NCBI GenBank assembly: GCA_030374765.1
Contig: JARGXX010000001.1
Coordinates: 2,046,001-2,110,000, forward strand
Source: Agarophyton chilense
Taxonomy: Eukaryota > Rhodophyta > Florideophyceae > Gracilariales > Gracilariaceae
DNA length: 64,000 nt
Direction of reading: 5' to 3'
A program made the translations under genes and the position numbers. The notes below the pieces were generated by a model. It saw nothing but the letters and a program-made list of their open reading frames with translations, made no database searches and was not told the origin of the DNA. Shown one piece after another: positions 1 to 64,000 of the stretch. Each line of letters starts with the position of its first letter. Position 1 is the first letter of the stretch.

Positions 1-820
1 TTATGATACAGGCATACTTGTTGTAAAATCGATCTTCTGCCAAGCGCATAAACGCTGCATCTTTCTCAACCAAGAGAATAAATTCCGCGTCGCTTTCAAT
101 ATCGGTAATTCTCTCGATGTATGGGGGAATGGCTTTTCCTCCCACACCCATTCTAGTACAATCTATCAAGTCACCAGCCTCACGAAATTGAACACGTCCT
201 ATTACAATACCTTTTTCGGAAGCCACAACTGACAAACTGGTTCTTGTACATCCAAGCATACATGCCACATCATTCAGCACATCATCACTATCATTCTGTG
301 TCTTAAACAACTTGACATCTGTGTAATATAAATCACGCTTTGTGGTATGAATTCCCTTTTGGCATAATTCCCATACAAGTCTCATGATTCTTGTTATGAT
401 CGCGGTCTTTCTAACGCTTGAAGTACTTGCAAAAGATCTTATTGTTGTTTTATCTTTCAAAACAATCCGATCAAGTTCGGCAACATAAAGTTGATTGCTG
501 GCTGATCTCGTTGGAAGGACGTAATTGAACCCATGACCTTCCAGTATTGACCTCGCGATACGTGCCATGGCTTCTTCTATTCGACGGCGTACATTATCCC
601 CGGCCAGTTCGAGTACCTCTTTCAACACTCCTGTCAACTTCATGTCGGACAACGTAACCCGCGTTTGTTGTTGCTGTCGCATAGAATCTCGTAGATGTAG
701 AACGGGCCGCATCACTTCAGTCGTGGGTGGCACATTGGAATTAGACGTTTTTCTCTTGGCGATTCTTCCCCTCGCAGTGGCGCCTTTCTTTCGGTTCGAG
801 CCTGGCGTTGTCGGTGACAT
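1..820 (-). CDS. TOP6A: DNA topoisomerase VI subunit A / SPO11-3-like, partial (3' end beyond window)
   Basis: The minus strand is open from an ATG at 820-818 to the window edge, giving 273 residues with the C-terminus cut off. The catalytic winged-helix motif [13 protein letters not shown], with the nucleophilic tyrosine, lies near residue 165. The protein then reads [12 protein letters not shown] and enters the Toprim fold with [20 protein letters not shown] at the edge. This order (Spo11/TP6A_N, then Toprim) belongs to the A subunit of type IIB topoisomerases. The GVGGKAIPP and [10 protein letters not shown] wording resembles the plant SPO11-3/RHL2 branch, which works with TOP6B in endoreduplication, more than meiotic SPO11-1/-2. 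The N-terminus is basic and Ser/Thr-rich. Family assignment is firm; the paralogue call is inference. It diverges from sufD across about 316 bp. Confidence 0.87.
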
Positions 821-1136
821 GGTGGGTCTGAGAAACGGTTTCGGGAGAGCTACCTGCTGATCAAGAACACGAACTGCTTTCTATTCGAAGAAAGTAATTG
901 TGTTTGAAAACTCGCGCCATTGTGAATTATCTTCCCCATCTTACAGTTACATTACAGATTTAAACGCTTGGGAACGTCCTGCAGGCCCTGGGCGTCTCCA
1001 TCACAATCTCGCGGACTTCTCCTTCAGATCACCGCTGGTCTTTACTCATCGGCCGCTGCTCTCTAGCGTTGGCATTGCAAGGAACCCTCATCTCATCAGT
1101 CCCTCTCATTCGCTTTACTATCTCCTATCCACCGCG
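821..1136. promoter_or_regulatory. Divergent intergenic region between TOP6A and sufD
   Basis: These 316 bases separate two genes that point away from each other, so both promoters must lie here. The sufD frame stays open back to 900 but with no ATG before 1137, so I treat that stretch as leader. No clear TATA box or repeat is visible. Confidence 0.5.
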
Positions 1137-2762
1137 ATGAAATCGCTGCATTTTCGACATCGCACAGCCTTTCTCACATCGTTTCCACTATCAGCCTCAA
1201 CATTTCATCGCACCGCAAGCCAGGGTACCATTCCTCAAACCTCAAGAACCCCAAAAGCGTCTCATGTGTACATGAACAGTTTTCCACCCGATACAGAATC
1301 CAAACTTCCACAACCAAAGATCCCAACGACTCCCATTGATCCTACATTGGGTGCGCAAACAGTTGTCACACAAGCCCTGTCCATCGATCCCGAGGAGGAA
1401 ACCACGTGGTTTGAGAGTATTCTTGCTTCGAAGCAGTCACTTACTCAAAATCATCCTTTGAAAACATTAAGAGAAAATGCCGGTAGAGACGTGCATGATT
1501 TGGTGATTCCTGGGAAGAAGATTGAATCTTGGAGATTTACAAACCTAGCAACTGTGTACGCTTCTCGTTACGTTCCCTTTTCCATTGCTCATCACGATTC
1601 TTTTGGAGTTTCTGATATCAGGCGTTATGTTCCAGATACTGCCGGTATTGTACTGGTTTTTATTGATGGCGTTTACAATGAAAGATTATCGCTTCTCAAC
1701 GATGACTCTGGAAAGGAGTGGTTAGCAGAAGGTGGTTATTTTGGATCTATTCTAAACTACAAGGGAGATATTTCTCGTGTGACACAAATGCTGATGGACG
1801 CGGAACTGGGTACGAAAGAAGGAGGCATGTTTCCCACGATTGGTAATTGTATTTGCAACGATGCTGCCATTTTACACATTCCTGCCAACTTTTCTATATC
1901 TCGACCGGTCGCCGTTCTTAATCTGTATTCTGGTGGCCCTCAAGAAGGCCTATCTGTGGCGTGTGCTCCACGCCTAGCTGTTGTTGCGGAAACCCGTTCC
2001 AAACTTGTGTTGTTAGAGTCTCATGGTGCTTTGAGTGATTCTTACAGCCTTGCTTTGCCAGGAACCGCCGTCTATGCGGATCCTAATGCGTCGGTTCATC
2101 ACTATCTCATCAACGATTTAGGTCCTTGCGCACAATTGATTTCAAACGTTCATGCTAACATTTTCAGTGGTGCATCGTATGAAATACGCCACGTGGGAAT
2201 AGGCGGTGCGCTAGGGAGGTACACGCTTGGAATGGACTTGAAGGGACCTGAAGCAAACGTCATTTGTCATGGTGCGAGTATATCTACAGATGAACAAGTG
2301 ATGGATGTACACTCAAGAATCAATCATGATTCTCAAAGTTGCACTTCAAATCAACTGCAAAAGAACATAGCTGCAGATCGATCGCGAGCTATCTTCAACG
2401 GAAAAATCATTGTTACAAGGAATGGTGACAAGACTGATTCCGAACAACTGTGCAAATCGCTTCTCCTATCCAAAAGAGCTGGAATCGATGCTATGCCAGT
2501 TCTCGAAATCGCAACCGATGACGTTAAATGCTCTCATGGTGCAACAGTCGCGGATCTGGAGGAAGATGAACTGTTTTATTGTCAGAGCAGAGGCCTTTCT
2601 TTGCCGCAGGCACAGTTTTTGCTTGTAGCTGGCTTCGCAAGAGACGTTCTTGGTGATTGCCCGTTTCCAACCGTCCTTGAGCAACTTAATGCGAAGGTCG
2701 ACTTGCTATCCAACACTCGATTGGAACGGGACACAGATTTTTCTCTACTAAGTTCAATTTAG
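1137..2762 (+). CDS. sufD: SufD, Fe-S cluster assembly scaffold subunit (plastid SUF system)
   Basis: 541 residues from the first in-frame ATG at 1137. The residue 100-541 region is a SufB/SufD beta-helix protein. The family signature near the C-terminus is intact: MPVLEIATDDVKCSHGATV followed by DEDELFYCQSRGL, including the Cys and His used at the SufB-SufD interface. SufD joins SufB and the SufC ATPase in the SufBC2D scaffold that builds Fe-S clusters in plastids. The first roughly 60 residues are rich in Ser, Thr, Arg and Phe and contain TAFLTSF, fitting a transit peptide. SufB is plastid-encoded in many red algae while SufD is nuclear, consistent with this copy. No intron is seen. Confidence 0.93.
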   Translation: MKSLHFRHRTAFLTSFPLSASTFHRTASQGTIPQTSRTPKASHVYMNSFPPDTESKLPQPKIPTTPIDPTLGAQTVVTQALSIDPEEETTWFESILASKQSLTQNHPLKTLRENAGRDVHDLVIPGKKIESWRFTNLATVYASRYVPFSIAHHDSFGVSDIRRYVPDTAGIVLVFIDGVYNERLSLLNDDSGKEWLAEGGYFGSILNYKGDISRVTQMLMDAELGTKEGGMFPTIGNCICNDAAILHIPANFSISRPVAVLNLYSGGPQEGLSVACAPRLAVVAETRSKLVLLESHGALSDSYSLALPGTAVYADPNASVHHYLINDLGPCAQLISNVHANIFSGASYEIRHVGIGGALGRYTLGMDLKGPEANVICHGASISTDEQVMDVHSRINHDSQSCTSNQLQKNIAADRSRAIFNGKIIVTRNGDKTDSEQLCKSLLLSKRAGIDAMPVLEIATDDVKCSHGATVADLEEDELFYCQSRGLSLPQAQFLLVAGFARDVLGDCPFPTVLEQLNAKVDLLSNTRLERDTDFSLLSSI

Positions 2763-3521
2763 GTGTAGATATCTAACTTCCTGCGATCACAAATCTTCTT
2801 TTTGCCCTGACTATTTTAGTTGAAGAAAAACCATGCCTTGATTTGCTTGTTGATAAAAGACTCGCCACGATGCAAGCATTTGACGAATTACTTGTCTCAT
2901 CTGCGCGATTAAATGAAGTGAACGTTTTATTGAGAAGTCATGTAACATTCTCTAGCGCGAGCTCAAAATCTGCGAGAAGTGCGCGATGCAGAGCATTGCT
3001 TTCTTTGAGACTCGAGTGAGAACGGGCGTGAACCGTGTCGTACACGTGCATTGAGAAGTGGCGGGGGCTTGGCTTCTCATTTGGCTGACTCGCTGAGCTT
3101 TTCAACACAATTTGTTGATCGTAGAATAGCCTTCTTACAACGAAAGCGCGAGGGCATCGGCACAGATGATGTAGGTGAGACAAGCCCTTCCAAGACAACA
3201 AGCGACAACCTGTTGTTTGGCCTCTCCCTTCACTGCCACATCACGAGTTGTCGTGTCGCAAGATAGATAGAGCTGTCACTCGCGCAAGAGAAGAATAGTT
3301 CAAAACTCTGAACGTTTAGGTATACTAGACACTACGTTTTATCATACAGCAAAGGGAGAAAGAGAAGAATTCACATTCACAATTCTCTCAAGGGTGTCTG
3401 GTCCACATTAGTTTCTGTTAAAACAGACTGTTAAACTATAGTAAGCGAAACAAACAGATGCAAGTATCACCACTGCTCTTGATCGTCACACAGTCAAAGC
3501 CTGACACACTTTGCACAAAGA
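2763..3521. other. Intergenic region, sufD to MYB gene (convergent)
   Basis: About 760 bases between the 3' ends of two convergent genes. Only short open frames without family resemblance or codon-like composition are present. I see no RNA gene or repeat. Confidence 0.4.
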
Positions 3522-4697
3522 TCATGAGACGGTCTGCTGTACAGATTGCTGCAGCTGCTGTCGATAAGTATCCAACAACTGCTGTCTAAATGTAGTGTTC
3601 GCTATATTGAGCTCCAAGTTTGAAACAAGCAGCTTGATAACCTCCCTGTCCAAGGGCGACATTTTCTGCTCTTTAACAATAGAAACAACGTCATACTCTT
3701 TTTGCGGGTCAAACATCCTGGCAAAGAAGGAGTAGATATTGGCAAAGTTTGGTGACGGGCTTTGCAGACCACTAGGAGCAACAGGTGCCGAAGAAGTGTG
3801 TGGGGAGGTGACCGTCTTCTCAACTTTTGCGACCTTGAACGCGGGACTGGCGTCTACGCCTCGCAAAAGGGACGGTGAGGATGTGGATCGTTTTGCACCT
3901 CTGCTAGAAAAATCAGGAGTGGAAGTACGAGCGCTTCTCGAGCGTCTCTGCGGCGAATGATGAACGTTTCGAAGGTGTGCAGTGTGCTGAGAAGCGGCCA
4001 TGGCGGCAGCAATGGCATGAGGATTCATCTGATACGGAGAGTATGGGTAGGTGGCAGCAACTTGCATGGCATACGATGCAAGATTTGGGGAGCGTACCAA
4101 GGCAGGATGCGTGTACAAGGCGGGGCTTTGTGCGGCGCTACCAGGCTTGGATAGGACCGGAGATCGCACGGCGGCAGCGGCGGCGACAGCAGCAGCTGCT
4201 GCTGCAGCGGAGTTGGAGGTGGAATTCTTTCGTTTCGGGCGCGGCGGCGGGACATGTTCGCCAGTGTTGTTCTTCTGCACCTTGAGAAAGTACTTTTGGG
4301 CATGGGAGCGAATCTGAATCACGTTCTTGGTCTTGACGTGCTGCTCGATAAGCTTCCAATTGCGGCCATGTTTCTTGAGGGCGTCGACGAAGGACTGGTG
4401 CTCCTCGGCGGTCCAACTCTCGCGGTTCTTGGTGATGACGTAGGGTTTGCGCGGCTTCTTGGTGGGGATGGGGTATTGAACGAAGGGTGGGCTGGCACCG
4501 ATGGCTGCGGCATGCAGATGAGGAGAAACGGCGAGGGCGTGGGGGGGAGCAAGGGGGAAATGCTGCGCGTGCAAGGCGGAGGTGAGCGTGGGTGACATGG
4601 AGAGAGGCGGGCGGGTGAGCGGCTGCGTGGCTACCGGCATGGGACTGGACGGAACGGGGAGGGGGTGGAGATGCGGGGGGAGATTATTGGCACCCAT
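3522..4697 (-). CDS. SHAQKYF-class single-repeat MYB factor with LCL domain (REVEILLE8-like)
   Basis: 391 residues from ATG 4697. A single MYB-like repeat occupies about residues 93-141 ([18 protein letters not shown] through [12 protein letters not shown]), the class that includes plant CCA1, LHY and REVEILLE proteins, which bind evening-element DNA. A poly-alanine run (about 164-176) follows. Near the C-terminus, about 315-375, the segment beginning [14 protein letters not shown] and continuing [20 protein letters not shown] matches the LCL domain of the RVE4/6/8 branch, where it recruits co-activators. Having both parts supports the RVE8-type call over other SHAQKYF proteins. Basic patches after the MYB repeat (PRPKRK) could be a nuclear signal. 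A role in rhythmic or light-linked transcription is inference from plants. GC content is high over the 5' half. Confidence 0.85.
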
Positions 4698-5364
4698 TGG
4701 GTAGATCTGCGATGAAGAATTGCTCTACGCGCGCGCGTTGTGTCTCTGAGTTGAGGGAAACGGCATGTGTGTGCATGGAGAATGCATGCGGCGGTTCGGT
4801 ATTTGACGGCGCGCTACAGACGACATGAAGGGCGGGGCGACAGAAGATTTGCACGCGACCGGACACGCCTCAGCTACATGCGCTATGTGTGCCAGCGCGC
4901 GCGACAAGTGGACAGAGCGACGCTCGTGCGGTGCACGGCACGCGCAATGGGTGGCTGGCAGCGGCGCTGCGAAGCGCGTCGAGTGGCGTTGCCATTTCGG
5001 CGGTATTTCGGCGCGATTTGGTGCGCGCCTCTCCAGAGGGCGCTCGTTGGCGCGCGTGAAAGCGTTTCGACGCCAAAGGGCGCGTCGGTTCGCTTTGGTT
5101 GCGCGAGATTTACTCGCCAACCGGCACGCGCCTGCCTTGCTGGGTGGCTTGTTGTAGATATCGTCGTACGTATCTGCTGTTTTCCGCCGGAAATGTTTCG
5201 GTTTTGCCAAAAAACCGCCCGAAAGCCGATCAATCATCATTTGCAGGGAACAGGGAACAGGGAACAGAAATACCTTTCTTCTCTAATCTTCTCATTGCTG
5301 ATGAGCGTGACTCACCGTCGCCTAGCTCGTACATGCCACTCAACCCACTGAAACGCACCTGAAA
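4698..5364. promoter_or_regulatory. GC-rich divergent promoter region between MYB gene and OST1
   Basis: Two genes diverge from these 667 bases. The stretch is rich in GCGC and CGCG steps, so it shows long spurious open frames on both strands; these lack conserved domains and are not called. Three tandem copies of GGGAACA lie at about 5247-5268, about 100 bases before the OST1 start. Confidence 0.5.
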
Positions 5365-6789
5365 ATGACTTTGCTCGCCTCCATCCTGCTTTTGCAACTC
5401 TGCATCGCAGCATCCTTTGCCAATCTAGTCAACCAAAATGTCAAAACGGTCATCGATATCTCCTCACCAATCACCATAACAAAAACAACAATCACAATGA
5501 AAAACACCGGTTCCGAACCACAATCTACCTTCCAAGTGCTATTCCCACCAAAGCTATCACCACATCTCACCGATATCTGGCTCACCAAAAAAAGCACCTC
5601 TTCAAAACAGCTCTACGCCGCACTTGAGACCTCTGAAACTTCGCGCTTTTCCCATGTCTGCGCTGCTTGCAAAGCGTTGGATGTGCGATTCCCATCCCCT
5701 CTCCAGCCTGCTGAGAAGATTACTATCGAATTGCGCACCGATATAACACATGTTTTGCATCCAGTTCCGCATACCCTGGAAGGCTTTACCTCGCAGTATA
5801 TGAGATTTGGTGGTACTGCTTACTTTTATTCCCCGTACCAAACCGAATCAATGCGAACAGTTCTTATTTTGGGGTCGTCGGATATCAAGTCACGGTCTGG
5901 CTTCATTCAACCAGTCACAGAGAGCGGTAAGCGAATAGAGATGGGGCCGTACACCGACATACCCCCGTTCTCAACCTCTGATATTTCCGTGCGTTTCAAG
6001 AATGATCGAGGGTTTTTGGTAGCTGATCTTATGGAAAAGAGCTTCTATGTCAGTCATTGGGGTTCTATATCAGTTAAGGAAGAATATCGGCTGAGGAATG
6101 CAGCTGCGAGGCATCAAGGAGAATGGTCTCGTGTAGACCATAGCAATGGTTATCGATCGAGGTACGCTACTGCGCTAGGTGATACGTGGGCTAACCTACC
6201 TGCTGACGCAAATCATGTTGAATATAAGGACCTCGTGGGAAATGTTACCTCCTCTCGACTACAATCTGCGTCAAAAGGTAAACGAGCTCTGCAGTTAACG
6301 TTTCGATATCCCATGATGGGCGGTTGGAACAATCATTTTTGGATCACGTATCAGCTTTCGCATGACAAATACATCACATCCAATGTATCCGACCATCTTG
6401 TGCAACTTCCATTGTTCCCTTCTTTGAATATGGATTTGTATTGTGAAAAGCTTGTGGTCAAGATTTATTTACCGGATGGCGCTGGTGGCGAAAGCATTCT
6501 TGAACATCCTTCCTTGAGATTTGATGTGGATCGATCGACGGAATGGACCACTCTGAGCGTTCTCGGACGACCTACTTTGACGCTTAATTTGAATCGTATT
6601 CGGTCACAATCGAAGCACTCGCCTACTTTGAAGGTTGTTTATCGTTTCAATACCGTGCTTACTTGGGTTACTCCCCTGTTTGTCGGGGGTTTTGTTCTTG
6701 CTTTGCTGGCCGTTTGCATGGCGTTTGTTTGGAGTGGGGTTCTGACAGAGGATCAAGGGAACGAATTTAAGTCAAAAAAGTTACAATGA
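5365..6789 (+). CDS. OST1: Ribophorin I, oligosaccharyltransferase subunit OST1
   Basis: 474 residues, close to yeast Ost1p (about 476) and shorter than animal or plant ribophorin I (about 600). A signal peptide (about 1-19, MTLLASILLLQLCIAASFA) leads into a lumenal domain with family wording such as FRYPMMGGWNNHFWITYQL. One membrane span near 445-468 is followed by a short lysine-containing cytosolic tail. Ribophorin I is a non-catalytic subunit of the ER oligosaccharyltransferase that helps present substrates for N-glycosylation. The start is the only ATG that gives a clean signal peptide. Two other N-glycan genes, ALG9 and ALG6, lie further along in the window. Confidence 0.92.
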   Translation: MTLLASILLLQLCIAASFANLVNQNVKTVIDISSPITITKTTITMKNTGSEPQSTFQVLFPPKLSPHLTDIWLTKKSTSSKQLYAALETSETSRFSHVCAACKALDVRFPSPLQPAEKITIELRTDITHVLHPVPHTLEGFTSQYMRFGGTAYFYSPYQTESMRTVLILGSSDIKSRSGFIQPVTESGKRIEMGPYTDIPPFSTSDISVRFKNDRGFLVADLMEKSFYVSHWGSISVKEEYRLRNAAARHQGEWSRVDHSNGYRSRYATALGDTWANLPADANHVEYKDLVGNVTSSRLQSASKGKRALQLTFRYPMMGGWNNHFWITYQLSHDKYITSNVSDHLVQLPLFPSLNMDLYCEKLVVKIYLPDGAGGESILEHPSLRFDVDRSTEWTTLSVLGRPTLTLNLNRIRSQSKHSPTLKVVYRFNTVLTWVTPLFVGGFVLALLAVCMAFVWSGVLTEDQGNEFKSKKLQ

Positions 6790-7167
6790 CCACCATGGGT
6801 CAAGGTTTGGGTGGAACGAGGTTGTGGATTTCGCCACTGGGAGACCTTAGCCCCCCGTGACTTTCGAATGTATAAAAACGCATGAGAGTGTGGCGGCGTT
6901 GTGATCGTGATTTGGCGGAAGCGTGTAGACCAGGGTTCACTGGAATATTGGACTGCACGCAGAGACGCGTGTATGCGGATTGACGTGGGAGCAACGTACG
7001 CCACAAAGTGTGAGTCTGCGCATTGTGACGCAGCTCCATTCTTCTTTTCTACTAGCTGCTGTATACATTTTACTAGGTGTTACGTTCCGAGTGTCAAGAG
7101 TTCATGTAAGACAACGATTAGCATTGCTTGCAACTACACTGCGAAACTAATTGTGATCTAAGAACAA
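6790..7167. other. Intergenic region, OST1 to TEL2-like gene (convergent)
   Basis: 378 bases between convergent 3' ends. Nothing recognisable beyond short chance frames. Confidence 0.4.
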
Positions 7168-9912
7168 CTACTTTACAAAGGCTTCCACACGCTGACTCCA
7201 CTTCCGCAACGTGAGCGCGGCAAACCGTCTCACGCCAATATCGGCATCCCCCTCAGCTGCGCGCTGTAGCCATTCAAACGCTTCTCTGCCGATATCTACA
7301 ACCTCATCATAGTCCGGTAAGATGATCACGTCACTAGCGCCTCCCAGCAATATTTCCCTCACCTCTCGATCGCCCATTCCTCCTATCACAATAGAAAGAG
7401 CCAGAGCGAGCGCACGGCGCACAGCGCCATCAGCTTTGAGTTTCATCACTCGCCGCATAGCAATTTCGATCACAACAAAACGCATCTCTGAGCCTTGAGC
7501 GCCTGACCCTCCGTAACATCCTAGTGTTGCCAACGTGAGGATACCCTGTGCCCATAGTTCTATGTCCCTCCCTTCTATTTGAACGAAGCTTGCGCCCCCA
7601 CCTTCACAAAGTCTGCTCGCTAAAATATGAAATACTTTGGCTACCCCATCAATGTCCCAGGTAAGGCTGTGTGATGCCTGAGTCAACTCTTCCTGCCTGG
7701 CCCTCCATTTGCTCAATGAATGCTTTAAAACTTTTGTCGTCTCTCCAAAGTACGCTACTTCCTTTCCTTCGCTGCTGTCTTTCTGACCAGAGTTTCTTAC
7801 TGTCTGGCCAAAAACCCTTTCATGAGCAGAGCGAACGGCTTTGGCCAAAACGCCCAAAGCCTCCAAACGATGTTGCATGTCACTCATTTTCCCGCAGATG
7901 ACACGTTCCACAAGAGCAGAACCACATGAACCGATGTCCATTTGCACAACCTTGTGAAGTGCTTCGCCTCGCGCTGCGGACAGGTCTGGTACATCAACAT
8001 CGGGATAACGTTCTGGATCGATCCGCACAAGTTCCAGGCACAGTTCTACAGCCGCAGATCGCAAGGTACCGTGCGTTATGAAGTTTGATTCAGCTCGAGA
8101 GGCCAGCGTTCGCAACGCTGCTGCTGCGACACTCGCGTCGACGATGGTGCTTCCCCCGTCGGACTTATTCACTTCAATCAGCAGTCCTAACAGCCTAGGT
8201 ACGGACATGGGCGCCGATAACTTCTTCCTAAGTTCAATGTAGTCTTTTTTTAGAGCCCTTTTGCCATACAACGCGTTGTCTTCATCCTCTGATGAACTCG
8301 ACCTCGAATACGATTCTATGCTGCTCCAATCGTCTTCTTGCTGCCACTCTTCATGCTGATTTGATTGCGGCCAGATAAGACATTTCGTACAGCTGGGTTT
8401 TCTGTTTGTTGGAAGACTGGCTGTCACTAGCGACCTGGCACCAAGTTTCATCGTGTCGTCCTCCATTTTTCCTCCTGATGATAGAGATTTCTTCACAACA
8501 TCGATTTCCTTTTGGGTTGGTTCGTTTTCTTCACCAAATTCTCGTTGTTCATCTTCCAAGTCCGAAATATCCTGTCCGACTTGTTCTGCTAGTTCAGAAA
8601 AGTCTGTATCGCCACCGTCTTCCAAGCTCTCGTCTCCAATCGTTTTCTTCTCCATTCTCCGAATACTGGCAGAACCCTCTCTTTCGAAGTTTAAAACTTT
8701 TTTGTCTTTGCAAAACCTTGATGATGCTTCTCCAATGACCATTCCATGGCGTCGAGTCCTAACATCATTTGCGCCTAATCTTACATGTACACCATCCACC
8801 AGAATCATCATTACAGAATTCGAGATAGAACTAGTGTTCGAATGTAGTCTTGCAAAGTACTTCAAGTAGCACAAGACAGTTCGAGTCACTTGCCGTTGCA
8901 TGGCAATATTCTCAGCTGATGCAAACATTTCGCCACTCCATATTTCTGACGCTGTTATTAACGCATCTTCTGCTGTTTCTATCTCACACCCATATACAAC
9001 AGCTCGAACTAGACGTCTGATGGATTTCTTCGGCCTCTTGAAAACCGGTTGTTGAAATGGAAGGACATGGATGCAACTGTTCCGAGCAACTGGATTTCGG
9101 GAAAGCAACTTGCAGATGCAGTCGTGAATTTCTTTCTCTTCTCGACCGGTCTCGATTCTTTGATTTAACAATGCCCACGTGAGAGATGAAATGGATCGAT
9201 GGGGCGCGAACGATATCAGCTGCAAAAGCTTTTCCATGTCCCCGATAAGAAAAGAGCGATGCACTAAAGTTTCCGCGTGTTTCATTGTTACCATCCGCGC
9301 AACCAACTCCTTGAGCACGCTGTCTCGCGTAATATCTGACGTTGAAGGCTGGTTGAATATGGCTTCTGCTATTGTTCCAAAATACTCTTTCTCATCAATC
9401 AAATCCTCCTTTTTGTATTCTGTCATTGAGTTGCTCATCAGAACATTAGTGACTCGCGAAGGAAGATGAAGAAGATAACTCACTAGTTTCGAGCCTGATG
9501 CCCTTGAAAGAACCTCTGTCAACCGAGAAACCCCTCCAGTTCTCTCAGTCACAAACAAGATCAGAATACGTGCAACGATTTCGCCAACATCAGAATTAAC
9601 ATCAAGTGCCCCGCACAATTCACGAAACGCAATGGCATGATTTCCCTTAAGGAAGAAGTCTTCGAACATCATCCACACATTATTTCCAAATGGTGGTGAA
9701 CTATGAAGCAAGCAAGGGCAAACCTTGTCTAATAAAGCTTGGCTCACTTGAGAATACACATCAGGAGCAGATGATATTCTCGGGACTTCTGCACTGACTT
9801 TCGATAGGACATGGATAATTTGGTCATTAGTGGCATTTGGGCTCAATTCTACTAACAGCCGTTCGACTTCACTTTCACGCCAACCTGTTCTGGCTTCCGA
9901 AAAGCTTGTCAT
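7168..9912 (-). CDS. TEL2/TELO2-like protein (TTT co-chaperone complex)
   Basis: 914 residues, alpha-helical throughout, with an acidic linker near 440-580 (SDLEDEQREFGEENEP; later SSSEDEDN). The stretch LVDGVHVRLGANDVRTRRHGM followed by VIGEASSRF resembles the conserved Tel2 block in which a short HEAT-like region ends in R-R-x-G-M-x-V-[AG]-E. Family Tel2 proteins also have an acidic Ser-rich linker that CK2 phosphorylates and that binds the R2TP/Hsp90 complex; the Ser/Asp/Glu-rich linker here fits that. Tel2, Tti1 and Tti2 mature and stabilise the PIKK kinases (TOR, ATM, ATR). The rest of the protein is diverged, and another HEAT protein such as a condensin subunit cannot be excluded. Start at ATG 9912. 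Confidence 0.68.
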   Translation of the reverse strand: MTSFSEARTGWRESEVERLLVELSPNATNDQIIHVLSKVSAEVPRISSAPDVYSQVSQALLDKVCPCLLHSSPPFGNNVWMMFEDFFLKGNHAIAFRELCGALDVNSDVGEIVARILILFVTERTGGVSRLTEVLSRASGSKLVSYLLHLPSRVTNVLMSNSMTEYKKEDLIDEKEYFGTIAEAIFNQPSTSDITRDSVLKELVARMVTMKHAETLVHRSFLIGDMEKLLQLISFAPHRSISSLTWALLNQRIETGREEKEIHDCICKLLSRNPVARNSCIHVLPFQQPVFKRPKKSIRRLVRAVVYGCEIETAEDALITASEIWSGEMFASAENIAMQRQVTRTVLCYLKYFARLHSNTSSISNSVMMILVDGVHVRLGANDVRTRRHGMVIGEASSRFCKDKKVLNFEREGSASIRRMEKKTIGDESLEDGGDTDFSELAEQVGQDISDLEDEQREFGEENEPTQKEIDVVKKSLSSGGKMEDDTMKLGARSLVTASLPTNRKPSCTKCLIWPQSNQHEEWQQEDDWSSIESYSRSSSSEDEDNALYGKRALKKDYIELRKKLSAPMSVPRLLGLLIEVNKSDGGSTIVDASVAAAALRTLASRAESNFITHGTLRSAAVELCLELVRIDPERYPDVDVPDLSAARGEALHKVVQMDIGSCGSALVERVICGKMSDMQHRLEALGVLAKAVRSAHERVFGQTVRNSGQKDSSEGKEVAYFGETTKVLKHSLSKWRARQEELTQASHSLTWDIDGVAKVFHILASRLCEGGGASFVQIEGRDIELWAQGILTLATLGCYGGSGAQGSEMRFVVIEIAMRRVMKLKADGAVRRALALALSIVIGGMGDREVREILLGGASDVIILPDYDEVVDIGREAFEWLQRAAEGDADIGVRRFAALTLRKWSQRVEAFVK

Positions 9913-10161
9913 TGATTTCTTCCGGAATGGGGATGCAAATTATATTACAAGGGGAATAAGATCAACGATAGCTGGAACTGCCGTTTCTTCAAAAACGTGC
10001 TGCTAATTTTCATTTCCAACGCTCGAGCACCACGAACTTCCAGCGTGTTCCTTGCTCTCACCACGAATGATGCACTGTGAAGATTTCGCCCGCCATCGTC
10101 AACGAGCGCAATCGTCGTGCTCGGCATCCGCAAATAAAACGCTGCGGTGAAGAATAGAATA
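9913..10161. promoter_or_regulatory. Divergent promoter region between TEL2-like and FemAB-like genes
   Basis: 249 bases shared by two genes pointing apart. No TATA box or repeat stands out. Confidence 0.4.
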
Positions 10162-11649
10162 ATGGCGTTTGCGTCTTCGCGTGTGGTTTTGGATTTCCGA
10201 GGCGTGCAACCCGGAAGATCTGCACGTACTGCACCACCAAGGCGTTCCGCGCCGAAAATCGCAGAGATACCATTGCGATGCGAGTTAAGGCAACACCCAG
10301 CTGACAACAGTGTTGCGCAACCAGTCACGCCTAGAGTGCGGTACAAGTTATGTGTAGTGCGTTCTGTAATCGATGTTTCGAAGGAAGAATGGGATGATTT
10401 TGCCAGTCGTGCATGTGCCAGCCCCTTCCTGTTGCACGATTGGCTTCGATGTTTGGAACAATCTAAATGTGCCTCTATACATACTGGTTGGGAACCCCAT
10501 CACATTGCTCTCCGTGATGTGCATTCTGATGAGCTTGTTGCGATTGCGCCTGCTTACATGAAAACTCACTCAATGGGAGAGTTTGTTTTTGACTCTGAAT
10601 GGGCTCATGCCGCTTATGCTGCCGGTATATTGTACTATCCCAAGTTGTTGCTTGCAGTTCCATTTACGCCGGCGGCTGGACGTAGAATTCTTACGAGGGA
10701 GAAATCTACAGAACAAAGAGATATGATTTTGAATGCGTTTGCCGACGCTCTGGTTCAACTTTGCGAAGTCTTGAAAATAAGCTCTGTTCATGTTAATTTT
10801 TGTCGCAATGACGAGGTGAATGCATTGTCCAAAGCAGGTTTCTTACAAAGAAAAGGGGTTCAATACCATTTCACAAACTACAAGAAGGGACAAAGTGAAA
10901 TCGCGCAAATAGAGTCGCAAATACGAGCAAACCCGGCTCAAATGGATACTGGCCTCTTTTCCAAGGAAGTTGAAGAAAGAATCCCGTACATCGATTTTGA
11001 AGACTACTTGAGTGAATTTAAGTCGAAGCGACGTATCAAGATGCGAAGGGAACGAACTGTTGTCCGTAATGAATCGGGTCTGAAAATAGACGTCGTGGTC
11101 GGGGAACAAGTGAGTGAAGAGCTAATGGAACAAGTGTATCACATCTACAAGTCTACAATCGATAAACTGTACTATGGGAGACAGTATTTGACACAGTCCT
11201 TTTTTGAAATGCTTTCAAGGAGTGAAGAATTCAAGAAGCACATCTGCCTTGTGCTCGCAAGATCTACGGATGATAATAGAATAATTGGTGGTACGTTTAA
11301 CATAATCAGTGAAAACGAAGGTGGTGCATTTTACGGCAGGTACTGGGGATGTATAGAAGAAGTTCGATATCTTCATTTTGAGGCTTGCTACTACGCTGCA
11401 ATTGAATACTGTATTGAGAATGGTCTCTCTAGAATGGAACCGGGTGCTGGCGGTGGCGACTTCAAGTACATGCGAGGATTCGAACCGAGCATCACGAAGT
11501 CCATGCACTACATACGTGATAAACGTCTGTCTCATGCTGTTGAAAGATTCTTAGATCTTGAATCTCTCCATATTGACGGAGCAGTGGTGCAGATGCAGAT
11601 GGATAGCGCTATTCGATCGAAAGCACCCAGGAATCTGGGAAACATGTGA
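10162..11649 (+). CDS. FemAB-like acyltransferase (PF04339-type), probably plastid-targeted
   Basis: 495 residues from ATG 10162; the frame opens at an upstream GTG, so this is the first ATG. The body is a double GNAT-fold protein of the bacterial FemAB-like family. The clearest mark is near 430-465: MEPGAGGGDFKYMRGFEP, then ITKSMHYIRDKRLSHAVERF, the typical E-P-G-x-G-G-x-x-K...RGF block. YYGRQYLTQSFFEML and GGTFNIISENEGGAFYGRYWG also fit. Bacterial relatives are annotated as peptidoglycan biosynthesis/recognition proteins; the substrate in algae and plants is unknown to me. The N-terminus starts MAFASSRVVLDF and is rich in Ala, Arg, Pro and Ser without acidic residues early, like a red-algal transit peptide. 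A bacterial or cyanobacterial ancestry is likely. Confidence 0.8.
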   Translation: MAFASSRVVLDFRGVQPGRSARTAPPRRSAPKIAEIPLRCELRQHPADNSVAQPVTPRVRYKLCVVRSVIDVSKEEWDDFASRACASPFLLHDWLRCLEQSKCASIHTGWEPHHIALRDVHSDELVAIAPAYMKTHSMGEFVFDSEWAHAAYAAGILYYPKLLLAVPFTPAAGRRILTREKSTEQRDMILNAFADALVQLCEVLKISSVHVNFCRNDEVNALSKAGFLQRKGVQYHFTNYKKGQSEIAQIESQIRANPAQMDTGLFSKEVEERIPYIDFEDYLSEFKSKRRIKMRRERTVVRNESGLKIDVVVGEQVSEELMEQVYHIYKSTIDKLYYGRQYLTQSFFEMLSRSEEFKKHICLVLARSTDDNRIIGGTFNIISENEGGAFYGRYWGCIEEVRYLHFEACYYAAIEYCIENGLSRMEPGAGGGDFKYMRGFEPSITKSMHYIRDKRLSHAVERFLDLESLHIDGAVVQMQMDSAIRSKAPRNLGNM

Positions 11650-14020
11650 TGAGCATCTCGTTCATCCTATGCTTTCTGTCATGCATGTTTTGTTCGATGT
11701 CATGAGTTGTACAGCCACGGACGAGATCCCCCTGTTAGAAAAGATACTGCTTTCTACCAGACATGTGGCATTTGCTACGCAGTCGCTGAGAAGCTTTTGT
11801 ATTGTACGTCGTTGGGCGCATATGAGGAGCTTGCGCTTTATCTTGGTCTCTGTTGGAGATCCTATGGCTTACTCATATGGCTTCGAGTAGTTAGGACGAA
11901 GATGGGCATACCACGTGGAGGTGATTTACTCGTGCCCGGTTATAAAAAGAGATGCTCCATTATTTACTCGAGGCCACTAAACCTCTCATACTTTGATTGC
12001 ATTCGCTCGACTTGCCTGGGTCTAGGGTTTTTTAGGTTTTCGATGCCGTTCTGATTGGTGTTTATGTTTCTCTTTTCTATTATGAACACGATGTGTGATT
12101 ACCCATATTCACGGGGTGTTATCTATTGATATACTTTTCCTACGCGGGGGGAGGGGGGATGCTGGGAAAGTGTTTTGTGATTCGTTTGTCAAATTTCATT
12201 GAAGCACACCGTGGTGGTTGTCTTTGGTTACGTTTGAGGCTCCCTACAAGATTTGGTTCATGTGTGATGTTAACAGGGGCATATTTGTAGTTAGTAGTAC
12301 ACAGGGGCAGCACATTACAGAAGTGCAGAACGGCGTTTCGATACTTTTGTGTCTTGATATCAGGTGCAGATTAGCAGTATATGGGGCAATACTGTGTTGT
12401 CTTTGTGGGATAAAGTTACAAACGTAAACGAAGAGTAGCCCTTTAGCTCAAAAGATGGTGGCGTGCGACTTGATAGGGACGAGATGGCTTAGGATTGGGC
12501 GAACGTGTAAGGTGCATGAAACGTTACCGGATTGAGACAGATTCAATTTGGTGGAAAGACGGTGTGGGTCGACACGAGACAGGCGGTGAATGGCCGCCTG
12601 GATGCTCATGTGAGGCACACACGCATCGTCAAATTTTGATTCGATGCCCAAATGTGTTGCTCCGCACGAAAAGGCAAACCAAAAAAAAAAAAAAGGAAAA
12701 GACAATGCCAATCTGGCATCTTCTGCTGGCCGTCGCGACGTGGCGCATGTGCCCTCCCCCACATAACGCACCCGCTGCTACGCATGCAACAACACGACGG
12801 CTCCCCACGCATCAGCTCTACGCCGCCTATCCTCCTGCATCACCCAACTCTTCCGCCCGTGCCCTCCAGCTGCGACAATATCACACGCTCTCAAACTTAT
12901 ATACCCTTCTCAACATGAAGCACATTCTTCGAAAGGATTCTCACCCGCATGTCAACATTATTGAGCAGTCTAACCCGCTCAAGCGTCGTCGACCTGAATA
13001 CTCTCCGCAGCCTTCACATCCGAAACGCTTTCACCCAAGTACGTCTCAACACGCAATGCCGCCTTTGGTACCCACTCCGTCTCTACAGGCTTCAGTGGAG
13101 ACTTTGAGACTGGTTTGGGGTGACTACGCCTGTAGTAACGCCACGCTTCGACAATGCCATTTTCTTCGTTTGCAACGTCAGCAACAGAGGCTTGGTACCG
13201 CACCGGAATAGTATCCCCCCTTTTGTTTCTTGTTGTACATCTCGAGATAACTGTTCGGACTCGTTGCTTTTGTTGACAACTTTCAGCCCGTATTTCTACA
13301 TTCGCACTCGCACTCACATACCAAGTAACTTTAAACAGCCTTAATTCAGTTGTCGAACCAGTCATTCATCTAGCAAAAAGTCGTTTCTAAAGCAACCCCA
13401 CAATCTTCCATATTCTTTTGATTCTTTCAGATGAAACGTTTGCCATGCGCAGCCCTCAACATCGTAAACCTCCCGGTTGTGCGCGATTGTCGCATCTCAG
13501 CTTTACATCATCCATCCGCATGCATCTGAAAATCACACCTTCGCACCATCTCTTGAATCGCTGGGTCGCTCGTTCATTGTATCTTCTTTTTGGTTTCTTC
13601 AGGTTCTTCATCAAGAGCAGCCAAACGTCATCTGCCAAGCATGGTGCGCTGTTTGGTTTCAACTGAATTATGTAAATGTTTTCCAGCAATTGACGCGCTG
13701 CACACGTATTTCAACATGCCACTTATTTTTTCACTTTTCGCTGCCACCGACCTGATCACCACTCGAACGACGATCATCGTCATCCCGCAATTCGCTCCCA
13801 ACCTCTTGTCCCACACCAAAGTGCCCAACGTGTGTAACCTTCCAAGCAAGCGCCATCCAGCTGAGGCCAAAACAGATCTGGCAACTGCCTTGTTTAACAA
13901 GTACATTAAGTTCGTCAGAAATAGCCCTTTGTTCCAGTTTTATCAATACCCCGCCCATCAACTCAAACAATTTCTCAACTGCCATTCAAGAACGCATCAT
14001 AACAAACCGGGTTGTGCACT
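11650..14020. other. 2.4-kb gap between FemAB-like gene and eIF2-alpha
   Basis: Mostly without recognisable coding sequence. It holds a G-rich patch at about 12145-12163, a run of 14 A at 12681-12694 and one weak candidate small gene at 12915-13211, listed separately. Short open frames elsewhere have no family resemblance. I found no tRNA-like B box or other RNA gene. Confidence 0.4.
12915..13211 (+). CDS. Hypothetical small protein (98 aa), weak candidate
   Basis: From ATG 12915 the frame encodes a basic protein: an N-terminal part with Pro/Arg/Lys-rich NLS-like clusters (NPLKRRRPEYSPQPSHPKRF) and a C-terminal part rich in Arg, Leu and Gln (TLRQCHFLRLQRQQQRLG). The composition is more protein-like than the upstream part of the same frame. 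A TATATA at 12898-12903 lies too near the ATG to be its core promoter. A GT at about 13194 could be a donor leading to further exons, but I could not find a convincing continuation. No family is recognised. Confidence 0.25.
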   Translation: MKHILRKDSHPHVNIIEQSNPLKRRRPEYSPQPSHPKRFHPSTSQHAMPPLVPTPSLQASVETLRLVWGDYACSNATLRQCHFLRLQRQQQRLGTAPE

Positions 14021-14947
14021 ATGGCAACCAGGCAGGTTAATCTAGAGTGTCGCATGTATGAGAATGAATTTCCGGAACCTGATGATGTTGTAATGGTACA
14101 GGTCAAAGAGATCCAAGACATGGGCGGCTACGTACACCTTCTCGAGTACAACAACTGCCAAGGAATGATTATGCTCTCTGAATTATCTAGAAGACGTATT
14201 CGTTCTGTCAACAAGCTTCTCAAAGTCGGTCGTCAGGAGGTAGCGGCTGTAGTTCGTGTTGACAAACAGAAAGGGTACATCGATCTATCTAAGCGTCGTG
14301 TGGCCCCCGAAGATATCGCCAAGATTGAAGAAAAGTGGAACAAATCCCGCACGGTCCATTCTATAGTAAGACATGTTGCAGAGACTATTGGTACCGATGT
14401 GATTCATTTGTATGAAAGATGGGGATGGCCGCTTTATAGGAAGTATGGTCATGCATATGACGGATTTAGAACGGCTGTCAATGATCCTGATTCAGTTCTC
14501 GAAGGCTTGGATATTACAGAACAGGAACGTGAAGAGTTGTTACGAAATGTGAAGAGACGGCTAATGCCGCAGCCAGTCAAGCTACGTGCGGACATTGAAG
14601 TCACATGCTATCAATTCGAAGGTATTGATGCCATTCGGGCAGCGTTAAAGGCTGGTGAGTCTACTGGAGATGAGCAACGACCTATCAAAATCAAGTTGGT
14701 TGCACCGCCCTTGTATGTCATTACTACATCTAGTCTGCAAAAGAAGGCTGGTATCGATGCGTTGAATAAAGCGTTAAAGGTTGTGCAGAGCGAAATATCA
14801 AAGCGAAGAGGAAAGTTTGTACTCAAGGTTGCCCCAAGAACGGTGTCTGAGAAGGATGATAAAATGCTTGCCAATATGTTGACAGACCTTGAAAATGCTA
14901 ATAAAGAAGTTGCTGGGGACGATGATAGCGAATCTGACTCGGAGTAA
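14021..14947 (+). CDS. EIF2S1: Translation initiation factor eIF2 alpha subunit
   Basis: 308 residues, the usual length (about 300-315). An S1-type RNA-binding domain (about 17-92) is followed by the helical domain and the C-terminal alpha/beta domain. The regulatory site is intact: MLSELSRRRIRS, with the serine equivalent to animal Ser51 at residue 56. VDKQKGYIDLSKRRV and the acidic C-terminal tail (DDDSESDSE) are standard. eIF2 brings initiator tRNA to the 40S subunit; phosphorylation of this serine by GCN2-type kinases lowers translation. ATG 14021 gives the canonical N-terminus; the frame opens slightly earlier with a non-ATG codon. The stop lies only 31 bases before the stop of the opposing PsbP-like gene. 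Confidence 0.97.
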   Translation: MATRQVNLECRMYENEFPEPDDVVMVQVKEIQDMGGYVHLLEYNNCQGMIMLSELSRRRIRSVNKLLKVGRQEVAAVVRVDKQKGYIDLSKRRVAPEDIAKIEEKWNKSRTVHSIVRHVAETIGTDVIHLYERWGWPLYRKYGHAYDGFRTAVNDPDSVLEGLDITEQEREELLRNVKRRLMPQPVKLRADIEVTCYQFEGIDAIRAALKAGESTGDEQRPIKIKLVAPPLYVITTSSLQKKAGIDALNKALKVVQSEISKRRGKFVLKVAPRTVSEKDDKMLANMLTDLENANKEVAGDDDSESDSE

Positions 14948-14978
14948 ACCTAGATTTGTTTTGTTTGTTTTATTTGTT

Positions 14979-15734
14979 TCATGTGTATTGCTTTTTCACG
15001 CTGAATGAGTCTAGCATCTTTTCAAAGGTCTCGGTAGTTTGGTCGTCAAAATTGTCCACTTTAGCTTGCGTTGTAAGCACATACAATTGGCCGCCTGTCA
15101 CTGTGACCTTTGCTATGTACCGTTTGATGCCTCTTGAGGAATCGACGGTGTAATCAAGTGTGTAGTACGTCAGTCCATTTCTAGTTTCCGAGGAAGCGGA
15201 TTGAATTGTGGCGTTGTTCACGCTTTCCTTTTTTGTTTCGACGGCAAGTACCTTTTCGCCGACTTGTTGTGGCGTTCCAAAACTTTCTATAGATGATAGC
15301 TTTACCGAGTCTACTACCAAGCCTGCTGTTGTTGCAGCATCTTTGTCACTTGTTACTATCACTTCGCTTAGATGAGTCTTAATTGGTTTTTTCTTTACGC
15401 TCCAATTCGATGGATACGAAAAGGAAAATCCGAGGGACAAAGGTCCGTTGTATGTTTGAAATGTTTGTTGCTCGGCGAATGCCGCTTCGGAAAGCGGAAG
15501 GGCTGAAAATGCAGCGAGAGCGACTAAATGAAGAAATGTTCTTCGCTCTGTTTTAGCTGAGTCTTTGTCTGCGTTGTGTCGCGAGGCGTTCATGGAAGGG
15601 ACGGCAAAGCGGGAACGAGAGAGCTTTGCAAGTAGGGGGATTGTTGGGGAGGCATTCTGAACGGAGAATTTCACAATATCCATTTTTGGCGGTGGTCGAA
15701 AGGCATTGGAGATGAATGCCGGGGGTGGTGGCAT
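14979..15734 (-). CDS. PsbP-domain protein, thylakoid lumen (twin-arginine signal)
   Basis: 251 residues. The N-terminus carries a bipartite targeting signal: a transit peptide beginning MPPPPAFISNAFRPPP, then a lumen signal with twin arginines (TERRTFLH), a hydrophobic core (about 66-80) and an Ala-x-Ala site (AAFAEQ, about 82-87). The mature part opens with FSFSYPSNWSVKKKP and LSEVIVTSDKD and ends with an aromatic/basic PsbP C-terminus, as in PsbP, PPL and PPD proteins associated with photosystem II oxygen evolution or assembly. Red algae use PsbU, PsbV and PsbQ' extrinsically rather than true PsbP, so a CyanoP/PPL-type assembly role is more likely. It is convergent with eIF2-alpha. Confidence 0.88.
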   Translation of the reverse strand: MPPPPAFISNAFRPPPKMDIVKFSVQNASPTIPLLAKLSRSRFAVPSMNASRHNADKDSAKTERRTFLHLVALAAFSALPLSEAAFAEQQTFQTYNGPLSLGFSFSYPSNWSVKKKPIKTHLSEVIVTSDKDAATTAGLVVDSVKLSSIESFGTPQQVGEKVLAVETKKESVNNATIQSASSETRNGLTYYTLDYTVDSSRGIKRYIAKVTVTGGQLYVLTTQAKVDNFDDQTTETFEKMLDSFSVKKQYT

Positions 15735-16032
15735 GGTTCAAGATGGGATGAGTAAAATAGTTGGGGGTAGAAAGCTGGATTGTCCGAGCTGGATTCAGAT
15801 AGCTTTGATATCGCGTACGGAGATCATTGCAAAAATCAGATGCGCTCTCCAAAGATGAATTGCACAGGGCGCCACGCGTGAACGCGCCCACTGGAAATGA
15901 ATGAGCCAACACCCAGTTAGTGATCCCAAAAAAGAAACGTGCCCAGAATCACTGCAGCATTACACACACGCTGCCACACAGCCTGTCATCGCCGTCGTGA
16001 TCTCTATTTCATACCCGCCCCGATGCATCACA
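15735..16032. promoter_or_regulatory. Divergent region between PsbP-like gene and CENP-B-like gene
   Basis: The minus-strand PsbP-like gene and the plus-strand transposase-derived gene share this interval. If the latter starts at the earlier in-frame ATG (15901), only 166 bases separate the two coding regions. Confidence 0.4.
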
Positions 16033-18516
16033 ATGAGGAACACTTTGAATCAAGGGCAGCGTAAACAGCTTATTGAAGAATATCTTCGTCGCTCAAATGC
16101 CGGCGAACCATCGTCCCAAAACGCGCTGGCGGAATGGGCCGCTCAAACATTTAACTTTGCGCAGAAGCCTAGTCAGGCCACCATTTCGCGACTATTGAAG
16201 AATCGGGTGACTATCTCCAAGTCCAGAACGCCGGACAATGCCAAAAGAGCTGCTGTTCCTAGACAACCGGCGCTTGAAGACGCTCTTTTTTCTTGGGTCG
16301 TTGACCAGAAGGTTCGGCGAGGTCGTGTAACGAGCGGCACTGTAAGAGAGTTTGGAAGACTTTTATTAAGGAATGTGAACGAACGATTGCCGGGCGGCAG
16401 ACATTTGGAGTTTCGTTTTTCCAATGGATGGATGGAGAAATACAAGAAGAGGTATGGACTGAAGTTCTGGCGATTGAATGAAGAACCTGACGACGAACAA
16501 GATGCAAATGTTTTTGAGGAAGGGTATCCGGCTTTTGTCCGAAAGCTCTCTACCTTCAGAGAGGAAGATGTCTGGACTGCTGCAGAATTTGGTGTTCAGT
16601 ATCATATGAATGCCGATTCAAATATATCTACTTCGTTGGGCCAGGATGAAAGTAAGATGACTGTACTAGCCTGTTGCAACAAGTCTGGTTCAGAGAAATA
16701 TCCTCTCACCATGATTGGAAAGAGCTCTACAAAAATTTCGATAGATGAACGAACTACCAAAGACATCGATTTCGAATACATTTCCAACGTCAGAGCATGG
16801 ATGACAGCCAAATTATTCTTTCAATGGCTTCATTCTTTCGATGCATACATTGGTCGGAAACGTGAAAGAAAAGTTTTACTGGTATTGGATTCATGTAGTG
16901 CCCATGGAAACCATGAAACTGTACCCGCTTTGAAACATGTGGAGATTCTATTTTTACCACCGGCGTCTCTTGCAAAGACGCTTCCAATGGAGTGTGGCGT
17001 AATTTCTACTCTCAAGCTGAGGTTTAAACGACATCAACTGTTAAGCGTTCTTGATGGGGTTGACCAAGGTGCCAGAAACTCTTTCTATGTCAATCCAATT
17101 GTTGCAATGAGATGGTTGAGTCAGGAGTGGAGTATACTACCGCCCATAATGATTCAAAGTTGCTGGCAGCAAAGTTTGGGAAATATCGACGCTGACAGGC
17201 ATAAAGTTCTCGTCGAAAGTAGTCGTGAAGAAGCTTATGAAATCAATGAATTGTTGAACGAAGTGGCTAGGGTATGTGGGCGTGTCAACATTAGAAGCCT
17301 ACTCTATTCACCTGATGAACGCGATTGCATCGAAACGGTCAATTTAGAAACCCTTCGTGATTCAGTCGTGGATCGACTGATCTCTGAAAAAATAGATTCG
17401 CAAACCGTTTCATTACCTGACGTTCCTTCCTTACCGCCCGTGGACGAACAGCTAAAGGCTTTAGCCACTGTCAGACAGATTTTGGATGAACGCGGTATGA
17501 TCGACAAAAACCTTCGCACAGTTGTCCGAGACGTTCAGCGCGCAATTCGTACAGAACTGGCTGCAAAGACTGGTAGAACTACGCTTTTCGGTTTCAGCGG
17601 ATCTAATGTGTTGCAACAAGGTGCTGAGGAGCAACGAGCCCAAGTAGCCCAACATGCTCAAAATGTTCAATCGTCTCATGTCCAACACCCTCGATTGTCC
17701 CAACCGCTTCACGAAGTCCAATCGTCTCCAGCAACCCCTCCTCCTCAATCGTCCCAATCACCTCAGCAGCCTCAGCAGCCTCGGTCGCCTCAGTCACCGC
17801 ATTTCTCACATTCCCCTCAGAGGACTCATTCGTCTGAACAGTCCGTGCAGCCACAACCAATTCAGTTGTCCCCGTCGTCTCAAGCGCCTCAGCAACCTCA
17901 GAAACTACACCAATCCAATCAGTCTCAGAATTCCGAACTGTCTCAGCAGTCTCAACCTTCTCAACAACCATCGCAAACTCAACAAACTCAAGATTCGGAA
18001 AAGGACCAACTCACTACATCATCAGTTCAAGTACAGGATTCAGCTACACCAGCCCCCTTAACTCGCTTTTCGAGAGCTCGTGCACACGCCAAAAGGACTG
18101 ACATCTCGGCTCATGATAAAAACAAGGTGCCCATGGAGGTGACAGAAGCTGCGACAGTGCAAGTCAATGCCTCACAACCAAAAGTTGTTCATGTCAACAA
18201 CGACCCACCCCGGGACGTACCTATTTCCGTTACTGATACCGAAAGTGTTGTGAAAGATGTGGAATCAACTACAAGAACACAACTGCTTGACGAGGATGTC
18301 CAGTTTGGTGAGCAGCATCCTAACATTTCGGTACCCGAGACTGAAAGAGACGCATCCGAAAGGCCTTGTCAACTTGAAATGGACGAATCTTCCGTTCAAG
18401 AGCACCATGTGCACGACCAAGAAATTAGAGGAATTACTGTGGAGTTTAAGCATTCTGAAGTTGTCCCTAAGGATGTCCAAACAGAATCGATAGAAATCAG
18501 TGAAGTACCGTCATAA
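16033..18516 (+). CDS. CENP-B/pogo-type transposase-derived protein with Gln/Ser-rich tail
   Basis: 827 residues from ATG 16033, or 871 if the in-frame ATG at 15901 is used. Order: psq-type helix-turn-helix (about 1-60, GQRKQLIEEYLRR to ATISRLLKNR), CENPB-type second helix-turn-helix (about 75-150), a DDE_1 nuclease-like domain (about 185-345), a helical segment, then a tail of roughly 250 residues rich in Gln, Ser and Pro and finally acidic. The triad appears as NADSN, VLDSCSAHG and LPMECGVI: the third acid is Glu in a Met-Glu-x-Gly setting where pogo elements usually have Met-Asp-x-Gly. I see no terminal inverted repeats at the ends. An intact long frame with a new C-terminal domain suggests a host gene made from a transposase, possibly a DNA-binding or transcription factor; a recently active element is the alternative. 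Confidence 0.8.
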   Translation: MRNTLNQGQRKQLIEEYLRRSNAGEPSSQNALAEWAAQTFNFAQKPSQATISRLLKNRVTISKSRTPDNAKRAAVPRQPALEDALFSWVVDQKVRRGRVTSGTVREFGRLLLRNVNERLPGGRHLEFRFSNGWMEKYKKRYGLKFWRLNEEPDDEQDANVFEEGYPAFVRKLSTFREEDVWTAAEFGVQYHMNADSNISTSLGQDESKMTVLACCNKSGSEKYPLTMIGKSSTKISIDERTTKDIDFEYISNVRAWMTAKLFFQWLHSFDAYIGRKRERKVLLVLDSCSAHGNHETVPALKHVEILFLPPASLAKTLPMECGVISTLKLRFKRHQLLSVLDGVDQGARNSFYVNPIVAMRWLSQEWSILPPIMIQSCWQQSLGNIDADRHKVLVESSREEAYEINELLNEVARVCGRVNIRSLLYSPDERDCIETVNLETLRDSVVDRLISEKIDSQTVSLPDVPSLPPVDEQLKALATVRQILDERGMIDKNLRTVVRDVQRAIRTELAAKTGRTTLFGFSGSNVLQQGAEEQRAQVAQHAQNVQSSHVQHPRLSQPLHEVQSSPATPPPQSSQSPQQPQQPRSPQSPHFSHSPQRTHSSEQSVQPQPIQLSPSSQAPQQPQKLHQSNQSQNSELSQQSQPSQQPSQTQQTQDSEKDQLTTSSVQVQDSATPAPLTRFSRARAHAKRTDISAHDKNKVPMEVTEAATVQVNASQPKVVHVNNDPPRDVPISVTDTESVVKDVESTTRTQLLDEDVQFGEQHPNISVPETERDASERPCQLEMDESSVQEHHVHDQEIRGITVEFKHSEVVPKDVQTESIEISEVPS

Positions 18517-18960
18517 TTCTGGATCCCCATCAACTCTGCGATAACCCTCCTTTGCCTCATCCTTTCAATCAAGCTTTCTTCTCCGCCTTGCAGCTCTAGG
18601 GAATATATGAGGGAACACGCTTACGAAATTTATGTGCCTGCTCGTATAGCCACCTTTTGCCATTCATTAATTTCTTGAGCCTGACCAAAGCGCATGACGA
18701 GAATTGTGCCCTCGTGTGAAGTAAAGGAAGCTCTGAATGGCATAAGGACGAAGATTATGATAAATCGAAAGGTCACGCCCTATATCTAGCAACGGGTAGA
18801 CATGTTATCCGACGGCTTTCGGTTCAGATCATGAACGCCAGTCGAGTGACGATGTGTACGAGTCTAGTGCATCAAATTTCCGACGATGCAAACAACTCAT
18901 GCTTAAAACTCATGCTTAGAAGATTTCATTGAAGATGAGCAGGTTGACTTACAAGCTCGG

Positions 18961-19877
18961 GTGACTTTCTACATTGATGGCAACAACGTGTTGCATGTAT
19001 CTGTAGGTCAGAGTGTATACAGGGTACGAAGAGTATCAGACCTACCGGAAACAGACAAGGTTCTTATCACCAGCAACCCGAAAAGGCTATCGCGAGGGCA
19101 GGTGAGAGTGCTCGAGAAATTGAGTCGGTTTCTCATGACAGCCCGGGTCTACTTTGCAGACAGTTTTGCGTGCGTCAACCAAATCACAGGAGCTTCTATC
19201 GACTCCGGAGCAAGAGTGGTAACCAATTGACTTGTACCATTTCATCGAAATTACATTCCAGATGGATCCCGACCTTTAAAAGTCTGCATATTAGGACTAA
19301 TAAGAAACATCAGAAGAAGGATCTATCATGTCTCTATCAGCGGTGATGTTAACCTTAGTGATCTGAACAACGATGCAATTTATTTCGGGGGCGGCAGACT
19401 ACGCAGCATATACTCTGACACGGATAGTTCCCAAGATTATGCATGCATGCGAGAAAGAAACAACGAGGATATATATGAGGATTTTGTTATTGTAAGGACG
19501 TGGTGCTGCGCTACAAAGAGATAGGAAGAAAGTGCAATCTTGAGGCATTCATCGATCATGTGCTTCGTGATATTCTCCACCATCAGATTAAAAACAGGTT
19601 AACAGAAGATGAAGAATATGAGAGTGCAGTACATATGTGTCGCAAATTCCCATATAGAGGCGTGTGGGATGTCAGAGAGGCCTTGGTTTTCGAAGCCTTC
19701 CTCCACTCAGCCCCAAATTCTTCGGAACAAGTGAAATGGGTCCACCCAATTCAAGCCATACGGTTGAAAGACCTGATATACTTCGAACAGAAAGTATTGC
19801 GTGGAGAATTTGATGTAACTAAAATGAACGTTCGCCGTGATTTTGTGGGAACTAGAAGGGAATTAAGGAACGCCTAA
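18961..19877 (+). pseudogene. Unassigned coding-like remnants
   Basis: Two short open segments on the same strand within about 0.9 kb show ordered amino-acid composition, with alternating hydrophobic and charged residues, unlike their surroundings. They lack start codons and are separated by non-open sequence. The element looks broken. No protein family is recognised, so a mobile-element or cellular origin cannot be decided. Confidence 0.3.
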
Positions 19878-20855
19878 GAAATTTGACGGCTGAGAAAACT
19901 GTTTGTGAAATAGCTCGAGAACCTCACATCTCCGTACAAGAACTGCACGGTTAGTTGCTCAAATTTCCAGGTTTGTATACAAACAACATCTACGTAAATC
20001 GGGAAGGCGCATATACCAGTGATAGAACGGAAGGTGAGCCAGTATGCATTTGTTTGGGGACGTCTCTGAGGATTCGAGATTTTGATGGTGTTACTTCCAA
20101 TAAGTTTTGTGACTTCATGGATGACACCCGTTTCGGCTTGTGCCCTGTTATCATGGTTCGTAACGGATACATGCACATTTGCCAAGTAGAGTAAATTCTG
20201 ATACGACGATAGCAGGGTTCATCGGACATGATGATCAACACGGAGTTTGTGATAGGAGAAGACCTGTTTTTTTATGTGAAGTGAATACGCAACAAATGCG
20301 TGGTCTATCATGAGTACCGTCGGTACCCATGGTAGTTTTAATAGTCTTTACAGTGTAGCACAAATGGGAAAAGTAGAGTTCGCTAAACTAGGTGTGAATC
20401 TTCTAATTGCACAGTGAGTATGAGCAAAGTAGGCACGCCTGAGTTGAGAAGCTTGTTTAACCACGCGGAGAACTTGAAATTTAATGTAAATAGGAGTACC
20501 TGTAGTATCAATGAGTTCAATGTTCCAGGATCAAATTGCACTCGCACTGTCTTGCTCGATACGAAGGGCGTCAAAAAAGCATGCTTGGTACATCCTTCCT
20601 CTTACTCGTTGCGAGTTTGGTTGTTCTCCACTACGTCGTCCGACGATCGTTACGAATATTGGCAGTTATTGCAATGACTTGGAATATGAAGCAACAGTGG
20701 GGACATATTTCCCCGGTTGTTATCATAAATCGTGATTCATTTCTCAAGGCCGATCACACAACTCCAGAGTAAGAACCTGTTGTGCATCTTCAGACTGGGA
20801 ATCATTATTAACATCGGTCGCTTCGATTTGCAGTGCCTAGAAAGGGCAATGGAAG

Positions 20856-20891
20856 AGACGTGCTAGCTAGACATAGACGTGCTAGCTAGAC
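20856..20891. repeat. Direct repeat, 17 bp x2 (period 19)
   Basis: AGACGTGCTAGCTAGAC occurs at 20856-20872 and again, unchanged, at 20875-20891. Each copy contains the palindrome CTAGCTAG, a motif that also clusters upstream of the PH-kinase gene at about 56.6 kb. Confidence 0.85.
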
Positions 20892-21732
20892 GTAACAAGC
20901 TTTCAGCACCACCATTGTGCCATAACAATTCATTCCAAGAAATTATATAATGGTCCCTACGGAACATCCTGGCAATGTGAGAGGAGTGTCCCTAAATATT
21001 GTTGCTGAAGTCTCAGTTTTGCAATCAAACAATAGAAAATTCCAGTCCAAAAGGTAGTGCGAGCTTTCCTCGCGAAAACGCCTTGTCGACCAAGAGCTTC
21101 CTGTACGTTTTATTTAAGCACGTGTATCTTCCACAAAGTGAGAGAGAGAAAACTTGCATCCTGCTTAGACTCGCGCACCCGGTCCTTCAGCTCACAGCAA
21201 TCCCCGTCGCCTTGTTCCAGCATCAGCAACCAATCTTACCAGGGACGCCTTTTGTCGACTTGAAGTAGTTCATTGGTTCAGTAGTTCCCCTGAAACTCTA
21301 CGTGATGCGCTGGTGTTAAAAAAGACGAGGGAAGAAGCATTTCACGAGGATGCAGAGAAAGCAATTTCTTCCCAAATGAGAATTGCGCTTCGTTTCGCTA
21401 CAATGATTGTTTTAAAAGTGTTTTCTTTTCAACTAGTTGTTGAAGCAAATGACAATTCAGAAGGAGAGATCCTTAATTTGGAAACAGCCGAAAGGTGTTC
21501 CTTGCACACTTTTCTGGGTGTCGATGTCAGCCGAACATGAAAAGTGGAATTGTGGAAGCGTGCTGAACCATAAAGTATTTCCTAGAGTCTCCCGGCTGGC
21601 TGTTCGATCTCACTCTCCATCTTTCCAGCAGAACAATTTCTGCACCCTTCGAAATTGGACGAAGATTGTCAACTGCGGGTAGGAGTCAATCGTTGTCTTT
21701 TCGGCGAAGCCGTGGATTAGAACTCTAGGTCG

Positions 21733-22746
21733 ATGATAGATACTTGTCCACGAACCGAAGCTACCCAGCATTGCGGTGAAGCTGAAGTTCACCGTTCCGA
21801 GCCGAGGATGAAACGTAGTGAACGCATATCTCGTATTCTACTGAAGCCAATTAGGCTGTTGAGCTATGCAATGATGCGCCCCGTGCGAAGTTGCTTCGGC
21901 TTCGGCTCTCATGAGATGGAGGGCGAAGTCTTTGTGAGGGAACACATCGTTAATGGGACGACAGTCCTGGGTCAACATGTGCGGGTCGAAGCAGAACACC
22001 ATGCCGATGGCAAACTAGTTTGCAATGGAGTCATGCAGGATTTCCGTCAGCCCGACTTAGTGCGCTTTAGCTCATTGGAAAAGAATGTGGAATCCGACTT
22101 GCCCAGTTCTTCAGAAATAGGGGATGAACCCAAATCTCCAGACAATGGCGATTCGAAAAGAGTTGCTGACGTTCCTGAATCACGAAAAGGGCTTGAATGT
22201 TTCGGCCAAGATAATGCCGGAATTGATCTGAACGCGGCAACGGACGAGGCTAGGGTTAAACTCTCCTCCTCCGAATCCCAGGTATTATCGCTACTCGCCT
22301 CCAAGACCTCGCAAAGCTGCCACGACGGAAAACAAGAAACTGATTTGGAAGGTGGCGAGCATGTCTTCAGCAAGCAAGAAGAACAGAACAAAAAAGCTGG
22401 AAAGGATTGTGAGCCAGAGCCAGTACTTTTCGTGGATCCACTACCAGAGGACCGGAATGACACAGACTTGACTTTGTTGGGGCAGACTGAAGAAGCGTTT
22501 TTGGAAATGGTCTGTTCTCCTATACCGTTCATGGACGATGAAGACAGTGACGAACTGTCAGAGGAGGTTGATCCTTCGTTGTCAGTTGTCCATTTGTCCA
22601 GTGCAGAGTTGTTTTGGGACTCTGATCATTCATCGCTAGCAGGTATTTCAACTTTTGACAACGATGAGTGGGACGAGGACGTGATTGTGTTTTGCAGGAA
22701 AAGCCGGCTTTCATCGTCTGCGCGGCAGAAGAAAGTGATTGCGTGA
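21733..22746 (+). CDS. Acidic orphan protein (337 aa), function unknown
   Basis: The frame from ATG 21733 gives 337 residues; an in-frame ATG at 21808 (MKRSERISRILLKPIRLLSY) is an equally good start. The N-terminal 60 residues are basic and hydrophobic. The middle is low-complexity and rich in Ser, Glu and Asp (EIGDEPKSPDNGDSKR). The last third has acidic clusters such as MDDEDSDELSEEVD. No domain is recognised. A second plus-strand frame of similar acidic character overlaps the end and runs to 22862, so the true C-terminus could involve an unrecognised intron. Codon use looks ordinary for the window. Disorder and a regulatory role are possible, but this is inference only. Confidence 0.5.
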   Translation: MIDTCPRTEATQHCGEAEVHRSEPRMKRSERISRILLKPIRLLSYAMMRPVRSCFGFGSHEMEGEVFVREHIVNGTTVLGQHVRVEAEHHADGKLVCNGVMQDFRQPDLVRFSSLEKNVESDLPSSSEIGDEPKSPDNGDSKRVADVPESRKGLECFGQDNAGIDLNAATDEARVKLSSSESQVLSLLASKTSQSCHDGKQETDLEGGEHVFSKQEEQNKKAGKDCEPEPVLFVDPLPEDRNDTDLTLLGQTEEAFLEMVCSPIPFMDDEDSDELSEEVDPSLSVVHLSSAELFWDSDHSSLAGISTFDNDEWDEDVIVFCRKSRLSSSARQKKVIA

Positions 22747-23373
22747 AGACCTCTCGAGTTTTCGTTTGTACATACGAAGAAAACGTCATTTTGTCTGACG
22801 ATGACGGGTTGGAGACCTCAACGATTACAATCACCATTCTTGATTTGCTAGAATTGCCGTAAATAATTTTGTTCCCATCACCGAAACAGTTTTCTGATAA
22901 CGAATAATTTTCGCGTGGGTGAAAACATCGCTTTGTCTCTTCGTTTTTAACGCAAGGAGTGAAGACAGATGGTAGAGCTGTAGGTGATCAAGACTTGCAA
23001 AGAGAATTCTCGCCATGTTTGCATCGACGAAACACATGCGTAAAACAGAGAGACAGAGAGGGTTCGGAGGCGACTTAGGGGAAGCGTGGCACGATGTGAT
23101 TGGCTGGAACACCAAGCAGGCATATGTGAGCTCGACCCAACTCTCCCACGCCCGCCATTCTTCGATATAATCGTACCGGTGCGAGCGTCACCTTCCTCAA
23201 AATTTCTGGCAATCTTGTTCAAAGCAATTGTGCATCTTCAAAGACAAGCGTCTGTCCGCAAAACTCACATTCTTCCGCTTCATTGCGAGTGAAAGTGCGG
23301 ATATCAATTTTTCACGCGCTGTCGCAGCCATACCGCTGGAATTTGCATTTCGCGCTAGCTTTACTTGGGAATC
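22747..23373. promoter_or_regulatory. Upstream region of the phycobilisome linker gene
   Basis: About 630 bases with no convincing gene apart from the possible 3' extension of the preceding orphan to 22862. It should contain the promoter of the linker gene. No obvious TATA box is seen. Confidence 0.35.
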
Positions 23374-24855
23374 ATGAGCGCTTTCGTGCCGGGCCTATCA
23401 CTGCCTTTCAGTCGTGTGTTTATCACTGGCTCCAATACCCAACTCGGGCGCCATCCCTCTCGCCCGACCGAAACTGCCCCATGTCCTGAAATATTTGCCA
23501 TTAAGTTGCCTTCGTTGCCCTCGCTGCCTTCATTGCCCTCGCTGCCTTCTTTGCCAGGCTTCGGCAAGAAGGCCCCAAAGCCGGCTGCAGAAGCACCCAA
23601 ACCAAAACCCGCCGAAAAACTAAAAGTCGGTGGCGTAACTGTTGATCGCAATTTGAACTCCAAGCCAGAAAGGAGGTCACCAATTACGAAGAGGGATTTA
23701 CCAGAAAAAGAGCAAGTTGGGCTTCCAAAGTTCTACAATCCTACTACAGCCCGCTATGAATTTTCCGCTGATGCTAAGGGTCAGAATGCTACTGTTTTCG
23801 ATATTCGTGTTGGTCGTGAGAGTAATACTACCAATCGTCGTATCAATGAACAGGGAACCTTTAGAAACATGGATCCGTACACGGATGATCTTTTGTGGGC
23901 TAGACCTGGTTGGTCCTCCGATGAAGCTAAAGTTGGCGTGCGTGCTGCTATCAAGCAGGTGTTTGGAAACGCCAATCTCTTCGAAAGCGAAATCGCAGAA
24001 TTAGCCTTTCCCATCAGTTGCGTTACTGAAACTTCTGATATGAAGGAGTTCATAAGAGCTCTTGGACTCTCAGAAGCTTACCGCAAACGCTTTTTCGAAA
24101 GCAACAGTAATACTCGTTTTGTGGAGTTGAACTTCATGCACTTTCTGGGTCGCGCCCCACATAATCAAGCCGAAATTAGCGAACATATCCAGATCATTAC
24201 TCAACAAGGATACAAAGCTGAAATCAATTCTTACGTTGATTCGGATGAGTATGACACTCTTTGGGGCGAAAGCCGTGTCCCGGCTGTTAACTTCCGAGGG
24301 GGCCATCCGTATAACAACGATATGAACAAGATTGCTGTTCTCAACGGAGGCTTCGCCACGACGGATCGTGCGTCGAACCGAGCTTACCTCAAAAGCGGCG
24401 ACACAACTGGCTTCAATCCATACTCCATCAGAAAGGGCTTGCCAGAGGCGTGGCAGGGAGAAAACGACGCACGCGCGTTGGCACGACCTGTTAGTTCTTT
24501 CCGAACAGATGTATTTTGGAATCTGGAGGCGAACCCTTTGCGAGAAGCAGAACTTGAATGGACATCTCGCTATGGGAAATGGAGCAAGTTTTACTATAAG
24601 GACTCCATTGTTTACAAAGAGGTCATGAGGCCCAAGCTCACACATTCTGATGCTGAGCTCGAAGAGGCGGCGGCAATTCTTAAGTATGGATCCACTGTCG
24701 CCAAGAACTACATTGGTAGCCGAAAGACCTTTGACATGGCGCCCATCATTGAGTTGCGCGCCCCAACGTCTGCGATTGCCCGAAACGGTCTCATATCTGT
24801 TTCTATGAAGAAGATCTCGTTCCCGATCCCAGTAGATTTGCAGCAGCCGGTGTGA
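23374..24855 (+). CDS. Phycobilisome rod/rod-core linker polypeptide (nuclear-encoded)
   Basis: 493 residues from the first ATG at 23374. Residues about 185-305 form one PBS_linker_poly domain: AAIKQVFGNANLFESEIAEL, EFIRALGLSEAYRKRFF, FVELNFMHFLGRAP and YVDSDEYDTLWGE are its standard blocks. The N-terminus (MSAFVPGLSLPFSRVF) looks like a red-algal transit peptide. It is followed by a tandem Leu-Pro-Ser run (45-61), Lys/Pro/Ala-rich sequence (65-84) and a long C-terminal region (about 310-493) outside the domain. Linkers assemble phycobiliprotein hexamers into rods and attach them to the core. With one linker domain, no CpcD domain and long flanks, it resembles the extended red-algal rod-core or inter-rod linkers rather than CpcC; which one cannot be told here. 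This gene is the main evidence for a red alga. Confidence 0.93.
   Translation: MSAFVPGLSLPFSRVFITGSNTQLGRHPSRPTETAPCPEIFAIKLPSLPSLPSLPSLPSLPGFGKKAPKPAAEAPKPKPAEKLKVGGVTVDRNLNSKPERRSPITKRDLPEKEQVGLPKFYNPTTARYEFSADAKGQNATVFDIRVGRESNTTNRRINEQGTFRNMDPYTDDLLWARPGWSSDEAKVGVRAAIKQVFGNANLFESEIAELAFPISCVTETSDMKEFIRALGLSEAYRKRFFESNSNTRFVELNFMHFLGRAPHNQAEISEHIQIITQQGYKAEINSYVDSDEYDTLWGESRVPAVNFRGGHPYNNDMNKIAVLNGGFATTDRASNRAYLKSGDTTGFNPYSIRKGLPEAWQGENDARALARPVSSFRTDVFWNLEANPLREAELEWTSRYGKWSKFYYKDSIVYKEVMRPKLTHSDAELEEAAAILKYGSTVAKNYIGSRKTFDMAPIIELRAPTSAIARNGLISVSMKKISFPIPVDLQQPV
23506..23557 (+). repeat. Tandem CTGCCTTCx-type 9-bp repeat encoding Leu-Pro-Ser units
   Basis: Inside the linker gene, short units (TTGCCTTCG, TTGCCCTCG, CTGCCTTCA and variants) repeat about six times and encode Leu-Pro-Ser triplets, just behind the presumed transit peptide. 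Confidence 0.85.
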
Positions 24856-25108
24856 ACATTTCAGAGACTTGTGCAGTCGATTAACCGCCTTGATGCGTGA
24901 TTAGTAAAGCAGTCCACATCTTTTCTCTGTGTCACTTGTTGAATTGCGTTTCTTCAGACAGACTAAAATATGTCAGTTGGCAGGGCAAAAAGTCATCGCT
25001 GAGACACGAGCCTTTTTATTAATCAGTAAACCTCAAAAGATCATCCTATTCACATGCGATTACGTCTTGCTCATATCTACGGTGGGCGTGTAAAGCCTTT
25101 TAAATATC

Positions 25109-28100
25109 TCAGTCTCTGAAGCGGTATCTGATGTAAGGAACTTCAACGTCCTCGCCAGCCTCGTCATTGCAACAAATTTCCATCACTAAATACTTTTGGG
25201 AAGGAGAGAATTCCATCTTACCAACAGTCGCTGCAACTTTGGACAGTGGCATGGGCATCCTTTCTTTCAGCTTGGCAGCTGACGTGAAAGAAGAGTATAA
25301 CATGCTCACACCGCACGAAATCATGCTGATTTCCAGGTTATACCTTTCCTTGAAAACTGCGAGGAAACGCTCTAGTGAGATATCTTCCCCTTCGTTGACG
25401 TCAAATCGATCCCAAAGTGTCCATTTTCGACCGCCGCCCATTTCAGTCACAGGGGCCGCAATTGGCTCCGAGAAGGCGAAGAATGGAAGGGCAAGATTTG
25501 CGAAGCCATTTTTGAACAGCTCCAAGGTCTTTGCCTGCTTCTTTGTGAACTCTTCGGAGTACGAATTTGGTTGGATCCATGCGGCATCATCAAGAACTCT
25601 GTTGGGGTCGGTGACCCCAATCTTAACCAACTTGAAAAGCTCAATGCAGACCATTCCCGCCACAAACGCAGTGGTTGTCGCAATTGCTGGAATAATCTTT
25701 CCAGCAATCATTTTGGACTTGTGACGATCGGCAGGCTCGATAGAATAGTTGGTCGCCCTGAGGTTTGAGCAAGCAGTGATAAAGTCAATATGATGATTTG
25801 AATCATCGTCCTTCTCAAACTCGATAGGGCATATCTGAAAACCAGTCAGCGTCTTTTCCGTCAGTAGTTTCTCCTCTATTTCTTCAAGAAGAGCGTCATC
25901 CGCATCGGCTGGGTTCTCTACCTGCTCTTTTGCTTCGGCATCCGTGGTGGCAATCTGCACGCCAGACTTCGGAACAAACTCTGGAACCATGACGGCCGCC
26001 GCATGCTTGGTCATCTGCTGGACATCTTCCTGGGATGGTTTCAATCCATAGTTTTCTGCTCTCAAACAAGCTGCAGCCACAATGAACTCTGTATGCATGG
26101 GGTTGTTCACATCAAACTCAATCGGGTTCGGTGCGCGCTTTGTACCAGACCAGAATGGAACACCATTCTTGTCCACGTTATCTTTCGGGAATGTATGAAG
26201 CAGCTGTCGAATGTCAGTGGAAAACAGCTTCTCAAAAACTCTGCGTGCCCACTCCGCGCAATCTTGTATTGTGTGGGGACGATCATCAATCAGACAAGAC
26301 TTTATAGTTTGAAGCGTAGAGAGCATCTGTCCGGGACCCTGTCTCCGCAACTCGTCCATGTACTCCTGTCTCTTGCTTAGGAAAGCATTCGTTTCTTCTG
26401 CGGAGCTGCGGAATTCACCCTCAAAGTAATCACGAGCCCACTGCAACGTGTGTTCAATTTGATAGGGAAAGTTCTTTAGGGTGCAAATCGGAATAGATTT
26501 CTCTGGAGGATCTCTCGAAGAACCATAGCTCTCTGATAGGTGAGGCACGATCACCTGCGTATTCCCTTTTGTTCCAAGAGTTCCGCTCTCCAATAAACTC
26601 TTCTTGTAATACACGCAGCGCTGATCGACGTAGAGACGGGCTTGGACGTTATCAAGTGCGTTACACACCCCGGAAAGTGAATCCCAGAACTGATCGTTAA
26701 AGACATCTTCACTTTCAGGACCGACACGAGTCTCGTGTGCCGTAACTTTCAACTCTGGGTTCATGGCTTTGATAGCATCTGCAGCTGCCGAACTTTTATA
26801 TTTTCCAATATCGGTATCTCGGAACAAGAACTGCCTTGAAAGGTTCGACTTTTCAATGGTATCCATGTCTGTTACGATAATTTCTCCCTTTGGACCTGAA
26901 CCGAGTCCCATCATGGCAAAGGTCTTAAGCACTTCACAACCAATGGCACCAGCCCCTACGACAAAGTACCTCAAGTTTTGTATCTTTTCTTGAAATTCGG
27001 ATCCGAAGATGGCAATCTGACCATCGTACCGCGAACCACGAGGAGCGCATTCAGCCTCGGAGGGCATAGTATCCGGCAATGCTTCTATACAATCGTAGTA
27101 CATAAATTGACGAATAGGCATAAACTTGCCAGACACAGCTTTAAGAACCTCCTGAGCGGCAATGCCACCCAAGCCAGCAGCCATAGGAGAAACACTTCCT
27201 GCGCAAGTTTTCGAGAATACTTCGACAATTTTGGCGTCGGGTTCACCGTCAGGCACTTTGACAAGCTTCGCGAATTCTGCCGCTCCAGAATCTGAACCAG
27301 GAGTAGGTAAGGCGCCGTTGGGACATTCGTCCAATGCGGCAAAACAGGCGTGAATGGTGCTCACACGATCCATTTTTGCAAAATCGGTAATGATGAAATC
27401 CGGAGCAGCATAGGCGTCGGACAGGGTCTTGAACGACACCTCGATTGGCATCTTTACTTCAGAGACGTAACCACCGCGAACGTAATCTGAGAATGAAGCA
27501 ATATCGTCTGAGTCTTCCAGAGCAAAAGTGTACGGACCGAGAACCTTTACCTTTCTCGGTTTTCCATCATTGATTTCAAGCATTCCTTGAACTTCGGAGA
27601 AGGTGACGTAGTTGCCGGTTTCAAGGTCATGACGTTGTTCATCAAGGCAGGTTACGACGGGTGGACTTTCCTTCGTTATGGCGGAGACGAGCACGGACTT
27701 TGGTTGTTCACCAGTGGCATCGTGGACTGTAAATTTGGGGCCGAAATCACAGAAGATGGAACCGAACACACCGCGAGAGGAAGCGGAGATGAATTTGATT
27801 TGGGATTTGTGGCAGATGGCGTCTACTGCCCTCTGTGCAGAGAAGGACTGGTTCACCATGACGACGACAGCAAAAGCGTCAAACACGGCTGGATGCGGCT
27901 CGCCGAGGTTGATGGCTTGGTCAAAAACTGAGACGGAGACATAAGGGTTGAGAGAAGCGAGCTTGTCGATACAAGCACTTGCGCGAGGGGTCTTGGCGGA
28001 CACATGGGTCTCGGTTAGAAAGAAATTGGAAGAGAGGTCAGTCATGGTCGGCGGTTGCGGATCGTAAATTGAAACGGATCGCACGCCAGCCAAAATGACA

Positions 28101-28267
28101 TTCTTTGCGATTTCAACGCCGAGACCGTCACAGCCGATGATGAGAACGGCGGACTTTGCCATGGCACGCATGGCTTCATGGCCCAGCACGTAAAGCTGAC
28201 GAGAATACAGGCCTTCGTCAATCTCGCCAGCATCGACCATGGTGAAGTTGGCGGCGTCCGAGTCCAT
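25109..28267 (-). CDS. UBA1: Ubiquitin-activating enzyme E1
   Basis: 1052 residues from ATG 28267, like human (1058) and yeast (1024). Order: inactive adenylation domain ([16 protein letters not shown] near the start, then [16 protein letters not shown]), first catalytic-cysteine half-domain, active adenylation domain ([35 protein letters not shown]), second half-domain with the thioester cysteine in [16 protein letters not shown] (about Cys595), and a ubiquitin-fold domain ending [10 protein letters not shown]. It activates ubiquitin with ATP and hands it to E2s in cytosol and nucleus. The frame stays open upstream to 28471 through an arginine run coded by a CGG/CGA repeat, but has no ATG there. 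It is convergent with the linker gene and diverges from the RING gene. Confidence 0.97.
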
Positions 28268-28410
28268 GTGGGAGTTGGCAAGTCGTCGCGCTCGCTTGCA
28301 GGGTGTGGGGGCGACGATATCGCTATCGGCGGCGCGCTTGCCAGGAATTCGGACGGTTTCCGTTGCGGGGACGAAGCGCCGTCTGCGCTTCAAGGGCGAG
28401 GGGGGAGGCG

Positions 28411-28451
28411 AACGGCGACGGCGGCGACGGCGGCGACGGCGGCGACGGCAG
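28411..28451. repeat. GGCGGCGAC 9-bp tandem repeat
   Basis: About four copies of GGCGACGGC-type units in a row upstream of UBA1. In the extended UBA1 frame they read as consecutive arginines. Confidence 0.85.
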
Positions 28452-28471
28452 GCGGAGAGCAGGCCAGCCAA

Positions 28472-28682
28472 GCAAAGGCGGGTGAAGCAAAGGCGGGTGA
28501 AGCAAAGGCGGGTGAAGCAAAGGCGGGTGAAGCAAAGGCGGGTGAAGCAAAGGCGGGTGAAGCGAAGAAGGGTGAAGCGAAGACGGGCGAAGCGAAGACG
28601 GGCGAAGCGAAGACGGGCGAAGCGAAGACGAGCGAAGCAAAGGCGGGCGAAGGTGAGGACGGGCGAAGTGAGGACGGGCGAA
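28472..28682. repeat. 15-bp minisatellite, about 14 units
   Basis: The unit GCAAAGGCGGGTGAA occurs six times without change at 28472-28561. GCGAAGAAGGGTGAA, three copies of GCGAAGACGGGCGAA and further variants follow to 28682. The variants are grouped in order, as expected from local tandem duplication. It lies in the leader/promoter of UBA1. On the plus strand it reads as Ala-Lys-Ala-Gly-Glu repeats, which I regard as non-coding. Confidence 0.92.
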
Positions 28683-29325
28683 GAAAAGGCGGCCTAAACA
28701 GGGCGGGCGAGAGCAGGTCGCGCACAAGCGCTGACAAGGCAAGCGTATCTACAGCTCTGAGATGGAAATCTGCCGCGGCGAACGGGTCTCAGCCAAGACG
28801 CACCGACGCGCGACGCAAACCGTTTTGGAGTGGATCAAACACGGGTATCTAGGATATGCATGCCACATGACTGACGTCTATGCACAACGTCGGCCGGCGC
28901 GTTCATGGCGGAGGTTGGAAGTGCAGCACACACACGAATCGTGGCGTCGTGTGCACGTGGCCACGTCGTAGTAGTTGTGCATCGTGGTACAGTAGTAGCA
29001 ACGCGCGTGGGTGTGAGTGACGCGTGACGAGGGAAGTGTGACGCGCAGAGAGTGCAAATTGCTGGTGGGAGGCTTGGAATGTGCACGGCGCGCGCGAGAT
29101 GTTTCGTTCGACGACGCGGCGAACGTAAAAGCGGTGCATGGTGACGACTTTGCGCGCGATACGGCAGAGGCGGCGCGCCATTCGCTCACGTCGCATTGCA
29201 ATTTGCACCAAGTCGTTTCCACTGTCCCACAGGACTGTACTACGTTGCACACTCCCACACCCAACCTCAACCCCTTTCCCCCCGCCGCCGTACAATACAC
29301 ACACATACACACCACCCCCACCCCA

Positions 29326-29940
29326 ATGGCGCCGACTGCGCTGCATGCGGCTCACGCGCTGGACGCGCCATCTGTCGCTTCAAAGCTGGCTACCGCGCAC
29401 AATGCCACCATCACTACGCCGTCTTCTAGCTCGGCGGACCTCTTCGTTGTTGTTATTGTATCCGTCTTCCTCTTCTTGGCTGCTTCTATTCTGAGGCTCG
29501 TGCCATGGGTCGTGCCCATTAGCTCCAGACCGCGCCTGTCGGCCGGTCGCGCCCTCGCCGCCGCCTCGCAGTATGAGCCCATTGCCGGCTTTGCCAACTT
29601 TGGTTATGGCACTCTTGCTGCCGTCGCCACTGACAGGCACGTGCCCACGAGAGCCGTCCCTACCTACGAGATGTTGTTGGAGATTGAGGACCGAATAGGT
29701 TATGCAAAACAGGGCCTAACAGAGGAGCAGATAGCCATCTTACCCATCTACCAATGCGACGACCGTGACTGTGAACGCCATGAAAGACGAGGCATGTACT
29801 GCGCTATCTGTCGCGACCTTTATGCCCAGGGGCATACTGTGTCCATTTTACCGTGTGGCGACGAGTTTCACGCCGCGTGCATTTCACCCTGGCTCAAACA
29901 ACAGGCCACATGTCCACTGTGCCGCTGTAGATTTGCATAG
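29326..29940 (+). CDS. Membrane-anchored RING-finger protein (probable E3 ubiquitin ligase)
   Basis: 204 residues from ATG 29326. One membrane span (about 39-64, ADLFVVVIVSVFLFLAASIL) lies near the N-terminus and a RING-H2-like domain sits at the very C-terminus (159-199), an ATL-like layout. Ligands read C159-x2-C162, C177, D179, H182, C185, C196-x2-C199. The position normally held by the first histidine (CGH) is aspartate (CGDEFHAAC). ISPWLKQQATCPLC retains the tryptophan and proline that contact E2 enzymes. RING proteins move ubiquitin from E2 to substrate; a membrane location is likely. Its divergent neighbour is the ubiquitin E1, though a link is only suggestive. The frame extends upstream through GC-rich sequence, but this ATG starts the protein-like part. 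Confidence 0.8.
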   Translation: MAPTALHAAHALDAPSVASKLATAHNATITTPSSSSADLFVVVIVSVFLFLAASILRLVPWVVPISSRPRLSAGRALAAASQYEPIAGFANFGYGTLAAVATDRHVPTRAVPTYEMLLEIEDRIGYAKQGLTEEQIAILPIYQCDDRDCERHERRGMYCAICRDLYAQGHTVSILPCGDEFHAACISPWLKQQATCPLCRCRFA

Positions 29941-31277
29941 CACCCAACTGCTTTTGGCCCGCGTTTTTCATGCCTCAATCACACGCTCACCGCTTGCTTA
30001 TGTTCTCCACACGTTATTAGCGTTTACGAAATGGATATAACTCATGTACAGAAACCCCAATTTTCGCCTGTATGCACTCCGTACTATGGGGCCCTTCACT
30101 TCCAAATCGCTTTCGCCGTGTGTTCTGGCAGCGTCGTCATTTCAATCCTCCCCAACTGCACACACCCATCACTGCAAGCACAGTTTCGAAAGCGATCAAA
30201 GCTGTTGTGCATCGGTCTTTACGAAAAGCGTGCTTCGTTCGCGAGGCAATCGGAGATGTGCGCAGTTCAGCACCGTGTTATTGTTGTCTGTGGATTGTGA
30301 TCACTTCCATTGGTCATGCTCTTTTCCAACGTATTTTCATCAATTATCACCGCCATCGTGAATCTTTTGCCACCCTTCTAGACCAGCAAGGCTCTTGGTA
30401 GATATTTTTTAAGACAGGTAGTTGTCATCTCTCGGGAAAACGGGAAGATGATTAGGGTCCTAGACACATATCTCTCCGTCTTGCGCTTGCAAACACGTAT
30501 CATGTCAGGTGCGGTTTTTTTTTTTTTTTGAATTGTATGAGCGTTTCGCGAAAAATCTCCAATTATCGCATAAGCGAATGGTGATTGGATACAGTATGAT
30601 GCAGTTTTATGCATTGCTTCGTGTCACAATCGTGCTGCAACAAGGGGTCAACCAAAAGTTATTCTTCGCTTGCTCCTCGGTGACATGCTCGACTTCGTCT
30701 TTGCGGTGTGTCGGCTGCATTTTTCTTTCAGGGTCCTTTTTCATCTCTCTCGTGCGACGTGGACCCTTTCCGTCTTTGGAGACGATTTTGAACAGAGATT
30801 GGAACAGAACCTAATTCTCGTCCATGGGACCACGCCACATTCACGAGGCTTTTGTTACGAAATAGGCTGTAACGCGGCACAAAACAAACACACGGGTTGC
30901 CAGGAAATCGGAAAAGTTCCGTTCTGCTTTTTTCCTGACCATGTAGATTGAACGTCAGCATAGTCAATCTGCACATTGAGCTAATCTGTAGCGAGCTTTT
31001 CATCGCGACAGGACTGTAGCAAACCGGTTTTTTGGATGACGAAAAAGTCGGGAAGAATATTGTGGCGATGCTTCTGCTTTGTTCAGCGATTTCGACCGGC
31101 CAAGCGTTGCATTGAGGTACCTTCTTCGCTCTTACGCCACGTTATTCATGTCTTTGATCCTGTTCTACATTGTAATCACTTACCATCGTTCTATGCACCA
31201 GCCTCACTTTCTTCGTCGACCAGAGAAAAACCCGCGTTTATTACACAGACGAGAAGGCTGCGCGAAAAGCAGAGGTG

Positions 31278-31607
31278 ATGCTCGCGCAGTTCTACACAAC
31301 ACGCGTTCCGAGCTTACATCCAGTCGCAACCTTTGTTGAAAAGAAAACGCTTAGATGTGATTGTGGAACAAATTTGAAGAAAGATTGCGAACATGTTGTC
31401 TTTCCATGCCCGCGAAAAAATGCGGCCCGTAGAGAACTATTAGCTGGTCTCCCAAAAAGTAGAGAAAACTTACAAGAGTTAATTCCACTTGGCCTTCCTC
31501 AAGAGAGAAAGTTTTTACTGAATGATTTCCTTCAGCTTAATAATACAAAGTTGTTGACCACAAGAAAGAAGAAATATGCACCAACCCCATCTAAATCCTC
31601 TCCGTAG
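31278..31607 (+). mobile_element. Probable LINE (non-LTR retrotransposon) 3'-end remnant
   Basis: The open stretch contains RCDCGTNLKKDCEHVVFPCP followed by KNAARRELLAGL. The pattern C-x-C-x(8)-H-x(5)-C-P and then A-R-R-x-L-x-x-L is what follows the reverse transcriptase in many LINE ORF2 proteins (zf-RVT-like tail). No reverse transcriptase domain is visible upstream, so only the tail survives or the rest is too diverged to read. The frame stops at 31607, followed by AT-rich sequence. Confidence 0.4.
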
Positions 31608-32767
31608 CCTTCAATGATCAGAACTTTTCTGCAGCCTCTTCATTTGTTTCACATTCCCTTTTACTTGTGCTCCATAGCGTGTGAAACAAGTACAGTTTGT
31701 TCTAATATATTTTTGGTTTCATTGTTTGTCTAAATATAATCCTTAGTGCGTTGACGCACTCTGTATTCGTGCCCATAGTGCAACTTTCGGTGTATTGATT
31801 TGGAAAACACAGCGAGAGAATATCTACCGATCGCCAGTGAAAAGGCCGCCTTGCGGTTGGTAGCTATGCCGTTTAGTGAGATACCGAAGTCTGAGTCGTG
31901 ATATCCAATGATCGGTTAAACCCCTAAAACATAATCGTGTGCAAAGCCGCAGGTTTATCGAACATTCACCAATGTCCGCACGGATTCGAAGGAATTCCCT
32001 GAAGGCCATTGTCCGCGCCAAAATCCAGCCAGAGTTGCTTCTTCGACACGTAGAAGTGAAGGAGAGGGGGGGGAGGGGAATGCCAGCGATGTTTCTTCGC
32101 GCTCAGATCCTCTCCGTTTTGCAAACAGGTCAAAGTTAGAATCTTGTGGATATCCCACATCACATATTATTTCGCTCGGCGAACGTATCTCTCACGTACT
32201 CTTCGTTGGAAGCCCCAACTACCATCGCGCGAGCCATGTTCCGAAAGGCTGCCTGAAACAGGAGACATGCACTGCTTCATAAGAAAGAATCATGTGCAAT
32301 GAGATCCTTTCCATCTCAGCTTCCATTTCGCCGACATTGAGGAGAATCGTTCATTTAGAGAGCGATATGTGTTGCCGCGTGGCTTTGTGATTTGTGAGCA
32401 AAACGGTGACTTCCGAGTCTTCGTTCTTTGTCCTTGCGAGGAAACTAGGAATCTCAAAAACAGAAAAGCAACACATCCAACCCCCTCCCTAACAACGAAG
32501 ACACCGATACAAACTAAAGCTAGTCCCATGATCGAAGCGATGCGTTTGAGGAAATCGTTAGACACTACATATTTCTGCAGTTGCACGCCGCATGAACGAG
32601 CGAGCGAGAAGAAAGGAATCGTCGGCTTAATCTTGTGTTGGCCTTCTTTGCGAGAGAAAGTTTCTTTGAATAGAAACGTTTTGTATTATGTTGCAAGTAA
32701 GCTAGTGTATTCATAATAAGCGAGGGTTTCCCAGAGAGAAGCAGAAGTAGATCTTTCTCAGCTTGCT

Positions 32768-33058
32768 GTGGGCCATACACCTTGTTTGCACCCACTCGGA
32801 TCGCATTTGGCAAACAAAAGAGTGGTCTGTAATTGTAGGCCTCGTGTGTTGAATGATGTAGACCATTATGTCCTGAGATGTCCGTTGAGAACGATGTCGA
32901 GAAGAATATGTCTACCACCGGAACAAGAATGTAGGGGCTTGCCGGTTGGAGATATCAACAAGAAGTGGCCTGAAAGAATGCTGATTTTCCTCGTGAGAGA
33001 GCGTTACTTCGAGAGAGAGAGAGAGAGAGAACAAGCGAGGAAGAGAAAGGATTCGTGA
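32768..33058 (+). mobile_element. Second LINE-tail-like remnant
   Basis: The frame has VCNCRPRVLNDVDHYVLRCP, the same C-x-C-x(8)-H-x(4-5)-C-P arrangement as the segment about 1.5 kb upstream but with different residues. The two are diverged copies or different families rather than a recent duplication. The frame then runs into the GA microsatellite at 33011. Confidence 0.35.
33011..33030. repeat. (GA)10 microsatellite
   Basis: Ten uninterrupted GA units within the gene-poor region. Confidence 0.95.
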
Positions 33059-33999
33059 GATTCTAGTTTCACTGTTCTGTGGCCCTGGTGCTTTCGGGAT
33101 TGATACTACTCGCGCTCAAGCGTTCGCTTTAGTTCAAAACGATGAAGGGCTCAGGGGCTCCGCTCCCCGGTTGGCCTTTTTTTTAACTAGAAACGCCCGT
33201 TTGGCATATTACACTTAGAAAGTAGCCCTCGATGGTAACTGAGAACCAGACTTCGAGCATCGCAGTTCTGAGCGTTATCACAATAGAGACTTATAGACGG
33301 TTCTAGTTTAAAGTCGAAACACCCCTTTCGTTTGGAAGAATTTTCTGGCCTTCTGGAGGAAAGGGAAATACCTACTGAGTACAGCTCTGGTGTGCTAGGA
33401 ATTAGAACACAACGTCCATAAGAAAGAAGAAACGAAAGCGGATTCTGCTTCGTGCTCTGTGAGGAGACGAGCTTCTCAACGAATCGTGAACTTTGTGAAG
33501 GGGTCATCGTGCCAAACTGTTGGCATATTCTGCCATGTTACCGCTGAAGAAAACCATCACTGTTCACTGGGAGTGATGTCCTGTTGGAAAAATGTCTCCT
33601 CTTCTGTGAAACATTGCTCGAGTTTCTTTTTCTTTGCTCCGAGTATGTGCAGGGACAAGAGAAGTCGGAAGGGTTTGTAGATTTCATCACCGCATTATCT
33701 TTAAGGCGCCTTGCTGCTAATGCTTGCCGACACCGTTACTATTATATAACGGATGGATTCAGCTCTTTTGCAAGAGCGTGGGTGCGATGCCGGTGCAGCC
33801 AGCCCGACGCTGAGACGAATGTGTGTGGAAAATACGCTCAAATTTTACCTAGCCATTGAGCAAGGTCTGCACGTTTTGCTAGGAAGCCCAAGCGTACAAG
33901 GCCGACTTGCTCTAGAGACTGACAAACATAGCCATACTCAAGTTCACTCAGATCCGTGTCTCAGAAAAACGAAACCAATTCCATTCTAACCGAAGAACT

Positions 34000-35769
34000 A
34001 TGGATAGATCAGCAAAAGTTCAGCACGGTAGGCCATGGCCTAGAAAAATGAACGCCAAGCCATTGAGCCTGTGTGCTATCATTCTCATCTTCATCCGCAC
34101 GCAGGGTGCCTTCTCTAGTCCAATAGCAGACTGTGACGAAACTTTCAATTATTGGGAACCTTTACACTTTCTACTCTACGGATATGGCCTCCAAACATGG
34201 GAGTATAGTCCGGAATATTGTCTACGATCTTATGCTTTCCTTCTTCCGTATGCACTTGTTTCAAAGTTTGCAACGCTTATTCACCCATATTTCCTTGGTA
34301 TCACAAAATCGAGTGTTCCGACGTCCCCAAAAGTATTTGCATTCTACTTTACACGGTTTGTTCAAGCATTATGTTGTGGATTTACTGAGCTTCACTTGAT
34401 AGAGGCAACCTATGGCTCATTTGGACCTTTCGTGGCTGCCTTCCTGTTCCTATTTCTGGCAACATCACCTGGTCTGTTTAGAAGCGCTGTTGAATTCCTA
34501 CCTTCTTCATTTGCGATGATCTGTCTTTGTCTTGCACTTTCCGCATGGATGAAAAACAACCATTTTGGGGCTGTACTATGCGTCGCCTTGGCTTCGTTGT
34601 TGGGATGGGTATATGCAGCTGCACTTGGTGTTCCCATGGCTCTTCATATGGCTCTTCAACGAAACGGTTTCCACAAGTTCTTGCGTAACGCTATTGTTTG
34701 TGGTGTCTTGGTCCTCGCGATTATTATCCCCATCGATTCGTATTTGTACGGTAAATTGGTCATCGCACCGATGAATCACATATGGTACAACGTATTTCCA
34801 GAGAAAGGGACAGGGTCTCATATATTTGGTGTGGAAAGTTGGACATTCTATTTCGTAAATGTCTTCCTCAACTGCAACCTTGCCACACTTTTTGTCACAT
34901 TTCTTCCAGTGCTTCTTTTTGTTGGATATTTCACATCCCTTTATGATGTCTCGGGTATAGAAGTTTGGAGGAGAATTGTTTTCCTCTCCCCAACTTATGT
35001 GGCTCTTGCAATTTTTGTGCCACAGCCGCATAAAGAAGAGAGGTTTTTAGCTCCATGTTATCCATATATCGCTCTAATAGCTGCTGTTGTTGTGTCGGAC
35101 TGCCTCAAGATGTTGTCGAAGCTTGGTGGAAATGGGAGTATGGCGAAGCTCATGAAAGTAGTGGTGTCTTTTAGTATAGTGACTGTTACTATATGTGCTG
35201 GGGTGAGCAGAGCATTTATGCAAGTAGATTCTTTCCATGCACCACTCACACTTTACCGTGAGCTAGGCGAGAGAATACTAACCAAGCAGAACAACCGAAC
35301 ATTGAACGAAAAGGAAGAAATAAATATCTGCATAGGAAAGGAATGGTACCGGTTTCCTTCAAATTTCTTCCTTCCTAATCGTCGTTTCCGCATAAAGTTT
35401 GTGCGGTCTTCTTTCACGGGATTGTTACCAAAGCCATTTGCAGAGAATGGCAACGGAACAAGGTTAATACCACGAGGCATGAACCCGTATAACCGTGAAG
35501 ATCCAGAGCAATTCTTTGATTGGCAGGCGGGTGGTGGTTGTCATTTCTTTGTCGACTTTGACTTGTCCCATCGGAATGTAGGGAGCAGTACAGATGAAAC
35601 CAATCCAATTCCTATGCATGCTCGCCGTGTAGTTCTTCGGAAGCAGTTCCTCGACAGTGATGCGTCTCAACCGGGGTATCGAGCATTTGCAATCCCACGC
35701 TCCCACTCGAAGCTAGTCTATGGTGAGTATCAAATAATTCAAAACATCGACCTCCTTCCGGAATGGTGA
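34000..35769 (+). CDS. ALG9: ALG9 alpha-1,2-mannosyltransferase (dolichol-linked oligosaccharide)
   Basis: 589 residues with about ten membrane spans, a GT22-family glycosyltransferase. The N-terminal lumenal loop has the family signature DCDETFNYWEPLHFLLYGYG then TWEYSPEYCLRSYAF, with the catalytic acidic pair. HKEERFLAPCYPYIAL lies near residue 350, and a lumenal C-terminal domain follows. DETFNYWEP with QTWEYSP points to ALG9 rather than ALG12, PIG-B or PIG-Z. ALG9 adds the seventh and ninth mannoses to the lipid-linked glycan in the ER. The next enzyme set in the pathway, the ALG6 glucosyltransferase, lies 3.8 kb downstream on the same strand, with an unrelated minus-strand gene between. 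Confidence 0.94.
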   Translation: MDRSAKVQHGRPWPRKMNAKPLSLCAIILIFIRTQGAFSSPIADCDETFNYWEPLHFLLYGYGLQTWEYSPEYCLRSYAFLLPYALVSKFATLIHPYFLGITKSSVPTSPKVFAFYFTRFVQALCCGFTELHLIEATYGSFGPFVAAFLFLFLATSPGLFRSAVEFLPSSFAMICLCLALSAWMKNNHFGAVLCVALASLLGWVYAAALGVPMALHMALQRNGFHKFLRNAIVCGVLVLAIIIPIDSYLYGKLVIAPMNHIWYNVFPEKGTGSHIFGVESWTFYFVNVFLNCNLATLFVTFLPVLLFVGYFTSLYDVSGIEVWRRIVFLSPTYVALAIFVPQPHKEERFLAPCYPYIALIAAVVVSDCLKMLSKLGGNGSMAKLMKVVVSFSIVTVTICAGVSRAFMQVDSFHAPLTLYRELGERILTKQNNRTLNEKEEINICIGKEWYRFPSNFFLPNRRFRIKFVRSSFTGLLPKPFAENGNGTRLIPRGMNPYNREDPEQFFDWQAGGGCHFFVDFDLSHRNVGSSTDETNPIPMHARRVVLRKQFLDSDASQPGYRAFAIPRSHSKLVYGEYQIIQNIDLLPEW

Positions 35770-36508
35770 GTCGACCTGTTCTCGCAGATTCGTTCTGTTC
35801 CCAATACCGATGACAGATTGTGCTGGAGGGCATAACAGTTTGTAGTACCATGCACGAGTTCAGAGGGGGGATGAGTTAGTCGCATCGTCGCAAAGTGCGC
35901 CGGTTCTACAATGGAAAAATGGTAATCGTAAAGCTCTGGTATCGAATTTACTGCACAGCCGAAACCCATTCAAGATAGCGGGTAAAAAAGGGGGTGCGTT
36001 GACTCACTATGGGTATTTCTCTCTATGTAAGGACACACATGGAACACCTGCAATTGCTCTCCTACGAATAAATGGGGGCGCAGGTTTGCCAAGGTTACAC
36101 CTAATAGTACGCCTGGGACTCACTTGCATTAACTCGCCTCCGTGATCCTAGAGCCATATGGCTCGATTGCTGTGGGCATAATTGCGAGCGTTGCGACCTG
36201 CCACCGTGGCACAACCAAGGTTTGAGCTTCTTTCCTTAAACACTTACTTCCATTTCTTCCTCGCACGAGCCATGGAGAAGTCTACGCATCAGCCGACGTT
36301 GTCCCTTCTACGAGTAGCAGTTTCCATAGCTCAAACCCCATACCAATCTCACTAAAAAAAGTTTAACACTCAAGATCTTTCATCTGTTAAGCACGGCTCG
36401 AGACCAATTAATCCGAACACCTCCAAAAATTAGAGCGGAGTTGTTTGGTACTGATTACTCACCAACTCACATGGAACATATTCAAACATCAACCTACTAG
36501 ATCCAGCA
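35770..36508. other. Intergenic region, ALG9 to orphan gene (convergent)
   Basis: About 740 bases between convergent 3' ends. I see only short chance frames and no RNA gene or repeat. Confidence 0.4.
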
Positions 36509-37750
36509 CTAACTCTTTGGGCTGCAGCTGACATACAGTACATGGGGTGCAAGGGTATTGAAAACAACTTCTTTCGGGAGGGCTGAAAGCAAGTTACCTT
36601 CCGTGCACCAGCAGGCCAAAACCGTTTCTGCTCGTTTCCATGCGTCTTCCTGTGTTCCATTTGATATGGAATCGACAAGAGTACGCACAGCTTTAGCCGG
36701 AGAGAGCCCAAGAAATTGTACTAACACTTTTCTATATCTTCGCCAATCTTGAAACAGTTTCCAAAACACACGGTTTCGATCAGAGAAGTTTGAATGGGAA
36801 GAGACGATTAATCGCGACGTTTGGCATAAAGACGCTACAGGTCTTCGTGCATTCGAGCGAACAAGACGTCGATCGACAGAAAAGCGTGGTGAATCCAACT
36901 CGTTTTGGGGTGAATGCACTGTCCTCTGCATTTCTTTGCATGCACTGTTAAGTTCTTGTGGCGTGATGTAAGATGCATAGATATCAATTTTCCACGGTGA
37001 GAGATAGCAGAAGCGCAATAAAGATTCGACGGCAATCATAAGTTTTCTGCCAGCCTTGGTCTTTGAGTCCATTCTACTTTGATCCTTAACGACGCAGTTG
37101 TCCATGTATTCGACAAGATCTTTCCAGATTGAAGGCTCCAACTCCGACTTCATCAAAGATAATCCCTCTGAATCTTCATCTTCAGCGATTAAAGCGAGCA
37201 CTTCCAACATGCTGCATTTTAGTTCCTCCTCACTGATATCGTGAAGAAAGTCGTAGAACTCTTGAGGCATGGCCAATGAAAGCACATTGTTCTGCAACAA
37301 AAGATTGCCTTGTGCCGGGTCGTATTCTCCTTTTTGTGCTACAGTCCAAATCATGTGATTGATTTGCAGATCAGTGAGTGTCGCAGGATACAAGTTAAAA
37401 CAAGCAATGGTTCTGTCATATTTTGTAGCTCGCGCTAAACGACTGTCGTTTCGAAGAAGTTTGAAAACATGTTGTGTATTGAGCCATACGACAGGTTTCC
37501 GGTCGTCTGAGGGTGAAGCTGGGATGACAAATTGCGGGACGTGACTTTTGGTCACGTAGTTAGCAAAGGCTATGGTAGGCTTTGGAATAGAACGACATGG
37601 AGTTCGCCGGTTAAGGGGGGAGTACGGCCGTGGCGTACCCGGTGGTAGGTCTAGCGGTAGAACGCATTCGCCGTAGCTGGTTCGAAAATCTGGGGACATG
37701 GGGGTGTACCGCAACAAGGTGAGCTCATCCTCGGAATACCAAGACGGCAT
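36509..37750 (-). CDS. Orphan protein (413 aa), function unknown
   Basis: A clean frame from ATG 37750 with ordinary amino-acid composition. It is mainly helical after residue 90, with no membrane span or signal peptide. The N-terminus MPSWYSEDELTLLRYTPMSP precedes a Pro-rich stretch (about 33-50). The N-terminal Y-S-x-D-E-L-x-x-L-R wording is reminiscent of the eIF4E-binding sites of 4E-T-type proteins. The canonical Y-x(4)-L-hydrophobic motif is not exact, since Thr follows the Leu. The segment EFYDFLHDISEEELKCSML and an acidic patch (AEDEDSEGL) lie mid-protein. No family is recognised. It sits between ALG9 and ALG6 on the opposite strand. Confidence 0.75.
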   Translation of the reverse strand: MPSWYSEDELTLLRYTPMSPDFRTSYGECVLPLDLPPGTPRPYSPLNRRTPCRSIPKPTIAFANYVTKSHVPQFVIPASPSDDRKPVVWLNTQHVFKLLRNDSRLARATKYDRTIACFNLYPATLTDLQINHMIWTVAQKGEYDPAQGNLLLQNNVLSLAMPQEFYDFLHDISEEELKCSMLEVLALIAEDEDSEGLSLMKSELEPSIWKDLVEYMDNCVVKDQSRMDSKTKAGRKLMIAVESLLRFCYLSPWKIDIYASYITPQELNSACKEMQRTVHSPQNELDSPRFSVDRRLVRSNARRPVASLCQTSRLIVSSHSNFSDRNRVFWKLFQDWRRYRKVLVQFLGLSPAKAVRTLVDSISNGTQEDAWKRAETVLACWCTEGNLLSALPKEVVFNTLAPHVLYVSCSPKS

Positions 37751-38458
37751 GTTTCAGAAAATATGATCCAGACACAGGAGAAGGAAGCAATTGAAAAAGA
37801 AGCGAAATATCAAATCAAGCAAAGTCACTAAAGAGAGCGAACAAAGCGAAGGGGAGTTGCTTGGTGAGATGGACACAAGAATCAGTTGAGGATATTGAAC
37901 TTGGAAGTGCGTCAACAGCAGACGCTGTTTCGTCGCTTATGAGCACAAACATGGGCTGTGGCGCGCGTGTTGGTCTTGGTGCCGAGCGCTGCCTGACCGT
38001 AGGAAGCATGACGTGGATATCTCTTTTGGGTAGCAGGCGGGTCCATTACAGCGGGCTGTATGCATCGCTCCGTGGATGGTGAGCCACACACCATTGATTC
38101 GCGCCACCCTTTTCGAGAAAAACGTTTTTCGCGTACACCATCTGCTGTGCCGTTGGCGGCCCGCTACAGGCATAGAATAGAGGCTCAATTTGAGAGGTTG
38201 CTCCTTCTCCGGCTGACACGTCAACCTGTTTCCCCGTCTTGCCGGCGGGACATACGTCTGTTTTGGGAGAAGGAGCTTTCACCGTCATCATAATCATCAT
38301 CCTCTTGCGTTGGCCATGCACCAAGGTACAACAGAACGGAACACATTCCCAAAGAGCGATACACACGGCTGTCCGATCCACTTCAGTATCAAGCGTTATG
38401 CGCCTCCTCTTTCCGCCCAAAAGCGTCAGCAACAACCGTACCGCAACAACGCATATAT

Positions 38459-38719
38459 AAAGCTATAATTCAGCGTGGTAAACACACACAGCAAGTAGAT
38501 GCCCTCTTAAAATTTCTACAAGTCAAGATTTTGGGTCTTCTAAACCAGTTTCTTGAACAAACGTTCATTTTTGATTTCGTAGTAGATGGGATCATGTCAT
38601 TATGGTCTGCTACCCCAATAACCGTTGCAGAACAGAAGCAATTCTATGATTACGGATCCTTGCTTCTTGGTACCAAAGAAACCGTTATCATGAACCACAG
38701 GGCTTTTTACACATAACGC
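38459..38719 (+). pseudogene. Acyltransferase-like fragment (possible PlsC/lysocardiolipin type)
   Basis: An open stretch without its own ATG encodes QVDALLKFLQVKILGLLNQF and ends with GTKETVIMNHRAFYT before a stop. A hydrophobic lead into V-I-M-N-H-R resembles motif I (N-H-x(4)-D) of lysophosphatidic or lysocardiolipin acyltransferases, but the aspartate after the His is absent and nothing acyltransferase-like follows. It may be a gene remnant, or an exon whose continuation I cannot find. Confidence 0.25.
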
Positions 38720-39444
38720 AACGAGTCATGTTACGTGCACAGGCTCTGTTGTTCTAGAGCACCACCAGAAGTTAGACAAGTGCACTTCCGGTTTGGTAGG
38801 ATGTGGAATGAGCTTGGCTTTGATCGCGCGAGCACAGTCGTTGACCCTTTCGATTCTGGCGAAAGAACTGGCCCAACTGGCGCTCTTTGTTTCGATGCTA
38901 TTAGTCCTGGAGACGACCATCGATTGCTACCACAGCTACAGATGTCTTGCCTTATGTACGATTGATCCTGAGCATTGTGTTAAGTTTCTGTCATCAGACC
39001 ACCGAGGAGTCCACGATATTGACCTGCAGCTCCACGGCGCGGAACCACCAGGCGATATATGATGTTTATTTTTAGAACAAGCTACTTTATTTTGCGAAAA
39101 GGTACCAATCCCTTATCCTTGCTCATGGCTTTCCCTTGATAAGGTAAAGCATATCAGAGTGTTTGCTTTCGTTTCTTTTTGTGGTCTAATCAAAAACTCC
39201 TTCCGAGACAGAATCTGAGAGATCATCGGGCGACCGAATAGGTGTTCATTCACTTCTTTTTTACGGATCTCTTTCCGAAGGAGAGCCACACCCCTTGCCA
39301 ATGCGAGCTCATTCTATGAGCAGTTGTTTCGTTTGCAACACGTCGGTTCGTATATCTTCCTGGTTATTTGTTGGTACCGCTCTGGCGAGCAGCGAGCTTC
39401 TTTAAGCTCTCTTCGACTGCGAAGACCAGAGTCCCGTGGTGTAG

Positions 39445-39475
<31 letters not shown>
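39445..39475. repeat. (GT)8(GA)7 compound microsatellite
   Basis: Eight GT units run directly into seven GA units about 60 bases upstream of the ALG6 start codon, so probably in its promoter or leader. Confidence 0.95.
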
Positions 39476-39478
<3 letters not shown>

Positions 39479-39532
39479 AAGCCAAAGCGCGATTTACGAG
39501 CGGCCAATAGTGCACAATTCTCGGTGCTACTG

Positions 39533-41247
39533 ATGATCAAGGAAGCAGCTCAGCTGGAAACTGAAGAAAGTATGAGCGAAACAGTATGCAAGTCGTCCGG
39601 TATTTCCAAGAAGACAAAACGACATGACTCGGGAGAACATGATTCAAGCTGTTATCGTCTCGAACACACGCTTTCCATTTGGCATCTGAGTGCCCTCTTT
39701 TTCTTTGCCATTGCATTGCGAGCAGCTGTAGCCTTTCACCCATATTCAGGTGCGTATATTCAATCCTCCGATCCACGAGCGGCTTGATGCCTTTCAACAT
39801 GTCAAGAACTGTAAGTAAAAGTCTGACTGATTGTGAACAAATAATTCTAGGTGAGAACACACCTCCAACTTATGGCGACTTCGAAGCTCAGCGACATTGG
39901 ATGGAAATCACTCTCAACCTCCCCGCACGCGATTGGTACAGAAACACGACAGACAATGATCTTACGTACTGGGGTCTTGATTATCCGCCACTCTCTGCCT
40001 ATTTGTCGCGTATGACTGGATGGTTCATAGCAGCAGCAGACCCAGCAGCAGTTGCTCTCTATGAATCTCGTGGATATGAGACAGAGATATCTCGTGCGGC
40101 TATGCGTTTCAGTGTGATAATTACCGACGTTCTTGTGTTCTTTCCGTCTCTATTTCTATTGCTTTCCATAGTTTATCATGACAATAATGGTATTGCCTAT
40201 TCCTCTCTTCAGTATGGCATGGACATTGGAAGATCGCTGGCATTTTGTCTTACCCTCCCGGCAGTGTTGATGATTGATCATGCACATTTTCAGTACAACA
40301 ATGTGAGTCTAGGGCTTTTTATGTTGTCACTCGCGTGCTTTCTGAAGCACGAAGATGTGGTAGGATCCGCATTTTTTTGCTCAGCTGTTTACTTTAAGCA
40401 GATGCTATTGTACTACACACCCTCCATCTTTTGTCTCCTTGTTGCTCGTATGTTTCGATTGTTCAGATCTCGTGGAGTGATAAAAGCAGCCTTATATGCT
40501 TCGAAGATACTTGCGTCTATTGCCCTCACAACATGCCTTGTATTTGCTCCGTGGCTTTCAAGCAGGGAGTTGCTTTCTGATGCGATAGCTCGTCTTTTTC
40601 CTATATCAAGAGGCCTGTACGAGGACAAAGTAGCCAATGTCTGGTGCTCCATCTCCGTTTTGTTGAAGGCGAAGGAATGGGTTTCAAGGGAAAGTCTGCT
40701 GGCGTTTTGTACGTTGGCCACGCTGACGGCTTCGTTGCCTTATTGCGTGGCGCTGATTATGAATCCTTCTGCGACAAGGCTTCTCCTCGCTGCATTTGGA
40801 TGTTCTTTGAGTGCTTTTCTATTTTCATTTCAAGTGCACGAAAAGCAAATCCTCATTCCTCTGATTCCCATTGCTACATTGCACAGCAAGCTCCCGAAAC
40901 TTTCTACGTGGATGTCATTCGTTGCCATCTTTTCAATGTTTCCCTTGCTATTTCGCGAAGGGTCAGGATTGGCATATGTCGCAACAATTGGGATTCATGC
41001 ATCAATCATATCTTTCTCTGCACAATCTTCCGTTCATGTTGGAGTTCATGAAAAGATTTACGCAAGATGGATTTGGGTCGCAACTGTGATGAGTATAGTA
41101 GCGGCTGTATGTTTGAATTTTGCCCTTATTTTCATTACTCCGCCATCAAATGCCCCGGATATCCTCGTGTTGCTGAATACGACCTTCGCTTGTGGGCATT
41201 TGCTCTTGATCTACGTTGTCACTGTCCGATACATATTTCTGTGCTGA
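39533..41247 (+). CDS. ALG6: ALG6 alpha-1,3-glucosyltransferase (two exons)
   Basis: Exons 39533-39749 and 39851-41247 join to 537 residues. The join is set by the family motif: exon 1 ends in FHPYSG and exon 2 continues ENTPPTYGDFEAQRHWMEIT, exactly the conserved lumenal loop of ALG6/ALG8 with the catalytic aspartate. NLPARDWYRNTTDNDLTYWG and LDYPPLSAYLSRMTGW follow and favour ALG6 over ALG8. About ten or more membrane spans make up the rest, as usual for GT57. ALG6 adds the first glucose to the lipid-linked Man9GlcNAc2 in the ER. Reading straight through the intron would stop at 39787; an alternative donor at about 39810 would not keep the motif. The cytosolic N-terminus is polar. Confidence 0.92.
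39750..39850 (+). other. ALG6 intron (101 bp)
   Basis: Donor GTGCGT, acceptor TTCTAG. A CTGAC about 30 bases before the acceptor could be the branch point. It splits a glycine codon in the conserved loop (phase 1). Confidence 0.85.
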
Positions 41248-41452
41248 ATTTCTCTGTGCTCCCGCAACGCCGATCACTTTTCACGAATTGCATTCTCGTT
41301 CCTTGATCACAATTCATCGTGCATGCGTAGGGGAGCTCTGGACTCTATTGTTGACAAAGTATCACCTCCGAGCATATTGGGAATCTTCATCGATGGCTCC
41401 TGTCTCTCTATACTCTGAATAGTACCGTGAAGTAATTCTGATCAAGGACTTG

Positions 41453-42553
41453 ATGAAAATGAAATTGGGTAGAAGAACTGCTTCTAACATGCATGGAAGA
41501 ATGATTGGGCGTTTAGCCATATTGAGCACGGGAATCGGCTTCGGAGCGTTAGCTGCCGCTCATTGCAACGAAGGACCTCAAGTATCAAAGAACGCACAAG
41601 CTTTACGTGTTGTTCCTCTGAATATGATCGGAATTGCAGCTCATTACGCCGCTTCTGTTCCTATCCCCCGTCCGTTTCGGAATGCGACATATTCTAGTTA
41701 CTGTTCGCTCGTAGGGTGTGATGCATCAGAGGCAGACAAGAATCTAGAAGAGTTTCGCTCTCTCGCGGACTTCTTCGCTCGGAGAATTCGAGTGGATCTG
41801 CGTCCAATTGACCAACAGGGAAATATGATTGTACCTTGCGATGGCCATGTGCTTGCGGCTGGACCTGTTGGAGCATATGGGTCGATTGATGTCAAAGGCT
41901 TAAAGTATAGGATTCATGATCTAATGGGGGCGAGTGAGAGGGAACCATTAGCAGTCACCTCCGTAGCTGTGGCAGACCGTAAAGAAAGTGGATCAAGACT
42001 ATGGTACGTAGTGATTCATATTGGCCCAGAGAATTGTCACCGATTTGTTTCCCCAGCAAGATGGATCGTGAAGGATAGACGAAACATAGAGGGCTATCTC
42101 CTTTGGATGAATCCTCAAATCGAAGGCTTATATACCCAGAATGAGCGAGTTGCAGTTGTGGGGAAATGGGATTACGGTTTGCTAGCCGTTGCAGCTGTTG
42201 GTGCTGCCGGAAGGGGATCTATTGTTTTAGAAGCTGACGGCGAACCGTTTGAACCTCGATTACGTCCAAAACTTGGTCAAGTCTCGGTACGAGCCTTTGA
42301 CGAAGACAAGCGGTTGGAGCGAGGTGAATGGCTTGGACAATTTCGTTTAGGATCTGCTATTGTGCTTCTGTTTGAGGCCCCGGAAGCCAATTTACGGTTT
42401 GAAATCCAAGCGGGTGACTTTGTCAAATTGGGACAACAACTAGTTATAGTAGAGGGCTCACCCTCTCCAAAAGTCAAATTAGAAGCACAGGATTTGAAAA
42501 CAAAGAAAGGCACATCGTCGCCTTCTCGAGCAAGGTTCAGGCGGGCATGGTGA
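41453..42553 (+). CDS. PSD1: Phosphatidylserine decarboxylase, mitochondrial PSD1 type
   Basis: 366 residues from ATG 41453. An N-terminal Arg-rich stretch and a hydrophobic span (about 25-38) fit a mitochondrial inner-membrane protein. The catalytic aspartate is in VPCDGHVL and the catalytic histidine in ENCHRFVSPA. Self-cleavage to form the pyruvoyl group occurs at Ser301; the usual Leu-Gly-Ser-Thr reads Leu-Gly-Ser-Ala here (RLGSAIVLLFEAP). The serine that becomes pyruvoyl is kept, so activity is plausible. The enzyme makes phosphatidylethanolamine from phosphatidylserine. It lies 205 bases after ALG6 on the same strand. The C-terminal tail beyond about 345 is Lys/Ser-rich and outside the domain. 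Confidence 0.93.
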   Translation: MKMKLGRRTASNMHGRMIGRLAILSTGIGFGALAAAHCNEGPQVSKNAQALRVVPLNMIGIAAHYAASVPIPRPFRNATYSSYCSLVGCDASEADKNLEEFRSLADFFARRIRVDLRPIDQQGNMIVPCDGHVLAAGPVGAYGSIDVKGLKYRIHDLMGASEREPLAVTSVAVADRKESGSRLWYVVIHIGPENCHRFVSPARWIVKDRRNIEGYLLWMNPQIEGLYTQNERVAVVGKWDYGLLAVAAVGAAGRGSIVLEADGEPFEPRLRPKLGQVSVRAFDEDKRLERGEWLGQFRLGSAIVLLFEAPEANLRFEIQAGDFVKLGQQLVIVEGSPSPKVKLEAQDLKTKKGTSSPSRARFRRAW

Positions 42554-42750
42554 CAAGAAAGGCGTCTCCTTTTTTTGTTTTCGGTTTGAAAACGCGTATT
42601 CGCAGGTTCCCAGGGGCAAGTTAGATATTAAACTTAAAAGGTAAAAGGGTAGGCATCAATAACCGTAAGCTGAGAGCATTGATGAACTTCTTCACACCGT
42701 ATGGCGATGAGCCGTTACAGTCTTGGCCGCACACGCACCGCGACAAGGTG

Positions 42751-45264
42751 CTACCCAAATCGAAACCCTCTAGCGGCTGCTTCCTTCTTCAGTCTGTCAG
42801 TTGTCGATTCGAAATGTGAACTGACCTGGTCTATGCGATCTGTTATTCCGGACTCCTTTAGCGATGATCCAAGTCTATCGAACAATGATATCATAGAACC
42901 AACTGCTACACTTTGACTCTCAGTGCTCATGCCTGTCTCATTCGAGCTGTCATTAGCGGATTCTGACTTGGAAGGTAATAAACTTGTATCAGCCAAAGAA
43001 TGATTTTGCAGACTATTTCTTGGTGATGCAGGAATGCTTCTGTTCGACTTGAGTCTTTGTGATGGGCCTATTCTTCGCGAATAATCCAAGATAAGTGGAG
43101 CGGCTTCCGCACGACGAAGGCCTTTGATTTCAAGAATCTGCTGAAAGTCTTCAGCAGTTCCGTTAGGCACAAGAGCCACATAGGTATCCACGCTTACATC
43201 AAGGGGTGCCAGAATCACCTTCAACATTGCTTCAACATTCCCCATTTCACGATTAACTTTTTTGACAAAGGCTGAAGGCACAGCGGCATGTACAAATGTC
43301 GGCAGCCCAAGAAGCGTGGATTTCAGCGCTGATGAATCAAGAAGAATCTGCTGAGCTCCGAAACTGTTCATCTGTTCGCAATGATAGACATGTTTTCTGT
43401 AACGAGAGAGGAATGACACTGCGAGTTTCTCTAAGAAAAATCTGAAATGGTGTTTCTCAAGCGATTTGACAAGATCACTCGCAACTGCAGTCAACTTAGA
43501 GCTGATACTTTGCACCCAGCTACTTGTGTCACCAACTTCAGGCCAGTTTGCCCAATTTTGGGAAGACATGGCCTTAAGGTCTAGTTCCAAGTCTTCGTCA
43601 ATAAGCGCAACTATCGACTGCACACCCTTTGCCGAAACGGCCGCAAACTTCTCTCTTTCCGCAGATAGGTCAATGTCAATTGCATACGCTTGTTCCACGG
43701 TTCTACGTAAGCTTTCCTCCAGCTGATCAACCGTAGTAGAGCAATACTCAGCGGTGTTGACAATGGCACAGGCTCGATGCATTGTGCGTTCATACTCCTC
43801 GGGATTGGTGCTGTCGGCCAGCGGGTTTTGCGCAAATCCAGGAAGGCGTTTGACAAGGGCAGACGCATACGACGAAAGATGCCTCCGGAATACGCGGTAT
43901 AAAGAAAACAACGGTTGTCGAACATCTAGCGAAGCACATGTTCGCATAGACTTTTTGATGACAAGAAACAGTTCAGTTCCGGATTTAAGAACTGTGCTAT
44001 CCTCGCAAACCCAACATTCGTCTCGCAGCAGTTCGTCAAGTACAATTTTAAGGTGCTCGTCCTCTTGGTTAACATATGCTCCCATCCACGGGCCGAAGCT
44101 CTCGCTGATCATGCCTACAAAAGAGGTGCTCCCCTTCGCTTCGAAACGACGGTCCAGCTCTTTTTCAAATTCCTTTCCCTTACTCAGGGCGCGAATCATT
44201 ATGGCAACATCTCTGTCTGCGCCAATATCCAGCGTTCGCGAAGTCCAATCTCTCATTTCTGCCAAGATGCCTTCAGCCACCCGTCGCGCAACACCCCACT
44301 CGTGTGGGAATACCTTGCCCCAGCCTCTGTCAGTATTTTCGCCGCCCAGACGCGCCCAATTTACTCGGAGTTCTTTTCGCAACCACGAAAATCTTTTATC
44401 GACGCTAGCAAACCCTGTTTTATCCATTTCAAACGCAGCACGAAAGGCAGCCTTCCGAGACTTTATGTATGTTCCCAATAGTTCGGCACGAACGGTTGAT
44501 CCCATAGCTTCGGCTACGAGACACGCTGTATGCAAGCGATTGACCGCTGAGTCAAGTTTTGGAGATGGTGACGTTTCCACAGCTAAAACATCTGAGTATC
44601 TCTTAAACTCAGAGAGAACGGTCGAGCGAAGGGTTTCTGTGGCAACGGCAGCTCGAGCTCGTAACTGCGAAAGCTGCTTCGGTGCGCGCTGAGAGTCGAA
44701 TAGAGCCAGTGATTCTCGAACAGCGGTAAACACATGAAGATGACCGGATATATTTTCAAGGGAGGTTAAAGTGGCTGCATGCTCTAATTTGGCAACGGCG
44801 TCGTCTAGAGTGACTAGCGCTTCCATTGCTCTGGAGGTTGCTGTGGTGTTCTCGAGAGCATTGTATATTGGAGTGGCCGGCTCTAGCGCATCTATCAAGC
44901 TTTTGGTCGTGGCTTCAGCTGCTTGTTTGAGGTCGGAAAGAGAATTTTCGGCTATTGACAGAGAAGATAGCGTGCTTTGCACACTTTCATTGATGGGGTC
45001 TGTGTCATTTCGATGGCGGTCAATGAGGGATGAAAGCTGAGTATCCAGACGATGTAAAGCGTTATCAATCTGCTCAAGAAAGTTGGTTAAGTTGGTGTTA
45101 AGTTCCTGTTCTGTGGGGAAACGATTGTTGAGATAAGAAGATACATCAATTGGAGAGTCGAGGGGAATATTAAGAGCGGTGATTTCGTCGAGATCAGGTA
45201 GATCTTCTGGGAGCAGAATAGAGGGCACGTTGTGTTCTTCCACCCGGAGAGTTGAGCGACTCAT
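42751..45264 (-). CDS. VPS53: VPS53, GARP/EARP tethering complex subunit
   Basis: 837 residues from ATG 45264, matching the human protein (about 830). The frame is open further upstream, but the family N-terminus begins after this ATG: ALNIPLDSPIDVSSYLNNRF then PTEQELNTNLTNFL corresponds to the Vps53 F-x-x-x-x-Y-I-N-x-x-F-P-T-E-Q block. An N-terminal coiled coil (about 50-130) follows. HVFTAVRESLALFDSQRAPK, KVFPHEWGVARRVAEG and the YVNQEDEHLKIVLDEL region continue in family order. GARP tethers endosome-derived vesicles at the trans-Golgi. The C-terminal 100 residues are polar and less conserved. Confidence 0.9.
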   Translation of the reverse strand: MSRSTLRVEEHNVPSILLPEDLPDLDEITALNIPLDSPIDVSSYLNNRFPTEQELNTNLTNFLEQIDNALHRLDTQLSSLIDRHRNDTDPINESVQSTLSSLSIAENSLSDLKQAAEATTKSLIDALEPATPIYNALENTTATSRAMEALVTLDDAVAKLEHAATLTSLENISGHLHVFTAVRESLALFDSQRAPKQLSQLRARAAVATETLRSTVLSEFKRYSDVLAVETSPSPKLDSAVNRLHTACLVAEAMGSTVRAELLGTYIKSRKAAFRAAFEMDKTGFASVDKRFSWLRKELRVNWARLGGENTDRGWGKVFPHEWGVARRVAEGILAEMRDWTSRTLDIGADRDVAIMIRALSKGKEFEKELDRRFEAKGSTSFVGMISESFGPWMGAYVNQEDEHLKIVLDELLRDECWVCEDSTVLKSGTELFLVIKKSMRTCASLDVRQPLFSLYRVFRRHLSSYASALVKRLPGFAQNPLADSTNPEEYERTMHRACAIVNTAEYCSTTVDQLEESLRRTVEQAYAIDIDLSAEREKFAAVSAKGVQSIVALIDEDLELDLKAMSSQNWANWPEVGDTSSWVQSISSKLTAVASDLVKSLEKHHFRFFLEKLAVSFLSRYRKHVYHCEQMNSFGAQQILLDSSALKSTLLGLPTFVHAAVPSAFVKKVNREMGNVEAMLKVILAPLDVSVDTYVALVPNGTAEDFQQILEIKGLRRAEAAPLILDYSRRIGPSQRLKSNRSIPASPRNSLQNHSLADTSLLPSKSESANDSSNETGMSTESQSVAVGSMISLFDRLGSSLKESGITDRIDQVSSHFESTTDRLKKEAAARGFRFG

Positions 45265-45672
45265 GTGAGGGAGATGGGCGGCGAGAACGTTGTGAGATGC
45301 GGGGCAGGAGGCTTGGAGAAACGCGTACGAGAAGGATGCGGGACAGCGTCCCTCTGTCTCATCGTGCATGTGCATCGACGGTTGTTGGAAATTCTGACAA
45401 GTGCGTGTGTATGTCAGTGTTAGAGCTTTCGGTGGAAACTGCACATTTCTCACTGTCAGCCCACGTGTACTGTAATGTAGCTTCGAACTGACGTCAGCTC
45501 CGGAAGTTGCACTACGTGTAGCTGTGAGCTTCGTCAGTGCGGCAGTGGAAATCCTCCGCTCCACACGAGGTGCAGAGCTTTGCGGCAGTGCTCTGCGGCA
45601 GAGCTCTGCGATATATGTACAGTTCATCAGCACGGGACTGTATCTTTAAGTGTGTTCTTGGTTACCGTGATC
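45265..45672. promoter_or_regulatory. Divergent promoter between VPS53 and FKBP-MsrA genes
   Basis: About 400 bases. A 12-base perfect palindrome GCAGAGCTCTGC lies at 45598-45609 within a cluster of related GCGGCAGAGC/TGCTCTGCGG half-sites from about 45570. A TATA-like ATATAT at 45611-45616 sits about 57 bases before the FKBP-MsrA start codon. Confidence 0.5.
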
Positions 45673-47128
45673 ATGGAGCGTACAGCATTCGTTCAGGGAA
45701 TCACGGTTGGAAAGCTTCGTATCCACGGAGGGACGAGACAGTCTGCGTTTACGACATATTCAACGATATCACGTAGATTATGCAAAGCGTCACGTCGAGC
45801 TTATTCCAATTTCAGCTATAACGTGCCGAGCGTTAGAAGAGTGGCCATGCGGATTGCGACTGATGGTGACTCTGTTAGTGTGCACTATACTGGCTACTTG
45901 GATGACGGAAGTGAGTTTGATTCGTCTCGAGGAGGTGAACCTCTCAATTTTGTCATTGGGGCAGGTACGGTGATTCGAGGATTTGACGATGTACGTATAT
46001 ACACGAGGAAAACGGAAAATGCATAGAAACGTTGCAAATCTAACACAAGCACTTGATACAAATCAAGGCTATTCGGGGTCTACGCGTGGGCGACTCTCGG
46101 CGATCTCGAATAGAAAGTGAAATGGCATATGGACAACGTTCTGAAGAGCTTGTAATAAGTATTGCTGCCGAAAGCGTACCAAAGGAATTGAAGCTTAAAG
46201 TCGGAGATCGTGTGCCGTTGTCGAACGGGTTGAGGGCCACAGTGCTTGAAATGGGTGAAAAAGAGGTGCGACTTGACGCCAATCATGAGCTTGCTGGAAA
46301 GGATTTGACGTTTGACATGGAGCTTGTTGGTTTCTCTGAAGCGGTATTACAACCGGTGCAAGACGGCTTGAAACGGGCCATATTCGGGCTGGGCTGTTTC
46401 TGGGGTACGTATGGCACGTTTTTTTGGACATGAACATATGCGGTTTCTAACTAGATGTTGCTTTTTGTGGATACAGGAGCCGAACTCGCGTTTCAAAGAG
46501 TGAAGGGAGTCGTGAGCACCAAGGTGGGGTACACACAGGGAAAGGAGGTGAAGCCGTCGTATGAACAAGTGTGTTCCGGAACGACCGGGCACGTGGAGGC
46601 GGTGGCTGTCGATTACGACGAATCGGTTGTGAGGTACGAGGACTTGGTAAAACTGTTCTGGAAAAGGTTAGGCAAATCGGCTTTGACAGCTGATCAAGTG
46701 GGAAATGACGTAGGTTTGCTTGCGGTTGGCTCATTTTGGCGCGTTTTTTTTTTGAAAGTTCTAACGTGTAGCACCTGTTGTTGTCTGCTGTTGTTTGCGT
46801 AGGTTGGAAGCCAGTATCGAAGTGGAATGTACTACCTGGACGAGACGCAGCGAAAGTTTGCGGAGGAGTCTTGCAAAGAGGCGAGCGAACGGTTCGGGCA
46901 GGCGGTGGTTGTTGAAGTGCGGGACAGTGAGAATGTGCCGTTTTATGTTGCTGAGAATTACCACCAAAGGTACGTAGAGAAGGAGTGCGGCGAAGCAAGC
47001 AAGAAAGTGGAAAGTGACGGGCGACTGACTGACAACTCGGGTGGACGCGTGCGTGGAACAGATACTTGGAGAAAGGCGGACAGAGCGCAGAGAAAGGCGC
47101 CTCGGAAACGATTCGGTGCTATGGGTGA
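45673..47128 (+). CDS. SlyD-like FKBP fused to methionine sulfoxide reductase A (five exons)
   Basis: Exons 45673-45990, 46068-46404, 46477-46709, 46803-46969 and 47062-47128 join in frame to 373 residues; every junction restores a conserved block. Residues 1-58 look like a transit peptide ([10 protein letters not shown], then Ser/Arg-rich, no early acids). Residues 59-196 form an FKBP prolyl isomerase of SlyD type: [37 protein letters not shown], an inserted-flap domain (about 132-170) and [18 protein letters not shown]. Residues 205-373 are MsrA: GLGCFWGAELAFQ with catalytic Cys216, [38 protein letters not shown] and a C-terminal CYG (Cys371) suited to resolving the disulfide. MsrA repairs methionine-S-sulfoxide; SlyD-like proteins isomerise prolyl bonds and chaperone folding. 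Plastid location is inference. Confidence 0.9.
45991..46067 (+). other. FKBP-MsrA intron 1 (77 bp)
   Basis: Donor GTACGT, TCTAAC branch-point-like motif about 25 bases before the acceptor ATCAAG. Phase 0, inside the FKBP domain after GFDD. Confidence 0.9.
46405..46476 (+). other. FKBP-MsrA intron 2 (72 bp)
   Basis: Donor GTACGT, TTCTAAC branch-point-like motif, acceptor TACAG. It splits the glycine codon just after the MsrA active-site Cys-Phe-Trp. Confidence 0.93.
46710..46802 (+). other. FKBP-MsrA intron 3 (93 bp)
   Basis: Donor GTAGGT, TTCTAAC motif, acceptor GCGTAG. Phase 0, between Asn-Asp and Val-Gly of the MsrA domain. Confidence 0.93.
46970..47061 (+). other. FKBP-MsrA intron 4 (92 bp)
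   Basis: Donor GTACGT, acceptor AACAG. ACTGAC in place of CTAAC as a possible branch point. It splits the arginine codon of NYHQR and restores [12 protein letters not shown]. Confidence 0.92.
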
Positions 47129-48087
47129 GGAAGTGAGGAAGAGTGAGGGGGGGTTTGAAAGTTCAAACGGGGGGGGGGAGGGTGGTGGGTGTGTAAGCCG
47201 GCGAGTTTAGACCACCAAATGATAGAAACGCGCATGTGTGACGCGAACTTTTTGGATTTGTGATTTTGTATTTTGTGTGAACGGCTCCCTGCGCCATTTG
47301 CGCCAGTTTGCTGGCAGCTACGCTTGCAAGGCGCGCGCGTGCGCGCCACGCGACGTGGCACACTGCGAGTTTGTTTTCTCAGAGCATAGATAGTGCTTCT
47401 CATGTTGTGCGCGTATGGTATCGTCGCACTCGCGTGTTACCAACGCTCCATACTGTGTACTGTACCACCATTTACTTAGCTCTGCGCTGTGCACGGCGAC
47501 GCGTTGCGCATGTTGTCTGTGCGCACTCGCGCGTGTTGACCCCCGTCGACCCTACCGTGTCCATCACGGCTACGCGCCACTGCGTTTGTTGCTCACTGTT
47601 GCTCCCTGCTGCTCCTTTTGCAACTTGCTCTCTCGCGCCTCTCGTCTGCGTCTTTCACCTTTTCGTTTCTCCTTCTTGCCTTGTTTCCTTTCACACCCCA
47701 TTCCCTTTCTTTTTTACCCGCCCCTTTCTTCCACCCCACTGCTGCACCCATCTCTCTCCGTGTCTTCTCACGTCTGTCTCTGTGCGCGCTACTGTTGTGA
47801 GACCGATTACAACGCATCGCTGTGACTTGCTCGCGCTCGTCTCGGTTCCCACTTTCATTCGCCCAGCACATCACCTCACTGCTCTTGTCGAGAGATCTCC
47901 GTGCTCTACCATTCCCTTGTCTGTCGAGACTCTGCTCTCTTCCAACCAACTCTTTGCCACACCGCTGCTTGCGTTGAGCTTCTGCTCGCTGCTCGCATCT
48001 CTCTCCTCTCGTTGTAAGCCGTTCCCACGCCAACCACCTCCCCCGTGCCGCACACTTTTCGTTCATCTTCTTCTCCGTTTATTCGTC
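47129..48087. promoter_or_regulatory. Upstream region and pyrimidine-rich leader of the 1116-aa gene
   Basis: Nearly 1 kb. The first part has a G run at 47170-47178 and GC-rich alternating sequence around 47330-47350. From about 47600 it is strongly C/T-rich on the plus strand, so the downstream frame stays open back to 47308 without looking like protein. I treat it as promoter and 5' leader. Confidence 0.5.
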
Positions 48088-51000
48088 ATGACTTCCTCCG
48101 TGCCCGTGCAGACAGACCCCACAACAACAACAACAACAACAACAACAACTGATCCCTATGTCGTCTATCAACTGCGCAAACCGAGTCAAAGGGGCACCGC
48201 CGTAATACCTAGGTTCGTACCGAATACCCATGCCCCGGCCTTTTCGCCAGCAAACTATCGTTTTGCGAGGGTGTGGGCTACGAATACATCAACCCCTCTA
48301 TTCCAAGCACCTCGATCATTTGAATTTGCCCCGTCCTTGGGCTCTGAATCCTCGCTATGGTCGGATACCTCCAGTTACTTATCCATATCAACGTTGCGCA
48401 CCGCTCCTTCCGAGAGGCCTTCTCTTTTACACGCAACGCAGCAACCTATTTTTCTTCCGCACCGCGCTTCGCTGGCCCATTCCAATTCGCATTCGCCTTC
48501 TGATTTTGATATTGATCACCACTTTAGATACCCTGCCGCATTATCTGAATCTGTTGATGAGGATGCCGTTGTTGATGATTTGTTGTCTTCTATGAACACA
48601 CCTCAATTCCCGCAGTTACGAAATGCTTCATCCGTTCTTCGACCCAACGCGCCCATACAAACAGATACTCGCCCAACACATCGCTCCAACTTACGTTCTT
48701 CCCGTGCGCTGCGCAATCATCATCATCATCATCACCGCCCAAACTTGGGCTCGTTTTTACCTTCTATCACCCGCAAGAGACGATCTCTGTGGCAATGGTT
48801 GTTTTGCTCGGATACTACTGTCCGTTCTGCCGCCGTTCCTTCTGTGGATAATTCGCATGCCACGTATGAAAATATCCATGCTTCATCCTCTTCAAATCGA
48901 CGTGCGCCAACGCCCCGTGTGCGAAATATGCATGACGCTCCTTGTTTGAAACAATCTACATCCAAAACTCATACTCATAGCTTTGAGCGAACCAGTCGTT
49001 CTTCTGCTGATAAGCATCATTCTGCGCGTCCTTCATGGAATTTCTTGACAAAGGGCATTCTGTCGAGAGACAGATCCAAATCTAGAGATCGTCATCCGAG
49101 TGCCAATGCGCGAAAGCGTGAGGCACATAAACCTATCAAGCACACGACTTCTACGAAAGAAGTGGCTTCCGAGTCCCAACGCGCCAAGAAGAATCGTATT
49201 GTCTTTCAGAAAACAACCGCGAAGACTTCAGGTACAGAAAAGCACGTTTCTGCTCACCGAACAAAGAGAAAAGAAAATCACCATGGCAAATCACACCAAT
49301 TGAAGACTGACAGTTCGAAGAACCCCACTGGTCGCTCTCACCGAACCCGAACTCAAAAAAACGACGATCGTCCCCGGTTGGAACAATCGCACTTAGACCG
49401 TTCTCGTTCAGACCGGCATCGGTCTGACCGTTCTAACTTGGACAAGGATAAGTCCTTGTCTAAATCGACTCGTTCTCGAAATGAACATGGTGCGAGCGAA
49501 AAGCGAAAAGAAGATCGGCCAAGACCTGAGCAAGCCCGAGTGGACCGCCCAAAACAGATTTCGCCTCGAAAGGATCGACCACGTCGCCCTGGATTGCAAC
49601 AAACGTCTGATAATGTTGTTCACTCCGCTATGAACAAGGGAAAGGTGCCTTCCATAATTGATCAGGCAGCGTCTGCAGCCAAGTCACATGGAACTATGCA
49701 AAGAATGCCAAGCGCGGATAGTGCGGATCCCGTCACCAGTCGAATCAGCTCAGACTTGTCTAGTTCTACCTACGGCAGGGGTTCAAGATCAGATTCTGGA
49801 CAGTCACCGCTTCTTCGCAAGCCGAATCATATGAACGCATCTCCGCAAGATGTAGATCCTAATGCGAACGCCATTGGCAGCGACGTTTCCTCATTTGTTT
49901 CTGGAGCCTTTGAGAAAAGGTCGTCCCCTGTACCATATCCAACCTATCGGCCGCCTTTGCCCTCTGCGAATACTCTTCAAGAGAATTTGAAAGGAGGTGC
50001 AACCATGGGACCAGCGCCCTATCGGCCTATGTCACCGAGATTTCCCGGTGTGTCCCTAAAGAACGGAGCTCTTGTGAAAGAATCTCAGCAAACAGCATTC
50101 CTCACAGAGTCGACGAATCTGCCAATCCGTTCGCCAAAAAAAGGAATGTCCATGACGGACGGGATGAGCGTGCCTTACCCAAGCCTTGAATCTACTGGAT
50201 CATTGCCACGGCAGAAAAGCCGCTCTCGGTCTGCTGGAGGTACCCTTTCGCAACACAGTAGTTTTTTGTATGATGCTGATGATACTGCTTCCCCTGGACT
50301 AACCTCCTTGGCAGATGAGAGCGTTAGCACGCATAAAACAGTTAGCACGCGTCTTAGTGTACTGAATGAAGATTTTCCGTTCGTCGTGGAGACAGACGCA
50401 TTGGCTATGGATGAGCATGCTGCTGCTGCTGCTGCTGCTGCTACCGGCGCTAGTGCCGCCGCAAGAGGTGCAGAATACCAGAGTCCTCCTTTGCCCACAG
50501 AAGGTCGTTTCAGCCAAAAGCCAATCTTCCAAAACTCTGCGTTGGTGCTCAACGCCCGGGTTTCGCCATCGTTCGGAAGCAGCTCTGCAAGTTCTAGATA
50601 CCACAGTGACTGGAGCCACCCTCATGCAACTGCGATTGATGTATTTTGTCAATGCAGCTGTACTTGTGTTTACGAAGAGGAATGCCGACGAAAGTGTGAA
50701 CTTGTCTATGAAAGAAGCCCATCGGCGTCTTCGTCATCTCGCTCTTGTCAAGGATATCGTGGTTTTAAAAGTTTGCCACCGGCAATTCATACCAACGGAA
50801 TGAGAATGCAGCAGATCATGCAACAAGATGCTACCATGGGTCAACACTTTTCAGATGTGAGAGTGATAGAGGGTGCGTTATCGCAAGAAGATAGTGCTCG
50901 CAGAAGAATAGCAAGAGCCAGCGAAGTGGATGAGCTTCCTGATCTCTATACATCCCAATACAAGAAGAATGTCTCACTCTATCCAAATCCTACAGGCGTA

Positions 51001-51438
51001 GAATCTGTACCTTACAATCAGGCTGATGATACATGGCGGCAGGAACAAAGGACATCGACACCACACAAAGGACCTGCGCTGCACGATCCTCACTTTACAA
51101 ATTCTACTCACAACCGACTGCATCATACCCGGGTTAAGATGGACAGCGGAATGGAAACAATTGGGAATAATATGGCAAACACAAACCAAGCAAGTGGTCT
51201 CAAGTCCCCGAGCAGAAGACGATATAGCAGCAACAGCTCGTCTCATCACAGCTGCGACAGTGATGGGTGCCGAAAGGCCCATCAGGCACGGAGAAGAGGA
51301 CGTCATTCTGTAAATGTGCAAGAACAGATTGCAGGGAGAAGGCCTCTGAGCGCCGGTTATGACAAGTCCATGAATGGACGTACTGGCAGCCACTCTTACC
51401 CGAGAACTTCACACCTTTCCCAGATCAAAGCCTCATGA
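48088..51438 (+). CDS. Large low-complexity orphan protein (1116 aa)
   Basis: The start is the ATG at 48088 (MTSSVPVQTDP), where protein-like sequence begins. Most of the protein is predicted disordered: a ten-threonine run (12-21), a histidine run (about 211-216), a long basic Arg/Lys/Ser/Asp stretch with repeated D-R-S-R-S-D/DRPRPEQ-type units (about 330-500), Ser/Pro-rich sequence, and a polyalanine run coded by GCT repeats (about 778-786). Near 854-870 is a compact cysteine cluster, C-x-C-x-C-x-C-x(5)-C-x(3)-C, inside an otherwise ordered-looking segment (VYEEECRRKCELVYERS). No domain is recognised. The Arg-Asp/Ser repeats recall RS-type RNA-associated proteins, but there is no RRM. Nuclear location is likely from the basic tracts; function is unknown. 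Confidence 0.7.
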   Translation: MTSSVPVQTDPTTTTTTTTTTDPYVVYQLRKPSQRGTAVIPRFVPNTHAPAFSPANYRFARVWATNTSTPLFQAPRSFEFAPSLGSESSLWSDTSSYLSISTLRTAPSERPSLLHATQQPIFLPHRASLAHSNSHSPSDFDIDHHFRYPAALSESVDEDAVVDDLLSSMNTPQFPQLRNASSVLRPNAPIQTDTRPTHRSNLRSSRALRNHHHHHHRPNLGSFLPSITRKRRSLWQWLFCSDTTVRSAAVPSVDNSHATYENIHASSSSNRRAPTPRVRNMHDAPCLKQSTSKTHTHSFERTSRSSADKHHSARPSWNFLTKGILSRDRSKSRDRHPSANARKREAHKPIKHTTSTKEVASESQRAKKNRIVFQKTTAKTSGTEKHVSAHRTKRKENHHGKSHQLKTDSSKNPTGRSHRTRTQKNDDRPRLEQSHLDRSRSDRHRSDRSNLDKDKSLSKSTRSRNEHGASEKRKEDRPRPEQARVDRPKQISPRKDRPRRPGLQQTSDNVVHSAMNKGKVPSIIDQAASAAKSHGTMQRMPSADSADPVTSRISSDLSSSTYGRGSRSDSGQSPLLRKPNHMNASPQDVDPNANAIGSDVSSFVSGAFEKRSSPVPYPTYRPPLPSANTLQENLKGGATMGPAPYRPMSPRFPGVSLKNGALVKESQQTAFLTESTNLPIRSPKKGMSMTDGMSVPYPSLESTGSLPRQKSRSRSAGGTLSQHSSFLYDADDTASPGLTSLADESVSTHKTVSTRLSVLNEDFPFVVETDALAMDEHAAAAAAAATGASAAARGAEYQSPPLPTEGRFSQKPIFQNSALVLNARVSPSFGSSSASSRYHSDWSHPHATAIDVFCQCSCTCVYEEECRRKCELVYERSPSASSSSRSCQGYRGFKSLPPAIHTNGMRMQQIMQQDATMGQHFSDVRVIEGALSQEDSARRRIARASEVDELPDLYTSQYKKNVSLYPNPTGVESVPYNQADDTWRQEQRTSTPHKGPALHDPHFTNSTHNRLHHTRVKMDSGMETIGNNMANTNQASGLKSPSRRRYSSNSSSHHSCDSDGCRKAHQARRRGRHSVNVQEQIAGRRPLSAGYDKSMNGRTGSHSYPRTSHLSQIKAS

Positions 51439-52133
51439 AGGCAACTTGTGATAAAGAGAAAAATAATTTTCGCACCTTGCCTAACAAATGAGATTCCTGT
51501 TTATTGCGCTTGCCAACTATGTTGCTCTGCGATCACCACAAGAAAACTTGGGCAGGTAGCTCTTCCATTGTTCCTTGAGGAGTCATTTGGCGTTTGTATT
51601 TTTGAATTAGAATGTTTGAGCTCGAGTCTTATTCTCCTCAACCGTCATAGACCTTTGGCACTTTCAATGGCATCATGGCCTGTGCATAGATATACGAAGG
51701 GTAGCTTTCAGATTCTGAAATTCAGAATGTGAACCGTTTAAGCTTTAAAGCTTTCGCACATCATGGTCCGTTAAACTGTCACAGTCACACAAAAAAAACA
51801 GGTGTATGATTTCTAGTCAGCATTAAAAAAGCCGTTGCATTTAGTAATACAGCATCGGTATCTACTGCACGAAGGGTAGCGATCGCTACAGCCATACAGT
51901 AGTACAGAATCGCGAGAAAGCTCAGGTGAAGTGTAACACTGAACGTTTTTCGAATTGTAACCTTATCCCTACTTTCACGAGAGGCATCCTGTGTAAGTCA
52001 CCGCCGAGCGCTTTTTGAGGTTCGCTTTGCGCAAGCAATCTACCGAGTCCGCTTGCATCATCGTGAGCTTCTTCATCCTTCCAATCGAAACAGAATTGTA
52101 ACATTCCGCTCATGAACAACTGACTGCTACGAA
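51439..52133. other. Intergenic region, large orphan to AlkB-like gene
   Basis: About 700 bases with only short frames. It should hold the 3' end of one gene and the promoter of the next; nothing distinctive is visible apart from an A run at about 51791-51798. Confidence 0.4.
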
Positions 52134-52913
52134 ATGACCTCCGATCGGTTCTGTCTACCATCCTTCTTTTCACCACATAAGTCACGTCCAAGCTCAGTAC
52201 CAGGATTCATTCTCCGAGAGGATGCCTTTACTGTAGAGGAAGAAGCAGCTCTGATTCACGCAGTGGATACGTCATCCGCACAATGGATTCGACGTCGCAC
52301 CAGAATCACCAAGAACTACGGGCCATACTACTTTTACCAAGAACGCAACACTGCTGAGGGCCGGTTTCGATACACCGACGGGAATATCGTTCACACTCCG
52401 CTTCCCGACTTTCTTGAAACGATTGTGATGCCCATTCTCATCCGAGAAGTGCCCGAACTCTCCAACTTTACTCCAAACCAGTTGCACGTGGCTCTGTATA
52501 AAAAGCAGGAGGAATCGAAAATTCATATGCACAATGATAACAAGATGGGCGAATTGGGGCCGTATATAGTCGGAATGTGTCTCCTTTCGGATTGTTATAT
52601 GACGTTTGTGAGACCGAAGGATGGAAAGAAGCGTGTTTTACATCTACCGAGACGTTGTGTTTATGTCATGACTGGAGAGAGTCATCACGAGTGGCGGCAT
52701 GGTATCCTGAAAGGCCAAACATCAAGCGACAGAGTAAGCTTTACGTTGCGAGAAGTGCGAAAGCTTGCACTTGAGGATGGAGCGCGAGTTACGAAAAGTA
52801 ATCACATGCCAAGTGCGCAGAGCATTCGCGATCAAGCTGCCAAGGATGAGAAAGCACATCGGGGGGAAATCGAGCGGCTCAACATTAATCTCGCCGACTC
52901 TCTGGGTACCTGA
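52134..52913 (+). CDS. AlkB-family 2-oxoglutarate/Fe(II) dioxygenase
   Basis: 259 residues. The double-stranded beta-helix core carries the iron ligands His133-x-Asp135 (IHMHNDNKMGEL) and distal His189 (ESHHEWRHGI), and the AlkB-type Arg-x(5)-Arg signature at 200-206 (DRVSFTLREV) that binds 2-oxoglutarate and substrate. NQLHVALYKKQEESKIHMHND follows the N-x-x-x-x-x-Y...I-x-x-H-x-D pattern. AlkB homologues demethylate nucleic acids or proteins; the short length without RRM or methyltransferase domains fits ALKBH4/6/7-like members rather than ALKBH8. Which substrate it uses cannot be told. The start is the first ATG. The last 40 residues are polar and beyond the domain. Confidence 0.83.
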   Translation: MTSDRFCLPSFFSPHKSRPSSVPGFILREDAFTVEEEAALIHAVDTSSAQWIRRRTRITKNYGPYYFYQERNTAEGRFRYTDGNIVHTPLPDFLETIVMPILIREVPELSNFTPNQLHVALYKKQEESKIHMHNDNKMGELGPYIVGMCLLSDCYMTFVRPKDGKKRVLHLPRRCVYVMTGESHHEWRHGILKGQTSSDRVSFTLREVRKLALEDGARVTKSNHMPSAQSIRDQAAKDEKAHRGEIERLNINLADSLGT

Positions 52914-53408
52914 ATTTCTTTCTTTAGGGCATCTCTATGACACACCCTGCACCGATATCATTAGACCATATCTCAAATTGGCCTCTATCTTCCTGAGCTG
53001 GAAGCCAAGCTTCCGAAGTCCGGGACTAGTTCAAGAGTGAAACATGCGCTCTGCCATCCCCGTGAACCTAATCTTGTGCATGCTTGACGAAGGGTGTCCA
53101 TCATCATGATGAAAGGAATTTGACTGGCCAGACATGTTGACAATCATTTTGTTCTGTGCTGTTCCAAACCGTTAAATTAAAATTAAAAAAATAAGCAGAA
53201 AGCAAGGCTGACATCGGCATGTCAACCAAGATTTCTCTTTACTCGCTACACAACGCTCCTTAATTTGCATGAGTGCTATTGAGCTTGCCACATACCTTTG
53301 CTCCACCAAAAGCTCTCGCCCGTCGAAACATAGCCAGCTTAGCCTCGGCAGCAGTAAGCGGAGTGCCCTGCCTTCATTCCGCAGTTTTGGTAAGTATTTC
53401 CACCAAGA
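52914..53408. other. Intergenic region, AlkB-like to ArfGAP
   Basis: About 500 bases. One AT-rich patch around 53170-53195; otherwise nothing recognisable. Confidence 0.4.
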
Positions 53409-54728
53409 ATGGACCCGACGAAGAAAATATTGCGGGAGCTCCAGATGCGTCCTGAGAACAAGCTGTGTGCGGATTGTGGTACCAAGAACCCTCAATGGGC
53501 GACAGTTTCGTTCGGTACTTTCATCTGCCTAGACTGCTCTGGTCAGCATCGTGGACTTGGCGTTCATATATCCTTCGTGCGCTCGGTCGGAATGGATAAG
53601 TGGAAGGAGTGGGAGGTAAAGCGCATGCAGTGTGGTGGAAATGCAAAGTTCGTTAAATACTGCAAAGAGAATGGTATGCATGGTGCGGAGATAAGTAGCA
53701 AGTACCAGTCTGAGGCTGCGGCGATATATGCGGCAAAGTTGAAGAGTGAGGCCACCGGCCAACCATATGAAGCTCCACCGCCTGCAAATCGCCCGAAACC
53801 GAAGATGGCCGCCCCTGGGTCATTGGGCTCCACCGGTATGGGTGGAGTAACCACCCACGGCTCATCCGGTGCGCGAAGGTCGAGCGGCTTGGGGATGGGC
53901 TCAGTGGGTGGCAACAGAGTCGTGAACGGTATGGGGACCGGCACGGGGACTGGCATGGGTAGTATGAGCAGCGGCAGCATGAGCAGTAGTATGGGTAATG
54001 GTACGGGAGGTGGCTACGGATCCAGTACGCAACCACTAGGAGGAATATCCTCTGATATGTGGCATCAGAATAACGGAAACCCGGCCACAATGCCGAGCAC
54101 ATCTTCGACGAGCTATGGCAGAAGTACTGGGACCTCTGGATTTAGTGGATTTGGTGGGATTGGTTCACTGGGATCCAACGCCCCTGCAACTTTGAACAAT
54201 GTTGGGCAGAACCTCACTCGAAATCTGTCTAATATCGCCTCAACTGTTCAGAAATCTGATGTGATGGGTCATGCAAGTAAGGCAGCAGCTCAGGCAGGGG
54301 GTATGTTATCATCTTGGTTCACAAATGTATCTACCCAGGCAAATAAGTTAATGAATGAGAACGACGGACGTCAAGACCTACGAGCAGGTCTACGCAGAAA
54401 TCTGGCGCAAGCTCCAGGGGCAACTAATGCAGGATTTAAAGGCTTTTCTTCCGACGATTTTGCAAAAAGTTCATACGGAACTAACAACAACACCACCACC
54501 AACAACAACACTAACGAAACATTACCGACGAATCGTACAAATGGTGTGTCGTACACGCAAATGGGCTCATCCCGCCAAGTGAGCCAACCTGGTACGTCCC
54601 AATCTAATCCCCAAAGCGCTGCAGTGGCGGCAGGAGGTAATACAGCAGGCGAAAATGTGTGGGGTGGATTCGATGATGTGCCATCAACACCAAAAGAAAC
54701 TAGCGATCCATGGGGCGCCTGGAATTGA
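53409..54728 (+). CDS. ArfGAP1-type Arf GTPase-activating protein
   Basis: 439 residues. The ArfGAP zinc finger is at the N-terminus: C20-x2-C23 ([14 protein letters not shown]) and C40-x2-C43 ([16 protein letters not shown]), with the catalytic arginine finger at Arg48. The domain ends near 125. The rest is low-complexity, rich in Gly, Ser, Met and Asn (about 140-250). A Ser/Thr-rich, weakly charged helix region (about 255-310, [19 protein letters not shown]) is reminiscent of the lipid-packing ALPS helices of ArfGAP1. It closes with Trp-based motifs ([17 protein letters not shown]) like those that bind coat or adaptor proteins. It stimulates GTP hydrolysis on Arf1 in Golgi COPI traffic. Confidence 0.92.
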
Positions 54729-55476
54729 GAAAAATTCCTCTAAACGTGTTTACACCTGTCGATATATAGATGTAAACAGAAGTTATGAGGAGTAGGACTT
54801 CGAGATGATTGATACTTTTCTTATTCAGACTTTGTAACTTGAGACAGTGAGGCTCAAACACTAAACCAGAATAGTCGATGAGTTTAAGAATTGTCGTCCA
54901 AACTTGAGTAACAATCCTTTTCTTGAGCTCCATACGTAGAAGGACCAGGCAGGCTTCAAGAGCGCATGTGCTCTTCGAGGCCAATAAATGAACGTAGGGC
55001 TCCACACGGTATGTACAGAAGATAGAATGTGCTTTCATCTAAAGGAGTTTTCGCCCTATTCAGAGCAACATGCCGTCATACGTTACTAGATACATTGTTT
55101 CTATTCCAATATACCCCCGTAAAATGGCGGAGGTACTTCCATGGACGGGCTCCACAGTTGAGGAACCGAAGGCCCCGCGCCGGCAGGACTCGTCGCTCTA
55201 CTAATTCAAGAGTCAGAACACTACTCCATTGACGAAGGCACCAATAGTTGATCACAGAGAGCATCGTCGAATTGCATGTATTTAACTAATGCATATTTAA
55301 AATAATACAATAATATGAAAATTGAATATGGCACTTAACGTCAAGCTTGCCTCACGAAATCTGACGACTGCGGCCACACCAGAGGAACATTTGGAATTTC
55401 TTCCAAGGCTCGTGGTTGATGAGCATCGTCTCAATCTATTTTCTGATAGTCGTCCCGTCGGTCTCAGATCATAATT
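54729..55476. other. Intergenic region with a small upstream ORF before the mS26-like gene
   Basis: About 750 bases. AT-rich around 55270-55330. It contains a 48-codon ORF at 55328-55474 ending two bases before the next gene's ATG, listed separately. No other feature is seen. Confidence 0.4.
55328..55474 (+). CDS. Upstream ORF, 48 codons
   Basis: ATG 55328 opens a frame with protein-like composition (LTTAATPEEHLEFLPRLVVD) that stops two bases before the ATG of the mS26-like gene. If it is in the same transcript it would act as an upstream ORF and could limit translation of the main frame. It could instead be chance or an unrecognised exon. Confidence 0.25.
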   Translation: MALNVKLASRNLTTAATPEEHLEFLPRLVVDEHRLNLFSDSRPVGLRS

Positions 55477-56152
55477 ATGAATCGTTTAGCGAGCAGCTGC
55501 CTTCGGAACGTTTCGTCTGTGACAAGACCAGCATGTCGCGCATTGTGCACGAAGAAGGCACCTAGGCCACCGCGAATGCGCGGGGATTCTGAATTCGTCA
55601 AGCGCCGGAGAACATACAGAGATGAAATGCACCTACTGCGAATGCGATTCTCAGGTGAATCAGAAACAGAACAAGAAACTGCACGAGCCAGGAGCGATGT
55701 TCAAGCAACAGATCTGACTGAACACAAGAATGAGCGCAAGGCTCGTAAACGGTAAGATATTTCACCATGTTTGGCTATAAACAAAAACACAGGTGTGTCG
55801 TGGCTACTAACCACGGAATTGGATTCAATCACGTTTCGATCGCAGCGAGCGTTCATTACAACGAATAAAAGAACATAAGGAACGACTAAGACAAGTACAA
55901 GAAGAGAAAAAAGAACGAGTTGCATTCAAGAAGAATGTTTGGGAAGAGAAGCAAAAAAAACTAGTGGAAAAAGGCGAATCTGTGGTACAATTACTTGTAA
56001 GCGAGGCCCCGCACTGGATTACTGACGATACTTTGAACAAACACGTTGAACAAGCAGTTGATGAGTTCTTCATTGAGGGGGTTGCAGACGCCAGACGAGA
56101 TGAGGAGGCACTGCGTGTGAACGGTGAAGTGCGTGGCGCTATGGTAGCTTAG
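55477..56152 (+). CDS. Mitochondrial small-subunit ribosomal protein mS26-like (two exons)
   Basis: Exons 55477-55751 and 55846-56152 join to 193 residues. The N-terminus (MNRLASSCLRNVSSVTRPAC) is Arg/Ser-rich without acids, a typical mitochondrial presequence. RRRTYRDEMHLLRMRF is followed by a long charged helix (ERSLQRIKEHKERLRQVQEE and on), then ITDDTLNKHVEQAVDEF near the C-terminus. A Y-R-x(2)-...-L-R helix, a long coiled helix and a final I-T-x(2)-x-L-x(3)-V-x-x-A-[LV] match mS26/Pet123-type mitoribosomal proteins. Similarity is modest, so the family name is tentative. Splicing is supported by a GTAAGA donor, an exact TACTAAC at 55805-55811 and a CGCAG acceptor; reading through would stop at once. 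Confidence 0.62.
55752..55845 (+). other. mS26-like gene intron (94 bp) with exact TACTAAC branch point
   Basis: Donor GTAAGA, TACTAAC at 55805-55811 about 35 bases before the acceptor CGCAG. Phase 2, restoring an arginine codon. Confidence 0.92.
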
Positions 56153-56825
56153 CGTTTATTGCCGTCGAATACGACATTTCGAGTTAGAGTGTTGGCGATT
56201 ACATTTCTGTCGATCCCGACGACAACAGCGGGAATATGGGGGACTGGCGTAAGCTAAACTGATCTACTGCCGAGAAGGCAAGCATGAAACAGTGCCACCT
56301 TGAGTGGAACCGTCGGCAGCAAATACAGCTGAAAGAGTGCATTGATAGCATTGGTGGCGAAAAGGTGTATGGGGAGCTTACAAGTGTGGGTCATGACAGG
56401 TGGGATGGCTAGTCCACCACCACACCCAGACCTCGTTGCGGGTGGGGGGCGCACTTGCTAAAAAAAGGGTTGGCGCCACTACAAGGGTATGCGTTGTTCT
56501 TCAAGCATGCATGAGCATGGGAGTGCAAATAAAACAAGTGTAAAAATCATGCCTTCTCCCCACACCGTGTAATACCGCCTTTCTGCCTCACATGTCTAGC
56601 TCTCTAGCTAGTACTGTACATACTGTAGATAGCTAGCTAGCAATCTCTAGCTAGAGCAACCAAGCAACACCTTCACATGTGTCACCAGAGGGTGCTACTT
56701 ATGCAGCCGACATCTCCCGCACGTTGCGGACATCGCACACGCATCTCACCGTTCACTCCCCGTCGCTTCATCGTCCACTATCCCTTCCTCACGTTGGCCC
56801 CCCGCGCCCCCCCAGCTCCCCCTTC
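56153..56825. promoter_or_regulatory. Upstream region of the PH-kinase gene, with CTAG cluster
   Basis: About 670 bases. A dense cluster of CTAG/GCTAGC palindromes occupies about 56595-56656, roughly 170 bases before the kinase ATG. The kinase frame is open from 56679 but without an ATG until 56826, in C-rich sequence. Confidence 0.5.
56595..56656. repeat. CTAG/GCTAGC palindrome cluster
   Basis: CTAG occurs repeatedly, including CTAGCTAG-type double palindromes flanking TACTGTACATACTGTA. The same CTAGCTAG core appears in the direct repeat at 20.86 kb. Confidence 0.8.
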
Positions 56826-59765
56826 ATGACGACTCTCGCCGAGACTATTGCGTGTGTGAGTGATGCTGTGGCAACCGTGCCTACGCCAGATCGTTCGCCC
56901 TCTCACTCGAGAAAGCATCTTCCGGCTGTTGACCTCAACCGTCCATCTCTCACCCAGCGACCGCCGCTGGGCCTGTCAGAATCGCGCCTCTCTAATGCTG
57001 ACCGTCCACGTCGAGTAGCGAACTTGGCTGCGCTAGCTACTCAGCGTCTGCGTCCGCGCGAACCGTTGCACACTGTACGCTATATTGCTCAGGTTGATAT
57101 TGAGGGTTGGATGGTCCGGCGTACCAAGGTTGGTCAAAAGATTAATATGTTTGTTGTGCTAGAATCTACTACCCTGTCTGTTTTTAAGAATAAGTCTGGC
57201 CCCCCCCGTTATCAGGTTAATGTGCGTCGTACTCAAGTCGATGTGCATCTCCCGGAATGCGAAATGCACATCATTCTCCAGGGCGTAGTCAGCGGAAAGG
57301 ATCGTTTGCTGCGTCTACATATCGCGAGCGAACAGGAGGCGACAAGGTGGAAGTATGCACTGGACAATGCCGTAAACAGTCATATCACTGATTATTATTC
57401 TTTTGGGAACACGCTCGGAAGCGGTGCATATGGAGACGTAGTGTTAGCGTATGATGTTCGCACAAACGAAAGGCGCGCCGTGAAGATTATCCCGCGAGGA
57501 AAGAATATGAAGAATCAGGAGCACCTTGAGAGAGAGATGCAGGTTATGAAGAGTATATCACATCCGAATATCGTCAAGACTTATCAAATATTTGATCTGA
57601 AGGAGAAAATCTACATTGTCATGGAATACGTGCCCAACGGTGATCTGTTCGATTTCGTGGCCCAGCATGAATCTCTTAGGGAATCCCAAGCAAGCCAGAT
57701 TATCCGTTCATTGTTCACAGCTGTTGAGTTTCTTCACCGCCATTCAATCGTTCATCGTGACCTTAAGCCAGAGAATATTCTATGCGTAAATCGCGGCTGG
57801 CCATTACAGATAAAGGTGACCGATTTCGGGTTTGCCAGCTTTCTTGATCCGACAAATGATGAAGATAACACCATGCGCACTCAAGTCGGCACCGCATATT
57901 TTATGGCACCTGAAATCATTCTAAACAAAGGGCATGGGCCACCAGTTGATTCATGGGCTTGCGGTGTTATCCTTTATACCATTCTGACTGGCAGACTTCC
58001 GTTCGCGGGCAAGAACACGAAGCAGTACTTTGATAACGTAACTGAGGGCCGCATTCTTTTCCCAAATGTGCTATGGAAAGATATATCGCAAGAAGCTATG
58101 AGTCTTGTCAAAGGGCTGCTTAACGTCGATCCGAATAAACGCCTCACGCCCTTAGGCGCTTTGCAACATAAGTGGGTTATGGTATCAAACGCTCCGGAGA
58201 ATGCAATCCGCAGAGATAGGTCGAATCTACATTCGAAGCGACGTCGCCTGTTCAAGGCACGAAAAGCAATAATTGCAGTTGCTATGGCCAACAAGTTTAA
58301 AGCTACAATACCCCAGGTTGTTGACAGGGTAGGCGACTCCACAATGAAAGTCGTAAACGGCATTGAACACGGCGTTAGAAAGACCGCAGACGGAATGGGG
58401 GAAGGAATTAAGAAGACCGCTAACGGTGTGAAAAAGGTCAGTGAAAACATTGGTGAGGGCACTAAGAAGGTTGCCGAAGAGATTGGAGAAGGAACCAAAA
58501 AAGTCGCAGATGGAATAGCTGGCGGAACGAAGAAGGTTGCTGGAGGTATTGGCACTGGGGTCAAATTCACTGTTGACGGTGTGGAGATTGGTGCTAGAAA
58601 GGTTGGCGAGGGTATGAAGAAGACTGGTGATGGCCTTGGAACAGCAGCTAAGAAAACTGCCGAAGGAGTGAGCGTTGGTCTACGAAAAACAAGCGAAGGA
58701 TTAGAGGTTGGTATCAAGAAAACTGCTGAGGGAGTGAAGAAGACTGCTGATGGAGTTAGTCATGGTTTGAAAAGGACTGGCGGCGGTATTGGTGATGGAA
58801 TCAAGAAGACAGCAGGGGGCGTGAAGAAGACCGCTGACGGCGTAGGACATGGACTCAGACGTACAGGTGAGGGTATTGGCGATGGTCTGAAAAAGACTGC
58901 GGATGGAGTCGGTCAAGGTCTGAGAATGACGGGCGGAGGTATTGGAGAAGGGCTCAAGAAGACTGCAGATGGTGTTAGTAATGGATTCAAGAAGACCGGA
59001 GAAGGGGTCAAACGTGGAGTAGATATTGTTCGGCGAGATCGTACAAGGGACAGTGATACTGATCGACATGTTCCCTCTGCATCAAGCCAGTCTGGTTCTA
59101 TACCGCATTCTGGGAGGAGGAGGCCGTTGTTAAGAAGGCGAGCGAGGATGTCTCAGTCTGCAAGCAATACCTCTGAGTCTGGAAACCCAATACAGGAAGA
59201 GAACATAGAACCTCCTCTGCCTGACGTGCAAGCCGAGCCGCCTCTTCGTCGTGTTTTGGACGACAAGGCTGCGCTGCCACCGAATAGATCGACACACTCA
59301 GAAGGGATCGAGACATATTCTGACGGAAAGCGCTCAAGTTCCGAGTACTACTCGGCAGTGGAAGAACACAGCTCCACGGAAGAAGGGTGGGCAAAACCGC
59401 AAGGCGCCGAGAAACGCCCAAGTCCTGGTCCATGTATCAGCGAAATTAGGAGCGACAAGGATCGCTCGAGTGTAGATTGCCAGGTGACGCAAAAAATGGT
59501 TCTATCCGATACGCCAATGAAACCTGAGAGCCCAAGCTCTTCGAAGAAGAACTTCTCAAATGCCTCGAGTGATAGGTGTCGGACGAATAGACCCAACTTG
59601 CCTCCATTAAGTGGCATTACGCTGGGGCTCTGGGACGATCGGATGACTGAACGAATGGATAGTGATGGTATGTTCTCCTCTTCACTTGACCCGCCCAATA
59701 GCTTGCGGAGGACAGCAGCCATGCTTCTCCCAACTACGCAACCCCCCCTGTTCGATACACATTGA
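56826..59765 (+). CDS. PH-domain Ser/Thr kinase (CAMK-like) with 11-residue-repeat tail
   Basis: 979 residues from ATG 56826. Residues 1-85 are disordered. A PH domain (about 88-185, VDIEGWMVRRTKVGQKINMF to ATRWKYALDNAV) leads directly into a complete kinase (about 190-450): glycine loop GSGAYGDV, Lys220, HRDLKPEN (310-317), DFGFA (333-337), APE (361-363). The VMEYVPNGDLFDFV wording and the overall sequence suggest the CAMK/SNF1 side. Residues about 511-735 are an amphipathic repeat of mostly 11-residue units of the form G-[LV]-K-K-T-A-D-G-[VI]-x-x (33-bp DNA units), broken by 7-residue steps. The tail is Ser-rich. Such 11-mers (3-11 helices) bind lipid surfaces in perilipins, synucleins and LEA-like proteins. 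With the PH domain they suggest a membrane- or lipid-droplet-associated kinase; this is inference. Confidence 0.88.
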   Translation: MTTLAETIACVSDAVATVPTPDRSPSHSRKHLPAVDLNRPSLTQRPPLGLSESRLSNADRPRRVANLAALATQRLRPREPLHTVRYIAQVDIEGWMVRRTKVGQKINMFVVLESTTLSVFKNKSGPPRYQVNVRRTQVDVHLPECEMHIILQGVVSGKDRLLRLHIASEQEATRWKYALDNAVNSHITDYYSFGNTLGSGAYGDVVLAYDVRTNERRAVKIIPRGKNMKNQEHLEREMQVMKSISHPNIVKTYQIFDLKEKIYIVMEYVPNGDLFDFVAQHESLRESQASQIIRSLFTAVEFLHRHSIVHRDLKPENILCVNRGWPLQIKVTDFGFASFLDPTNDEDNTMRTQVGTAYFMAPEIILNKGHGPPVDSWACGVILYTILTGRLPFAGKNTKQYFDNVTEGRILFPNVLWKDISQEAMSLVKGLLNVDPNKRLTPLGALQHKWVMVSNAPENAIRRDRSNLHSKRRRLFKARKAIIAVAMANKFKATIPQVVDRVGDSTMKVVNGIEHGVRKTADGMGEGIKKTANGVKKVSENIGEGTKKVAEEIGEGTKKVADGIAGGTKKVAGGIGTGVKFTVDGVEIGARKVGEGMKKTGDGLGTAAKKTAEGVSVGLRKTSEGLEVGIKKTAEGVKKTADGVSHGLKRTGGGIGDGIKKTAGGVKKTADGVGHGLRRTGEGIGDGLKKTADGVGQGLRMTGGGIGEGLKKTADGVSNGFKKTGEGVKRGVDIVRRDRTRDSDTDRHVPSASSQSGSIPHSGRRRPLLRRRARMSQSASNTSESGNPIQEENIEPPLPDVQAEPPLRRVLDDKAALPPNRSTHSEGIETYSDGKRSSSEYYSAVEEHSSTEEGWAKPQGAEKRPSPGPCISEIRSDKDRSSVDCQVTQKMVLSDTPMKPESPSSSKKNFSNASSDRCRTNRPNLPPLSGITLGLWDDRMTERMDSDGMFSSSLDPPNSLRRTAAMLLPTTQPPLFDTH
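58357..59030 (+). repeat. 33-bp (11-codon) repeat array in the kinase tail
   Basis: About twenty diverged 33-bp units, with some 21-bp steps, coding for G-x-K-K-T-A-D-G-V-x-x-type 11-mers. The last six units (GLRRTGEGIGD, GLKKTADGVGQ, GLRMTGGGIGE, GLKKTADGVSN and neighbours) are the most alike. They alternate KKTADGV-type and RRTGEGI-type, so a 66-bp double unit seems to have duplicated. Confidence 0.88.
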
Positions 59766-59906
59766 CGGTACTTACAGTTCATAGCTTGTATTGAAGTTTA
59801 GATAGACGGCAAAACATACATATGCCGAGTTGAAAAGCCCCGTTTGTGTTTACCTTGTACAAAAACATGCATAAACGCAGAATTAGCACCTGCATAATAG
59901 AGCTTT

Positions 59907-60410
59907 TCAAAACGGACCCCATTTCAACTTTCGCCCGCCAATCACGTGAAGGTGAAGGTGATACACACTCTGCAACCCATTCTTTCCGTTATTTACGAGA
60001 ATGCGATAGCCTTCCTGAAGATTCTCGAGCTCCGCAACCTTTGCCGCTGTTAGCATTAAGTGACCCAATAGCTCCTTGTCATTATCTTGTGCCATGGAAA
60101 GCATGGGTATACGCCGTTTCGGGATCACAATAACATGAACTGGGCTCTGCGGATTGATATCATGGAAGGCAAGGCTGTGATCATCCTCAAACACAATCTT
60201 TGCCGGGATTTCCTTGGAGATGATTTTGTCAAAGACGGTAGGTTGGGTGAAGTCCACTGGGAGCTCAGCTCCTTGTTCTGTCGCCATCATACGTGCGCAG
60301 TTTCCCAATCGAGCCCGAATTCCGTACAGACTGGTGCAGGTAGATCTCCTAAGAAACTGAAGCGGTGCTCTGAAGCACGGAATTGTAACAGAGATACCAA
60401 CGAAAGCCAT
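59907..60410 (-). CDS. HIT-family (HINT-like) nucleotide hydrolase, organelle-targeted
   Basis: 167 residues from ATG 60410 (MAFVGISVTIPCF). The histidine triad is intact: SVYHLHLHVIGGRKLKW, with the middle His153 as nucleophile. DKIISKEIPAKIVFEDDHSL, SPVHVIVIPKRRI and GYRILVNNGKNGLQ complete the HINT branch signature. HINT proteins hydrolyse purine nucleoside phosphoramidates and acyl-adenylates. The first about 45 residues are an extension over bacterial and cytosolic HINT, rich in Arg, Ser and Leu without acids, so it is probably imported into plastid or mitochondrion. An internal Met at 41-42 (MMATEQGAEL) could give a cytosolic form. It is convergent with the kinase gene and diverges from the Prp5 gene. 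Confidence 0.92.
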   Translation of the reverse strand: MAFVGISVTIPCFRAPLQFLRRSTCTSLYGIRARLGNCARMMATEQGAELPVDFTQPTVFDKIISKEIPAKIVFEDDHSLAFHDINPQSPVHVIVIPKRRIPMLSMAQDNDKELLGHLMLTAAKVAELENLQEGYRILVNNGKNGLQSVYHLHLHVIGGRKLKWGPF

Positions 60411-60721
60411 TGATTTTTGGATCGGCCTCCTCTGTCTGTGCTCGCTCTCTCCACGGTCATGACACAAGATCAAATTTGATTCCTGAATTCTGCAGCAAAT
60501 CTATGTACAACGGTACCCAAATTGAGATATATCTTGTCGTCTACACTAGAGAGTGAAGGTAGCCAGTCTTTCAGGTATGCTACACCTTGAAAGAAATGCA
60601 AGGCAAACAACCGCTTCCCTCGAGATCCTCACGTCTTTCGTTTCCATGTCCGTTGCATATATCGGCACTCTGGTACACAGGATCAGTCTTGTTCTAGACT
60701 TTCCATTTTTTTTTCTTCCAG
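60411..60721. promoter_or_regulatory. Divergent promoter between HIT gene and Prp5/DDX46
   Basis: 311 bases serving both genes. The last bases before the Prp5 ATG (T run, then CTTCCAG) look like a 3' splice site, so a 5'-UTR intron is possible. Confidence 0.45.
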
Positions 60722-63676
60722 ATGCACCCAGCTCAAAATGGGCGCCGCAAACGCTCGCGTTTCGGTAGTGCGTCCAAACCACCACAGTCAAGACCTCAAT
60801 CTGAAGCCCCGAAGATTCAGGTTAGCAAACCGGTCAGTAACGCAACCTTGGTCTTCTCTAATTTCAAGCGCGGCAGTTCTCAAAAACGTCGCAAGAGAGC
60901 GGGTGGAGCAGTTGTTCCTACCCCATCTAATTTGGAGTGTAATAATCGAAATCGCTCTCAATCCCCCTTGGGATCTGGTCTTTTCAGCAACGACGAACCA
61001 GAAGAGCAAGATACTCAGTCTAATACCGAAAGCCAATTCCAACACAACGTGCACGTAAGAACAAAGAAAAAGCGTTCCTTACTTCCTCACAACACGGAGA
61101 ACGAATCTACACTTGATTTTCCCGCTCTCAACGGCAAAAAAGCAGAGAATTCTGACGAAGCCGTTGATCCTTTGGACAGGTATATGAAAAATGTGGACAG
61201 GGAGTTGACGGCAAAACGACCACGTCTGAACATTGACGCAGATATCAGTGATGATGTTTCTGAAGAATCTGAAATCGACAAAGCCAATCCAACCAAACCG
61301 AGCAAATACCCAAAACGACGAGTCTATGAGAAAATAGATCACTCCAAGATTGACTACCCTCCTTTTCAGAAGAGTCTTTACATCGAAGTTCCTCATATAT
61401 CAAGAATGACCCACGCTCAGGTTGCAACTCTCCGTCGTAAACTAGGAAACATTCGGATTCGTGGAAAACGATGTCCCCGCCCAATAACAGCTTGGGCCCA
61501 GTGCGGTTTATCCGCTGCTGTTCTCAATGTCCTTGAGCGCCTCAATTTTCACACTCCTACCGGTATCCAGTCCCAGGCTATCCCATGCATTATGAGCGGT
61601 CGTGATATTATTGGAATCGCACGCACCGGGTCCGGTAAAACACTTGCATTTCTTTTGCCAATCTTCCGTCATATTGCACTCCGACAAAGAGCCTTGCCAG
61701 GGGAAGGTCCTTCCGCTCTTATCATAGCGCCAACTCGGGAGCTTGCAATACAAATATATGGGGATGCAAAGAAGTTTTCAGCTGCTGTCGACATTCGTTC
61801 TGTTTGTGCTTATGGAGGCAGTGGAGTGAAAGACCAGATAGCAGAGCTCAAGCGCGGGGCTGATCTGGTTGTCTGTACTCCTGGTCGCATGATAGATCTC
61901 CTTGCAATGAATGGAGGTCGAATTACCAATCTTCTTCGCGTAACCTTCGTTGTTCTTGATGAGGCTGATCGGATGTTTGACATGGGGTTTGAACCACAGT
62001 TGACCCGCATTGTAGAGAATATTCGCCCAGATAGACAAACCGTTATGTTTTCCGCAACATTCCCAGCACAGGTAGAACGTTTAGCAAGGAAAATACTGAA
62101 ACAGCCGGTGGAGATTATGGTCGGTGGTAATTCAGTAGCGGCTGCTACAATTGATCAACATGTTGAAGTGCGTAGTGAAGAATCGAAGTTTTTCCGACTT
62201 CTCGAGCTCTTGGGAACATGGTATGAAAAAGGATCAACCCTTATATTCGTTGATCGCCAGGATAATGCGGATAGAATATTTCGAGATCTATCTAAAGCTC
62301 GTTACAAGTGCTTGCCGTTACATGGAGGCATGGATCAAGCGGATAGAGATTCTACTATAGTTGATTTCAAAAACGGTGATGTGAAGATACTGGTAGCAAC
62401 GAGTATTGCTGCTAGGGGTCTGGACGTAAAGAACTTGACTTTGGTTATAAACTTCGACGTTCCTAGTCACTACGAAGACTACGTGCATCGTGTGGGTAGA
62501 ACAGGTCGCGCTGGAGCAGCTGGCACGGCATACACGTTCATAACTCCAGACCAGGAAGCTTCTGCAGCAGATATGGCCAAGGCATTGTCTCTGAGTGCAA
62601 GGACAGCAGCTGAGCAAGAAGCGCCCATTGGAGATGAAGAAACTGCCAAAAAAGCTGGTGACGAAGCCGCAGCAGCGGCTGTTCCGGAGAAGTTGAAAGC
62701 ACTTGTAGAGAGTTTTGAAATGAAACGCAAAGCTGGAATCGTAAAATACGGTGGTAGTTCTGGATATGGTGGGCGTGGTTTTAAGTTTGACGAAAACGAG
62801 GAATATGACGCCGCTCAGAAAGCTTTGCGAAGGATACAAGCCGTACAGTATGGACTGGATGGAGAAGTTGAAGAAGAATATGGTGCTGGAGAAAGGAAAA
62901 GAGACGATGGCGAGAACGACGACGACGACGAAAATGATGGAGACGATGATGGAATTGTTCGCATCAACCAGTCCGTAAATGCCAATGGGATACAGAAGGA
63001 AAACGGCACATCGTTCATTTCCTCACTACCTAGTCTGGTACCTGATCGCCCGCTGGCTTCTGAAGAAGTTGAGAGTCTCCTCACAGAGGCGGTCAAACAC
63101 GCTGAGGCATCTGCCGAAGCTAAAAAGTTAGACGAGAAGGCTCGTCGAGCTCTTGTGGCAACAGCGAAAGCCCGTGTGTTGTCGATCGCAAGCCTTCGGA
63201 ATAAGCACGCAGAGGCGCAGCGGCGAAATCCCATCGGGTCTCTGCAAAGTGGAGGTCTCTCCAACTCTCAACATGTCAATGACCGATCACATACTCCCGG
63301 GAACACTGGGCTGCAGGATGCTGACGCAGACAACGCTGAAAACGAGCTGGTTATCGACAACAGCAGTTTAGAACCACGCTTTGCTTGTGAGCTGGAAATC
63401 AATGACTACCCACAACATGCTCGATGGCAGGTCACGAGAAAGAATTCTTTGAACGATGTAGAAGAGTTTACTGGATGTGTGATAACAACGAGGGGCAACT
63501 TTTACCCAGCGGGAAGAAATCCGCCTCATGGCGAAAGAAAGCTGCATTTCTTGATAGAAGGACCGACAAGGCGAGCTGTGAAAATGGCAAGACGTGACAT
63601 TAGACAGAAGCTGGAAGAAGCTTCCGAAATCTCGAGACCGTCAGATAATCAATACTCTAAGTATTGTGTCGTGTAA
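60722..63676 (+). CDS. PRP5: DEAD-box RNA helicase Prp5/DDX46
   Basis: 984 residues. The N-terminal third is charged and disordered with the DPLD motif (DPLDRYMKNV, 149-158), through which Prp5 contacts the U2 snRNP protein SF3B1. PFQKSLYIEVPHISRMT and WAQCGLSAAVLNVLERLNF lead into the helicase core: Q motif (TGIQSQAIP), Walker A ARTGSGKT (about residue 300), PTRELA, DEAD at 413-416 (DEADRMFDMGFEPQ), SAT in FSATFP, ARGLDV and HRVGRTGRAG. The C-terminus ends in a KH-like segment (EINDYPQHARWQVT; FYPAGRNPPHGERKLHFLIE), also typical of Prp5/DDX46. It remodels U2 snRNP for branch-site pairing. The CTAAC branch points in this window are what its partner snRNP recognises. Confidence 0.96.
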   Translation: MHPAQNGRRKRSRFGSASKPPQSRPQSEAPKIQVSKPVSNATLVFSNFKRGSSQKRRKRAGGAVVPTPSNLECNNRNRSQSPLGSGLFSNDEPEEQDTQSNTESQFQHNVHVRTKKKRSLLPHNTENESTLDFPALNGKKAENSDEAVDPLDRYMKNVDRELTAKRPRLNIDADISDDVSEESEIDKANPTKPSKYPKRRVYEKIDHSKIDYPPFQKSLYIEVPHISRMTHAQVATLRRKLGNIRIRGKRCPRPITAWAQCGLSAAVLNVLERLNFHTPTGIQSQAIPCIMSGRDIIGIARTGSGKTLAFLLPIFRHIALRQRALPGEGPSALIIAPTRELAIQIYGDAKKFSAAVDIRSVCAYGGSGVKDQIAELKRGADLVVCTPGRMIDLLAMNGGRITNLLRVTFVVLDEADRMFDMGFEPQLTRIVENIRPDRQTVMFSATFPAQVERLARKILKQPVEIMVGGNSVAAATIDQHVEVRSEESKFFRLLELLGTWYEKGSTLIFVDRQDNADRIFRDLSKARYKCLPLHGGMDQADRDSTIVDFKNGDVKILVATSIAARGLDVKNLTLVINFDVPSHYEDYVHRVGRTGRAGAAGTAYTFITPDQEASAADMAKALSLSARTAAEQEAPIGDEETAKKAGDEAAAAAVPEKLKALVESFEMKRKAGIVKYGGSSGYGGRGFKFDENEEYDAAQKALRRIQAVQYGLDGEVEEEYGAGERKRDDGENDDDDENDGDDDGIVRINQSVNANGIQKENGTSFISSLPSLVPDRPLASEEVESLLTEAVKHAEASAEAKKLDEKARRALVATAKARVLSIASLRNKHAEAQRRNPIGSLQSGGLSNSQHVNDRSHTPGNTGLQDADADNAENELVIDNSSLEPRFACELEINDYPQHARWQVTRKNSLNDVEEFTGCVITTRGNFYPAGRNPPHGERKLHFLIEGPTRRAVKMARRDIRQKLEEASEISRPSDNQYSKYCVV

Positions 63677-64000
63677 CGTGAAATGATGTGGGAGAGTCGA
63701 CAGCAACAAATAGCTTCAACAATCTTTCCAATGGGCTCGCTCGCGAAAAATGTTGTTCATTGATGACTCTTTGAGGCGGCCTATTCCTTTTTTGGAACAT
63801 CACGAGCAAATGTGATGACCCTTTTAATTCAAGTCTACTGACAGAAGCAAGTCCATGGAGAACGACTGTTAAGCGTACAGAACGTTGGGTTAAGGTCTTC
63901 AGAACTGATTTAAGCAGACCATTTCTATGAGATGATGTTTTATATCGACATTCAAAATTGTCTTTTTCTACAGCTCGTTGATTGACACATCACTTTCATT
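63677..64000. other. Right-hand end of window, downstream of Prp5
   Basis: 324 bases, presumably the Prp5 3' UTR and flank. No feature is recognised. Confidence 0.4.

Follow-up and report, generated by a model that had tools for sequence, protein, structure and literature searches.

Does the segment at positions 45673 to 47128 of the + strand of a 64,000-nucleotide stretch of Agarophyton chilense DNA (hereafter, the window) encode a single protein in which a SlyD-type FKBP prolyl isomerase is joined to methionine sulfoxide reductase A (MsrA), and if so, what might such a protein do? An earlier note on this DNA had proposed that removal of four short introns leaves a continuous 373-residue protein, and this was borne out: joining five exons at GT-AG introns gave a coding sequence for 373 amino acids and a stop, in frame throughout. 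Exon 1 (45673-45990) encodes a leader (residues 1-58) and the first part of the FKBP domain (59-106); exon 2 (46068-46404) encodes residues 107-218, comprising the remaining FKBP with its SlyD-type inserted flap, the linker, and the start of MsrA as far as GCFWG. MsrA continues in exon 3 (46477-46709; residues 219-296, including E259 and D296) and exon 4 (46803-46969; residues 297-352, including Tyr301 of QYRS, and YHQRY), and exon 5 (47062-47128) supplies its C-terminus, with C371, and the stop codon; all five lie on the + strand. The fusion gene model is well supported by the predicted splicing and by the two domains described below, and we regard it as real and as an unusual pairing of known families.

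The four introns measure 77, 72, 93 and 92 nt, respectively, and their donors are nearly identical (GTACGT in three, GTAGGT in one), with AAG, CAG, TAG and CAG at the acceptors. CTAAC precedes the acceptor by 28 nt in intron 1, 30 nt in intron 2 and 42 nt in intron 3, and intron 4 has only CTGAC, without CTAAC; as a measure of background, when the window's + strand was cut into 761 consecutive pieces of 84 nt, 19 of them carried CTAAC in their first 69 nt. Retention of intron 1, 2 or 3 introduces a stop within the retained intron, and retention of intron 4 leaves the frame open with loss of the MsrA C-terminus. The long uninterrupted open reading frames of the window suggest that introns are few in its genes, which would suit a red alga.

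Given that exon 2 encodes residues 107-218, the link between the FKBP and MsrA parts lies within that exon, as the earlier note had stated. The linker (about residues 197-210; about VLQPVQDG) is short and plain. A degenerate pattern, NHxLAG followed by GCFWG after 20-39 amino acids, matched the window at this junction alone and matched none of 100 shuffles. M168 or M190 could in principle serve as an internal start for MsrA, in which case two separate genes, one for the FKBP and one for MsrA, would have been wrongly joined. However, no in-frame stop follows the FKBP, and M190, the last methionine before GCFWG, sits inside the final conserved strand of the FKBP, with neither a stop nor another methionine in frame between it and GCFWG. 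Furthermore, NHELAG and GCFWG stand 31 residues apart in the single uninterrupted frame of exon 2. Because that frame runs unbroken across the junction, we rejected the separate-gene reading, which we consider very improbable.

Both halves of the fused protein scored above their Pfam cut-offs, in keeping with the original description of a SlyD-type FKBP joined to MsrA, with the caveat that the FKBP half fell below the NCBIfam cut-off for the SlyD equivalog. FKBP_C (PF00254) matched residues 62-133 (E 3e-21, 75.9 bits against a curated cut-off of 21.1), and PRK10737, the SlyD equivalog, scored 56.4 bits against a cut-off of 174. Judged by its sequence, the FKBP half is SlyD-like and lies outside the NCBIfam PRK10737 equivalog. 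A SlyD-type flap is inserted between AYG and the last strand, and it contains NHELAG, which conforms to the NHxLAG signature. Residues Y72, F82, D83, F93, V100, I101, Y127 and F188, at what we take to be the active-site positions of FKBP12, are present, and Phe104 occupies what is presumably the position of FKBP12 Trp59, so that the FKBP half has phenylalanine where FKBP12 has tryptophan.

The FKBP half aligned over its full length, flap and NHELAG included, with SlyD-type proteins of bacteria and archaea, and through the flap with the FKBP of 1ix5, which we take to be archaeal, and with the FKBP1A-SlyD chimera 5i7p. The FKBP core, the flap after AYG, NHxLAG and the active-site residues are common to the Agarophyton protein and to SlyD-type FKBPs such as the 142-aa form of Ruegeria, 1ix5, and 2k8i/2kfw (presumably E. 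coli SlyD); unlike them, the Agarophyton protein begins with an N-terminal leader and runs on into MsrA. Enterobacterial SlyD, including that of E. coli, ends in a His/Cys-rich metal-binding tail, which is missing here, the chain continuing as MsrA instead. Trigger factor and the multi-domain FKBPs are folding factors in which an FKBP domain is likewise joined to another module, but in the Agarophyton protein the second module is a repair enzyme. The closest FKBP relatives among the matches listed were 44-45% identical in a sample of 100 Pseudomonadota genomes (G069, G085 and G101) and up to 50% identical in one of 289 (G351); they share the class of G001, a Sphingomonas MAG, which we take to be the Alphaproteobacteria. 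In the plasmid set, identity was 42.5% for [Eubacterium] eligens, 40-42% for roseobacters and about 34% for enterobacterial SlyD. Because the genomes sampled were Pseudomonadota and not cyanobacteria, the alphaproteobacterial affinity of the best relatives does not fix the donor.

The MsrA half matched Pfam PMSR (PF01625) at residues 210-358 (E 1e-49, 168.8 bits against a curated cut-off of 23.7) and also exceeded the cut-off of the NCBIfam MsrA equivalog TIGR00401 (164 against 108.1). C216 (in GCFWG), Y237, E259, D296, Y301 and C371 are all present; we take C216 to be the catalytic cysteine and the Glu, Asp and Tyr positions to form the MsrA active site. The best match among solved structures was 2j89, presumably poplar MsrA (E 2e-45, 49% identity over 173 residues), and the C-terminal end IRCYG is common to the two proteins. 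That end was seen in none of the eight bacterial and archaeal MsrA proteins examined, whose cores were 40-48% identical to that of the fusion, and one alphaproteobacterial MsrA reached 50% among the matches listed for a 289-genome sample. Since sampled alphaproteobacterial MsrA proteins thus reach 48-50%, it is the tail, and not core similarity alone, that makes the fusion MsrA plant-type. The fusion MsrA shares GCFWG, GND..QYRS, YHQ.YL and the C-terminal SAEKG...IRCYG with 2j89. It differs from the poplar enzyme in that the HDPTTLNRQ loop, which is ARHDPTTLNRQGND in poplar, has been rewritten, the RFGFM stretch before QSAEKG is missing and the tail shortened, the Cys of KGCNDP is replaced by alanine, and an FKBP stands in front. 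The altered loop, the loss of RFGFM and the loss of the KGC cysteine are reasons why the efficiency of the fusion MsrA could be changed.

We examined whether the same two domains are joined elsewhere. A pattern scan of 84,980 GTDB species, which was confined to FKBPs with the flap that precede MsrA by 20-39 residues, as opposed to other domain orders, other linkers and flapless FKBPs, returned two matching stretches, one in a Sphingomonas MAG (L001) and the other in Photobacterium (L002). A real MsrA was present in each, but both were chance matches because NHxLAG was in a different frame from MsrA. Among plasmids, 1126 of 72,556 records matched the protein, and in two of the matches listed a single place spanned 80% or more of the query, with 33-34% identity. 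These places, in Haloterrigena (H1) and Halomarina (H2), each contain a stand-alone msrA, outside which the match extends upstream, so that the annotation shows no fusion in either record. In none of the 39 matching phage records did any one place reach 80% of the query; the IMG/VR viral contigs yielded no relative in a protein search suited to close relatives only, and no match to a slightly looser junction pattern. In two partly overlapping samples of Pseudomonadota, 97 of 100 genomes matched, as did 171 of 289 at E 1e-25, and in neither sample did any of the matches listed span both domains. Nor was an FKBP-MsrA or SlyD-MsrA fusion found among the matches listed from the open-licence literature. 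These results agree with the earlier view that the pairing is unusual. Within the sequence sets covered, all of them prokaryotic, plasmid, phage or viral and none eukaryotic, it is provisionally a new pairing of two known families.

Fusions of MsrA with other partners are on record. They include MsrA-MsrB fusions (PMC8000184, PMC2713860), a fusion of MsrA with SelR (PMC3714255), a glutaredoxin-MSR fusion (PMC2679010) and, in Emiliania huxleyi, a GST-MSRA fusion (PMC7539508). The MsrA-MsrB, glutaredoxin-MSR and GST-MSRA proteins resemble the Agarophyton protein in placing MsrA in one chain with a functionally related domain; in them, however, the partner is a second reductase or thiol enzyme, whereas here it is a prolyl isomerase/chaperone.

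Judged by its genes, the window is nuclear DNA of an alga that has phycobilisomes, most likely a red alga and less likely a glaucophyte; the gene products include a nuclear phycobilisome linker, PsbP, SufD, eIF2-alpha, ribophorin I, ubiquitin E1 and Vps53. The phycobilisome linker was matched best by total score by the multi-linker proteins CpcN and Glr1262, and best over a single stretch by LRC2 and LRC3 of 5y6p, which we take to be a red-algal phycobilisome; a short repeat encoding SLPSLPSLP lies in the N-terminal region of the linker (23505-23555). A 15-bp tandem array of 16.3 copies (28470-28715) overlaps the 5' end of the open frame for ubiquitin E1, ahead of the first Met of that frame. 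An open frame of 871 residues at 15901-18513 (+) carries Tc5/pogo-type DDE_1 and HTH_Tnp_Tc5 domains, and the inverted repeats between 15000 and 20000 are only short and imperfect (14-25 nt, 72-93%). At 10138-11646 (+) is a FemAB_like (PF04339) protein, which had no NCBIfam match at E 0.001 and whose N-terminus, MAFASS, resembles the plastid leaders of the window. Three tandem 13-bp palindrome-like units (GCAGAGCTCTGCG) occupy 45572-45610 (+), 63-101 bp upstream of the fusion ATG, in the direction of the Vps53 open reading frame, which is divergent, and constitute a possible cis-element. A 12-mer of the unit matched the window five times with at most two mismatches, three of the matches being those at 45572-45610, a total that is not above chance given that 20 of 100 shuffles had at least five.

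The destination of the protein was judged from its leader. The putative plastid transit peptide region (45673-45846, + strand; residues 1-58) begins MERTAFVQG and has a high content of Arg, Ser and Thr, with 9 R, 2 K, 1 E and no D; AFV occupies residues 5-7. Counted from the first Met of each, AF falls within the first 25 residues in four of the 20 window ORFs scanned with Pfam (SufD, PsbP, the phycobilisome linker and the FemAB-like protein) and in none of the remaining 16. The FemAB-like protein is counted here as plastid-type, although a plastid location is unproven for it. This comparison was devised after the sequences had been seen and relies on predicted ORF starts, and Vps53, a non-plastid protein, would join the AF group were its second or third Met the true start. 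Red algae and glaucophytes are reported to use a plastid signal at the N-terminus that is based on phenylalanine (PMC12531127), and the AF motif of the leader fits that signal. The fusion protein is probably imported into the plastid. Of the targeting proposed at the outset, the Arg/Ser/Thr-rich leader and a phenylalanine motif like that of the window's plastid-type proteins speak in favor, and this support is indirect.

An Arg-rich leader nearly devoid of acidic residues would fit a mitochondrial signal as well, and the best FKBP relatives in the cyanobacteria-free sample are alphaproteobacterial, so one could envisage a protein that is mitochondrial or dual-targeted and not confined to the plastid. 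The AF motif argues against this, as it is common to the window's plastid-type proteins and absent from the window's phosphatidylserine decarboxylase, an enzyme that is usually mitochondrial. We consider a mitochondrial or dual location unlikely.

The SlyD flap binds chains that are non-native or unfolded, and oxidised proteins are reported to be better substrates of Msr enzymes when unfolded. From the observed continuous frame, the two domains and their conserved residues, we infer, with somewhat more confidence than doubt, a nuclear-encoded, probably plastid bifunctional protein with each half active, in which the SlyD half would hold non-native clients while MsrA reduces Met-S-sulfoxide. 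After import into the plastid, the flap would capture stromal proteins that are unfolded or damaged, the FKBP core would catalyse proline isomerisation of the captured client, and the tethered MsrA would use Cys216 to reduce Met-S-sulfoxides on that client, Cys371 being the likely resolving cysteine; tethering would keep the oxidised client beside MsrA. Oxidised MsrA would be recycled by thioredoxin or glutaredoxin, and for MsrA of the red alga G. gracilis, regeneration by glutaredoxin and glutathione is reported to be possible (PMC6316033).

Coupling of chaperone and MsrA, including the earlier suggestion that the chaperone part could expose oxidised methionines to the reductase, is a plausible hypothesis, and a fusion without coupling would account for the sequence equally well. 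The latter would be a lineage-specific fusion of two active, uncoupled enzymes, in which MsrA merely gains a shared transit peptide and shared expression. It is consistent with the short, plain linker, with the GTDB scan, in which no fusion of the same geometry remained once the two chance matches were set aside, and with the Pseudomonadota samples of 100 and 289 genomes, in which no listed match spanned both domains and, by eye, no FKBP and MsrA lay close together on a contig among the matches listed for the 100. None of the sets searched yielded a relative that carries this fusion, which leaves selection for coupling without support. The residues conserved in both domains and the undamaged frame, which could be set against uncoupled halves, do not separate the two readings. 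We regard the uncoupled fusion as possible but not probable. The cooperating, plastid-located protein remains the reading we prefer. Its widest form, a dedicated red-algal plastid quality-control enzyme, conserved beyond this species, that would couple chaperone capture and prolyl isomerisation to methionine-sulfoxide repair of the same client and that arose from a bacterial-derived SlyD-like FKBP and a plant-type MsrA, is put forward only tentatively.

If the two halves are uncoupled, the protein would be an unusual domain pairing of modest interest. If they cooperate, nature would offer an example of one chain in which a chaperone hands damaged proteins to a repair enzyme, and whether MsrA is limited by holdase unfolding could be tested directly with it. 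Cooperation would also mean that a bacterial-type SlyD has been recruited into organelle protein care.
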